Positions 1 to 45,000 of a stretch of 45,000 nucleotides of DNA are shown one piece after another; position 1 is the stretch's first letter, and each line of letters starts with the position of its first letter. The stretch is from Candidatus Neomarinimicrobiota bacterium (GTDB lineage Bacteria > Fidelibacterota > Marinisomatia > Marinisomatales > S15-B10), in assembly GCA_036476315.1 (NCBI GenBank), contig JAZGBI010000015.1, positions 1-45,000 on the forward strand, given 5' to 3'. The notes beneath the pieces are model-generated. The model saw only the letters and a list, made by a program, of their open reading frames with translations. It was not told the origin of the DNA and ran no database searches. Made by a program: the position numbers and the translations under genes.

Positions 1-15
1 TATCTTCTGAGCGAC

Positions 16-1668
16 ATGAAGAAGGCGGACATTCTGAAGAAAGCCGGATCCGATGTTCGAGAATTGATCTCAGGTCTTGAATATCAGATCGAGCGCTTCA
101 GTGAAATCGGTCTTTCTCTCTCGAAAGAAAAGGACATGAACAAGGTTCTGGAAATGATCATTGATGAAGGTCGCCGCATTACTCACGCCGACGGAGGAAC
201 GCTCTACATGATGATCGATGACGGTACCCGTCTGAAATTTGAGATCATGCAGACGGCATCGAAGAATATCCGGTTCGGTGGGACGGCTCCGGATCCCGTT
301 CCCGAGACAATCTATCCTATTAAACTTCATGATCAGGAAACGGGAGAGCCCAACTATCAAATGCTCTCGGCCTATGTGGGTCTCACGGGCGAAACGATGA
401 ATATTGAGGACGCATACGAAGCGGAAGGTTTCGATTTTTCGGGAATGAAAGCCTTTGATCAGAAGAATGATTACCGGTCCAAGTCCTTTCTCACCGTTCC
501 CCTGAAAAATCATCTGGACGAAATCCTTGGTGTGATCCAGCTCCTCAACGCCCAGGATCCGGATTCAGGTGAAATTGTCCCATTCTCCCAGGACAAACAG
601 CGGTTGGTGGAATCGCTCTGCAGTCAGGCCGCCGTTACTATTACGAACAAACAGTTGATCAGACAACTCGAAGAACTGTTCGAATCATTCATTCAGGTAA
701 TTGCGGCTGCCATTGATGCCAAATCACCCTATACTGGGGGTCACTGTCAGCGCATCCCCGTTATCACCAAGATGCTCGCGGAGGCTATCAACAAGACAAA
801 AGAAGGTCCGTACGCAGAGCTATACTTTGACGACGACGCCATGCGGGAATTGTTGATCTCCGCATGGCTGCACGACACGGGAAAGGTGGCTACCCCCGTC
901 CACGTGGTGGATAAGTCCACCAAACTGGAGACCATTTACGACCGAATTCACGATGTGACATCTCGATTCGAGATACTTAAACGGGACGAAGAAATCCGGT
1001 TTATGAAGGAGAAACAGAGGCTGCAAAGTGAGGGGAAGGGCGACGAAGTAGCCGGACTTGAAAAACGATTCCGTGGGCGATTGGCACAGCTAGAAGACGA
1101 TCGTGACTTCCTTGAGGAGGTAAACATCGGGGGAGAGTTCTTTTCACCGGACAAAAAGGCGCGTGTTGAAAAGATTGCGGGGTACAAGTGGCAATTCAAT
1201 GGGGAAACACGGAATTTCCTTACAGATGAAGAGGTGAACAATCTCTCCATCTCCAAGGGCACCCTGACGCCTGAAGAACGGAAGATCATCAACGACCACA
1301 TGGTAGTTACCATTGACATGCTGGAGAAACTCCCATGGCCCAGGAATCTTGAAGACGTACCTTTCCACGCCGCTGCTCACCATGAAAAGCTGGATGGCAC
1401 TGGATACCCGAAAGGGTTGAACCACCAGGAACTTCCCGTTCAACCCAGGATCATGGCTATCGCCGATATCTTCGAAGCTCTCACCGCCAACGACAGACCG
1501 TACAAGAAGGGGAGGACAGTCTCTCAGAGCATCAAGATCATGACGTTCATGCGAAACGATTACCATATTGATCCGGACATTTTCGAGATTTTTCTCAAGG
1601 AGAAGGTCTACGAAAAGTACGCCCGGGAATACCTGCCTCCCGAGCAGATTGACAAGGTTGAGGTCTAG
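16..1668 (+). CDS. GAF domain / HD-GYP phosphodiesterase-type signalling protein
   Basis: The protein has 550 residues. An N-terminal GAF sensor domain (about residues 25-215) is followed by an HD-GYP domain. HD-GYP domains usually hydrolyse cyclic di-GMP or related dinucleotides in the cytoplasm. The metal-binding HD pair is visible in 'HDTGK' (H286-D287) and the second signature in 'HHEKLDGTGYP' (from H455). The two signatures are separated by about 170 residues, with a charged, coiled-coil-like insertion (about 300-370), longer than in compact HD-GYP domains. There is no signal peptide or membrane segment. The frame is open to base 1 with no stop before ATG 16, so the gene may begin outside the window and the N-terminus given is the first ATG only. 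Substrate specificity cannot be read from sequence. Confidence 0.85.
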   Translation: MKKADILKKAGSDVRELISGLEYQIERFSEIGLSLSKEKDMNKVLEMIIDEGRRITHADGGTLYMMIDDGTRLKFEIMQTASKNIRFGGTAPDPVPETIYPIKLHDQETGEPNYQMLSAYVGLTGETMNIEDAYEAEGFDFSGMKAFDQKNDYRSKSFLTVPLKNHLDEILGVIQLLNAQDPDSGEIVPFSQDKQRLVESLCSQAAVTITNKQLIRQLEELFESFIQVIAAAIDAKSPYTGGHCQRIPVITKMLAEAINKTKEGPYAELYFDDDAMRELLISAWLHDTGKVATPVHVVDKSTKLETIYDRIHDVTSRFEILKRDEEIRFMKEKQRLQSEGKGDEVAGLEKRFRGRLAQLEDDRDFLEEVNIGGEFFSPDKKARVEKIAGYKWQFNGETRNFLTDEEVNNLSISKGTLTPEERKIINDHMVVTIDMLEKLPWPRNLEDVPFHAAAHHEKLDGTGYPKGLNHQELPVQPRIMAIADIFEALTANDRPYKKGRTVSQSIKIMTFMRNDYHIDPDIFEIFLKEKVYEKYAREYLPPEQIDKVEV

Positions 1669-1764
1669 TCCTCTCAATCTTCCGACTGCTGCCGGGCAGT
1701 TCCCACTAGGTCTCTTTTCTAACTCCCTGACCAGGGCAAATGCGAAATCCTTAGCTTCTGAGTC

Positions 1765-3558
1765 ATGACTCCCGACGTGCTCTTTTTTCTTTTCTTGCTG
1801 GGACTGGTCCTGGTTGTCCTTGCGAGGGAGGTATTTCCCATAGACGTTACGGCTCTCGCATTCATGGCCATTCTCCTGGTTGGGGGATACCTGGACATTT
1901 CGGAGGCGATTTCGGGGTTCAGCAACAAGGCTGTCTTGACGGTAGCTGCCATGTTCATCCTGAGCCAGGCCCTGACAAAAACGGGCTTTCTCGAGGTGTT
2001 GGTGGCGCAGTTGGAACGCCTTGGCGGTGGGAGAAAGACCGTGGGGATTTTTATCTTTTTGATGGCCACCAGTCTTATCTCCGGCTTCATCAACAATACG
2101 GCCGCCGTGGCGATCTTTATCCCCCTGGCTCTTCAGCTTTCCGCCAGGTTCCGCCTGTCTCCTTCTAAGATCTTGATTCCTCTTTCCTACGCGGCCATAT
2201 GCGGGGGCACTCTCACCCTTATCGGCACATCCACCAATCTTCTCGTGAACTCTATGGTCGAAACCCACGGTTTCCCGGCCCTTCGTATGTTTGAGTTTGC
2301 GAAGATGGGATTAATCTTTCTCCTTGTGGGGACCGTCTACAGTATCTGGGTGGCACCCAGGCTTCTCAAGCCCCGCGCCGGCGTTTCCTCTCTCACTAGA
2401 AACTACAGTATGTCCCCTTACCTAACGGAATTCAGAGTGGCGGAAGCATCGCCTCTTATCGGTTCCACCTGCCTGGAGAGGGGTGTCAACGAGAATTACG
2501 ACATTACGATCCTTTCTATCATCCGTGACGGGACCCGGCATGACACCAACATTCGCAATACGAAACTTCAGTATGGCGATATCCTCCTGGCCCGGGGTAC
2601 CCTCAACAACTTTGTTCGCTTCCGGGAGGAGGAAAAAGTGCTCCTGCTTACCGACGTGAAAATGAGTCAGTCAGAATTGGCCGGACAGGAGAGTGTCGTT
2701 GTGGAGGGGCTCGTGACACCCGGATCGAGCCTGATAGGGAAAAACTTGAAAGAGGTCGATTTCCGGAACAAGTTCGGGGCTTTCGTTCTCGCCATCCGGC
2801 GAGAGGGGAAAACTCTCAGGGAAAGAATTGCCCATATTGTTCTCCACTTCGCGGATACCCTGTTGATTCATGTTGCCAGATCCAGGTTGAATTCTCTGGC
2901 CGATTCCCGGGACTTCGCCATTCTACAGGAACACGACATCCGGCTCCACAAAGTGCGGTTCTGGTGGCTGGCCATTGTCCTCATTCCCCTGATTATGATA
3001 GTGGCGGCTGCAGGAATCGTGGACATTCTTCAGGCGTCCCTGATCGGGGTTGTGATACTGCTGATCTTGCGCAGCATCACGATTAATGAGTCGTATGAAT
3101 CTATCAACTGGTCGGTCATTGTCATGATGGCCGCCTTTATCCCGGCGGGCATCGCCATGGAAAAGACGGGAACCGCCGCACTGATGGGCAACGCCATCGC
3201 CGGCCTGGGACAGTCCTTCCCCGACACTCTAGCCCCTTATGCTGTTCTGTCCGCAACATACCTCATTGCCGTACTCCTGACTTCCATCATGTCGAACAAC
3301 GCGGCGGCCATCGTCCTCTTTCCCATTGCAGTGGATGTCGCCATGCATCTCGGGGTTGACTCCAGGCCGTTCATCTTTGCCATCTGCTTCGGCGCCTCCA
3401 CCTGCTTCATGACTCCCCTGGGATACCAGACCAATTTGATGGTCTACGGGCCCGGTCAATACCGTTTCAGTGACTTCGTGAGAGCGGGAGCACCACTGAA
3501 CCTTGTGCTGTGGATACTCGCGTCGATCCTTATTCCAGTTTTCTGGCCCTTTCACTAA
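1765..3558 (+). CDS. DASS/SLC13 family anion transporter with two RCK_C domains
   Basis: This 597-residue integral membrane protein has the split layout of bacterial sulfate/dicarboxylate-type DASS permeases. Hydrophobic helices (about 1-210) carry 'FINNTAAVAIFIP' and 'GTLTLIGTSTNLLVN'. Two soluble TrkA-C (RCK_C) regulatory domains follow (about 215-300 and 305-390). A second helix block carries 'SIMSNNAAAIVLFPIA' and 'CFMTPLGYQTNLMVYGPG', the repeat of the substrate/sodium-binding motif. The family imports sulfate, thiosulfate, di- or tricarboxylates or related anions with sodium. The exact substrate is not determinable, although the sulfur and molybdenum genes nearby make an oxyanion reasonable. 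It is followed 13 bases later by rpe. Confidence 0.88.
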   Translation: MTPDVLFFLFLLGLVLVVLAREVFPIDVTALAFMAILLVGGYLDISEAISGFSNKAVLTVAAMFILSQALTKTGFLEVLVAQLERLGGGRKTVGIFIFLMATSLISGFINNTAAVAIFIPLALQLSARFRLSPSKILIPLSYAAICGGTLTLIGTSTNLLVNSMVETHGFPALRMFEFAKMGLIFLLVGTVYSIWVAPRLLKPRAGVSSLTRNYSMSPYLTEFRVAEASPLIGSTCLERGVNENYDITILSIIRDGTRHDTNIRNTKLQYGDILLARGTLNNFVRFREEEKVLLLTDVKMSQSELAGQESVVVEGLVTPGSSLIGKNLKEVDFRNKFGAFVLAIRREGKTLRERIAHIVLHFADTLLIHVARSRLNSLADSRDFAILQEHDIRLHKVRFWWLAIVLIPLIMIVAAAGIVDILQASLIGVVILLILRSITINESYESINWSVIVMMAAFIPAGIAMEKTGTAALMGNAIAGLGQSFPDTLAPYAVLSATYLIAVLLTSIMSNNAAAIVLFPIAVDVAMHLGVDSRPFIFAICFGASTCFMTPLGYQTNLMVYGPGQYRFSDFVRAGAPLNLVLWILASILIPVFWPFH

Positions 3559-3571
3559 CCCTGGATGCTTG

Positions 3572-4228
3572 ATGGCTAGAATCGCCCCATCCATATTGTC
3601 ATCGGACTTTGCCAATCTGGAGGGAGCTCTCGACCTATGCCGGAAAGGGGGAGCAGATCAGATTCACGTGGATGTCATGGATGGTCATTTCGTTCCGAAC
3701 CTCACCATCGGCCCCGTAGTGGTGAAGGATATCCGGAAGGCCACCAGCCTGCCCCTGGACGTTCACCTGATGATCGAGAACCCTGAACGGTTCATTCCGG
3801 AATTCGTAAAGGCGGGTTCCGATTTCATCACCGTTCATGCCGAAACGTGCCCGAATCTTGAAGAAACAATTCGGCTCATCAAAGGGCATGGAGTCAGGGC
3901 CGGCATCACCCTCAAGCCGGGGACCCCTCTGGAATCAATCGCGAATGACCTTTCCTCGGTCTCCCTCGTTCTGGTCATGTCCGTGGAGCCGGGATTTGGG
4001 GAGCAGGAATTCATTCCCGGATCTCTGAACCGGATTGAAAAGCTGAGAGAGATTCTTCAAGGGGTTTCTCCGAAAAAGAGACCGGAAATATCAGTGGACG
4101 GGGGGATAAAGCTCCAGAATGCCAAAGCGGTGATCGATGCTGGAGCGGATATCCTGGTTTCGGGGTCGGGTGTATTTGGAACCGAGGATCCTGTGGCCAC
4201 CATTAAAGCTTTCAAGGAAGTCAAATAG
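3572..4228 (+). CDS. rpe: ribulose-phosphate 3-epimerase
   Basis: This enzyme interconverts ribulose 5-phosphate and xylulose 5-phosphate in the pentose phosphate pathway. The TIM-barrel signatures are all present: 'APSILSSDF' at the N-terminus, 'HVDVMDGHFVPNLTIGP', 'DVHLMIENPERF', 'MSVEPGFGEQEF' and 'SVDGGI' followed by 'AGADILVSGSGVF'. The open frame extends upstream into the transporter gene, but ATG 3572 gives the standard family start (MARIAPSILSSDF) and a 218-residue product of usual length. It is followed 19 bases later by rpiB, so the two isomerases of the pathway sit together. Confidence 0.95.
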   Translation: MARIAPSILSSDFANLEGALDLCRKGGADQIHVDVMDGHFVPNLTIGPVVVKDIRKATSLPLDVHLMIENPERFIPEFVKAGSDFITVHAETCPNLEETIRLIKGHGVRAGITLKPGTPLESIANDLSSVSLVLVMSVEPGFGEQEFIPGSLNRIEKLREILQGVSPKKRPEISVDGGIKLQNAKAVIDAGADILVSGSGVFGTEDPVATIKAFKEVK

Positions 4229-4247
4229 TCTGAAAGGCAAGGAGAAT

Positions 4248-4682
4248 ATGACTATCTATCTCGGCTCCGATCACGCCGGATTTGAGCTCAAGGAGACCAT
4301 CAAAACATTCTTGGAAGAAAAGGGTTTTGAAATTGAGGACAAGGGAGCTTTTTGGTACGATGCCGAAGACGACTACCCAGATTTCATCAGGCCCGTTGCG
4401 GAGGCCGTGGCGCTGGATCCAGAGAGCCGCGGCATTATTCTTGGGGGATCCGGCCAGGGAGAAGCCATGGTGGCTAACCGCGTTACCGGCATTCGGGCCG
4501 CCGTCTACTACGGAGGTCCTGATGACGTTGTAAAACTTTCCCGGCAGCACAACAATGCCAATATCCTGTCCCTGGGAGCACGATTTGTGGGGAGTGAGTT
4601 CGCCGTAAAGGCTGTGGAAATGTGGTTGGGAACCCCCTTTGACGGAGGACGGCACGACCGGCGCACAAAAAAAATTGACTGA
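4248..4682 (+). CDS. rpiB: ribose-5-phosphate isomerase B
   Basis: This enzyme interconverts ribose 5-phosphate and ribulose 5-phosphate. The 144-residue product starts at ATG 4248 after an AAGGCAAGGAG ribosome-binding site and opens with 'IYLGSDHAGFELKE'. It belongs to the RpiB/LacAB fold. The active-site loop reads 'GGSGQGEAMVAN'. It lacks the catalytic Cys of the E. coli-type enzyme and instead has the Gly-Ser-Gly-x-Gly-Glu version known from mycobacterial RpiB, where the Glu acts as base. 'SRQHNNANILSLGARF' is the phosphate/ring-opening region. It forms an operon with rpe and ends 9 bases from the convergent mobA. Confidence 0.95.
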   Translation: MTIYLGSDHAGFELKETIKTFLEEKGFEIEDKGAFWYDAEDDYPDFIRPVAEAVALDPESRGIILGGSGQGEAMVANRVTGIRAAVYYGGPDDVVKLSRQHNNANILSLGARFVGSEFAVKAVEMWLGTPFDGGRHDRRTKKID

Positions 4683-4691
4683 AATAATGAT

Positions 4692-5264
4692 CTATAGTGA
4701 TGCTCTCCTCTTTGCCCTTTCCAAATCTTCCGGCGTATTTATGTTTATGAATAATTCATCTCTATTGAGAAAGTCCAGCCTTCTCGATTTTGACCGGCTG
4801 ATGAGGCTGTAGAGGGCGTAGTCTTTCTCTTTAATCATCTTACGGCATGTGGGGACCAGAGACCGGTGATAGAATGCGCAGGTCGGCTCCATTCCCCGGC
4901 CTGCTTCTGGCACGATGATCTGATAGTCCTTTGAAACAGCGCTCCACAGGTCCCGGATAACCGTCTCATCAACCAGAGGCAAATCACAGGATAGGATGAA
5001 ATTCCATTCTGTGCTCGTCGCCGCCAGGGCAGTGTGGACTCCCGAGAAAGGAGAAGCGATGGGCAAACTATCATAAATGCTCGGTTTTCCCGTTGACTCC
5101 CCGATTCTTTTCGTTACACAGTTCGTCTCCTTGAAAAGGGGATCCAGGAGGTCCCACGCCCGGCCCAGGAGGGTGGTGCCCTCAAACCCGGCCTTCCATT
5201 TCGGTGATCCGAACCTTTCAGACTTTCCTCCTACCAGAATAAATGCTGACGCGTAAATTACCAT
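4692..5264 (-). CDS. mobA: molybdenum cofactor guanylyltransferase
   Basis: MobA transfers GMP from GTP to molybdopterin-Mo to form the MGD cofactor used by DMSO-reductase-family enzymes. The N-terminal nucleotide-binding motif is visible (residues 9-21, 'LVGGKSERFGSPK'), and the metal/nucleotide site is 'SCDLPLVDE'. The length of 190 residues is usual. This is the only convincing gene on the minus strand. It converges on rpiB and points away from the moa cluster that begins 1.3 kb further on, so it is probably transcribed separately. Its presence implies that the cell makes bis-MGD enzymes encoded elsewhere. Confidence 0.9.
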   Translation of the reverse strand: MVIYASAFILVGGKSERFGSPKWKAGFEGTTLLGRAWDLLDPLFKETNCVTKRIGESTGKPSIYDSLPIASPFSGVHTALAATSTEWNFILSCDLPLVDETVIRDLWSAVSKDYQIIVPEAGRGMEPTCAFYHRSLVPTCRKMIKEKDYALYSLISRSKSRRLDFLNRDELFININTPEDLERAKRRASL

Positions 5265-5369
5265 CGGGTACTAACTATGCATTATGCAAGGATATGACGG
5301 TCCACAATCGCTAAGGAGATTCCCCATTATGCGCAGAAATGTCAAGGAAAAGTGAACTATTGATGCTGA

Positions 5370-5558
5370 CCCGCATTTCTCACCACCCAATCTACTGCAA
5401 CGGAGTATATGCTTACGACCAGGGCGTCCCGATAGCTATCGGGATGTACTCGACGTACTGTCTAGTACGGCTCCGTCAATTCTTCTGCGTAGGCCTTGTA
5501 TTCACAAACATCTCCTTCCCGACGCATCGGGACTACGATTTATGGTGAGAAAAGCGGG
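5370..5558. repeat. inverted-repeat-bounded, hairpin-rich intergenic element (MITE-like)
   Basis: The 317-base gap between mobA and tusA holds no credible gene. It contains an element with 16-base terminal inverted repeats (5370-5385 and 5543-5558, one mismatch). Inside are a perfect 18-base palindrome, TCCCGATAGCTATCGGGA (5427-5444), and a second hairpin with related arms, TCCCGA-cgca-TCGGGA (5517-5532). A 69-codon open frame inside it overlaps these palindromes and is not a gene. Structure and location fit a small non-autonomous repeat or palindromic intergenic element. No second copy is seen in this window. Confidence 0.5.
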
Positions 5559-5581
5559 CTAATCAATTCTGGGAATGTAAC

Positions 5582-5818
5582 ATGACAAAAATTCAAGAAG
5601 ATCAATTTCTCGATTGCCGAGGACTGAACTGCCCCCTGCCCATCTTGAAGACCAGCAAGGTGATATCGGATATGCGGAAGGGTGAAATAGTGAAGATGGT
5701 GTCAACAGACCAGGGTTCCATTAGCGACGTGGATGCGTTCACTCGACGCACCGGTCACAAGCTTCTGGACAGTGAGGCCGGAGATGGAGAATATATTTTT
5801 TACATTCGGAAGGTCTGA
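5582..5818 (+). CDS. tusA: TusA-family sulfur carrier protein
   Basis: This 78-residue cytoplasmic protein has the SirA/TusA fold. The motif 'DCRGLNCPLPILKT' near the N-terminus contains the sulfur-carrying Cys of the family's CPxP signature, and the C-terminal half is the usual beta-alpha-beta-beta segment. TusA proteins pass persulfide sulfur between donors and acceptors, for tRNA thiolation, molybdopterin synthesis, or dissimilatory sulfur oxidation. It is followed 55 bases later by a DsrE2-like gene. TusA-DsrE2 pairs are known in sulfur-oxidising prokaryotes, and the adjacent Moco genes give a second possible use for the sulfur. Which one applies is open. Confidence 0.9.
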   Translation: MTKIQEDQFLDCRGLNCPLPILKTSKVISDMRKGEIVKMVSTDQGSISDVDAFTRRTGHKLLDSEAGDGEYIFYIRKV

Positions 5819-5873
5819 GGAACCCAGGAAGGCGGAGACCCGGCGAATGGAATGGTAACCGTAGTGGGAGGTC

Positions 5874-6404
5874 ATGATGAAAACGAAGAAGAGGAGTAGT
5901 GAGCCGAAGCGGCTGGCTCTCGTTGCGTCCAGGGGGACCCTCGATTGGGCGTACTCACCATTTATTCTCGCGTCTACTGCCGCTGCCATGGAGATGGAAG
6001 TGGCTATGTTTTTCACATTCTACGGGCTTACGCTTCTTAAAAAAAAGATTGAAGCAAAAGTCGCCCCTCACGCCAATCCGGCCATGCCCATGAGAATTCC
6101 TTTCGGTCCTCAAGGACTTCAGAATATCCAATGGCCCGTCCCAAATCTTCTGTCGACGAATCTTCCCGGATTCGAGACTGTCGCCACGTCACTCATGAAG
6201 CAGGCATTCCGGAAGAACGGGGTGGCTACTGTGGAAGAATTGCGTGACATCTGCCTGGAATCCGGAGTAAGGCTCATCGGCTGTACCATGACCATGGATG
6301 TGTTCGGGATCAACAAAGACGATTTCATTGAAGGTGTTGAACTGGGAGGTGCCGCGACTTTTCTGGAATATGCGGCAGATGCGGATATTCAACTTTTCAT
6401 CTGA
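5874..6404 (+). CDS. DsrE2-like protein (DsrE/DsrF/DsrH superfamily)
   Basis: The protein has 176 residues. After a basic N-terminus it has the DsrE2-type segments: a strand 'LALVASRG', a hydrophobic stretch ending 'AMFFTFYGLTLL', and the conserved cysteine in 'GCTMTMDVFGI' near residue 140. This resembles the family's persulfide-carrying Cys motif. DsrE2 proteins accept sulfur from rhodanese/TusA partners, and many are membrane-associated. A GGGAGG ribosome-binding site precedes ATG 5874 (ATG 5877 is equally possible). Its neighbour is tusA. A peroxiredoxin-like annotation is sometimes attached to this family but no peroxidatic motif is visible. Confidence 0.8.
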   Translation: MMKTKKRSSEPKRLALVASRGTLDWAYSPFILASTAAAMEMEVAMFFTFYGLTLLKKKIEAKVAPHANPAMPMRIPFGPQGLQNIQWPVPNLLSTNLPGFETVATSLMKQAFRKNGVATVEELRDICLESGVRLIGCTMTMDVFGINKDDFIEGVELGGAATFLEYAADADIQLFI

Positions 6405-6492
6405 TCCAACCCCATCGATCCGCATAAGAGGCTTTTTAGGCTGCGAGTCAGTAATTATATTTAATCAAAGACCTGCATGGCGATTTTATGAG

Positions 6493-6595
6493 GTCTCCAA
6501 GCCGAAGCACCTAAGTTCCGACCTTTGGGATATGGTGTAAGGCCGGTACGGTCCCGGAGGAAACGCCGGGACTAGCTCCCGCTTTGGAAGGAGAC
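6493..6595 (+). ncRNA. structured moaA leader RNA, probable molybdenum-cofactor (Moco) riboswitch
   Basis: About 100 bases directly before moaA fold into a closed multibranch RNA. P1 pairs GTCTCC (6493-6498) with GGAGAC (6590-6595). A second arm pairs CACC (6508-6511) with GGTG (6534-6537), with an inner TCC/GGA pairing. A third arm is a perfect 7-bp hairpin, GTCCCGG (6551-6557) with CCGGGAC (6566-6572). The only good ribosome-binding site for moaA, AAGGAG at 6588-6593, lies largely in the 3' strand of P1, five to seven bases before the GTG start, so closing P1 would block translation. Position and architecture match the Moco RNA family, but I cannot run a covariance model. Confidence 0.65.
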
Positions 6596-6600
6596 TTGAC

Positions 6601-7659
6601 GTGACTGTTCTTGGTAAACGCCCTTATCAGCCCCAACCCACGACCAAAGGCAGAATCTCCGTTCATCCCGAAGGAGATCATATCATTGACCAACACGGTC
6701 GCCTGTTTGACTATGTGCGAATAGCCGTCAACGAACGGTGTAACCTCCGCTGCATCTACTGTCTGCCGGAGGAGGGAATCGACTTCCTTCCCAGTGAGCA
6801 ACTCCTCACTTCACAGGAAATCATCAGAATCGTTCACATCCTTGCTCAACTCCAGGTGACCAAGGTTCGTTTCACCGGAGGGGAACCCCTTCTTCGCAAA
6901 GATATGGCTCACCTTGTTTCCCAGGCGTCGATAACCCCCGGAATTGAGTCCGTCCATATAACGACAAATGGACTCCTTCTGAGTGAGTACGCAAACGATC
7001 TTTATAAGGCGGGGCTTCATGGAATCAATATCAGTCTTGACACGATGGACCGACAGAAATTCCTGAAGATCACGCGAAGCGACTGTCTGGACAAGGTTCT
7101 TGAGGGTCTGAATCTCGCGCTGTCGTTACCGTTCCCCAGCGTGAAAGTGAACGTGGTTGTCATGAGAGATTTCAATCATGAAGAGATCGGAGACTTTGTG
7201 GAATTGACCCGTGATAACCGCCTTACGGTTCGTTTCATAGAGCTCATGCCGTTTGACGCTCATCAAATATGGAAAACGGGGAAATTCTTCGGGGCTGAAA
7301 AAATCCTGGAATACCTGAGTGGACTCTATCCTCACATGGATGAGGAAGAAGGAAGCGTCACTGAGGAGCACGTCTATCGTATCCCGGGCCACGAAGGGAA
7401 ATTCGCCGTAATACCCTCTTTCACCCGCAGCCTGTGCGAAGGGTGCAACCGGATCCGCCTCACCGCGGACGGCAAGATCAGGAACTGCCTCTATTCCGAT
7501 AACGAGTTTGATGTGAAAAAATTGGCTCGTCAGGGCGATTCCCATGAGAAAATCGCCGATCTGTTCAAACGGGCCATGTGGACAAAACTGAAAGATGGAT
7601 GGGAAGCCCAGCACCGTGGAAATCACCTTCGAGAAAGTATGACGCAAATTGGAGGCTAA
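6601..7659 (+). CDS. moaA: GTP 3',8-cyclase MoaA
   Basis: MoaA is the radical-SAM enzyme that starts molybdopterin synthesis by converting GTP to 3',8-cyclo-7,8-dihydro-GTP. The N-terminal cluster motif C47xxxC51xxC54 ('CNLRCIYC') is intact, with 'FTGGEPLLRKD' downstream. The second Fe-S site at C279xxC282-x13-C296 and the C-terminal double glycine ('QIGG') are also present, so the enzyme looks complete at 352 residues. The start is GTG 6601, placed immediately after the leader RNA that appears to control it. It is the first gene of the moa-moe cluster. Confidence 0.96.
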   Translation: MTVLGKRPYQPQPTTKGRISVHPEGDHIIDQHGRLFDYVRIAVNERCNLRCIYCLPEEGIDFLPSEQLLTSQEIIRIVHILAQLQVTKVRFTGGEPLLRKDMAHLVSQASITPGIESVHITTNGLLLSEYANDLYKAGLHGINISLDTMDRQKFLKITRSDCLDKVLEGLNLALSLPFPSVKVNVVVMRDFNHEEIGDFVELTRDNRLTVRFIELMPFDAHQIWKTGKFFGAEKILEYLSGLYPHMDEEEGSVTEEHVYRIPGHEGKFAVIPSFTRSLCEGCNRIRLTADGKIRNCLYSDNEFDVKKLARQGDSHEKIADLFKRAMWTKLKDGWEAQHRGNHLRESMTQIGG

Positions 7660-7754
7660 GGCCTAATTGATTATTGACTATTGGCAATTGACAATTGAAG
7701 AATTATTCAAGTTAAGGGGCTGGAGTAACGTAATTCAACGTTGATTCCTTCGTC

Positions 7755-8732
7755 GTGGTGAAAAAAAGTTCAAAGAATAGTTTTTCACATCTTGACAAAA
7801 CGGGAAACGTGCGGATGGTGGATGTTTCCGGCAAAAGGAGATCATCCCGAGTGGCGAGGGCGGAGGGATACGTCAGTATGCAGAGGACGACGCTCGATGC
7901 CCTTCAAAGTGGTGAAACTCCCAAGGGGAACGTCCTCACGACGGCCAAGATCGCCGGGATTCAGGCTGCCAAGGGGACCGCTCATATTATCCCACTCTGC
8001 CATCCCCTGGACCTTTCGTGGGTGGAGATGGAGTTTACTCTACAACAGGATCGGATCCGCATCGATTCGGAGGTGAAGACGAAGGATGCGACGGGTGTGG
8101 AGATGGAGGCTCTGACAGCCGTTTCGGTGGCGGCTTTAACCATTTATGACATGTGCAAGGCAATGGACAAAAAGATGACGATCACCGGTATTCGATTGTT
8201 GGAGAAAAAAGGGGGAAAGTCCGATTATCCTACCGACTATCGTCCCCGGGTGGGGATTATCGTAATCTCGGACACTGTCCACGCCGGAAAAAGTGATGAC
8301 GTGTCAGGGGATATCTTGAAGGTGGAATTCAGGGGATCGGGATGTCAGGTGGATCATTCCGCTATCCTCCCAGATGGATCGGAGGATCTTGAAGAGACGA
8401 TCGGTTCGTGGATTGATAAGGGGGCAGAGCTCATTATCACCTCCGGAGGGACCGGCGTGGGTCCTAGGGATCTAACCATTCCGGTCGTGGAGAAATTGTT
8501 TGACTCGCGTCTTCCTGGAGTGGAGCAAGCCCTTCACGCCTACGGGCGGACCCGGGTCGGTACAGCCATGCTTTCGCGTCTGGCGGCGGGCACCGTTAAG
8601 AGTGCTCTGGTCATCTGCCTTCCTGGGAGTCCGGGCGCCGCCCGGGATGCATTGAAAGTCCTGATCCCCTCAATTTTCCACGCCTACCCTGTTATGGAGG
8701 GGAAAGGTCACGCCGGCCTTGAGTCTGACTGA
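7755..8732 (+). CDS. moaCB: bifunctional MoaC-MoaB fusion protein
   Basis: Two molybdopterin enzymes are joined in one 325-residue chain. Residues about 10-155 are MoaC, the cyclic pyranopterin monophosphate synthase, with 'IPLCHPLDL' and 'TGVEMEALTAVSVAALTIYD'. Residues about 160-320 are MoaB/MogA-type molybdopterin adenylyltransferase, with 'VGIIVISDTV', 'ITSGGTGVGPRDLT' and 'CLPGSPGA'. The junction is short ('GGKSDYPTDYRPR'). The start is GTG 7755 or GTG 7758. The gap from moaA (95 bases) is AT-rich, with short repeats of TTGAC/CAATTG, and could hold an internal promoter. Such fusions are known in several bacteria. Confidence 0.93.
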   Translation: MVKKSSKNSFSHLDKTGNVRMVDVSGKRRSSRVARAEGYVSMQRTTLDALQSGETPKGNVLTTAKIAGIQAAKGTAHIIPLCHPLDLSWVEMEFTLQQDRIRIDSEVKTKDATGVEMEALTAVSVAALTIYDMCKAMDKKMTITGIRLLEKKGGKSDYPTDYRPRVGIIVISDTVHAGKSDDVSGDILKVEFRGSGCQVDHSAILPDGSEDLEETIGSWIDKGAELIITSGGTGVGPRDLTIPVVEKLFDSRLPGVEQALHAYGRTRVGTAMLSRLAAGTVKSALVICLPGSPGAARDALKVLIPSIFHAYPVMEGKGHAGLESD

Positions 8733-8733
8733 C

Positions 8734-9477
8734 GTGAATCCGGACATCATTTTACCCTTTCTGTTCATCATTGTCTCCATGCTCTATTCCAGTGTCGGTC
8801 TGGGAGGAGGATCTTCCTATACGGCCCTGATGGCCATCTTTGGGATGAAGCATGAGTTGATTCCCACCATTTCCCTGGCATTGAATCTCGTGGTAACATT
8901 CATAGGGATGATAGCATTCTGGAGGGGAGGGCACCTGAATTTCAGGCTTATTCTTCCGTTTGTTGTTACCTCAGTCCCCATGTCCTACGTTGGGGGAGCA
9001 GTTCGCCTCCCTGAGGAGGTCTTCTTCTGGCTACTCCTGGTGACGTTGGTGTTAGCGGCGGCGCGGCTTTATCTTGTGAACGATCTGACGCTTCGAATTC
9101 ATTTGGACCGCCGCCAGAGCCTCGCACTCTCACTGCTCATCGGTGCACTCCTCGGTTTCGTGGCAGGGACCGTTGGGATCGGAGGAGGAATCTACCTGGT
9201 TCCTCTCATCATTCTTTTCGGCATGTCGACGGAAAAGGAGGCGGCTGCTGCGGGGACGGTTTTCGTCTGGGTTAATTCTGCGGCGGGTTTCATTTCGCGT
9301 GTCCAGAGGGGAGCCTTCAGTGGTGCCACTTTTTTTCCCATGGTGGGGGCGGTGGTTCTTGGAGGATTGCTGGGATCCCACCTGGGGGCAGAGCGATTCA
9401 GCCCGAAGATGGTTCAACGACTTCTGGGAATTGTCATCCTTGCGGCGATTTTCTATCTCATGAGGAAGATTATTTGA
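8734..9477 (+). CDS. TauE/SafE family membrane exporter
   Basis: This roughly 247-residue protein with about eight transmembrane segments has the duplicated TauE/SafE motif: 'SVGLGGGSSYTALMAIFG' in the first half and 'GFVAGTVGIGGGIYLVPLIILFG' in the second. The family exports sulfite, sulfoacetate or related organosulfur anions. The GTG at 8734 begins one base after the moaCB stop. A TTG at 8719 in the same frame would overlap moaCB. It lies inside the Moco operon between moaCB and moeA. Movement of sulfite or another oxyanion linked to a molybdoenzyme is a reasonable inference, but the substrate is not shown. Confidence 0.87.
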   Translation: MNPDIILPFLFIIVSMLYSSVGLGGGSSYTALMAIFGMKHELIPTISLALNLVVTFIGMIAFWRGGHLNFRLILPFVVTSVPMSYVGGAVRLPEEVFFWLLLVTLVLAAARLYLVNDLTLRIHLDRRQSLALSLLIGALLGFVAGTVGIGGGIYLVPLIILFGMSTEKEAAAAGTVFVWVNSAAGFISRVQRGAFSGATFFPMVGAVVLGGLLGSHLGAERFSPKMVQRLLGIVILAAIFYLMRKII

Positions 9478-10706
9478 TTTCAGTCCCCGAGGCGCAACAG
9501 ATCATCCGAGATGCCGCCCCGGAACCAGAAGTGGAATCGGTTCCGTATGACCGGTTCTCAGGCCGGGTACTTGCTGAAGAAGTTCGGGCAAGTTTCCCGC
9601 ACCCTCGCTTCGACAATTCTGCCATGGATGGTTTTGCGGTCAGATGGAGGGACACACGGAGTGCCTCGAGAAAAAAATCAGTCAGCCTGAGAATGAAGGG
9701 GGAAATCTCGGCGGGAACGGTTCCAGCTATTGATGTGGTGAGGGGTGAGTGTGCACAGGTGATGACGGGAGCTCCCATTCCCCCGGGTGCCGACGCAGTG
9801 GTCAGGGTGGAAGATACGAGCGGCTTTGACTCAAGACGTGATGTGGAGTTCTATAGACCCGCCAGGGCCCGGGAAAACATTCGTTTCAGAGGCGAAGAAA
9901 TTGAGAAGGGGGAAACCGTGGTCCCGGTGGGGAGACGGTTGGGTGCAGCGGAAACAGGTACCCTTGCGACATTCGGATACGCAGAGGTAGAAGCGTACCG
10001 TAAACCCAAGGTGGCGATCTTCGCCACGGGTGATGAACTCAAGAGCCCCGGTGAACCTCTCCGTCCAGGTGAAATCTATGATTCGAATCTTCCGGTTATG
10101 AGGAGTCTTGTGGACAGGGTGGGGGCGGAGCTTGTGGTTGAGGAAGAAATTGGGGACAATCCTGCCAAGCTGAAGCAGTTCTTTGAACGCGCACTTTCCC
10201 TATCCGATGTGATCCTTTCCTCCGGGGGCATTTCCATGGGTCGTTACGATTTTGTGCGCGCCGTGCTTGCGGATATGGGTTTGCGCGAGCGTTTCTGGGG
10301 CGTATCTCAGAAGCCGGGGAAGCCACTGTTTTTCGGAACCATGGAAAAGATTCTGGTATTCGGTCTCCCGGGCAATCCCGTTTCTGTATTCATCTGTTTC
10401 ATGGAATACGTGTGGCCCACCTTCGAACGCTGTATGGGGCTTGAACCTCAGCGAAAACTGGAGGCGGTTCTCTCGGAACCCTTCCCGAGAGATCCCGTGA
10501 TGCACCGGTTTCTTTTCGGCAACTTCTGGACGGATAGGGGCATTGTCAAATGTGCGCCGACGAAAAAGCTCGGGTCTCACATGCTCACCTCGGCAGTGGG
10601 CGCCAACGCCATCCTCGAATCGGGTCCCGGGAAGGATCATTTTAAGGAAGGTGATCGGATCAAGGTCTCCCCTCTGCCGTGGGAGTCCATGGGGAATCAG
10701 TCATGA
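9474..10706 (+). CDS. moeA: molybdopterin molybdenumtransferase MoeA
   Basis: MoeA inserts molybdate into adenylated molybdopterin. The 410-residue protein carries the family signatures 'FDNSAMDGFAV', 'VMTGAPIPPGADAVVRVED', 'FATGDEL', 'EIYDSN', 'SSGGISMGRYDFV' and 'VFGLPGNPVSVF', followed by the C-terminal beta-barrel domain. The start is a TTG (9474-9476) that overlaps the TGA of the exporter gene (9475-9477), indicating translational coupling. Its own TGA overlaps the ATG of moaD, and this TGA works as a normal stop. Confidence 0.95.
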   Translation: MISVPEAQQIIRDAAPEPEVESVPYDRFSGRVLAEEVRASFPHPRFDNSAMDGFAVRWRDTRSASRKKSVSLRMKGEISAGTVPAIDVVRGECAQVMTGAPIPPGADAVVRVEDTSGFDSRRDVEFYRPARARENIRFRGEEIEKGETVVPVGRRLGAAETGTLATFGYAEVEAYRKPKVAIFATGDELKSPGEPLRPGEIYDSNLPVMRSLVDRVGAELVVEEEIGDNPAKLKQFFERALSLSDVILSSGGISMGRYDFVRAVLADMGLRERFWGVSQKPGKPLFFGTMEKILVFGLPGNPVSVFICFMEYVWPTFERCMGLEPQRKLEAVLSEPFPRDPVMHRFLFGNFWTDRGIVKCAPTKKLGSHMLTSAVGANAILESGPGKDHFKEGDRIKVSPLPWESMGNQS

Positions 10707-10957
10707 CGGACACAATTTCCGTCAAATTGGTCTGCCATTCCGTTGTGAAGCACGCTCTGGGGTCCGGAGAACTGGAGGTTCGGCTTCCTGTTGACGCAAC
10801 GGGCGCGGATCTGGAAAAGCACATTCGGGAGATGGCTGGAGGACGGCTGGAAAATGTTCCCTTTCGACTGGCGGTCAATCGGACATTCGTTTCAAGAGAC
10901 GTAGTTTTGTCGCAAGGGGATGAGGTGTCTTTAATCCCACCCATGCAGGGAGGGTGA
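10703..10957 (+). CDS. moaD: molybdopterin synthase sulfur carrier subunit MoaD
   Basis: This 84-residue ubiquitin-like protein ends in the required Gly-Gly ('LIPPMQGG'), whose C-terminus is thiocarboxylated and donates sulfur to precursor Z. ATG 10703 overlaps the moeA stop (ATGA), and moaE follows one base after its own stop. The open frame extends eight codons further upstream, but the overlap start gives the normal length. The nearby TusA could feed its sulfur supply, though no MoeB-like activating enzyme is seen in the window. Confidence 0.93.
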   Translation: MTDTISVKLVCHSVVKHALGSGELEVRLPVDATGADLEKHIREMAGGRLENVPFRLAVNRTFVSRDVVLSQGDEVSLIPPMQGG

Positions 10958-10958
10958 T

Positions 10959-11396
10959 GTGGTCATAGCCGAAATCATTGACGGGGAGATTACTCCTTTT
11001 CCAAGCGAGGATTCCCGGACATCGGATGGTGCGGAACTGGTTTTCAATGGCCGGGTACGCAACGTCGAGGGGGAAAACGCAATTATGGCCCTGGAATACG
11101 AGCAATACGAAGGAATGGCTGCCCGGGAGCTTCAAGTCCTGGCCGAGGAAGCGGAGGGGAAGTTCCCCATCCACGACCTTTTTTGCCGTCACCGCGTTGG
11201 CGAGGTGCCTGTTGGAGAGGTATCCATGCATGTATCGATCTGGTCCGAACATCGAACGGAAGCATTGGAAGCCATTACCTGGTTCCTATCGGAACTCAAG
11301 AGCCGGGTTCCCATCTGGAAGTGGGCCGTTCTTCCGGACGGGCAAAAATTACCCTCTGAATCGCCGACTCACCCCGTGGGCAGTCCGGTTCGGTGA
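10959..11396 (+). CDS. moaE: molybdopterin synthase catalytic subunit MoaE
   Basis: MoaE forms the heterotetramer with MoaD that builds the dithiolene of molybdopterin. Recognisable positions are the Arg in 'FNGRVRN', the 'EHRTEAL' helix and the catalytic lysine in 'VPIWKWAVLPDG'. The start is GTG 10959. The product has 145 residues, with a short Pro/Ser-rich tail beyond the usual end. The stop overlaps the GTG start of the following transporter (GTGA), so the two are probably translationally coupled. Confidence 0.94.
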   Translation: MVIAEIIDGEITPFPSEDSRTSDGAELVFNGRVRNVEGENAIMALEYEQYEGMAARELQVLAEEAEGKFPIHDLFCRHRVGEVPVGEVSMHVSIWSEHRTEALEAITWFLSELKSRVPIWKWAVLPDGQKLPSESPTHPVGSPVR

Positions 11397-12787
11397 TCGC
11401 CAACTTAATATACTGGATTACCGAGAGACGGTGGCTCTTTGTCGCCTTCGCCACTGGTGCTCTCCTTTTCCTTCTTCCCCCTCCTTCCGGTCTTTCCATG
11501 GCAGGTTACCGGACCCTTGTCATTGTGGTGGTTGCCTTGGTGCTCATCGTCTTTGAGCCTATTCCTCTTCCGGCCGTAGCCATGTTAATTCTGGCGTTCG
11601 AAGTGATTTTCGGGATCGCCTCACCGGACATGGTAGCAAAATCGTTTATGAGTGATGCCGTTTTTTTCATCATGGGATCTTTGATGTTGGCAGTATCCAT
11701 CGTGAAGCAGGGTCTTGATACCCGGCTTGCTTTGGGGATCATACGCCTTACGGGGAATAAGACCTGGAAGCTGGTAGCCGGTTTCACAACTATTTCTGCC
11801 CTCCTGTCATCCTTCATCGGCGAGCACACTGTCGCGGCCATGTTGCTGCCGGTAGCTTTGACCCTTATCCACTACGCAGACAGAGACCCCAGGAAAGTGA
11901 CCGGTCTCACTTCACTTCTGCTCTTTTCTATCGCATACGGCAGCACCATCGGATCCATAGGGACACCATCGGGCGGCGGCAGAAATGTCATCATGCTGGA
12001 ATATTGGTCCCAGTTTGGCATTCACAGTATTACCTATCTGGAGTGGATGAAATACGCCTATCCCATACTCCTTTTTGAAATTCCCCTGACTGTCCTCATC
12101 CTCTGGTGGACATTCAAGCCTGAGAAGAAGATACTGGACACCGGTGTAAGAAAACTGGTGGTCAAAGTAGCGAAGAGCGGAAGGATGACGGCCAGGCAAA
12201 TCTTGGCCATCTTCGTATTCGTATTGATTTTTCTGGGCTGGGTTTTTCTGAGCGACTCCATCGGCCTCGGAATTGTAGCCTTGATTGGTGTATTCCTCTA
12301 TTTGGCACTGGGACTTGTGGAATGGGAGGACCTGAACAGAAACACGAACTGGGGTGTCATTGTTCTCTTCGGGGCCGCCATTTCCATGGGCTTCCAGATG
12401 AGGCAGACGGGTGCTGCCATGTGGATCGCGCACCTCACGGTTGATGGACTGAGTTCGGTCATTTCCAATCTACCGGCCATAAGAGGAACGGTGGCCGTTG
12501 TTCTCACGACTGTTCTGTCCAATCTAATGAGCAGTTCGGCTACCGTTGCGATGATTGGGCCCATCGTACTCAATATGGGAGGTGACCCGGTCGTAATGGG
12601 CTTTACCACGGCGATTTCTTCTGCTTTTGGCTACTTTACCGTTGTTGCTGCGCCGGCCTGTATGATCGTCTATTCGTGCGGATTGCTCAGAGCGGTGGAA
12701 TTTGTAAAGGCGGGCTGGAAGATGGCTCTCATGTCCATCGTGGTTCTCATTCTAGTCTCGCAACTATGGTGGCCCCTGTTACGTTAA
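11393..12787 (+). CDS. DASS/SLC13 family anion transporter (no RCK domain)
   Basis: This 464-residue membrane protein is a compact DASS permease without the regulatory RCK insert found in the copy at 1765. Substrate-loop motifs are 'YGSTIGSIGTPSGGGRN' in the first repeat and 'SNLMSSSATVAMIGPI' in the second. The GTG start overlaps the moaE stop, tying it to the Moco operon. Molybdate, sulfate or dicarboxylate uptake are all possible from the family. The operon position favours an oxyanion, which is inference only. Confidence 0.88.
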   Translation: MIANLIYWITERRWLFVAFATGALLFLLPPPSGLSMAGYRTLVIVVVALVLIVFEPIPLPAVAMLILAFEVIFGIASPDMVAKSFMSDAVFFIMGSLMLAVSIVKQGLDTRLALGIIRLTGNKTWKLVAGFTTISALLSSFIGEHTVAAMLLPVALTLIHYADRDPRKVTGLTSLLLFSIAYGSTIGSIGTPSGGGRNVIMLEYWSQFGIHSITYLEWMKYAYPILLFEIPLTVLILWWTFKPEKKILDTGVRKLVVKVAKSGRMTARQILAIFVFVLIFLGWVFLSDSIGLGIVALIGVFLYLALGLVEWEDLNRNTNWGVIVLFGAAISMGFQMRQTGAAMWIAHLTVDGLSSVISNLPAIRGTVAVVLTTVLSNLMSSSATVAMIGPIVLNMGGDPVVMGFTTAISSAFGYFTVVAAPACMIVYSCGLLRAVEFVKAGWKMALMSIVVLILVSQLWWPLLR

Positions 12788-12844
12788 TTGTCTTGGATTC
12801 GAGGAGAAAAATTGGCATAATTTCTCCGGAATGGTGAAAAGATC

Positions 12845-13726
12845 GTGAAATTCTTAGTGGGAATCGGAAGCAAGGAGTATTCGGAGCCAACTCTCAATAT
12901 CGGGTCCCGCATTGCCAAATCCTTTGGTGCAGACCTGAGTGTTGTTTACGTAGGGCCAAAACCGAAGCAGATCCATGAGGGGCGCATCAATCTGGTTCGT
13001 GACGCCCTGGCGAACTGGGAAATATACCATCCGGGAATTGAAATCCTGAAGTGGGCATTTGACTACTTGCACGATTCAAGTTTCCTTGAGGAGAAAGAAG
13101 AGATAGATGTCTTTCACCCTGAGAATATGGTGGAAGAGAAAGGACGGTTCCGGATGGTCCTGCCGGCGAGGTACGGACAAACTATCAGTTTGATCCTGAG
13201 GGAGGGAGATATCATCGGTGAGCTGCGACGGGAATGCAATCAGGATGACTATACGCTCACTATTATTGGTGGAAGCAAAAAGAGGCGCATGGCCCACAAC
13301 TTAATCCAGTACATTCCCACTTCCGTTCTTGTTAGTGAGAATGTTGATCTGTCGAGGGAGTACAAAGTGCTCCTGTGTGTGGATGATTCGGAGGCGACGA
13401 AACGGGCCGTTCGGTTCGGTGCCACGATAGCCCAAAATCTCGAAATGGCCGTGGAACTCCTCACTGTGTCGAAAACCACGCACTTCGGTTCCGGGTACCG
13501 GGGTGCCGCTAGGTCCGCTGCGCGCTACCTCGATTCCAAAAACATAACCTACAATCAACAGTTCCTCACCGGAGATCCTGTAAGGACGTTTGTGAAAGTG
13601 GCCGGTGACGATCACATCATTGTCATGGGACTGTCCACCCAGTCACCCCTTAAGAAATTCTTTGTGGGAAGCAAACCCATCAAAACGCTGGAACTGGGTA
13701 ACTGTCCGATTCTGGTGGTTCGATAG
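12845..13726 (+). CDS. tandem universal stress protein (UspA) domain protein
   Basis: This 293-residue soluble protein has two Usp folds. The first ('FLVGIGSKEYSEPTLNIGSR', residues 3-150) is divergent. The second, from about residue 178 ('YKVLLCVDDSEATKRAVRFG'), ends in 'HIIVMGLSTQSPLKKFFVG' and 'CPILVV', a partly degenerate form of the ATP-binding motif. Tandem Usp proteins often accompany transporters and modulate them. The position 57 bases after the DASS gene fits that, but no direct evidence is available. The start is GTG 12845. Confidence 0.85.
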   Translation: MKFLVGIGSKEYSEPTLNIGSRIAKSFGADLSVVYVGPKPKQIHEGRINLVRDALANWEIYHPGIEILKWAFDYLHDSSFLEEKEEIDVFHPENMVEEKGRFRMVLPARYGQTISLILREGDIIGELRRECNQDDYTLTIIGGSKKRRMAHNLIQYIPTSVLVSENVDLSREYKVLLCVDDSEATKRAVRFGATIAQNLEMAVELLTVSKTTHFGSGYRGAARSAARYLDSKNITYNQQFLTGDPVRTFVKVAGDDHIIVMGLSTQSPLKKFFVGSKPIKTLELGNCPILVVR

Positions 13727-13734
13727 ATAATTGC

Positions 13735-14448
13735 GTGCGGCACAGGAATCTCCATTCATGGGATGTTTCAGTCGCCGAGGCGAAACAGATTCAGGAGAGG
13801 CTCCGGCAGAAAGTCGTGATCTCACCCCTGACCGGCACGATTGATTATGTTGCTGGTGCCGACGTCTCGTTTGACAGGGGTTCCAACGTAGTTCATGCGG
13901 CCATCGTTGTCCTTCAGTTTCCTGATCTTTCCATCGTTGAAAAAAAGGGAGCTACCGAAGTTGTGGATTTTCCATACGTGCCGGGCCTTCTCGCTTTCCG
14001 GGAGGGTCCTCCGGTGCTCAGTGCATGGGAAAAATTGAAGAAGAAACCAGATGTCATCCTGTTCGATGCTCACGGTTTTGCGCATCCCCGAAGATTTGGA
14101 TTGGCCTGTCACCTGGGAGTCATTCTGGATGTTCCCTCAGCCGGTTGTGCAAAGAGCGTGCTGGTTGGGAGCTATTCGGAACCAGGATTGACAGCTGGTG
14201 AGTTTTCACCTCTTCTGGACGGAGGTGAGGAAGTGGGAGCTGCTGTCCGGACCCGGGACGGCGTGAGCCCCGTCTTTGTCACTGTAGGTCACCGTGTGGA
14301 TCTTGCGAGCGCCATAAAGCTTGCACTCAACTGCGTCAAGGGTTTCAGGGTACCCGAACCTACCAGGCAGGCACACCTGGCCGTGAACATTCTCAGAAGA
14401 GGGGATGATCTGAAAAATGGCGATGAAAGCCAGCTAGACATGTTTTAA
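13735..14448 (+). CDS. nfi: endonuclease V (deoxyinosine 3' endonuclease)
   Basis: Endonuclease V nicks DNA one base 3' of deoxyinosine during repair of deaminated adenine. The 237-residue protein has the catalytic segments 'AGADVSF' (first Asp), 'YVPGLLAFREGP', 'LFDAHGFAHPRRFGLACHLG' and 'GHRVDL'. It starts at GTG 13735, eight bases after the Usp gene. 'DAHG' replaces the more common 'DGHG' but keeps the catalytic Asp. No related repair gene is adjacent. Confidence 0.92.
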   Translation: MRHRNLHSWDVSVAEAKQIQERLRQKVVISPLTGTIDYVAGADVSFDRGSNVVHAAIVVLQFPDLSIVEKKGATEVVDFPYVPGLLAFREGPPVLSAWEKLKKKPDVILFDAHGFAHPRRFGLACHLGVILDVPSAGCAKSVLVGSYSEPGLTAGEFSPLLDGGEEVGAAVRTRDGVSPVFVTVGHRVDLASAIKLALNCVKGFRVPEPTRQAHLAVNILRRGDDLKNGDESQLDMF

Positions 14449-14466
14449 CGTTCAGGAGGATTTTCT

Positions 14467-15324
14467 ATGTGTCGGTTCCTTGCATATAAGGGCGCGCCCA
14501 TCTTGATGGATAAACTTCTCTATAGGCCTGAGAACTCACTGATTCATCAAAGTTACGGCGCACGGGAGCGGGCGGAGCCGTTGAACGGGGACGGTTTCGG
14601 TGTGGGATGGTACATGCCCGAGATTGATCCCGAGCCAGCGGTATTTCTCTCCATTCAGCCTGCCTGGAACAACGCGAATCTGAAATATCTCTCCCCAAAA
14701 GTCCTTTCGGCCTGCATTCTCGCCCATATTCGGGCAGCTACTTCTGGCGATGTCTCGGAAGCGAATTGTCACCCGTTTCATTACAGGAATTTGCTCTTTA
14801 TGCATAACGGATCCATCGGGGATTTTCGGATAATCAAGCGGGCTCTCAGGATGCGTCTTTCGGACGGCATTTATGATTGGATCAAAGGCGAGACGGACTC
14901 TGAGCACTTTTTCGCTCTCTTTCTGGAACACCTTTACGGGAAGAAGGACAGCTACACCCGGGACGATCTGATTAAGTCCCTTATCACTGCGGTTGAGGAA
15001 ATCCTTGGACTTCTTGACGAACATGGTATTTCCCGACCCTTCTTTCTGAATTCAGTCCTTACGGATGGTGAGACTGTCCTTGCCACGCGATACGTGTCGG
15101 ATTCAAGTCTCGAACCCCATTCCCTGTATCATTCTAAAGGCGGTCGATTTGAATGCATAGAGGGCGTTTGCCGTATGAGCGAAGGAGACCCTTCGGAACA
15201 TGCCGTTCTCATTGTCTCTGAGAAATTGACAGATATTGACGAAGACTGGCACAAGGTCCCTCCCAATCACATGGTGGTAGTTGACAGTGAATTATCCATA
15301 TCTATAGTTCCCATGGTCGTCTGA
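14467..15324 (+). CDS. class II glutamine amidotransferase (EgtC/YafJ-like)
   Basis: This 285-residue Ntn-hydrolase has the catalytic Cys at position 2 (MCRFLAYKG), 'NGDGFGVGWY' and 'HIRAAT...NCHPF', then 'FMHNGSIGDF'. This is the compact amidotransferase fold also used by EgtC, which removes the gamma-glutamyl group from the EgtB product in ergothioneine synthesis. egtB and egtD lie about 6 kb downstream, so an EgtC role is possible. YafJ-like proteins of unknown function share the same motifs, and other genes intervene. A strong CAGGAGGA site precedes ATG 14467. Confidence 0.82.
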   Translation: MCRFLAYKGAPILMDKLLYRPENSLIHQSYGARERAEPLNGDGFGVGWYMPEIDPEPAVFLSIQPAWNNANLKYLSPKVLSACILAHIRAATSGDVSEANCHPFHYRNLLFMHNGSIGDFRIIKRALRMRLSDGIYDWIKGETDSEHFFALFLEHLYGKKDSYTRDDLIKSLITAVEEILGLLDEHGISRPFFLNSVLTDGETVLATRYVSDSSLEPHSLYHSKGGRFECIEGVCRMSEGDPSEHAVLIVSEKLTDIDEDWHKVPPNHMVVVDSELSISIVPMVV

Positions 15325-15338
15325 GGAGGATTTACGTC

Positions 15339-15761
15339 GTGTTTCCCTGGAGACCCGAAACGGTTCATCCCCTGTTTGTCCATTTTCCCATCGCGCTGCT
15401 TTCCACAGGATGGTTATTCGATGTGATGGGTACATTCCTCAAGAAACAGTCCCTGCGTGACTCCGGATGGTGGTGTCTCGTTTTTGGTGTTGTTTCGACT
15501 CTGTTCACTATTCCCACCGGATTCCTGGCAGACAGAGTTACCGGTCACATGGCTGACCCGTTTCCCCTTTACAACACTCACGGCGTCCTTCAGATAACCT
15601 CATCGGTACTGTTCTTGATTCTCCTGGTGTGGAGATGGAAAGCTCAATGCAGACTTCCAGAAAAACCCCTTCTCTATTTGTACTTCGGAATCGGAGGTCT
15701 TGCTGTCGTCCTTTTGTTCTACGGCGGACATCTGGGTGCCCAGCTGGCGGGAGAGATTTGA
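15339..15761 (+). CDS. DUF2231-type small integral membrane protein
   Basis: The protein has 140 residues and four predicted transmembrane helices. The N-terminal 'HPLFVHFPIALLSTGWLFD' with two conserved His residues, and the C-terminal 'YGGHLGAQL', are the hallmarks of the DUF2231 family. The His residues suggest haem or metal binding, but no function is established from sequence. It starts at GTG 15339 after a GAGGAGGA site and lies 14 bases after the amidotransferase gene, so it is probably in the same transcript. Confidence 0.78.
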   Translation: MFPWRPETVHPLFVHFPIALLSTGWLFDVMGTFLKKQSLRDSGWWCLVFGVVSTLFTIPTGFLADRVTGHMADPFPLYNTHGVLQITSSVLFLILLVWRWKAQCRLPEKPLLYLYFGIGGLAVVLLFYGGHLGAQLAGEI

Positions 15762-15776
15762 CACTCTGGTAGAATC

Positions 15777-15814
15777 ATCCACAGGATCTTCCAAAGGATC
15801 TTGAGATGAGATTC
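15777..15814. repeat. 38-base repeat, left copy (inverted relative to 41144-41181)
   Basis: These 38 bases are the exact reverse complement of 41144-41181, 25 kb away, and identity stops on both sides. The unit contains two similar halves (AGGATCTTcc / AAGGATCTTga). It lies in the 231-base gap between the DUF2231 gene and thiI, which otherwise shows no gene. It looks like a dispersed intergenic repeat. Confidence 0.8.
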
Positions 15815-15992
15815 GCCTCGAAGACACAAGAAGACAAGGTGTTAGAGTGTTCAGGTGTTCGGGTATGGGGAGATTGGCCGGTTCTCGAACACTCGACCAG
15901 TCAGGCTGTGATCATTATAGTGTCTTTGCGAAGTTACCAGCCTGCTCTCTCGAGAGCTCGGGAGCTGCCAGGGAGGGCTGGCAGGGCGGCTG

Positions 15993-17204
15993 ATGAATAG
16001 AATGAAACCGGATCATATTCTCTGTCATTATGCTGAGATCGGTCTCAAAGGCGGGAACCGCCGGTTCTTTGAGAAAAGACTCAAAGAAAACATCAAAGAG
16101 GCCCTGAAAATTCAGTGCCCTGAAAGTTACGAATACGTAAAACGGATACGCGGTCGAATTCTCATACAGCTGACGGATAAAGGAAAGAGGTCCCTTGATG
16201 AAATCGAGCCTGTGCTGGGAAACACCTTCGGGATCGCCTATTTCGCATTCGCCCGTCTGTCGGAACAGGAGATGGAAAGTCTGAAGCGGGATTCCCTGGA
16301 GGTGTTGTCTGGATTGCAGTTTGATTCCTTCCGCGTGACGGCTCGACGGGGAGACCAAAGCATACCTTTCGGCACTCAGGACGTGAATGAGAAAGTGGGT
16401 TCCTTTATCGTGGAGAATCTCGGGAAAAAGGTAGACTTGAGCAATCCCGATGTAGCCTGCCACATCGATCTAGTCCAAAGGTATGCGTTTATTTACACGA
16501 AAAAAATAGCCGGCAGGGGAGGTCTCCCTGTTGGGATTAGCGGAAAGGTGGTAGCCATGGTTTCAGGTGGCATCGATTCACCGGTGGCGACATATTACGC
16601 CATGAAACGAGGTGCCCATGTGGTCTTTCTCCACTTTCATTCAGTCCCCTACACCAGCCGGGCGTCCATCGACAAGGTAAGGGAAGTGGTGGATATGCTG
16701 AAGAAGTTTCAGCCGAGGTCTAGGCTTCTCCTGGTCAAGTTTGCCCCCATTCAGAAGGAAATCATGCTCAAGACGGCGGCCAGGTTCCGTGTCATACTCT
16801 ACCGCCGGCTTATGTTTCGCATCGCAGAAGCTATTGCCAAAAGGGAAAACGCCCATGCCATCGTGACGGGGGAGTCGCTGGGACAGGTGGCTTCCCAGAC
16901 GCTTGAAAATATGGAAGTAATCGAGCATGTGGTCAAGATGCCGATTCTTCGGCCCCTTGTAGGCTTTGATAAGCAGGAAATCGTGGACATGGCAAGGGAT
17001 CTCGGGACGTATGAGATTTCCATTCAACCGGATCAGGACTGCTGCTCCCTGTTCCTTCCCAAACGGCCCTCCACCGGTGCCAGACTTGAGGACGTGGAGA
17101 AAACTGAAGAAGCTCTCGATATTGACATGCTGGTTGATGCCGCACTGGACGATTTGGAGCATTCCGGAATTAAGGAGTCCCGGTCAGAGGAAGAGACAGT
17201 CTGA
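15993..17204 (+). CDS. thiI: tRNA 4-thiouridine synthase ThiI
   Basis: ThiI makes 4-thiouridine at tRNA position 8 and can supply sulfur for thiamine. The 403-residue protein has an N-terminal ferredoxin-like/THUMP region ('HYAEIGLKGGNRRFFEKRL'), then the PP-loop ATPase motif 'SGGIDSP' at about residues 191-197. The conserved C-terminal segment is 'QPDQDCCSLFLPKRP', with the catalytic Cys. No rhodanese domain is present, as in the B. subtilis-type enzyme. ATG 15993 is used; ATG 16002 is an alternative. A 6-bp hairpin (17203-17219) overlaps the stop codon. Confidence 0.94.
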   Translation: MNRMKPDHILCHYAEIGLKGGNRRFFEKRLKENIKEALKIQCPESYEYVKRIRGRILIQLTDKGKRSLDEIEPVLGNTFGIAYFAFARLSEQEMESLKRDSLEVLSGLQFDSFRVTARRGDQSIPFGTQDVNEKVGSFIVENLGKKVDLSNPDVACHIDLVQRYAFIYTKKIAGRGGLPVGISGKVVAMVSGGIDSPVATYYAMKRGAHVVFLHFHSVPYTSRASIDKVREVVDMLKKFQPRSRLLLVKFAPIQKEIMLKTAARFRVILYRRLMFRIAEAIAKRENAHAIVTGESLGQVASQTLENMEVIEHVVKMPILRPLVGFDKQEIVDMARDLGTYEISIQPDQDCCSLFLPKRPSTGARLEDVEKTEEALDIDMLVDAALDDLEHSGIKESRSEEETV

Positions 17205-17219
17205 GTCCTCCGCGGACTC
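17203..17219 (+). terminator. small hairpin at the thiI stop codon, weak terminator or processing stem
   Basis: GAGTCC and GGACTC pair perfectly around a 5-base loop and overlap the thiI TGA. There is no T-run after the stem, so it is not a convincing intrinsic terminator. Confidence 0.25.
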
Positions 17220-17276
17220 CTTATCAGATCCATGAAACCTTGATCCGGTGTATACGTTAACATAATTTCCAGTAAA

Positions 17277-18059
17277 ATGTGTACCCTGAACGTCAGATTC
17301 CAGCAGCATGCCGACTATCCCCTTGTGGTCATTGCCAACCGGGATGAGTTTTACTCGAGGCCGAGTGTTCCCCCCTTGGTGATGTCAGAAGATCCCGCCA
17401 TATTTGCACCGAGGGATCTTGAAGCGGGGGGGACCTGGTTCGGTATCAACCAATGGGGATTGGTGGCGGCGGTCACCAATGTATGGCTCACTCTTCCAAA
17501 TGAGTCTCAGGGGCCCGCGATTCAAGCCACGCGATCCAGGGGCTTGTTGACGCTTGATGTGCTTAACTGCGAGAAACTGGGACAGATTTCTGATCTCATT
17601 CAACAGAGAATTCGTGACGATACGTACGATTACTTTAACCTTCTTGCGGCATCCGCCGCAGGCGCGACCGTTTTCACCCATGCTGGAGAACTTCGGGAGT
17701 ATCCCCTTTCAGAAGGCTCTGCCACCATTTTGAATGCACCGTTCTCACCGGACCGACCGGAAGAGGCTGTTCTTCCCTCCCTGTCCGGAGACGAAAAACT
17801 GTCTGAGGGGTGGCTTACGGAAATCAGGCGTCTTCTGGCAAGGCATCCTGACATTTGCAAGCACAGTAGTGTCTTTGGAACACGATCCTCGCAAGTTTTG
17901 GCGCTTGGGCGACGATCACAAGACGGCGATGAATCCTCTTACCCGGATCGGTTCTGGTACGGTGACGGTTCCCCTTGTGAGACAAATTTTGTTGACCTCT
18001 CCTCCCCTCTTCAATCTATCCTCGGGGGGAGGTCAAAGATGCAGGCCGGGATTTCATAA
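17277..18059 (+). CDS. NRDE family protein (TANGO2-like)
   Basis: The 260-residue protein begins MCTLNV and carries the name-giving 'VIANRDEFYSRP' motif, plus 'APRDLEAGGTWFGIN' and 'GLVAAVTNVW'. The family is an Ntn-hydrolase-like group with an N-terminal Cys2. The eukaryotic member TANGO2 is linked to haem or lipid handling, but bacterial roles are not settled. Its TAA overlaps the ATG of coaBC by one base, indicating coupled translation. Confidence 0.87.
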   Translation: MCTLNVRFQQHADYPLVVIANRDEFYSRPSVPPLVMSEDPAIFAPRDLEAGGTWFGINQWGLVAAVTNVWLTLPNESQGPAIQATRSRGLLTLDVLNCEKLGQISDLIQQRIRDDTYDYFNLLAASAAGATVFTHAGELREYPLSEGSATILNAPFSPDRPEEAVLPSLSGDEKLSEGWLTEIRRLLARHPDICKHSSVFGTRSSQVLALGRRSQDGDESSYPDRFWYGDGSPCETNFVDLSSPLQSILGGRSKMQAGIS

Positions 18060-19279
18060 TGTCCGTTCTGAAAGCAAAAAGGATTCTCCTGGGTGTTACC
18101 GGATCCATTGCGGCGTACAAAGCGTGCGAAATCATTCGACTCTTGCGAAAAGCGGGTGCTGACGTTCAGGTGATGTTGACCTATTCGGGCTCGAAGATGG
18201 TGGGTCCTTCCACATTTGCGGCTCTCTCAGGAAAAGAGGTGTTAATGGATCTCTTCCCTGATACCCCCAAGGCTGGATTGGAACATATTCATCTGGCAGA
18301 AACTCTGGATGCCCTGGTCGTGGCCCCAGCCACGGCCAATATCATCGCCAAAATGGCTCAGGGAGTGGCCGATGACCTCCTTTCTACAACTGCACTTGTC
18401 TGTGAAGTTCCCACTCTGATCGCGCCTGCCATGAATTTCCGCATGTGGCGTAATGAGGCCACTCAGGGGAACGTTGAGCTTCTAAGGAAGCGGGGGCTCA
18501 CAGTCATGGAGCCTGAGCACGGTCTTCTGGCAAGTCTGGCAACGGGGGAGGGGCGGATGGTGGAACCTGAAGCGGTTGTCTCGGTTCTTAGAGATCTCTT
18601 GGGCACTCCCCAGGACCTCGCAGGGCAAAGGGTATTGGTGACGGCAGGACCCACCAGGGAACCCATCGATCCAGTAAGGTTTATCTCGAATCGCTCGAGC
18701 GGCAGGATGGGTTATGCCCTTGCCCAGGCTGCTGTGGACAGAGGAGCTTCGGTTACTCTGGTTTCGGGGCCCACCCATATCGAAGTGCCTTCGGGCTGCG
18801 ATGTTATCAGGGTAAATACGGCTGATGAGATGAACCAGACGGTGCGCAAGGAAGCGCCCGACCAGGACCTAATAATTATGGCAGCGGCTGTCTCGGATTT
18901 CAGAACAACCGAGCCGAAAGATTCAAAAATGAAGAAACAGGAACTTCCCGGAACTCTGAAGATCAAATCAACCCCGGATATTCTCAAGGGTCTGCGGGAT
19001 ATCACCCGTGCCACTATTGTGGGATTTGCCCTGGAAACAGGAAACGGCGAGGAGAACGCCCGGGAGAAAATGAAGATGAAACGATTGGACGCCATCGTTC
19101 TAAACTATGTGGACCGGCCCGGATCCGGATTCGAAACCCCCACCAATGAGGGGATTCTTTTTCTCGGAGGTCGCAAGAAAAGAACTGTACTTCCCCTCGA
19201 ATCCAAATCAGACATGGCTCACCGGATTCTCTCCGCTGTTGGGAAGATTCTGGCGACAGACAAAATGAAAATAGAATGA
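18059..19279 (+). CDS. coaBC: bifunctional phosphopantothenoylcysteine decarboxylase / phosphopantothenate-cysteine ligase
   Basis: This coenzyme A enzyme joins cysteine to phosphopantothenate and decarboxylates the product. The CoaC half (1-190) has 'GSIAAYKACEIIRLL' (FMN site), the catalytic His in 'LEHIHLAE' and 'APAMNFRMW'. The CoaB half has 'GPTREPIDPVRFISNRSSG' and the 'KMKMKRLDAIVLNYV' region. The substrate-flap motif, which in E. coli contains Cys158 (ACGDxGxGRM), here reads 'ASLATGEGRM' with Ser159 at the aligned position. The rest is intact at 406 residues. Confidence 0.94.
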   Translation: MSVLKAKRILLGVTGSIAAYKACEIIRLLRKAGADVQVMLTYSGSKMVGPSTFAALSGKEVLMDLFPDTPKAGLEHIHLAETLDALVVAPATANIIAKMAQGVADDLLSTTALVCEVPTLIAPAMNFRMWRNEATQGNVELLRKRGLTVMEPEHGLLASLATGEGRMVEPEAVVSVLRDLLGTPQDLAGQRVLVTAGPTREPIDPVRFISNRSSGRMGYALAQAAVDRGASVTLVSGPTHIEVPSGCDVIRVNTADEMNQTVRKEAPDQDLIIMAAAVSDFRTTEPKDSKMKKQELPGTLKIKSTPDILKGLRDITRATIVGFALETGNGEENAREKMKMKRLDAIVLNYVDRPGSGFETPTNEGILFLGGRKKRTVLPLESKSDMAHRILSAVGKILATDKMKIE

Positions 19280-19320
19280 CCCATCCTCCCGCCGGGTAAT
19301 TCCCGTCGTCCTTTCGTTTT

Positions 19321-19336
19321 TGTCAATCCACTGACA
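19321..19336. promoter_or_regulatory. Crp/Fnr-type operator TGTCA-N6-TGACA (site 1)
   Basis: This is a perfect 5-6-5 palindrome 36 bases before ATG 19372. It overlaps TTGTCA (19320-19325), which with TACTTT (19343-19348) at 17-base spacing could be the promoter. The same palindrome follows the Crp/Fnr gene at 23589 and recurs with one mismatch at 32061. Confidence 0.5.
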
Positions 19337-19371
19337 GTTCTCTACTTTTCAAAACCTTAAACTTGACTGAC

Positions 19372-19662
19372 ATGACCGAACGTGGAAAACGATCACCAGC
19401 GGTAAAGATCAAGCTGATCGTTCGCGATGATTGTATCGTGTGCAAGGAAGTTCAGCGGGAGTTGGAGCGGTACGTCAGCCTCAGGGAGAGCATTTCTTTT
19501 CAACTTCTAGATCTCGACAGAGGCGAAAAGCTTCCAAACGGAGAATCCTCTATCATCACACCTTCCGTTTGGGTGAACGGCAAGCTCTGGTATCTGGGAA
19601 GATTCAATATCGATCGCTTCGATGAAAGAATCAACAGGTTGATAAATACCGAATCAGCCTGA
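19372..19662 (+). CDS. small thioredoxin/glutaredoxin-fold protein with CIVC motif
   Basis: The 96-residue cytoplasmic protein reads 'KLIVRDDCIVCKEVQRELE', a beta strand followed by a CxxC redox motif. 'SIITPSVWVNGKLWYLGRF' supplies the cis-Pro loop of the thioredoxin fold. The ATG at 19372 is preferred to a TTG at 19363. The partner is not known. The gene is preceded by a palindrome shared with two other redox-related promoters in the window. Confidence 0.75.
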   Translation: MTERGKRSPAVKIKLIVRDDCIVCKEVQRELERYVSLRESISFQLLDLDRGEKLPNGESSIITPSVWVNGKLWYLGRFNIDRFDERINRLINTESA

Positions 19663-19853
19663 TGGAGCGTTTGGTGTAGCACCTACCCCGCCTCCCTGGC
19701 ACCCCTCACCCTTCATATAAAGTCCTGGTTTCCTCATGGGATTCCGAAAATGTCGGCCGGATGATAGAAACGTAGTACCCGTTGAAGGTATACTCTTACG
19801 TTCCAAATGAAGGAAATCCATTTGAGAAACGATAATCGAAAGGAGACCATCTG

Positions 19854-20141
19854 ATGGCGAGCGTGAGGATATACACAACAAGCTGGTGTTCCTACTGCAT
19901 AAATGCAAAACGTCTTTTAAGGGAAAACGGAATAGAGTTCCAGGAGATAGATATCGAACAGGCGGGCATCTCGAGAAAAGATCTGGAGAAACTCACGGGC
20001 AGGATGACTGTACCGCAAATTGTCGTGGGAGATAGACCGGTGGGTGGATATGATGACCTGCTCATTCTGGCTGAACAAGGGGAATTACACGAAATTGTAA
20101 AGGACGAATTGGTGGGACGAGATTTGCAGACCGCTGAATGA
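19854..20141 (+). CDS. grxC: glutaredoxin (GrxC type)
   Basis: This 95-residue glutaredoxin has the active site 'CSYCINAKRLL', the cis-Pro segment 'TVPQIVVGDRPVGGYDDLL' and the usual GG pair for thiol-cofactor binding. AAAGGAGACC provides a good ribosome-binding site. The stop overlaps the ATG of the next gene (ATGA). It heads a run that continues into egtB and egtD, suggesting a low-molecular-weight-thiol theme. The 191 bases before it show no clear feature. Confidence 0.92.
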   Translation: MASVRIYTTSWCSYCINAKRLLRENGIEFQEIDIEQAGISRKDLEKLTGRMTVPQIVVGDRPVGGYDDLLILAEQGELHEIVKDELVGRDLQTAE

Positions 20142-20497
20142 GACGGAAGATAGCCGTGAGATTCATTCGAATAACGCATATTCCCAGCGGTACAAAACTT
20201 GCTGAAGGACCTGTGGGATGGGGCATTACTCCGTTCGAAGGTAATCTTTATGTTCGCCGGAAATATCTTCTGACTGAAAGCTTTCGACCGAACTTTCATT
20301 TGGGATTCTGTCCCTACAAGTTCCTTTATGTGTGGCTGGACCTCGTCCTCAATGATAAGACGAAGATTAAAGATATTGGCTGGTTCTATTGGCTGCCAAA
20401 TCCCCTTTTCCCTTTTGTTGCTTTCAGGGTAGGTTTGCCTGGGAATCATCCGGAGCTTCAGGTAGAGCAATTCCAAAAAGAGGCGAATTCAATATAA
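20138..20497 (+). CDS. hypothetical protein between grxC and egtB, possibly DUF427-like
   Basis: This 119-residue soluble protein is rich in aromatic residues, with segments such as 'GPVGWGITPFEGNLYVRR', 'GFCPYKFLYVWLDLVL' and 'IGWFYWLPNPLFPFVAF'. The Cys-Pro-Tyr-Lys stretch and following Trp-Tyr region loosely recall DUF427 proteins, but I do not recognise it firmly. ATG 20138 overlaps the grxC stop, and egtB begins 14 bases after its end, so it is a real gene of this operon. Confidence 0.6.
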   Translation: MRRKIAVRFIRITHIPSGTKLAEGPVGWGITPFEGNLYVRRKYLLTESFRPNFHLGFCPYKFLYVWLDLVLNDKTKIKDIGWFYWLPNPLFPFVAFRVGLPGNHPELQVEQFQKEANSI

Positions 20498-20511
20498 GGG
20501 AGGGGCATAGC

Positions 20512-21837
20512 ATGACTGTCGGTACGAAAACAAGGCGCGTGGTAGGTGGCCTGGAGAGGGGAAGAAAGTCCTCAGTGAAACGTTTCCTTGATCAATATGG
20601 AGATGTTCGCCGTTTCACCGAACAGCTCTCTGCGCCCCTGGAAATCGAGGATTATGTCATACAATCCATGCCCGATGTGAGTCCCACGAAATGGCATCTG
20701 GGACACACAACCTGGTTTTTCGAGACGAACATCCTGGTTCCTGCCTATCCGGGCTACGTCCCATTCGACCCACAGTTTGCCTATCTATTCAATTCTTACT
20801 ATGTCAGTCTGGGTCCGCGATACTTTCGGCCTGAGAGGGGGCTATTATCCCGACCTACTGTTAAACAAATCTACGATTACCGTTTGCACGTGAATAGGCA
20901 CGTTCAAGAATTGTTCCAGGATTTATCCGTAGATAGTCTTGATCAATGGCTGCGTATTCTTGAGATAGGTATTCACCACGAGCAGCAGCACCAGGAACTT
21001 ATTCTGACCGATATCAAACACGTGTTCTCAATCAGCCCGCTCCACCCCGCCTATAACAGGGATGGAGCCAATAGCCGGCAGGATGTCAAAATACCGGCGT
21101 TGGAGTGGATCGGCCATCCAGAAGGTGTTTACACCATCGGGCACGACGGCCGAGGCTTTGCTTATGACAATGAACTGGCACGCCATCGTCTCTTTTTGGA
21201 CTCTTTCCAGCTTGCCTCCCGGCTCGTGACCAATGGAGAATACCTTGAATTCATTGAAGATGGAGGATACAATGAGCCCCTTCTCTGGCTATCTGACGGC
21301 TGGAATCGGGTGGAGTCCGAAGGATGGAGTGCACCGCTGTACTGGGAGAAGCGTGACGGGCGGTGGTGGATTATGACGCTGTCAGGTCTGAAGGAACTGG
21401 ATGAGTCGGAGCCTGTTTCCCACGTGAGTTACTACGAAGCCGATGCCTACAGCCGCTGGAGGGGTGCAAGACTTGCCACCGAGGGAGAGTGGGAGGTCGC
21501 CGCCATTGATCTTCCCATTGATGGCAATTTTGTTGAGAGCGGGAATCTTCACCCCGCTGCCCTGGAGAAAGGTGGGTCAGAAAAGCATCCTTCCCAGATG
21601 TTCGGGGATGTTTGGGAATGGACACAGAGCCACTATTCGCCTTATCCCGGTTTCAAGCCCCTTTCTGGAGCGCTGGGAGAGTATAACGGCAAATTCATGT
21701 CCAACCAGTTTGTGTTAAGGGGAGGGAGCTGCGCCACTTCCCGGACCCACATCCGGTCAACTTATCGAAATTTCTTTCCTGGTGACGCCCGGTGGCAATT
21801 CTCAGGAATTCGACTGGCCAGGAACTTGGAGGAATAG
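20512..21837 (+). CDS. egtB: ergothioneine biosynthesis sulfoxide synthase EgtB
   Basis: EgtB is a non-haem iron enzyme that joins the sulfur of cysteine or gamma-glutamylcysteine to hercynine. The DinB-like domain provides the iron ligands: 'KWHLGHTTWF' (H62/H65 region) and H156-x3-H160 in 'HHEQQHQEL'. The C-terminal formylglycine-generating-enzyme-like domain ends in 'RGGSCATSRTHIRSTYRNFF'. The open frame runs upstream, but ATG 20512 follows AAGGGAGGGG and gives a normal 441-residue protein. egtD follows six bases later. Confidence 0.93.
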   Translation: MTVGTKTRRVVGGLERGRKSSVKRFLDQYGDVRRFTEQLSAPLEIEDYVIQSMPDVSPTKWHLGHTTWFFETNILVPAYPGYVPFDPQFAYLFNSYYVSLGPRYFRPERGLLSRPTVKQIYDYRLHVNRHVQELFQDLSVDSLDQWLRILEIGIHHEQQHQELILTDIKHVFSISPLHPAYNRDGANSRQDVKIPALEWIGHPEGVYTIGHDGRGFAYDNELARHRLFLDSFQLASRLVTNGEYLEFIEDGGYNEPLLWLSDGWNRVESEGWSAPLYWEKRDGRWWIMTLSGLKELDESEPVSHVSYYEADAYSRWRGARLATEGEWEVAAIDLPIDGNFVESGNLHPAALEKGGSEKHPSQMFGDVWEWTQSHYSPYPGFKPLSGALGEYNGKFMSNQFVLRGGSCATSRTHIRSTYRNFFPGDARWQFSGIRLARNLEE

Positions 21838-21843
21838 TGGACC

Positions 21844-22851
21844 ATGACGACGCAAACCCCACTGGTTGACTCTGAGGTGGGAACTGATGTCGTTCGCCGC
21901 GAAGTTCTATCGGGACTGCAAAAGCCGGTGAAAGAACTTCCCTGCAAACTGTTTTATGACGAAAAAGGAGCCCGACTTTTCGATGAAATATGTGACCTCG
22001 ATGAGTACTACCTTACGCGTACAGAAATAGCCATCATTGAGTCAAAGATTGGAGAGATCGCCTCTCTCATGGGACCTCACTGTCTGTTGGTTGAATACGG
22101 CAGTGGCAGCAGTAGAAAGAGCAGGCTTCTACTGGACAACCTTAAGAATATTGCCGCCTATGTTCCCATCGACATCTGCAGGGAGCAGTTGATGGAGGTA
22201 ACAGCCTCCCTTTGTGAATCTTACCCGGATCTGGACGTGCTCCCCGTATGCGCGGATTTCACCGGTGATTTTGAGCTCCCGAAGATTGATAGACCCGTCT
22301 CGAAACGCGTCGTTTTTTTCCCTGGCTCCACTATTGGAAATTTCCATCCCCGGGAGGTGGTGAGGTTCTTGAGGCATATCGCCGGTATTTGTGGAGAGGG
22401 TGGTGGACTTCTGATCGGAGTTGATCTGGTCAAAGATCCACTCATCCTCCACGAGGCCTATGACGACCCCGACGGTGTTACTGCCCAATTCAACATGAAC
22501 ATTCTGGAACGAATCAACCGGGAATTGGGTGCGGATTTTCAGACCGGTCAGTTCAGCCATTTTGCCGTGTATAACGAGAACGTGGGCCGCGTCGAGATGC
22601 ACCTGGTGAGTCAAACAGATCAAGAAGTCCGTGTGGATGGTGTCGATATATCGTTCGGGGTAGGAGAAACTATCTGGACCGAATCAGCGTACAAGTATTC
22701 GCCGGAAAGATTTCGGAGATTGGCTGGTTTGGCAGGCTTCAACGTGGAAAAGACATGGACGGATGAAAGAAAACTTTTCAGCGTGCATTACCTCACTGTC
22801 TCCCTTTCATCATCTGTGTCCTGGGCGCCCCGGAAAGCTCATGTTGTCTGA
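21844..22851 (+). CDS. egtD: L-histidine N-alpha-trimethyltransferase EgtD
   Basis: EgtD uses three S-adenosylmethionine molecules to trimethylate histidine to hercynine, the EgtB substrate. The 335-residue protein has 'LFYDEKGARLFDEIC', 'YYLTRTEIAII', the SAM loop 'LVEYGSGSSRKSRLLLD' and 'FFPGSTIGNFHP'. It is six bases after egtB, so the two ergothioneine genes form one unit. A possible EgtC is 6 kb upstream. No egtA or egtE is visible in the window. Confidence 0.94.
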   Translation: MTTQTPLVDSEVGTDVVRREVLSGLQKPVKELPCKLFYDEKGARLFDEICDLDEYYLTRTEIAIIESKIGEIASLMGPHCLLVEYGSGSSRKSRLLLDNLKNIAAYVPIDICREQLMEVTASLCESYPDLDVLPVCADFTGDFELPKIDRPVSKRVVFFPGSTIGNFHPREVVRFLRHIAGICGEGGGLLIGVDLVKDPLILHEAYDDPDGVTAQFNMNILERINRELGADFQTGQFSHFAVYNENVGRVEMHLVSQTDQEVRVDGVDISFGVGETIWTESAYKYSPERFRRLAGLAGFNVEKTWTDERKLFSVHYLTVSLSSSVSWAPRKAHVV

Positions 22852-22889
22852 TTTCCCTTTCGGTGTTGCAAAACAGGGAGGAAAATTGA

Positions 22890-23579
22890 ATGGCAGAAAA
22901 GACAAAACTCTGGTATTTGCAGAATTTCAATCTCCTCGCTCGAATGGACGAGAAATCAATGACGGAGTTGGAAAAGTACACGAGAATGAGCGAAAACAAG
23001 AAAAGGGAGATTATCTATTTTCCCGATGAAGCCAGCGATACCATCTATTTGTTAAAAAAGGGAAAAGTGAAAATATCACGCCTATCGGAGGATGGCCGCT
23101 CAACGACTCTTCAGCTCATCGGTCCTGGGGAGATTTTCGGTGAGAGTTCCATTCTCGGTCAGGAAAAACATGAGAATATCGCAGAGGTCGTGGAGGATGC
23201 CGTCATCTGTTCCGTCAGCAGGGAAATGTTTCAAGATTTGATGGAAAAGAATCCTCATCTAAATCTTCGGATCACGAAATTCATAGGTTTCCGGATTCGA
23301 ACCATTCAAGCTCACGTGGAAGATCTCGTTTTCAAGGATGCCAGGGAACGTGTGATCGCGTTCCTGAGGCGGTACGTGAAAACATTCGGGAAGGAGCTGG
23401 TTGATGGCTGGATAGTGAGGCCTTTCTTGACCCACCAGGAGATAGCGGAACTCACGGCGACCAGCCGTCAGACGGTAAATCCTATTCTCAATGAGTTGGA
23501 AAGCGAGGGGAAAATCAAGTATACCCGGCGTTATCTCAAGACCGATGCCCCGGAACTCGTGGGAGGCGAAGGGCCATGA
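22890..23579 (+). CDS. Crp/Fnr family transcriptional regulator
   Basis: The 229-residue protein has an N-terminal cyclic-nucleotide-binding beta-barrel ('GEIFGESSILGQEKHEN'), a long dimer helix and a C-terminal winged helix. The recognition helix reads 'TSRQTVNPILNELE', which keeps the Arg used by Crp to contact DNA but has Gln where Crp has Glu. No Fnr-type N-terminal Cys cluster is visible, so the effector is unlikely to be an Fe-S cluster of that type. A TGTCA-N6-TGACA palindrome lies ten bases after its stop codon, before the cytochrome genes, and is a plausible binding site. Confidence 0.88.
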   Translation: MAEKTKLWYLQNFNLLARMDEKSMTELEKYTRMSENKKREIIYFPDEASDTIYLLKKGKVKISRLSEDGRSTTLQLIGPGEIFGESSILGQEKHENIAEVVEDAVICSVSREMFQDLMEKNPHLNLRITKFIGFRIRTIQAHVEDLVFKDARERVIAFLRRYVKTFGKELVDGWIVRPFLTHQEIAELTATSRQTVNPILNELESEGKIKYTRRYLKTDAPELVGGEGP

Positions 23580-23585
23580 ATCATA

Positions 23586-23607
23586 AACTGTCACTGAGTT
23601 GACAGTT
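23586..23607. promoter_or_regulatory. Crp/Fnr-type operator AACTGTCA-N6-TGACAGTT (site 2)
   Basis: Perfect 8-base arms surround a 6-base spacer in the gap between the Crp/Fnr gene and the cytochrome cluster. The right arm contains TTGACA (23599-23604), a good -35 hexamer, so bound regulator would overlap the promoter. The core (23589-23604) is identical in design to site 1 at 19321. A terminator stem for the regulator gene is an alternative reading, but the T-run after it is short. Confidence 0.55.
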
Positions 23608-23669
23608 TTCAGATTCTCCGTCGAATACCTTTTCCAATCAAGAAATTGAAGAGTAAAAGGAGGAGCGAG

Positions 23670-24254
23670 ATGATAATATCAAAGAAGATGTTGCCGTCTG
23701 CTATTGGGGCACTGGTACTGGGATTGACCGGATGCGCGACGGCTCCCGCACCGGAACCGGTAGAAGCGAATCCCCCCATAAAAATGGCTGAGGCACTGAA
23801 AAACATCGACATGGGAATGAAAATGATGGGTGACATGGACATGATGATGAAAACGGTAATGGGAAAACAGCAGGAAACCCTCGCCCTGGGGAACCGGCTT
23901 TTCAACGATCCAACCCTGTCCGGTGCTACACAGGGGGTCTCCTGCAATAGCTGTCATCCTGGTGGAGGAACCACGGGGGGTGAAGCGGAAATCCCCCCTA
24001 TGATGGGATATCCCGGTTGGAACCTTCCCATTCCTGATCTCCACGGCAGTGCGGCGACTTTCCCGAAATTCAAGGTCCCCAATGCCGAAGTGATCACTCT
24101 TTCTCAAATGAATAATAACTGCCTCATGATGTTCGTTGGTGGGAAGAAACGCTTGCCCCTCAATGCCAGGGAGTCTCATGCTATCGCCCTTTATGTCACA
24201 TCTCTCAGCAAAGGGGAGGCGGTTGAGCCGGGCAAGATGGGAATGATGAAGTAG
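23670..24254 (+). CDS. monohaem c-type cytochrome lipoprotein, TsdA/SoxA-like
   Basis: The 194-residue exported protein begins at ATG 23670 after AAAGGAGGAG. Its signal ends in a lipobox ('LTGC'), followed by a Met-rich stretch ('MKMMGDMDMMMKTVMGK') and one haem motif, CNSCH. The downstream pattern (Gly-rich after the haem site, 'LSQMNNNCLMMFVGGKKRLPL', 'ESHAIALYVTSLSKG') resembles thiosulfate dehydrogenase (TsdA) and SoxA-type domains. TsdA itself is dihaem, so catalytic activity is uncertain. It heads a three-gene electron-transfer cluster. Confidence 0.8.
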   Translation: MIISKKMLPSAIGALVLGLTGCATAPAPEPVEANPPIKMAEALKNIDMGMKMMGDMDMMMKTVMGKQQETLALGNRLFNDPTLSGATQGVSCNSCHPGGGTTGGEAEIPPMMGYPGWNLPIPDLHGSAATFPKFKVPNAEVITLSQMNNNCLMMFVGGKKRLPLNARESHAIALYVTSLSKGEAVEPGKMGMMK

Positions 24255-24264
24255 CACGATTTCA

Positions 24265-25326
24265 TTGACCTGCTGCTGCCGCCGGATACGATTGGCTGGA
24301 AAACTCAACCTGACGGAAATACTCTTTCTGGTTATTGCATTGTCAGGTTGTTCCAGATGGGCGGCCGGAGGTGAGGAAAGTAACGATCCCCCTTCTAGGC
24401 ATCTGTCCACCTTAAAAGCGTTTCAGGAAAGCCGCATAGTTAGAGAAAAATCGTGTCTAACCTGCCATACCGTGGGCGACCGGGGTGGGACCGTTGGACC
24501 GATTCTTGACCAGGTCGGAAACCGGAGGACAAAAGAGTGGCTTTCCACATGGTTGAAGGATCCCAACGCCGTCAAGGCGGGCACACAAATGCCCAATTTC
24601 CAGTTCTCCCCTGAGGAAGTCGAGGAAGTCGTGGGATATCTCACGCGGTTGCGAAAAGAGGTACCTACCCAGGAAATTCTCAGCCGGGAGGCACCCCTTG
24701 CGGAAAAAGGGAGGGAACTTCTGGAAGCGTACGGGTGCCAAGCATGTCACAGGATCGGGGATGCCGGTCGTTTTGTTGGGGTGGATCTCACATGGGTGGG
24801 AAAAAGAAAATCGACAGCGTGGGAGCAGATATGGTTGAAAAATCCCCAGGAATGGAACCGGGAGACGTTCATGCCGAATTTTCGTCTGACGGATGGCGAG
24901 ATTAGAGCACTCGCTGCGTACCTGAGCACTCTGCAAGGAGAGCACAACGATGCAGGAAAACGATGGGAAGCCAGATCGCGATTCTTCCTTGGGGGGTCAC
25001 GAGTCACGGCGGGAAAGATGGTTTATGACCGTTTTGGATGCTGGGGATGCCACGGAAAGAAAGGACGCAAACCGGACAGGAACCCGAATGCGGCACCGGA
25101 TGAAAGGGTGCCGGAGTTGTGGGGAACCATGAACCGTCTGTCGGATGAACAGGTGGAACAAATCATAAGGACCGGATCCCGGTCTCCATCGCTGGATCAG
25201 GACAAACCGCCGCCTTACTTCGCCTGTCCTGAATGGAAAGACGACATTTCGGACGATGAAATGACCAGTCTCATTGCCTATCTGAAGACACTCGGTCCAG
25301 AGAAAAAAGAATGGAGATTCCGGTGA
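24265..25326 (+). CDS. triheme c-type cytochrome, membrane-anchored
   Basis: Three covalent haem motifs are present: CLTCH, CQACH and CWGCH, each at the start of a cytochrome-c domain with a downstream Met ligand candidate ('GTQMPNFQF', 'ETFMPNFRL'). The N-terminus has a hydrophobic signal ending 'ALSGC', which looks like a lipobox. The frame opens at TTG 24265, but TTG 24292 gives a more compact lipoprotein signal. The product has up to 353 residues. It lies 10 bases after the monohaem cytochrome and overlaps the next gene, suggesting a multi-step electron-transfer chain outside the cytoplasm. Confidence 0.85.
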   Translation: MTCCCRRIRLAGKLNLTEILFLVIALSGCSRWAAGGEESNDPPSRHLSTLKAFQESRIVREKSCLTCHTVGDRGGTVGPILDQVGNRRTKEWLSTWLKDPNAVKAGTQMPNFQFSPEEVEEVVGYLTRLRKEVPTQEILSREAPLAEKGRELLEAYGCQACHRIGDAGRFVGVDLTWVGKRKSTAWEQIWLKNPQEWNRETFMPNFRLTDGEIRALAAYLSTLQGEHNDAGKRWEARSRFFLGGSRVTAGKMVYDRFGCWGCHGKKGRKPDRNPNAAPDERVPELWGTMNRLSDEQVEQIIRTGSRSPSLDQDKPPPYFACPEWKDDISDDEMTSLIAYLKTLGPEKKEWRFR

Positions 25327-26027
25327 AGCGGGAATGGGCTACCCTTTGCCTGGCAATTCTTCTGGGGTGCCTGGGTTACTCTCAGGAAACGGGAGCGATT
25401 GAGGGATTTGTCGGCTTTGCCGATGCATTCCCTCCCAGAAAAACAGTACGGGTTGCGAGGGACCAGGAGGTGTGTGGGCACAGTAAGCCCAATGAATCGT
25501 TCCTGGTCGATGCGGATTCGCGAGGTCTCGCAAACGCAGTGGTTTACTGGATTCCTCCGTCCTCTTCCCATACAAAAAAAGGTGAGCCTGCACCCATCGT
25601 TCTCGCCCAGAGTCAGTGCAGGTACGAGCCCCATGTCCAGGTGGGTTCCGTTGGCGCAATGCTGGAAATCGTCAACAACGACGGCATACTTCATAATATC
25701 CACGCCTACGATGGAAGGGACGAGACGCTGTTCAACATCGCTCAGCCGGGTGTCATGAAGAGTATGAAGCGAAGTCTGGATGATGTCTCCGGAGTTATCA
25801 AATTCAAGTGCGATGTGCACAGCTGGATGAACGGCTACCTCTTGATTTTCAGCGATGCAATCTACGCGATTACAGACTCCACCGGGCGTTACGCACTTAG
25901 CGGCGTGTCCGCAGGTGACCAGGAGATCCGGATCTGGCATGAGAGGTTGGGAGAGGTGACCCGGTCCGTTCAAGTCGATCCGTCGGAACCTGCTGTACTG
26001 GACCTGGTGATTGAACCGAATAGATAA
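25311..26027 (+). CDS. secreted cupredoxin-like copper protein with carboxypeptidase-regulatory-like tail
   Basis: The 238-residue exported protein has a signal peptide ('LCLAILLGCLGYSQ'). The middle contains His in 'GILHNIHAYD' and a C-x-x-H-x-x-M cluster in 'KFKCDVHSWMNGY', the ligand pattern of a type 1 copper (plastocyanin-like) site. The C-terminal 60 residues ('DSTGRYALSGVSAGDQEIRIWH') resemble a carboxypeptidase-regulatory-like beta sandwich. It overlaps the triheme cytochrome gene by 16 bases. GTG 25323 is an alternative start. A role as soluble electron carrier for the cytochromes is inferred. Confidence 0.78.
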   Translation: MEIPVKREWATLCLAILLGCLGYSQETGAIEGFVGFADAFPPRKTVRVARDQEVCGHSKPNESFLVDADSRGLANAVVYWIPPSSSHTKKGEPAPIVLAQSQCRYEPHVQVGSVGAMLEIVNNDGILHNIHAYDGRDETLFNIAQPGVMKSMKRSLDDVSGVIKFKCDVHSWMNGYLLIFSDAIYAITDSTGRYALSGVSAGDQEIRIWHERLGEVTRSVQVDPSEPAVLDLVIEPNR

Positions 26028-26049
26028 TCACTCTGGCTGAAGGGGATTC

Positions 26050-26799
26050 GTGAGCAAACTCAGCGTACCGGCCGTGACCGCAGATCAGATGAGGGAAGTA
26101 GATCGCCTCATGGTAGAGGAGTACAATATTTCGCTCGAAGAAATGATGGAGAACGCAGGGAGGAATCTGGCAGATCTGACCATGGAAATCCTTAATCGAA
26201 AGGGACCCCTGGAGAACGGTCGCCACGTGGTCGTCGCATGCGGAACTGGAAATAACGGAGGCGGTGGCATGGTAGCGACGCGATTTCTTTTCAACAGAGG
26301 TCTCGATTTAACGGTAGTTCTGGCCGGTGAGGAATCGAGGCTTAAGACCGCTCCCGCTCAAAGATGGCGAACTCTCAAACGGCTGCCGGTAACCGCCCTG
26401 GTGGCGAATGGACACGATGAGAGGGGCGTTTTTGCCGAATGCGACCTGATCATTGACGCGATCTTCGGCTATGGGCTGAGGGATACGCCAAAAGGCACAC
26501 CGGCTCGCGTCATCAGTGAGATTGTCAATTCCGGAAACACAAACGTGCTTTCCCTTGACGTCCCCTCCGGCCTCGACTCAACGGACGGATCCTTTGGCAA
26601 GGCCTGCATCCGGGCAATGGCGACCGTGACGCTGGCCCTCCCGAAGACCGGTCTTCGGGAACCGAAGGCAAAGGAATGTGTGGGAGATCTATTCCTCGCT
26701 GACATAGGCGTTCCGCCATCCCTGTACAAACATCTGGGGCTCCCGCCTCAATATCTCTTCACCCAGGAAACGATCCTGCCTCTCAATCCTATCTCGTGA
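26050..26799 (+). CDS. nnrE: NAD(P)H-hydrate epimerase (YjeF N-terminal domain)
   Basis: NnrE epimerises damaged NAD(P)H hydrates for repair. The 249-residue protein has 'QMREVDRLMVEEYNISLEEMMENAG', 'VVACGTGNNGGGGMVATRFL', 'IIDAIFGYGL' and 'VLSLDVPSGLDSTDG'. The C-terminal dehydratase (NnrD) domain is absent, so it is the stand-alone epimerase form. The start is GTG 26050, 22 bases after the cupredoxin gene. Confidence 0.9.
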   Translation: MSKLSVPAVTADQMREVDRLMVEEYNISLEEMMENAGRNLADLTMEILNRKGPLENGRHVVVACGTGNNGGGGMVATRFLFNRGLDLTVVLAGEESRLKTAPAQRWRTLKRLPVTALVANGHDERGVFAECDLIIDAIFGYGLRDTPKGTPARVISEIVNSGNTNVLSLDVPSGLDSTDGSFGKACIRAMATVTLALPKTGLREPKAKECVGDLFLADIGVPPSLYKHLGLPPQYLFTQETILPLNPIS

Positions 26800-26837
26800 A
26801 TTAGGTTTTTGCTCTGAACGGGGAACAAAATCATTTG

Positions 26838-26877
26838 TTGCTTGTTCAAGTATTTGACTATATATTCAACTAGTCGA
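26838..26877 (+). promoter_or_regulatory. merA promoter with two ArsR-type operator palindromes
   Basis: TTGCTT (26838-26843) and TATATT (26861-26866) are spaced 17 bases apart and read as -35 and -10. TTCAA-GTAT-TTGA (26845-26857) fills the spacer. TTCAA-CTAG-TCGA (26865-26877) starts in the -10 box, exactly 20 bases further on. A third copy, TTCAA-ATAG-TTGA, lies in the merTP promoter at 28761. Binding by the ArsR-type repressor encoded at 29378 would cover the promoter. Confidence 0.55.
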
Positions 26878-26887
26878 GTAGCAACAT

Positions 26888-28669
26888 GTGCATTCAAAAC
26901 GCCATAACAATCATGCCCGCGCATACCCTACATCTGCCATGGCGACGGAAGATGATAGACAAGGAGAAATGAAAGTGAAATCTGTTTCGAAGGAGAAGTC
27001 CCATGAAATTGAACTTGAAGTCCGGGGTATGACGTGTGACTCCTGCGCCGTGCATGTGAAGAATGCTCTGGAATCTGTCCCTGACGTATTATCTGCCTCT
27101 GTGCCCCACTGGACGGCGGGAGAAGCAGCGGTGAAAACCAGAGACGGTGTTATTGAAGATCGACTGGTTTCAGCTGTCAAGGCCGCCGGTTACAGTGCTA
27201 CTCTCCGCTCTCCCACCAGGGAATTTGAGAGTCTTGAGCCTGACAACCGTAGTTCGGACTACGATCTAATCGTTATTGGAACCGGCTGTGGCGGTATGGC
27301 AGCCGCGCTCAAAGCTTCAGAACTTGGGAAGTCCGTTCTTGTCGTGGAGGCGGGAACCATCGGAGGGACTTGCGTAAATATCGGGTGTGTTCCCTCAAAA
27401 ACACTGATCCGGGCTGCCGAGGTTTACCACAAGGCCAAGAACCACCCATTTAAGGGAATAGACATCCAGACCAATGGGGTGAATTGGCACGAGGTGGTGA
27501 AACAAAAGGACGGACTTGTGGACGAACTCAGGGAACAAAAATACGCGAATGTTCTTGCCTCCCAAGCGGAAAACATTACGTTCATGGAGGGGAGCGCCGA
27601 GATAAAGGGAGGCGGAGTCGTCGTAGATGGCGAACATTACTATTCTGCGAAGAAGATAGTGATTGCCGTTGGCGCTCGACCCAACGTTCTTCCCCTTGAA
27701 GGAATCGATAACGTTAATGTCCTCACGAGTACCACAATCATGAGCCTGGAGAAGCAACCGGGCTCTTTAGTGATAATTGGTGGTCGTGCTATTGCTCTGG
27801 AGCTTGGTCAGGCACTTGCAAGGTTGGGTACGAAAGTAACGATACTTCAGCGTAGTGACAGACTTATTCCCGACCATGAGCCAGAAATTTCTGAAGCCAT
27901 TCAAGAGTATCTTCAGAATGAAGGACTGGACATCTACACGGGCGTTAGTGCAAAACGAATTAAGGAAGAGAAGGGTAGAAAAATCGTTACTGTAGCAAAG
28001 GATGACGGGTTCCTCCAGGATTTTCAGGCCGAAGAGGTATTAATGGCCGTTGGCAGAGAACCGAACAGTCAAGATTTGGGTCTGGAGGAAGCAGGTGTGG
28101 AGACGGATGAAGGCGGATTTATCCTGGTGGACGACACCCTTCAAACCACAAATCCCCATATCTACGCTGTTGGTGACGTCACAACCTTACCCAAGTTGGT
28201 CTACGTGGCGGCGGCCGCAGGCGGAATTGCTGCTTCCCACGCCTTTGGAGATGCACCGCAGCCTCTGGACCTGTCTGTGTTGCCACAAGTGATTTTTACA
28301 GATCCTCAAATAGCCATCGTAGGATTAACTGAAACCCGGGCCACCGAAAAGGGCTATCAGGTCAAAACCACTCTACTTCCGCTGGATCATGTCCCCAGGG
28401 CGTTGGCGGCACGCGACACCAGGGGCTTCATCAAGTTGGTGGCCGATGAGGCTACGGACCGTCTACTGGGGGCCCATATTCTGGCGGCAGAAGGAGGTGA
28501 ATTAGTCCAGACCGCGGCCCTGGCCGTGAAGTTCGGGGTAACCAACGGCTTCACGCTATCTGATCTTCGACAAATGTTCTTTCCCTACCTGACCCAGGTT
28601 GAAGGGCTTAAACTGGCCGCTCAGACCTTTGAAAAAGATGTTACGCAGCTGTCATGCTGTGCTGGCTGA
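26888..28669 (+). CDS. merA: mercuric reductase MerA with N-terminal heavy-metal-binding domain
   Basis: MerA reduces Hg(II) to Hg(0) with NADPH in the cytoplasm. An HMA domain with 'GMTCDSCA' (C50/C53 in the longest frame) precedes a pyridine-nucleotide disulfide oxidoreductase with redox pair 'GGTCVNIGCVPSK'. The two C-terminal mercury-binding cysteines ('SCCAG') are present. The start is uncertain: GTG 26888, ATG 26939 or ATG 26969 (AAGGAG just before it) are all in frame, and the conserved part begins after the last one. The gene is first in a mer operon that uses an ArsR-type rather than a MerR-type regulator. Confidence 0.93.
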   Translation: MHSKRHNNHARAYPTSAMATEDDRQGEMKVKSVSKEKSHEIELEVRGMTCDSCAVHVKNALESVPDVLSASVPHWTAGEAAVKTRDGVIEDRLVSAVKAAGYSATLRSPTREFESLEPDNRSSDYDLIVIGTGCGGMAAALKASELGKSVLVVEAGTIGGTCVNIGCVPSKTLIRAAEVYHKAKNHPFKGIDIQTNGVNWHEVVKQKDGLVDELREQKYANVLASQAENITFMEGSAEIKGGGVVVDGEHYYSAKKIVIAVGARPNVLPLEGIDNVNVLTSTTIMSLEKQPGSLVIIGGRAIALELGQALARLGTKVTILQRSDRLIPDHEPEISEAIQEYLQNEGLDIYTGVSAKRIKEEKGRKIVTVAKDDGFLQDFQAEEVLMAVGREPNSQDLGLEEAGVETDEGGFILVDDTLQTTNPHIYAVGDVTTLPKLVYVAAAAGGIAASHAFGDAPQPLDLSVLPQVIFTDPQIAIVGLTETRATEKGYQVKTTLLPLDHVPRALAARDTRGFIKLVADEATDRLLGAHILAAEGGELVQTAALAVKFGVTNGFTLSDLRQMFFPYLTQVEGLKLAAQTFEKDVTQLSCCAG

Positions 28670-28729
28670 CGCGGAGATAGGTCGCTTGCGATTATGAAAG
28701 CAATAGAACGGAAACTTTTGAAATGCCAG

Positions 28730-28773
28730 TTAGTTAACTAATGGTATTCTTGTATATTCATTCAAATAGTTGA
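28730..28773 (+). promoter_or_regulatory. merTP promoter with ArsR-type operator
   Basis: TTAGTT (28730-28735) and TATATT (28753-28758), 17 bases apart, form a candidate promoter with the same -10 sequence as merA. TTCAA-ATAG-TTGA (28761-28773) lies just after the -10, matching the two merA operators. A 12-base palindrome TTAGTTAACTAA (28730-28741) covers the -35. Confidence 0.5.
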
Positions 28774-28784
28774 GGAGTCATAGA

Positions 28785-29381
28785 ATGAAAGGTACACTGC
28801 TTTCTTCAGTCCTTGCCGGCTTAGCCGCATCGTTCTGCTGCATCGGTCCGGCTCTGATCCTGCTGTTCGGTTCCACGACTCTGGGAGCGTTTTCATTTCT
28901 TGAACCTATCCGGCCCTACACGTCAACTGCCGCTATAGGGCTGCTCGGTTTTGCTTACATCAGGACTTACCGTAAAAAGTCTGATGAAACGTGTTGTGAC
29001 ATTGAAGAAAAGGAGAAGCTCATGAAGAATCAAAAGTTACAAAGGCGGGCGTTGTTGGGGATCACTCCGGTCGTTCTGGCGCTCATCCTGTTCCCCTATT
29101 CCACCGGACTGTTATACGCTGGTGACAAGCCAGAAAATGAAAAAAGTGGCGTGACGTCGGAGTGGACAGTCGAAGGGATGACCTGTCAATGGTGTGCCAG
29201 GGGGCTTGAAGGAGGCATTTCCTCAGTAGAGGGTGTAAGCCGGTGCGAGGTGGATTATGATTCTCAATCCATGATTTGCACCCTGGATGAAGATGTTCTG
29301 AAGGCCAAGGCAGTCCCTGCTCTGGTTAAAGAAATGGGATACGCAGCGGTGCCCAAGAAACAGAAGGAGACGACAGAGTGA
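28785..29381 (+). CDS. merTP: mercury transport protein, MerT-MerP fusion
   Basis: This 198-residue membrane protein imports Hg(II) to MerA. The first half is MerT-like, with the Cys pair in the first helix ('ASFCCIGPALILLFG') and a second pair in the cytoplasmic loop ('ETCCDIEE'). A third hydrophobic segment ('ALLGITPVVLALILFPY') leads to a C-terminal MerP-like HMA domain with 'GMTCQWCARGLE'. The start ATG 28785 follows TGAGGAG. It overlaps the ArsR-type gene by four bases. Confidence 0.88.
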   Translation: MKGTLLSSVLAGLAASFCCIGPALILLFGSTTLGAFSFLEPIRPYTSTAAIGLLGFAYIRTYRKKSDETCCDIEEKEKLMKNQKLQRRALLGITPVVLALILFPYSTGLLYAGDKPENEKSGVTSEWTVEGMTCQWCARGLEGGISSVEGVSRCEVDYDSQSMICTLDEDVLKAKAVPALVKEMGYAAVPKKQKETTE

Positions 29382-29770
29382 AGGATAGTTTTGAGCGTTC
29401 ATGTGTCCGGTCTTATGTAGACAAAGACAAGCTTATTTCGTTGAGAGCCGATCTTGCCCAGAATATCGATCTGGAACGGCACGCCGAGATACTCGCCATG
29501 ATGGCCGATCCGACCCGTCTCAAGATTCTCTACTCCCTCGCCACCGGGGGCGAATTGTGCGTCTGCGACCTGGCGGATACTCTTGACAAAGAGGTTTCCG
29601 CTATATCTCATCAATTGCGGAGATTGAGGGACAGGGGACTCGTGAAAAATCGCCGGGATGGCCTCACCATCTACTACCGTTTGGCAGAGAGCGAAGAGTG
29701 CCGGAAGGCGTGTGAACTCATTAACCGGATTTTCGAAACGGAAGAATCAGAGCTGGTATATGAAAGTTGA
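29378..29770 (+). CDS. ArsR/SmtB family metal-responsive repressor
   Basis: The 130-residue winged-helix protein has the alpha-3 metal site 'ELCVCDLA' with a C-x-C pair, and an N-terminal Cys ('FERSCVRSY') as in CadC-type sensors. The DNA-reading helix is 'VSAISHQLRRLRDRGLV'. It is co-encoded with merTP (overlap 29378-29381), so it probably controls the mer genes through the TTCAA-N4-TTGA palindromes. Most mer operons use MerR, though ArsR-type regulators of mercury genes are known in actinobacteria. Confidence 0.88.
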   Translation: MKDSFERSCVRSYVDKDKLISLRADLAQNIDLERHAEILAMMADPTRLKILYSLATGGELCVCDLADTLDKEVSAISHQLRRLRDRGLVKNRRDGLTIYYRLAESEECRKACELINRIFETEESELVYES

Positions 29771-30010
29771 GTTCTTCAGCGCGGGCTGTCGGTTGTCTGA
29801 AAGGACACTCGAAGTTCTCCGGGATCGTTTTCCAGAATCGGACATGAAAATCCATCTAGCGAGTGAATGCGTGGATGGAAGTTGTTGCAGGCTGGCTGAG
29901 AAATATGGAATCAGGGCAGTTCCCTCCCTTGTTGTCAATGAAAACTTGTTCTAACAGGGGTACCCCCAAAGAGCAGTTTTGAAACCTTGGCACAGATTCT
30001 TGCCTCCTAA
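29760..30010 (+). pseudogene. small thioredoxin-fold protein of the mer operon, frameshifted near its end
   Basis: From ATG 29760, overlapping the repressor gene by 11 bases, the frame reads a thioredoxin-like fold: 'KVEFFSAGCRLSERTLEVL', 'SECVDGSCCRLAEKYG' and 'IRAVPSLVVNENL'. It stops at TAA 29952, before the last strand and helix. In the -1 frame the sequence continues as 'VLTGVPPKSSFETLAQILAS' to TAA 30008, exactly the expected ending. One base is therefore missing around 29944-29950, or there is frameshifting. The first Cys motif is C-x-x-S rather than C-x-x-C. The type 'pseudogene' is provisional. Confidence 0.6.
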
Positions 30011-30090
30011 TGGCGAGTTAGTTCCCAGTCAATAACTCGTTTGAACCACAGAACAAGATGACATCTCTTCCTGTCATCGTGAAACAATTG

Positions 30091-31077
30091 ATGAAGGTCA
30101 ATCCAGGCCTTCTGCTCATCAGTCTATCGCTCATCACCTTTCAGTCACCCCTGCGCGGGCAGTGACCCCTCTGAAGTAACCCAACGCTTCCGGTCGGGAG
30201 TGGGACAGAGGGTATCGGGCTGGCGAGAAGTCAATGGATCGGTGGATCGGACTACGGTTTTTCACAGTGGGCTCCCAGCCGTTTCTCCCGCATGGAACCG
30301 GCCCACTCAGAGGATGAAGGGGAGAGCCACCTTGGGACCGTCACGATTCATAGGTTGGCCCCCTTTGTCATGTACGGCGCTTCCAACCGTTTGAACCTGC
30401 TGGTTGGAATCCCGTTTACCCACTGGAGTCAAACTGCAGACGAACCGGATGCTCATCACAGGACTGAAACCGTTGCCGGCTTCAGTGACATTACGGTAGG
30501 AGCTCACTGGTTAACTGTGAACCAGTCCTTCGGTCCCGGGCACCGTTTTTTCCTGGGGACAGATCTTACTCTTCCCACCGCCAGGAGTTATAAGGCGAGT
30601 CCGTTCTCCGAGGATGCCGATTCGGTGACGCACCGTCACTTCGCCCTGGGAGACGGAGTCGTATCATCATCTGTTGATTTCCAGTGGTGGTATCGATCTG
30701 AGTTTCCCTGGGTGGTGGGCATTACCGGTGAGTACCTGTTTCCCTGGTTTGAGAGTGATGCGGGATTCCTCCCGGGGAGAAAGCTCTTTTTCAACCTCCA
30801 CGCCATTGGACAGGCCCCGCTTTTTCCCAGGGTTTATCCGTATATCAAACTGAGGATGCAGGGAGAGCAAGAGGACCGATGGAAAGGAAAAGATGCCCCG
30901 AATTCCGGGGGGTTCATGGTGGCTGCCATGGTGGGTCTGGAACTGGAGATCACCGAATCAGTCGCAGCCGTGGTTTCCATAGAGTTGCCAGTGTGGCGGC
31001 GGTTCGAGGGATCCCAGCTCGATCCCTTTACCTTGTCTCTTAGCCTCAGGCGCCTGTGGCACCTGCATGGATCGTGA
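30091..31077 (+). CDS. predicted selenoprotein: exported beta-barrel-like protein with U-x-x-U after the signal peptide
   Basis: From ATG 30091 (or ATG 30058) the frame gives a signal peptide ('GLLLISLSLITFQSPLRGQ'), then UGA-Pro-Leu-UGA (30163-30165, 30172-30174). It then runs open to 31077 through an aromatic-rich, beta-strand-like protein ('GSDYGFSQWAPSRFSR', 'RLAPFVMYGASNRLNLLVG'). The next gene has a signal ending 'SQ' followed by CAMC at the same point, so both UGAs occupy cysteine positions. A SECIS-like hairpin with GGUC loop follows at 30185-30202. Read with Sec at both UGAs, the protein has 328 residues. It is annotated here as one gene; a frame starting at ATG 30292 would lack any export signal. 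No clear ribosome-binding site is seen. Confidence 0.72.
30185..30202 (+). promoter_or_regulatory. candidate bacterial SECIS element
   Basis: CGCTTCC (30185-30191) pairs with GGGAGTG (30196-30202) around a GGTC loop, giving seven pairs with two G-U wobbles. The loop starts 26 bases after the first UGA and 17 bases after the second, in the distance range of bacterial SECIS elements. GGUC is the apical loop recognised by SelB in E. coli fdhF. Confidence 0.65.
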
Positions 31078-31080
31078 ACC

Positions 31081-32031
31081 ATGTGGCGTTCGTTTTTTCT
31101 GGTTTTGATTTTCTCTCGATCTCTTTTCTCACAGTGTGCCATGTGCAACAGTCCGCCTCCCCCGGCGGGCGGGAGCGAAGTAGGAGGTTCATCCGTACAG
31201 ACAGTGGGCATAGTCTCAATTGAGGAAGGTGATTTTCAGCAGTTGGGCCTGGGCCGGGGAGAGAAAAGATTCGGCATATCCTTCGATCGAATTCTTCTTA
31301 AAATTAACGAGATCGGAAATACTCCTGTAGATCTTTTCCGGGTCACCGATCTTGTCAGTTTATCAGGAGGAATCGGTCTGGCGCGGGGACTCAGTCTGTG
31401 GGGACAGATTCCCCTGGGAAAGAATAGAGATGAAAGTCGATGGACGATGGGGAATCCAGCGTTCGGTCTGCGGTGGAGACCCGGCGTCCTGGAGACGGAA
31501 AGAGGAGTCATTGTATATGTGAACGAAGGACTGGTCGTTCCTCTGGGCGAGTCACTCTTTGGCAGTTATGAGGATCCATCATTAGGGCAGATAGACGCTG
31601 GGAGGACTCCGGCCGCACAGAGCGCTTACCTGAACAGAGCTGTGACCGAAGTCTGGATTGATTCCAAAAAGTCACGTCTGTTCGGACTTCAATTTCTGTG
31701 GGATTTTCCCCTCAATAGAGCTTCCGGTGGGATCCATCCGGGAGAAGTTCTCCAATTGAGCCTCCATACCATAGACCGGAGATTTGCTGGCCCCGGATTT
31801 GTTCCCTACCTGGCGCTGATCTACCGGAACCAAGGTCCCGATAAAAAAGGGGGTAGGGAGATCGAGAATTCAGAGGGTTGGTTCATTCACGGAATCGCTG
31901 CCCTGACGGTGCGGTTGAGTCCCGACTACCGGGTGACCGTGTCAACAAGTGGCCCTCTGATGATCGGGATTGTTGGGGCTGATCTGAGTCAAACGAATTT
32001 CGGTATATCGCTGTTCTGGCAGCCAGACTAG
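31081..32031 (+). CDS. exported beta-barrel-like protein with CAMC motif after the signal peptide
   Basis: The 316-residue protein has a signal peptide ('SFFLVLIFSRSLFSQ') followed at once by C-A-M-C, then a proline-rich linker ('NSPPPPAGGSEVGG'). A run of amphipathic strands follows, with many Gly and aromatic residues and a Trp-Gln-Pro-Asp C-terminus, consistent with an outer-membrane barrel. It begins 3 bases after the predicted selenoprotein and has a thiol pair where that protein has Sec-x-x-Sec. No family is recognised with confidence. Confidence 0.75.
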   Translation: MWRSFFLVLIFSRSLFSQCAMCNSPPPPAGGSEVGGSSVQTVGIVSIEEGDFQQLGLGRGEKRFGISFDRILLKINEIGNTPVDLFRVTDLVSLSGGIGLARGLSLWGQIPLGKNRDESRWTMGNPAFGLRWRPGVLETERGVIVYVNEGLVVPLGESLFGSYEDPSLGQIDAGRTPAAQSAYLNRAVTEVWIDSKKSRLFGLQFLWDFPLNRASGGIHPGEVLQLSLHTIDRRFAGPGFVPYLALIYRNQGPDKKGGREIENSEGWFIHGIAALTVRLSPDYRVTVSTSGPLMIGIVGADLSQTNFGISLFWQPD

Positions 32032-32060
32032 CTCAGTGTGTTGTTCACAGCTTGACTATT

Positions 32061-32076
32061 TGTCGCTCATCTGACA
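32061..32076. promoter_or_regulatory. Crp/Fnr-type operator TGTCG-N6-TGACA (site 3)
   Basis: The site is a 5-6-5 palindrome with one mismatch to sites 1 and 2, located 38 bases before ATG 32115. It separates the two outer-membrane protein genes from the DUF3179-thioredoxin transcription unit. Being imperfect, it is weaker evidence than the other two. Confidence 0.4.
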
Positions 32077-32114
32077 GTACGTCCAGACAGAACAGTGTAA
32101 TATCGTGACATAAC

Positions 32115-33209
32115 ATGATGAAATCAGATAATGAACACGGCACCGGGAGATGGAGAATGTTGAAACGAACGGTGCTGGGTGCTTCAGTCACTATTTTGAT
32201 GTTGGCGTCATGGAGCTGCTCAAAGGATTATATTCTTGACCTTGGGGCAGAGAGTTTTCCGGGAGCGGGAACCTGGCTCATCAACGAATCCTACGTACAA
32301 TGGGGTTGTCCAGGCAAAGACTGTATCCCAAATCTCACAAATCCCAGGATGGTGAAGTCAGGATCGAGTGAATTGGCTTTCCTTGACGACAATGAACTGG
32401 TTGTGGGTGTCAAGAAAGGGGATGACTATTACGCATTCCCTCACAGCGTGCTCGACTGGCATGAAGTGGTCAATATGGAAGAATATACAATCTCCTACTG
32501 TCCATTGACGGGCAGTGCGATTCATATCATAGATGACAGAGGTTTCGGTGTGTCCGGGCTTCTTTACAATAGCAACCTCATCATGTACGACAAGGAGTCC
32601 ACGAGTTATTGGCCACAGATGTTTCTCAGGTCGGCCGCTGGGAAATTCCGGGGAGAAAAACTGGAACTTGGCGCCATGATTGAAACCAAATGGGCAACCT
32701 GGAAGAAACTGTTCCCTGAGACCTACGTTGTTTCTTCTCAGACGGGATACCCAAGAAACTATAATGCCTATCCGTATGGAAGCTACAGGACCGACGGTTC
32801 AGTCTATTTTCCCATAGAAAGTTTTGATGAAGATCTTCACCCCAAGGAACGGGTGATAGGTGTTCTTATGGATAACACGGCAAAAGCCTATTCTCTGTCG
32901 AGTTTCGACACGTTATCGGTACTGCATGATACTGTTGAGGACCAGAATATCGTCATATTCGCCTCATCAGCCGACGACTTCGCGGTTTTGTTCAAGACAG
33001 AAAAACAGTTCAGTGTAAAAACCTACAACCTGGAGGAGGGCGAGGCCGTATTCACGGATGAGGCAACTGGAAGTGAATGGAACATTCTGGGAGAGGCGAT
33101 TTCGGGACCTCTTCAAGGTGAAATCTTGGACTACGGCGACTCGTTTATCTGCTACTGGTTTTCCTGGACGGCATTCTATCCTAAGGCTCAGCTCTGGGTG
33201 GGTGAATAG
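32115..33209 (+). CDS. DUF3179 domain lipoprotein
   Basis: The 364-residue exported protein has a signal with lipobox-like 'ASWSC'. It carries the family motifs 'VVNMEEYTISYCPLTGSAI', 'FGVSGLLYNSNLIMYDKEST' and 'SYWPQM'. The conserved 'SYCPLTGS' Cys and acidic residues suggest metal or thiol chemistry, but no activity is known for DUF3179. A second pair of cysteines ('WGCPGKDCIPN') lies near the N-terminus. It is the first gene of the unit 32115-36640; the next gene starts two bases after its stop. Confidence 0.85.
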   Translation: MMKSDNEHGTGRWRMLKRTVLGASVTILMLASWSCSKDYILDLGAESFPGAGTWLINESYVQWGCPGKDCIPNLTNPRMVKSGSSELAFLDDNELVVGVKKGDDYYAFPHSVLDWHEVVNMEEYTISYCPLTGSAIHIIDDRGFGVSGLLYNSNLIMYDKESTSYWPQMFLRSAAGKFRGEKLELGAMIETKWATWKKLFPETYVVSSQTGYPRNYNAYPYGSYRTDGSVYFPIESFDEDLHPKERVIGVLMDNTAKAYSLSSFDTLSVLHDTVEDQNIVIFASSADDFAVLFKTEKQFSVKTYNLEEGEAVFTDEATGSEWNILGEAISGPLQGEILDYGDSFICYWFSWTAFYPKAQLWVGE

Positions 33210-33211
33210 GA

Positions 33212-34168
33212 ATGTTTCTAGCGATTCATCACATCTCCCGTCTCGTCGCGCCGGGCATTCTTGTTTGGGGTCTGGCGGGTACTTTCCTTTGGGGTCAGGC
33301 CTGTTGCACGTTACAAGGATTTAACGGCAGTGCCGCCTACGGATCCCTTTGGGATTTCGATGGTCTCGATTTTGCGAATCCCCGGAATCACACCCAGATA
33401 CAGTTTCAGCTCTCCGGTTCCGATGACTGGGATCGCGACAGTTTTATCACAAACGGGCCGCTTCTCAGCTATTCTCTTATCGTTAACCATTTCGCCAGAA
33501 GAAGCCTCCTTGTGGGTGCTGCGGTCTCGGGGAATTTTTCGACCATTTCTGAAATGCTCACAATTCAACAGAATGAGTCGAGTTTGGCACTCCATACACT
33601 GCAGTTAAGAAGCAGCTGGTTCAGCGGAAACCGGCGCCACGCGTTCTGGTCCCGTCTTATCCTGCCGTTTGTGTCCCATTATTCGAACCGGGATTTCCCT
33701 TTCATTCTATCACCAGCCCGGTCAGTTGAGATTGGGTATGGTTATGTCAAGAATTACGTGAACAGTGGTGGAAAGGGGCGAGTCATCTCCCTGAGGGCAA
33801 ACGTGCGCAAAGACGGAAGAACAGACAACCTATATCAATTCACTTACTACTCTACAGGAGAGGTGGCATTGAGGTACAGGATATACTCTGACATCGTTCC
33901 GTTTGTTTCTTTGTTTGCAAAGCACGGCGCACTGAAGCCTCTGGATGTGACTGTTTACCAGACAAGATTCCCGGCGACACTGTTTACCTATGGGCTTGTT
34001 GGAGCCGGATTGGAGTACAAGGGCACTTTTCTTCAAGGGCTAATCCTCAGGCTGTACGGCTACTATCCAACTCTGAGGTGGTCGAACAATGTTCTTCCTG
34101 CAGGGTTCGAAGAAAAACCTGTTCTCGGACTAACCCTGACAACCACGTTCAGTATGGAGAGGCCATGA
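33212..34168 (+). CDS. exported beta-barrel-like protein with ACC motif after the signal peptide
   Basis: The 318-residue protein has a signal peptide ending 'AGTFLWGQ', followed by A-C-C-T and then long beta-strand patterns ('HTQIQFQLSGSDDW', 'EVALRYRIYSDIVPFVSLF', 'GLVGAGLEYKGTFLQGLILRLYGYY'). It is the third protein in 4 kb with Cys or Sec directly after a Q-ending signal peptide. Its TGA overlaps the ATG of the thioredoxin gene (ATGA), showing that UGA works as a stop here. Family unknown. Confidence 0.75.
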   Translation: MFLAIHHISRLVAPGILVWGLAGTFLWGQACCTLQGFNGSAAYGSLWDFDGLDFANPRNHTQIQFQLSGSDDWDRDSFITNGPLLSYSLIVNHFARRSLLVGAAVSGNFSTISEMLTIQQNESSLALHTLQLRSSWFSGNRRHAFWSRLILPFVSHYSNRDFPFILSPARSVEIGYGYVKNYVNSGGKGRVISLRANVRKDGRTDNLYQFTYYSTGEVALRYRIYSDIVPFVSLFAKHGALKPLDVTVYQTRFPATLFTYGLVGAGLEYKGTFLQGLILRLYGYYPTLRWSNNVLPAGFEEKPVLGLTLTTTFSMERP

Positions 34169-34590
34169 AGAGTACCTCGGCAGCTGCTCTCTTACTCATT
34201 GTTAGCCTGCCAATCAGAACCCTCCTTGGCGGCGAGGATGTCTTCATGGCTCTCTCCTTCAAAGATGCTGTTGAACTGGCTGAGAAGGAGAACAAAACAG
34301 TTGTCGTCAAATTCCACGCTGACTGGTGTCACTGGTGCCAGCTTATGGATTCAGAAACGTTCACGGACGAAGCGGTTGTGAACTCTCTCCAATCATTTAT
34401 CGTCATACGGGTGAATGTGGACAGCAGAGAAGGATTGAAAATCGCCCAAAGAGTGGGTGTCGTAAGCATACCCACCATTGTTTTTCTGGATGGTCGGGGG
34501 GAAGTCGTGGGCAAGTATGCTGGATTTAGATCACCTGTGCAAATGAAGGAACTTCTGACCGCTGTGGAGACCCGGAACAATGGGAAGTAA
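34165..34590 (+). CDS. exported thioredoxin-like protein (CHWC)
   Basis: The 141-residue protein from ATG 34165 has a signal peptide ('AALLLIVSLPIRTLLGG') and a thioredoxin domain with active site 'ADWCHWCQLMDSETF', cis-Pro in 'GVVSIPTIVFLDGRG' and a C-terminal helix. The CHWC form resembles the C-terminal domain of DsbD or SoxW/thiol-maintenance proteins, which deliver reducing power in the periplasm. Longer upstream readings of the frame are shadows over the previous gene. It overlaps the next gene by 11 bases. Confidence 0.87.
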   Translation: MKSTSAAALLLIVSLPIRTLLGGEDVFMALSFKDAVELAEKENKTVVVKFHADWCHWCQLMDSETFTDEAVVNSLQSFIVIRVNVDSREGLKIAQRVGVVSIPTIVFLDGRGEVVGKYAGFRSPVQMKELLTAVETRNNGK

Positions 34591-36640
34591 CAATTCCCTT
34601 TTTCGCCGTCTGATTTTCACGACGGCCATATCGCTGCACGCTGTTGTTCTTGGCTGGAATCTTGAACGATTGGCATCGTACGATTCCCCTAACCATGAAC
34701 TGCTCGACGTCGAAATCAAAGGACACTACGCGTACGTCCCGGCTGGTCTTGGCGGATTGAACATTATCGATATCTCTGACCCTTCGAGTCCTGTCAACGT
34801 GGCAACTTTTTACGGGGGTGGATGCGAATTTGGCCGGCTGTATGCGTGGCACGTTGTCGGATCCTATGCCTACGGAAGTGGCAGAAGCTGTGGAATCAAG
34901 GTTCTGGATGTATCCAATCCCCGGAGTCCTTTCCTTGTGGGAGACTACGGAGCTGGGGGCCAGTCTTATGAGCATGCCGCAGGACACAGTTTGGGCGATG
35001 GAGAGGCGTTTCTATACGCCGCCGTTCATTCTGGAGGCGTGGAGGTGATAGATATTTCCGATCCTTCATCTCCGATACTCGTTTCACGCGTTCCCACACA
35101 AAACGCCTGGGCGGTGGAAGTATCCGAAACCGGGGAGTTCGTCTATGTAGCGGATGGTGCCGGCGGTTTCAAGGTTGTAGACGTCCGGAATTCGGAGTCT
35201 CCCCGGGTGGTGGGCAGGTCCGAGACCTCAGGGACAGCGAAGGATGTGACCGCTGCTGGGAGTTCTGTTTTTGTGGCGGTTGGGGCATGGGGCGTGGACA
35301 TGTTTGACGTGTCCGATCCGGCAAATCCCATCCTGGTTGCGAACTACAATACGTCAGGCTATGCATCACGGGTGTCCGTGAGTGGTGATCTCGTAGCGGT
35401 ATCAGACTGGGATGACGTTGAGATTCTCAGGTGGGATGAATCTCCATCTCTTACGCTGGCGGGATATAAGAATACGGGCGGCCGAGTGATGGCGATCAAC
35501 ATGGTTGACGATATAGTCTACTCTGCTGAATGGCGGTTCTTCCACACTTTCAAATTCGGTCCCGTTGAGGGTCCGGACATTGATCTCTCGTTTCGGAATG
35601 TCGACTTTCCCCATACAGGGATCAATAGCTGCCGCGATACCGTAATCACGATTTTCAATACTGGGCTGTCTCCCCTCGTCTTTGAGGAAGTCGATTTGGG
35701 CCATCATGACTATGAGCATAACATCCAGATGGAAACCCTCCAGCCGGGTGAAAAAATCGAAGGCACGATAACCTACTGCGCCACGTCTGACCAGGGTGAG
35801 ACGAATCTGGTCATTCGAACGAATGATCCCGATGAGCCTCAGGTTGATGTGAGAGTGGAAGGGAATTCATCGTGGGGAGTGGAATCCGGCGAACCGGCTC
35901 CTGATTTTTCTCTGGATATTGTGAACGGTTCCGGGTCGATTACCCTGTCTGAGCTTCGTGATCAGATTGTGGTTGTAGCTTTCTTTGCCAGCTGGTGACC
36001 CGTTTGTGCTCCGGAGTTTTCGGACCTGGAAGTAGCCATATGGCAGGAATACCGGGAGGAGAATGTCATCGTCCTGGGAATTTCGAATCAATCGGTTTCC
36101 ACCATCGAACGCTTTATTAACGATCAGGGAATCACATTTCCAATCCTCCAGGATGACGGAAGAAGAACCTATTCAGATTACAGTCTCAGCGGTGGCGAGT
36201 CCCCTTATCCCAGGGACTTTATCGTGGATGCCCGGGGCACTATTCGTTTTGCGGATACGGAGTACGATCCCGGTACCATGATTCGGGTGATAGAGTCCTT
36301 AATCGGTGAGCGCGCCACGAGTGTGGACCATGTGGAAGGCATTATGGAAGGCATTATCCCCCGGACAATTTCCCTTTCAAAGATCTACCCCAATCCCTTT
36401 AATTCGTCCGTAGCCATCGAGGTGGAGAACGAATCGGGCCAGGGCGTTGAGATTGATGTTTACGATATCACGGGTCGATGGGTGGATACCATCTATTCAG
36501 GATGGTTGAATCCCGGTTTTCATCGGTTTCTCTGGAGGGCAACGGATGAAAGTGACCATGCTTCGAGCTCAGGAGTTTATCTCGTGAATCTTCGAGGGGA
36601 ACGCAATATCATCTCGAAAACTGTCGTTCTTCTTCGCTAG
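34580..36640 (+). CDS. predicted selenoprotein: secreted LVIVD beta-propeller / U-x-x-C thioredoxin / C-terminal sorting domain
   Basis: The frame gives 686 residues if UGA 35996-35998 is read as Sec473. Signal-like N-terminus, LVIVD repeats ('GGLNIIDISDPSSPV', 'VEVIDISDPSSPI', 'VDMFDVSDPANPI') forming a propeller to about 330, then an Ig-like segment. A TlpA-type thioredoxin follows: 'VVVAFFASW-UGA-PVCAPEFSD', 'VIVLGISNQS' and 'YPRDFIVDARGTIRF'. The C-terminus is a sorting domain ('IYPNPFNSSVAIEV'). Relatives of this fold have W-C-x-x-C, so UGA stands exactly at the catalytic Cys. The frame after UGA is open for 214 codons and fully domain-like. A small hairpin lies 3' of the UGA. Confidence 0.83.
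36010..36024 (+). promoter_or_regulatory. weak SECIS-like hairpin after UGA 35996
   Basis: TCCG (36010-36013) pairs with CGGA (36021-36024) around a GAGTTTT loop beginning 15 bases after the UGA. The loop opens with G as in bacterial SECIS elements, but the stem is short, so this is much weaker than the hairpin at 30185. Confidence 0.3.
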
Positions 36641-36803
36641 GTTTCCCTGCCACAGAGTTTATTTCCACTCTTTCCTCTTCTCTTTCTCGTCATTCGGATC
36701 AACCTGCGGTCTCTCAAGGAATTTCCTTCCTCGGTTTGAATGGAGATTCTTGATTCGTAACTTCCTCCGGTTTCATTTGACATCCATTCGCGAAGACGCC
36801 CTC

Positions 36804-39767
36804 ATGAGAAATTCACCATATTCTTCTATCCGATCCTTCCGCTTTTTGGCGCTGCTGCTTCCCGCTTGTGTCATGGGAAGTGAATACTGGCAGCAGCATG
36901 TAGCCTACGAAATCCACGTAACGTTGGACGACTCCGCACACACGCTTACTTGTCGCGAAACGTTGATCTATACGAATCATTCTCCTGATTCACTGGAATA
37001 CATCTGGTTTCATTTATGGCCCAACGCTTACAAGAACAGAGAGACTGCATTCGCGAAACAAAAACTGGACCATTATTCGACGCGATTCTTCTATACAGAT
37101 GAGGACGACAGGGGGTACATCGACAGTCTCAATTTCACTGTGGATGGTCACCCACTGAGCTGGGAATACCATCCACGGTGGATTGATGTGGCGCAGGTCT
37201 TCTTGAAAGATCCACTGCCTCCCGGGGCAAGCGTTACAGTCGAGACCCCATTTTTCTTGAAGATCCCTCTGGTATTCTCACGATTAGGGCACTCCGGAAA
37301 GCACTACGAGATTACCCAGTGGTATCCCAAGCCGGCCGTTTACGACAGGGACGGTTGGCACCCAATGCCTTATCTTGACCAGGGTGAGTTTTACAGCGAG
37401 TTCGGATCGTTCGATGTATACATCACTCTCCCGAAAGAATACCGGATCATGGCAACCGGTGATCTTGTGGACGGTGATGAAGAGTACGCCTGGCTCGATT
37501 CCCTGGCGGCTGAGGGAGAATCCCTTCACAGCCTGGACAAAAAGGCATTCAAGAAGAAGGTAAAGAAGTTGAGAAAAGGCCGGAAGAAATCGAAGAAGCT
37601 TGAGGAAAAGGGGGAGAGAAGATCGGCAGATGAAGATTCAAAAATTCTCCATTTTCATCAGGAAAACGTTCACGATTTCGCCTGGTTTGCCGATGCAGAC
37701 TGGATTGTCCGAAAGGGTGAGTTATGGTTTGCGGATTCTTCAAGGAAAGTAACTCTCTGGAGCATGTACCTTCCGAAAAACGCAAAGCTCTGGGAAAATT
37801 CAATTGAATATGTTCACGACGCCGGTTACTGGTACAGCAAATTCTATGGAGATTATCCATACAACCACATTACCGCTGTAGACGGTGACCTTTCAGCAGG
37901 AGGCGGGATGGAGTATCCGAACATCACGGTTATCTCCAGCGGAGGCTCCAAAGATCTCCTGGAATTCGTTATCATGCATGAAGTGGGACATAACTGGTTC
38001 TACGGCATCCTCGGATCCAACGAGCGTGATCATGCATGGATGGATGAGGGGTTAAATGAGTATTCGAACATTCGCTATTGGGAAAAAAAGTATCCGCATC
38101 GAAATGGTGCACTTACCATTGTGGACTTTCTTCAGAATAAGTTGGGTATCGCACGAAACCTCGATTTCAGCTGGATACACTATTTTGGATACCAGGCTCG
38201 TGCTGCATCCGGAGATGATCAACCCATCGAAATGACGTCGGCTGATTTCGACAGAGGTAATTACGGATCGATCGTCTATTTCAAAACAGCTGTTTGCATG
38301 CGATTCCTCCACCATTACCTTGGTGAAGAACGGATTGATCAAATCATGCAGGACTACTACGAAACCTGGAAATTCAAACACCCGACGCCCGCAGAATTCA
38401 GAAGCTTCTTTGAGAAACATCTTGATGAAGACCTGTCCTGGTTTTTCGCTGACATGATCAACCATACGAAAGTGATCGATTACAGCGTGAGTAAGGTGGA
38501 AGACGACGGCGTGGAGGTGGAAAACCTTGGTAGTATGTCCCCACCAGTGGAGTTGGCCTTCTACAATGAAAGTGGCACCGAAATCAAACGGGAATGGATG
38601 GGAGGATTTGAAGGGGCCAGGACCGTTTTCCCCCCAAGGGGAACAGTCAAGGTAGCCATTGATCCTGACAATCATATGCCCGATCTGAACCGGCAGAACA
38701 ACTTCTCCCACAAGCCGCCACATTTCAACTTCGTCTTTGATCAGCCCACATTCGATCACGTAGATATCAATCTGGTTCCATGGCTGGCCTGGAATGCATA
38801 TAACAGGACAACCACGGGCGTTGTTGCCTACGCTGGCTTCATCCCGGGCTACCGGTTCGGGATCAGTCTTTCGCCCCAATGGGATTTCAGGCACAGCAGA
38901 CCCGTCGGCCACTTGACGGCACAGAAGACTTTTTACCAGTCCCTGGGTTTCCGATCGTGGAGTGTGCGAGCCAGACTTGGTGATTATAGTGGCCGGCAGG
39001 GTGGACAGGTTTCTTTTGCGGGGACGGTTCGACGGGCCATCAAATCCACTCCGTCACTCTCTTTTAACACGACCTTTTTTTATCACCACATCGAGGACAA
39101 AGCGGTAAATCCCAATTTCTATGAGTCTGGAGATTACACGGTTGGCAGGGTCCAGGTTCGCTACCGTCACAGGCCCAACGCATTCGTCCGTTACGAAGGG
39201 GGCAGTGGTGTTACTCTCGGAACCGGAAGCGGTTCATTTGGTCTGGTTCACGTGACGGGACATTTCAGATGGAGATATCACAAGAAGCTGGTTTTCAAAG
39301 CTCGCGGCTGGTTAGGAACATTTTTTCTCGCTGACGACGTTCCCCCACAGTATCGGATCTGGATGAGCGGAGGAGTAGACCCCGATTTCGCTAACAGTTT
39401 CGTTTTCGATCGAACGCCTGGGGAAACAACAACTTTTCTACGAATCTACGATCACCACTATATATTGGCTGGACCCGGTCTTCGCGGCGCGGTTCGTAAG
39501 GCTTCCACTGCCACCGCCTGGGGGTTAAACATGGATCAGAGCCTGTCGCTGGGGCCAGTGAGTGCGTTCGGGGATGTTGCTGGTGCCACAGATCTGAATA
39601 AGGTCTTTTGGGATGCGGGTCTCAAGGTATCCATCGGTGTCTTGCATCTATATATTCCGCTATACCAGAGCTGGGAAGAGGCGTCACTGATTACTGGCTA
39701 CGATTGGCTCAAGGCAAGGATAAGATTTGAACTTTCCCCACCTTCAATTGTTCTGGGAGGTTCTTAA
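36804..39767 (+). CDS. M1-family metallopeptidase with large C-terminal beta-rich region
   Basis: The 987-residue exported protein from ATG 36804 has a signal peptide ('FLALLLPACVMGSEYW') and an N-terminal beta domain typical of M1 aminopeptidases. The catalytic zinc motif is 'IMHEVGHNWFYG', with the third ligand Glu in 'WMDEGLNEYS'. A basic Lys/Arg-rich insertion (about residues 249-285, 'KKAFKKKVKKLRKGRKK') lies before the catalytic domain. The last 350 residues are strand-rich and may be barrel-like ('FVRYEGGSGVTLGTGSGSF'). It probably trims peptides outside the cytoplasm. An ATG at 36750 would add a non-signal leader. Confidence 0.9.
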   Translation: MRNSPYSSIRSFRFLALLLPACVMGSEYWQQHVAYEIHVTLDDSAHTLTCRETLIYTNHSPDSLEYIWFHLWPNAYKNRETAFAKQKLDHYSTRFFYTDEDDRGYIDSLNFTVDGHPLSWEYHPRWIDVAQVFLKDPLPPGASVTVETPFFLKIPLVFSRLGHSGKHYEITQWYPKPAVYDRDGWHPMPYLDQGEFYSEFGSFDVYITLPKEYRIMATGDLVDGDEEYAWLDSLAAEGESLHSLDKKAFKKKVKKLRKGRKKSKKLEEKGERRSADEDSKILHFHQENVHDFAWFADADWIVRKGELWFADSSRKVTLWSMYLPKNAKLWENSIEYVHDAGYWYSKFYGDYPYNHITAVDGDLSAGGGMEYPNITVISSGGSKDLLEFVIMHEVGHNWFYGILGSNERDHAWMDEGLNEYSNIRYWEKKYPHRNGALTIVDFLQNKLGIARNLDFSWIHYFGYQARAASGDDQPIEMTSADFDRGNYGSIVYFKTAVCMRFLHHYLGEERIDQIMQDYYETWKFKHPTPAEFRSFFEKHLDEDLSWFFADMINHTKVIDYSVSKVEDDGVEVENLGSMSPPVELAFYNESGTEIKREWMGGFEGARTVFPPRGTVKVAIDPDNHMPDLNRQNNFSHKPPHFNFVFDQPTFDHVDINLVPWLAWNAYNRTTTGVVAYAGFIPGYRFGISLSPQWDFRHSRPVGHLTAQKTFYQSLGFRSWSVRARLGDYSGRQGGQVSFAGTVRRAIKSTPSLSFNTTFFYHHIEDKAVNPNFYESGDYTVGRVQVRYRHRPNAFVRYEGGSGVTLGTGSGSFGLVHVTGHFRWRYHKKLVFKARGWLGTFFLADDVPPQYRIWMSGGVDPDFANSFVFDRTPGETTTFLRIYDHHYILAGPGLRGAVRKASTATAWGLNMDQSLSLGPVSAFGDVAGATDLNKVFWDAGLKVSIGVLHLYIPLYQSWEEASLITGYDWLKARIRFELSPPSIVLGGS

Positions 39768-39778
39768 GGCTTCTTTTT

Positions 39779-39795
39779 CAGGATGTCCTGTTTTT
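39779..39795 (+). terminator. possible intrinsic terminator after the M1 peptidase
   Basis: CAGG (39779-39782) pairs with CCTG (39787-39790) around a 4-base loop and is followed by five T residues. The stem is short, so strength is doubtful. Confidence 0.35.
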
Positions 39796-40357
39796 GAGTA
39801 TTCAATCGACCCCGGTAGCTAACTCTAAAACAGAATTCCTTTTTCATCCCGGCAGGGGTAAATTACGGGGTCTTTTCTCGCCAGGAAATTGTTCAATTGA
39901 AAATCAGAGAAAAAAGCGGACCACCCTTGTGAGGTGGAACAGAGAAACCTTCCTCAAAGAGCTGAGGGGTAATGCCACCCGAGAGGTGGCACAAATTGGA
40001 GAGACCTTATGTGAGTTCACCGAAAGCCAGGCGGATACAGCCTCGTGGGGAAGGGGAAAGGAGCACGGAACGCTCACGTTCAAGGTAAGATCTGATTTCG
40101 GAATGATATCGCTCTTTCAAATCAGCACCAGGGGATTAATCAAGTTCCCCATTAATTCCATAAAGCAGAAGGGTATTCCCAGGCCGGTTCTCCAGGATTA
40201 TCGTTTGAAACTGGAGTCGAATTTCCTGAAGGATTATGATGAAGAAAATCATCCTTCCGATTCGTTCGAGGACATGAGTGGACTGTTCAATACGTCTGCA
40301 CAGGTATCAAAGTTTACACAGTGTATTGAAGGGATTGCCTATCGTTTGAGACAATAA
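39794..40357 (+). CDS. hypothetical protein, no family recognised
   Basis: The frame has up to 187 residues from TTG 39794, but that start overlaps the possible terminator and no ribosome-binding site is seen. GTG 39929 would give 142 residues beginning 'VRWNRETFLKELRGNA', where ordered-looking sequence starts. The protein is charged and soluble, with segments 'GTLTFKVRSDFGMISLFQIS' and 'PRPVLQDYRLKLESNFL'. There is no signal peptide or membrane segment. It ends four bases before the VKOR-like gene. I do not recognise it. Confidence 0.5.
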   Translation: MSIQSTPVANSKTEFLFHPGRGKLRGLFSPGNCSIENQRKKRTTLVRWNRETFLKELRGNATREVAQIGETLCEFTESQADTASWGRGKEHGTLTFKVRSDFGMISLFQISTRGLIKFPINSIKQKGIPRPVLQDYRLKLESNFLKDYDEENHPSDSFEDMSGLFNTSAQVSKFTQCIEGIAYRLRQ

Positions 40358-40361
40358 CCAG

Positions 40362-40787
40362 ATGAGCCTATCCGTAGTTTTTCTGGCCCTTCTGGCATTG
40401 GCTGGGGGGGCATTTTCATTTTATTTTCTTCAGGTCTATCGCGGAAAACTGGCTCCCAATACCTGGTGGATTCCCACGATTTGCAGGATCGATTCAAACT
40501 CCTGCCGGAATATCACGGATACGCCATATGGGAGCCTGATGGGAAAGCCGAATGCGTTCTGGGGATGCATCTATTATCCCACCCTTTTTGGCGCTGTTGT
40601 GAGCATGGAGATTCTTGATGCGGCTTCGTGGGTCACCCTATACCTGTCCGTTGCATCCCTCGCGATGACGGGATATCTTGTCTGGGGGTTAATCAGGCTT
40701 CGGGTGATTTGCCGGCTTTGTGTCGCTGTTCATGTCGTCAACGTTCTAGTCTTCCTTATTCAAATTGTGGGAAGGAATTTCACATAA
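40362..40787 (+). CDS. VKOR-like disulfide-bond-forming membrane protein
   Basis: The 141-residue protein has four transmembrane helices. The VKOR signature is visible: a first helix, then the loop 'ICRIDSNSCRNITDTPYGSL' with the shuttle Cys pair, 'GKPNAFWGCIYYP', and the quinone-site pair 'CRLC' in 'VICRLCVAVHVVN'. Bacterial VKOR oxidises a periplasmic thioredoxin-like partner and passes electrons to quinone. No fused thioredoxin domain is present, so it needs a partner. Exported thioredoxins, one of them apparently selenium-based, lie 4-6 kb upstream. Confidence 0.82.
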   Translation: MSLSVVFLALLALAGGAFSFYFLQVYRGKLAPNTWWIPTICRIDSNSCRNITDTPYGSLMGKPNAFWGCIYYPTLFGAVVSMEILDAASWVTLYLSVASLAMTGYLVWGLIRLRVICRLCVAVHVVNVLVFLIQIVGRNFT

Positions 40788-41126
40788 TGTCGCTGGCACT
40801 TTCAATTCAGGCCTGTGGGGCTGACCTCGCGAGGTCAGCCATCATATTGGTCGGCTTTTCCCGGCTTCTGGCAGCAGATAGCACCATTCGGGGCGTGGTT
40901 CGAGATGAGGCGACCCATCAGCCTCTCAAGGGAGCCAACGTGCCGGAGATTCGACATCACGGTTTTGTGGCATTACAATTTTGGTTGAATGAGTCTGGTG
41001 GCTTATGTGGACATCCAAAATGTTTTTGACTGGGATAACGTGTAGGACATCCAGAGAAATCCAGATGGGACGACGTCACGGATCAGTCAGTTTAAGGTAT
41101 TCCCCGTCGGCGGATTCACGCTGTAG
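40787..41126 (+). pseudogene. TonB-dependent receptor remnant (internal deletion)
   Basis: ATG 40787 overlaps the VKOR stop and starts a signal-like segment leading to 'STIRGVVRDEATHQPLKGANV', the start of a carboxypeptidase-regulatory-like plug extension. The reading then becomes meaningless. In another frame from about 41005 it resumes as 'AYVDIQNVFDWDNV', a TAG, 'DIQRNPDGTTSRISQFKV' and 'FPVGGFTL', the usual end of a TonB-receptor barrel, before TAG 41124. The 600-plus residues of a normal receptor between these ends are gone, and there is at least one frameshift and one stop. Confidence 0.7.
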
Positions 41127-41143
41127 TTTTAGCCCTTGCTGAT

Positions 41144-41198
41144 GAATCTCATCTCAAGATCCTTTGGAAGATCCTGTGGATCTCAAGATCCTGCGGAT
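41144..41198. repeat. 38-base repeat, right copy, extended by tandem sub-units
   Basis: 41144-41181 is the exact reverse complement of 15777-15814. It continues into another similar sub-unit (CTCAAGATCCTGCGGAT at 41182-41198), so the right copy shows three related units of about 15-17 bases with core AAGATCCT. It lies between the receptor remnant and the next small gene. Confidence 0.75.
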
Positions 41199-41227
41199 AA
41201 TCAAGGTTAGACGGTTTCACAGGCGGA

Positions 41228-41431
41228 ATGACGGCTTACGTTCTCTGGATTTTGATTTTCCTTACGCTAATCCTCGTGGCGGGAGTGTTTGCCCGGATCC
41301 TGAAACATCCTTCCGAGGAGGCCGGGGAAAATGAAGCGGATCTGTCCGAGTGGATCTGCCCAACCTGCGGATTCCACGTGCAGATGGGCACAGAGTGCAT
41401 CTATTGTGGAGAAAAGAAACCGGATGAGTAG
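41228..41431 (+). CDS. small membrane-anchored zinc-ribbon protein
   Basis: The 67-residue protein has one N-terminal transmembrane helix ('AYVLWILIFLTLILVAGVFA'), an acidic linker and a C-terminal four-cysteine ribbon ('WICPTCGF' and 'ECIYCGE'). The layout resembles small zinc-ribbon or rubredoxin-like anchors. The function is not known. The frame, clear domain structure and position 39 bases before the next gene support it as real. Confidence 0.65.
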   Translation: MTAYVLWILIFLTLILVAGVFARILKHPSEEAGENEADLSEWICPTCGFHVQMGTECIYCGEKKPDE

Positions 41432-41470
41432 CGTCAGGTCTCCTGGCTTCAATCTTCAAAGGCGGTAAGG

Positions 41471-42145
41471 ATGGGTGGTAGCTGGATTTACGAACCTATG
41501 ACATCCGTTACTGATTTTTTTCTCGGGCTCGTGACTTTCTACTGCGCCGTCAGGATATCAGAAGTGTACTGGCAGAAATACTATCCATTCCATTTTCACT
41601 TAAGCTGGACCCTTTACATGATATCAGGGGCGGCTTTTCTTAGTGGTATCCTTCATGGTTTCGGTCCTCATTTTCCGGAGTATCTGAAGAACTTCCTCTG
41701 GGGGGCAGTTCTTCAGTTGGTGAATCTATCTGGAGTTTTCTTCTTGCTTGGATCGCTTTCTGCCGTGCTCTCAGGTAATACGTATGGTCTCTCACGCTGG
41801 ATTCCTGTTCTGGCATTTCTTGTCTATTCGGGCAAACTGCTGGCCACGGGAGAGGTCACCTGGGCTGTCAGATTCTGTGGACCTGTGATTGTGTTCGCCC
41901 TGGTGATGATGGTTTATCTCTATCTGAGGACGGATGACAGGGGAATCGGCGTCATAACGGGGGGTCTCGTTCTGGCTCTAGTGAGCGGTCTATTCTGGGT
42001 GTCCAGCTGGTCCCCGGACACCGGTTTCTCTCACAATGACATCTACCACGTGGTTCAAACAGTTGCCCTCTGGGTCACTTACCGGGGTGCGTTGGCGACT
42101 GGTGGCTTCGAAAGCGCCTCGCGTCGCGGCGCCTTTTCCCGTTGA
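41471..42145 (+). CDS. seven-helix membrane protein (DUF6962-like)
   Basis: The 224-residue protein is mostly hydrophobic, with about seven helices. The conserved-looking 'HNDIYHVVQTVALWVTYRGA' near the C-terminus and 'HGFGPHFPEYLKNFLWG' in the middle give a His/Asp pattern seen in DUF6962 and alkaline-ceramidase-like families. The assignment is tentative. The gene ends with a basic tail; the promoter for tig overlaps its last codons. Confidence 0.65.
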   Translation: MGGSWIYEPMTSVTDFFLGLVTFYCAVRISEVYWQKYYPFHFHLSWTLYMISGAAFLSGILHGFGPHFPEYLKNFLWGAVLQLVNLSGVFFLLGSLSAVLSGNTYGLSRWIPVLAFLVYSGKLLATGEVTWAVRFCGPVIVFALVMMVYLYLRTDDRGIGVITGGLVLALVSGLFWVSSWSPDTGFSHNDIYHVVQTVALWVTYRGALATGGFESASRRGAFSR

Positions 42146-42176
42146 TGCGCGCCGCGGCAGGTCGTAAATTTTTCGA
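42142..42176 (+). promoter_or_regulatory. candidate tig promoter
   Basis: TTGATG (42142-42147) and TAAATT (42165-42170), spaced 17 bases, precede tig by 24 bases. The segment GGTCGTAAATTTTTCGA (42160-42176) recurs with one mismatch at 44331-44347, just before another gene start, which supports a promoter role. Confidence 0.45.
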
Positions 42177-42194
42177 ATCTTATCCTCTGAGCCC

Positions 42195-43511
42195 ATGGAT
42201 TTCGTAATCAGAGAAATGAACTCGTACAAAAGGGAAATGTCCGTGACCGTCCCTTGGAATGGCCTCGAGGAGGCGTTCGAGCAGGCAGCGGCCAGGTTCG
42301 GCCGGGGAGTGCGCCTGCCGGGATTCCGAAAAGGAAAGCTGCCGCGCCGGATTCTTTTTCGGAATTTTGGACGGGAGATTGAAGCAGATTTTATTCAAGA
42401 GGCGGTGCAGAAATACTATCTGGAAGTCCTGAAGGAGAAGAACATTTCTCCTGTGAGTCAGGCGAAAATCGATGACGTCCACTTTGAGAGGGGAGAATCC
42501 CTTAGTTTTAAAGCCACATTTGAGATGGAGCCTGATGTGCAGTTGCCCAATTACAAAAAGAAATTCAAAATCAAGAAGAACGTCTACGTCCCCGATGTTG
42601 AGGATGTTGACATCTATATAGAGGAAGCCCGCCGCCAGTTCGCGGAATTGCGCACCGTTGAAACGGGCTCGGAAGAGGCTCATCTTCTTCTGGTAGACAT
42701 GCAGGAACTGGAAAGAACCGGACTGCCCATCATCGGTCGAAAGGTGGAGAATCGATACATACAGGTGGGGGACGGTGTTTTCGGTGGCGAGAACCTTGAC
42801 CGTCTTACAGGTCTTAAGGCGGGCGATGAAGTCGTCATTGAAGTCAAAGGAGAGGCCGAAAATACCAGGAGTAAATACAGACTGACGATTAAGAATGTAC
42901 ACGAAGAGATAGTGCCGGAGCTGAACGACGAGTTCATCAAGAAGCTCGACGAATCGGCAGCGAACGAGGCGGAGTTTCGACAGAATGTCATGAATAAGAT
43001 CACGGCGAGACTGCAGCGGGATTCCGCAAGTGAGCTAAGACAGTCGATAAGAGATTATTTTGTCCGGAACATGAGTCTCGAAGTTCCTGAGTCAATGGTT
43101 GAGAATTATGTCGAGAATGCTCTGGACGATGCCAGGAAGAACGATGGCGAAGCTTTTTCCGAAGGATCCTCAAGAGACGAAGTGGCATTCAGGAAGGAGA
43201 TGAAACCCCCGGCCGTCAGAAATCTGAAATGGTACCTCATACGCAAGGCCATTGTTGAGGCAGAGGGATTTACTGTTGACGATGAGGAGGTGGAGGCGAG
43301 AATCCAGCAGATTCTGGAGAATGCGGACGAGGGAAAGGGACAAATCCGGAGATTCTACCGAAAGCCCAGCAACAGGGAGCACCTGAGAGAGGATCTTCTC
43401 GACAAGAAGCTATTCCATCATTTGACATCCTTCATAAAGGCAGATGAGGTCAAGGTCTTCACCAGGGATCTCAGAAGACAGCGAGGTGGTCCACCCAAGA
43501 TCGTTGAATAG
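42195..43511 (+). CDS. tig: trigger factor
   Basis: Trigger factor is the ribosome-associated chaperone that meets nascent chains. The 438-residue protein has the ribosome-docking signature 'RLPGFRKGKLPRRI' and the N-terminal tail-binding domain. A degenerate PPIase-like (FKBP) domain covers roughly residues 155-245, where 'VGDGVFGGENLDRLTGLKAGDE' is visible, and a long helical C-terminal domain follows. It lies 12 bases before clpP, a common arrangement in bacteria linking folding and proteolysis. Confidence 0.95.
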   Translation: MDFVIREMNSYKREMSVTVPWNGLEEAFEQAAARFGRGVRLPGFRKGKLPRRILFRNFGREIEADFIQEAVQKYYLEVLKEKNISPVSQAKIDDVHFERGESLSFKATFEMEPDVQLPNYKKKFKIKKNVYVPDVEDVDIYIEEARRQFAELRTVETGSEEAHLLLVDMQELERTGLPIIGRKVENRYIQVGDGVFGGENLDRLTGLKAGDEVVIEVKGEAENTRSKYRLTIKNVHEEIVPELNDEFIKKLDESAANEAEFRQNVMNKITARLQRDSASELRQSIRDYFVRNMSLEVPESMVENYVENALDDARKNDGEAFSEGSSRDEVAFRKEMKPPAVRNLKWYLIRKAIVEAEGFTVDDEEVEARIQQILENADEGKGQIRRFYRKPSNREHLREDLLDKKLFHHLTSFIKADEVKVFTRDLRRQRGGPPKIVE

Positions 43512-43523
43512 GAAAGGAAAAAC

Positions 43524-44117
43524 ATGAGCAGCAAATCCCAAGTTATCCCTATCGTGGTTGAACAGACAGGCCGGATGGAGCGAGCGTATGATATCTACTC
43601 ACGTCTCCTGAAGGAGAGGATTGTCTTTCTCGGCATGCCCATCGACGACAATGTGGCCAGCGTCGTGATTGCCCAGTTGCTGTTTCTCGAAGCGGAGAAT
43701 CCCGACAAGGACATATCGCTTTACATTAATGCTCCCGGAGGGTCCGTGACCGCAGGTCTCGGTATACTTGATACCATGAATTACATTAAGCCTGACGTGG
43801 CCACAATCTGCATGGGCCAGGCCTCGAGCATGGGTGCTGTTCTTCTGGCTGCCGGTTGTCGAGGTAAGCGTTCCGCACTCCCCAATGCACGTGTTATGAT
43901 TCATCAGCCCTGGGCTGGTATGCAGGGGACGGCAAGCGATATCGAAATCCAGGCAAAAGAACTCATTGAAGTGAAGGATCGTCTGCTCAAGATTCTTGCC
44001 GAACAGACCGGACAAACCCTGAAAAAGCTCAAGAGGGACACCGATCGCGACCTTTTCATGTCACCCACGGAGGCACAGGAATACGGTCTGATTGATAGAG
44101 TCCTGGAGAGACGTTAG
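43524..44117 (+). CDS. clpP: ATP-dependent Clp protease proteolytic subunit
   Basis: The 197-residue serine protease has the catalytic Ser in '[14 protein letters not shown]', His in '[11 protein letters not shown]' and Asp in '[19 protein letters not shown]'. The usual N-terminal '[20 protein letters not shown]' and '[17 protein letters not shown]' are present. It starts at ATG 43524 after a GGAAAGGA site. No clpX follows; instead there is a 241-base gap with a promoter-like motif before a secreted-protein gene. Confidence 0.96.
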
Positions 44118-44330
44118 ACCGGTCGTCTCCACATTCCTTTTCCTCCATCACCTTCCGCCATTCTACCGGGTCATCCGGGACTCGAAGGAACGTCCAGGGC
44201 GGTCCCGTTTTCAGCGGCACATACTTCCCGGGGGCCTGATCCGGTGGGCTTGTACGTGTACGAACAGAGGTTCTTCTGAGACGGAATAGAAGCTCCGGGT
44301 CCTGGAAAAAGGTTTCTCAGCAGCAGGAAC

Positions 44331-44347
44331 GGTCGTAGATTTTTCGA
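44331..44347 (+). promoter_or_regulatory. promoter-like motif shared with tig
   Basis: GGTCGTAGATTTTTCGA differs at one position from the sequence before tig and contains TAGATT as possible -10. It lies 11 bases before ATG 44359. The matching -35 is poor. Confidence 0.35.
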
Positions 44348-44358
44348 GAGGGGCATCC

Positions 44359-45000
44359 ATGTCAAACGTTGGTTTCCATCTGGTGAATGTTTTTCTTATG
44401 ACAGTGCTCGCGGGCGCACCAGCTTTCGATTGTCCGCCGGATAGTGCTTATTTTCCGGACCTGGACACGACGAGTGCATCGTTCGGTAATACCGTAGCCA
44501 CAGGGCTCTGTGCCTGCCTCGATTTTGGATCCACCCTTGCGGGAACGGACTCAACGGTCACCCTTACTATTCTTCTTACTGACAATGAACCCCTTCGCGC
44601 TTTTCAATTTGAAATCGCCGACAATACGGGCGACGCTCTGAAGGCAAGATCCGCCAAAGCGGGCAACAAGATCGAAGGGTGGACCGTTCCCATCGTCGAA
44701 ACGTATCACGGCACCAGTCTCATTCTGGGGTTCAGCCTTTCGGGTGAGAAGACTCAGCCCGGTGTGGGTGATACCCTCGTTCAGATTACGTTCAGCATAG
44801 TGAAGCCGCTTGCGGAGATGCTCTCGTTCTATTTCGATAGTTTTGGTGGAGTTCGTCTGTCCGATGTTGATGCACAAAACGTGGCATGTAGTTTCCCGGA
44901 TTCAGCGAATCCCGTATCTTATCCCGCCGGTTGGCCCGTGGCTCTCGAGGGAGGTTCCGGGGCACCCGACTCTTTCAGGCTGAGAGATAGTTTTCCCAAT
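44359..45000 (+). CDS. partial secreted protein with cohesin-like domain
   Basis: From ATG 44359 the frame is open to the window end (214 codons), so the gene is truncated by the boundary. A signal peptide ('FLMTVLAGAPAFDCPPD') is followed by a beta-sandwich of cohesin type: 'TVTLTILLTDNEPLRAFQF', 'GWTVPIVETYHGTSLILGF' and 'PGVGDTLVQITFSIV'. The last bases read 'RDSFPN', which looks like the start of the '[Y/F]PNPFN' C-terminal sorting domain seen in the LVIVD protein, so it may end soon. In FCB bacteria such proteins are surface-attached or secreted. Confidence 0.7.
   Translation, partial: MSNVGFHLVNVFLMTVLAGAPAFDCPPDSAYFPDLDTTSASFGNTVATGLCACLDFGSTLAGTDSTVTLTILLTDNEPLRAFQFEIADNTGDALKARSAKAGNKIEGWTVPIVETYHGTSLILGFSLSGEKTQPGVGDTLVQITFSIVKPLAEMLSFYFDSFGGVRLSDVDAQNVACSFPDSANPVSYPAGWPVALEGGSGAPDSFRLRDSFPN

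Follow-up and report, generated by a model that had tools for sequence, protein, structure and literature searches.

Can a bacterial outer-membrane protein begin with two closely spaced selenocysteine (Sec) residues, and what would it use them for? The question is raised by a gene at positions 30091–31077 on the forward strand of the window, the whole 45,000-nucleotide stretch of Neomarinimicrobiota DNA analysed here. A first-pass annotation of this stretch proposed that two in-frame UGA codons encode a U-x-x-U motif at the mature N-terminus of an outer-membrane-like protein. Our analysis supports a double-Sec protein with near certainty. Its function is inferred with much less certainty: we favour a channel in the outer membrane whose gate for soft metals is a bis-selenol.

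Two UGA codons in one reading frame

The reading frame starts with the ATG at 30091 and encodes a signal peptide, MKVNPGLLLISLSLITFQSPLRG (30091–30159, with an inferred cleavage site), followed by a Gln codon (30160–30162), the sequence UGA-CCC-CUC-UGA, 300 codons of barrel sequence and a terminal UGA at 31075–31077. Apart from the UGAs at 30163–30165 and 30172–30174, both conserved in homologues, no other stop precedes the terminal one. The Gln directly after the signal peptide is invariant in the family alignment, which is why we place the mature start at Q-U-x-x-U; this is likely, given that cleavage is inferred. The start codon is uncertain because a second in-frame ATG lies upstream at 30058. 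This genome otherwise uses UGA to end translation: TGA closes 7 of the 12 window genes checked. The frame, both UGAs, the neighbouring gene and the hairpin described below were all found exactly where the first-pass annotation had put them.

Conservation of the Sec pair

We searched all 245 examined Neomarinimicrobiota genomes with a profile and found a homologue in 82. Three of these could not be judged and were left out; both UGAs are present in 77 of the remaining 79 genomes, where both sites are readable (76 with both TGAs in the phylum search, two of them in split pieces, plus genome G147, read directly as U-x-x-U). The two exceptions each carry a single Cys: UALC (U-x-x-C) in G120 and CSLU (C-x-x-U) in G006. 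On a gene tree of 72 members and three paralogues, these represent two separate Sec-to-Cys changes. No C-x-x-C orthologue occurs among the 79 readable Neomarinimicrobiota genomes; Cys homologues outside the phylum are less well tested. A protein search of 150 related genomes recovered the homologue in 63, nearly all of them flagged as having two TGAs. The tree groups cut across genome family codes—f1, f3 and f10 fall together, and G006 (f1) lies inside the UAxU clade—a pattern that points to gene transfer between members of the phylum.

To avoid bias, a scan of 84,980 genomes used a query from which everything up to and including the second UGA was left out. All 19 confirmed loci carry U-x-x-U, and 17 of them bear the names Neomarinimicrobiota, Marinimicrobia or FCB group. 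The other two, L129 and L130, lie on contigs labelled Rhodobiaceae and Bacteroidetes that are probably misbinned Neomarinimicrobiota contigs. No relative of the window protein was found in the viral contigs scanned, and tblastn against 72,556 plasmids returned no match.

The double-UGA pattern is far beyond chance. That both codons encode Sec is nearly certain, albeit as an inference from sequence without a protein or selenium measurement. The proposal of Sec at both positions therefore held: homologues show Sec-Sec, or Sec/Cys mixtures, at the two sites.

A covarying SECIS hairpin

A 7-bp hairpin with a GGUC loop (30192–30195) lies downstream of the UGAs at 30185–30202 on the forward strand, within the codons for LPVG, and is supported by conservation, covariation and folding. 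Its sequence, CGCUUCC-GGUC-GGGAGUG, folds at -9.6 kcal/mol (z = -2.9), and its loop is separated from the second UGA by 17 nt and from the first by 26 nt. The published bacterial SECIS (bSECIS) model allows a loop of 3–9 nt with a G in its first two positions, a stem of 4–16 bp, 16–37 nt from UGA to loop and a minimum free energy of at most -7.5 (PMC13188914). The window hairpin meets this model for both UGAs; the bare 20 nt of one relative fold at only -6.8. No separate hairpin serves the first UGA. Across 64 sequences the loop is GGUC in 46, AGUU in 13 and AGGU in 5, always at the same distance, and the combination of its first and last bases is G-C or A-U in every case, matching the N1 and N2 of the bSECIS model. 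The proline codon of LPVG ends in G or A in 64 of 64 cases, and in the gene bodies this holds for 334 of 688.

A referee may object that the stem merely reflects the encoded peptide. Taken one sequence at a time, stems are indeed only modestly longer than under a codon-preserving null (p mostly 0.011–0.24), because the LPVG protein sequence itself favours the stem, and the case for a SECIS therefore rests on covariation. In 59 distinct sequences covariation reaches 0.469, versus 0.177 in shuffles (0 of 500 as high) and no more than 0.122 for slid structures. Three members of an LPGG subclade contain a stem mismatch.

The machinery for Sec insertion is present in the genome. selA (524 bits) adjoins the start of selB at the end of contig C30, and the remainder of selB opens contig C94, so that selB, directly after selA, is split over two contig ends (L134, L135). 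The tRNA-Sec gene (selC), with anticodon UCA, is on contig C38, and selD is on C73; selD itself has an in-frame TGA and a similar hairpin, which holds CAGGUCCUG. The reading of the GGUC hairpin as a SECIS thus stands, as it both fits the published model and covaries, and all four genes whose presence the first-pass annotation had offered as a check—selA, selB, selC and selD—were found.

A cysteine paralogue next door

The adjacent forward-strand gene (31081–32031) encodes a paralogous barrel in Cys form, with CAMC at 31135–31146; it reads ...LFSQCAMCNSPPPPAGG at the place that matches U-x-x-U (LFSQ-CAMC-NSPPPP). The C-x-x-C noticed here at first reading is confirmed, and the gene is a genuine paralogue, though a distant one (profile E = 1.9e-14). 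In its orthologues the second site alternates between Cys and Sec: the motif is CALU in G011 and G024 and CSTU in G019. The two CALU paralogues have a GGUC-loop hairpin in the same register, and the window paralogue, a Cys form, has the loop GGCG and a fold no better than shuffles (z = -0.36).

Predicted barrel fold and inferred placement of the Sec pair

An AlphaFold2 model built on a 25-sequence alignment has 12 long strands, with a pLDDT of 86 and a pTM of 0.83. The best Foldseek matches in the PDB are FapF (5o67, E 2.7e-12) and the COG4313 channel 4rl8 (TM 0.68 by query and 0.77 by target), and a sequence search of the PDB gave no meaningful match. PF13557 stays below its cut-off in the window protein (19.8 bits against 22) and matches weakly in 3 of 25 members. 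The earlier description of the protein as an outer-membrane-like barrel is upheld by AlphaFold2 and Foldseek, and a 12-stranded outer-membrane barrel is very likely, though it remains a model prediction.

The position of the Sec pair is less secure. In 4rl8, a stretch of about 14 residues at the N-terminus enters the lumen from the periplasmic side and plugs it (PMC4493636); by analogy with COG4313 and FapF, we infer that U-x-x-U sits in the lumen or at the periplasmic mouth of the barrel. This placement is only an inference because residues 1–12 are modelled at low confidence (pLDDT <50). The first-pass suggestion of a selenol pair on the outside of the cell is not supported, as the COG4313 analogy points to the lumen or periplasmic side instead. 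Near-invariant histidines (H58, H100, H101, H159 and H161 in family-alignment numbering), which count in favour of a metal role, would fall in extracellular loops, as inferred from strand order. Separately, three members (L069, L070 and L076) have His-rich C-terminal tails, HEHEHED, HDHAH and HDHEH, a possible metal-binding feature.

Gene neighbourhood

The main functional clue, missed at first reading, is a metal-resistance operon. Upstream of the double-Sec gene, and like it on the forward strand, lie genes for MerA with an N-terminal HMA domain (26888–28669; TIGR02053 543 bits, over the cut-off), a MerT-MerP fusion-like mercuric transport protein (28785–29381; profile matches), an ArsR-type regulator (29378–29770; assigned from sequence reading and neighbour cluster C2 alone) and a Thioredoxin_3-like protein (29760–30011). 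The last gene appears to be frameshifted near 29940–29944, in an A run; its continuation, LVLTGVPPKSSFETLAQILAS, is in another frame, and a relative at locus L119 is intact. Downstream of the paralogue, again on the forward strand, are a DUF3179 protein with CPGKDC, in Cys form (32115–33209; PF11376 E 4.8e-74), whose family is listed as a selenoprotein family (PMC13188914), and a secreted protein with the mature start QACC (33212–34168), which occurs in the same order in G011 and G024 and whose barrel nature is inferred only.

Similar partners recur in several clades of the gene tree. Neighbour clusters from 64 loci include MerT-P-like proteins in 10, ArsR-like in 10 and CopZ-like in 7, and an HMA lipoprotein lies directly downstream in 7 of the 64. 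Loci of genome family f18 also have MerB (PF03243, E 3e-30), one f16 locus adjoins an SO_0444 Cu/Zn exporter, and the distant family f25 repeats the set of ArsR, MerT or HMA, CopZ and barrel, as assigned by reading the sequences. In the 150 related genomes, 8 of 18 MerT loci lie within ~6 kb of the double-Sec gene; the naive P of ~2e-14 is too small because ancestry is shared. The double-Sec gene is found in 12 of 15 genomes with MerT versus 50 of 135 without (Fisher P 0.002). In the large UAxU clade, most members lack an adjoining metal gene and many are near gyrA/gyrB-like genes, a context that counts against a purely mercury role.

Proposed function and alternative explanations

We propose that these proteins form a new selenoprotein family of outer-membrane channels, in which a pair of selenols acts as a gate for soft metals. 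We put the probability of this reading at roughly 0.66; its metal role is inferred, with no metal measurement. One SECIS hairpin inside the LPVG codons would direct Sec at both UGAs, and removal of the signal peptide would leave a chain starting Q-Sec-x-x-Sec-x-N-P-S/T-L-P-V-G. By fold similarity to COG4313 and FapF, this Sec-bearing segment may plug the barrel from the periplasmic side. Together, the two selenols would bind a soft metal, the most likely ligand being Hg(II) or organomercury where the gene lies in a mer operon and Cu(I) or a similar ion at other loci; operon context and chemistry tip the balance in favour of such a role for the Sec pair without settling it. Metal caught at the outer membrane would be exchanged with the CxxC motifs of MerT and of HMA/MerP proteins in the periplasm, and then passed to MerB/MerA or an exporter. 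The direction of transport is unresolved, and an inward relay, as opposed to export or trapping, is a possibility to which we give slightly less than even odds. In a bolder version, mercury and organomercury handling in Neomarinimicrobiota would begin at the outer membrane with an obligate di-selenol gate. A bis-selenolate site in the channel plug would have been preferred to cysteine because it binds mercury more strongly, and would have been passed down together with a mer-like operon from an early point in the history of the phylum. This version remains tentative, and on balance we lean against it.

The most serious rival treats the Sec pair as a redox device, in which a diselenide, or a mixed bond with periplasmic thioredoxin-like partners, opens or locks the plug or reduces a substrate, and the metal genes are incidental neighbours. 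The U-x-x-U spacing is that of thiol/selenol redox motifs (UxxC and UxxU families, PMC13188914), and thioredoxin-like genes occur on both sides in the window. However, the protein lacks a thioredoxin fold, and its recurring partners are metal-binding HMA, MerT and CopZ proteins, not thiol oxidoreductases; we consider this explanation unlikely. Still less plausible is a COG4313-like channel that takes up small hydrophobic or organometallic compounds, on which the Sec residues would act. It draws support from the nearest folds, FapF and COG4313, the latter channels being thought to carry hydrophobic molecules, from the weak PF13557 matches in 3 of 25 members and from the presence of MerB, which splits organomercurials, in two operons. 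Against it, no aromatic-catabolism genes were noticed among the conserved neighbours, and the PF13557 match of the window protein is below cut-off.

It could also be argued that the UGAs encode an amino acid other than Sec, genuinely stop translation and are followed by re-initiation, or stem from faulty assembly, given that UGA is an ordinary stop in most genes. These explanations are all but excluded: the signal peptide and the barrel share one frame, on either side of both UGAs, in 77 independently assembled genomes, Sec and Cys exchange, the SECIS covaries and the tRNA-Sec has a UCA anticodon. Recoding to Trp, a pseudogene and an assembly error were each rejected as candidates for the double-UGA gene.

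Novelty and comparison with known systems

The double-Sec outer-membrane channel is a family absent from the selenoprotein lists checked, and its Sec pair is almost never replaced by Cys. A profile search of NCBIfam release 20 found no model that matches it, including any selenoprotein family, and none of the 119 prokaryotic families in a 2026 inventory does so; the inventory has single-Sec outer-membrane proteins and UxxU families of other folds. The first-pass remark that no described family with this design was known, made without a search, held for these two sources. The open-access literature searched contained no paper linking selenoproteins to Neomarinimicrobiota in such a way. Because routine annotation ends the gene at the first UGA, the family is easily missed in databases.

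Cysteine versions are numerous in most selenoprotein families, whereas no Cys-Cys orthologue was found here; since the pair is kept together, one can now test for selection that acts on a selenol pair as such. The Sec site belongs to a channel of the outer membrane rather than to an enzyme of thioredoxin type, and the frequent location of this channel in mercury/copper operons connects the use of selenium with the detoxification of metals in bacteria that are abundant in the ocean.

Structurally, the closest systems are the COG4313/PF13557 channels (Pput2725, 4RL8) and FapF (5O65–5O68), which are likewise 12-stranded barrels of ~300 residues. Identity in the structural alignments is only 12–15%, however, with Pfam below cut-off, and these channels serve hydrophobics or amyloid export, with no Sec pair described for them. 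The nearest functional analogue is PcoB/CopB, an outer-membrane barrel in a metal (copper) operon. Copper has been shown to pass through the PcoB barrel (PMC9210255), and its N-terminal His/Met-rich metal-binding region is required for resistance (PMC12509749). The tests run found no homology between PcoB/CopB and the double-Sec channel; PF05275 (PcoB/CopB) is absent from the Pfam matches of the family, and the PcoB N-terminus is long, disordered and rich in His and Met, without Sec. Sec in an outer-membrane barrel is also predicted for the TonB-dependent receptor of FCYXU type (NF049945) and the GSU2204/MtrB-PioB family (NF041027), but these have a single Sec and the double-Sec family matches no NCBIfam model. 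Finally, the UxxU metal-binding HMA selenoprotein (NF041115) and the MerT/CopZ selenoprotein (NF045683) likewise place Sec in mercury- or copper-type metal proteins. Their folds are HMA or MerT rather than barrel, and at double-Sec loci the arrangement is reversed: such neighbours carry Cys, and the barrel carries Sec.
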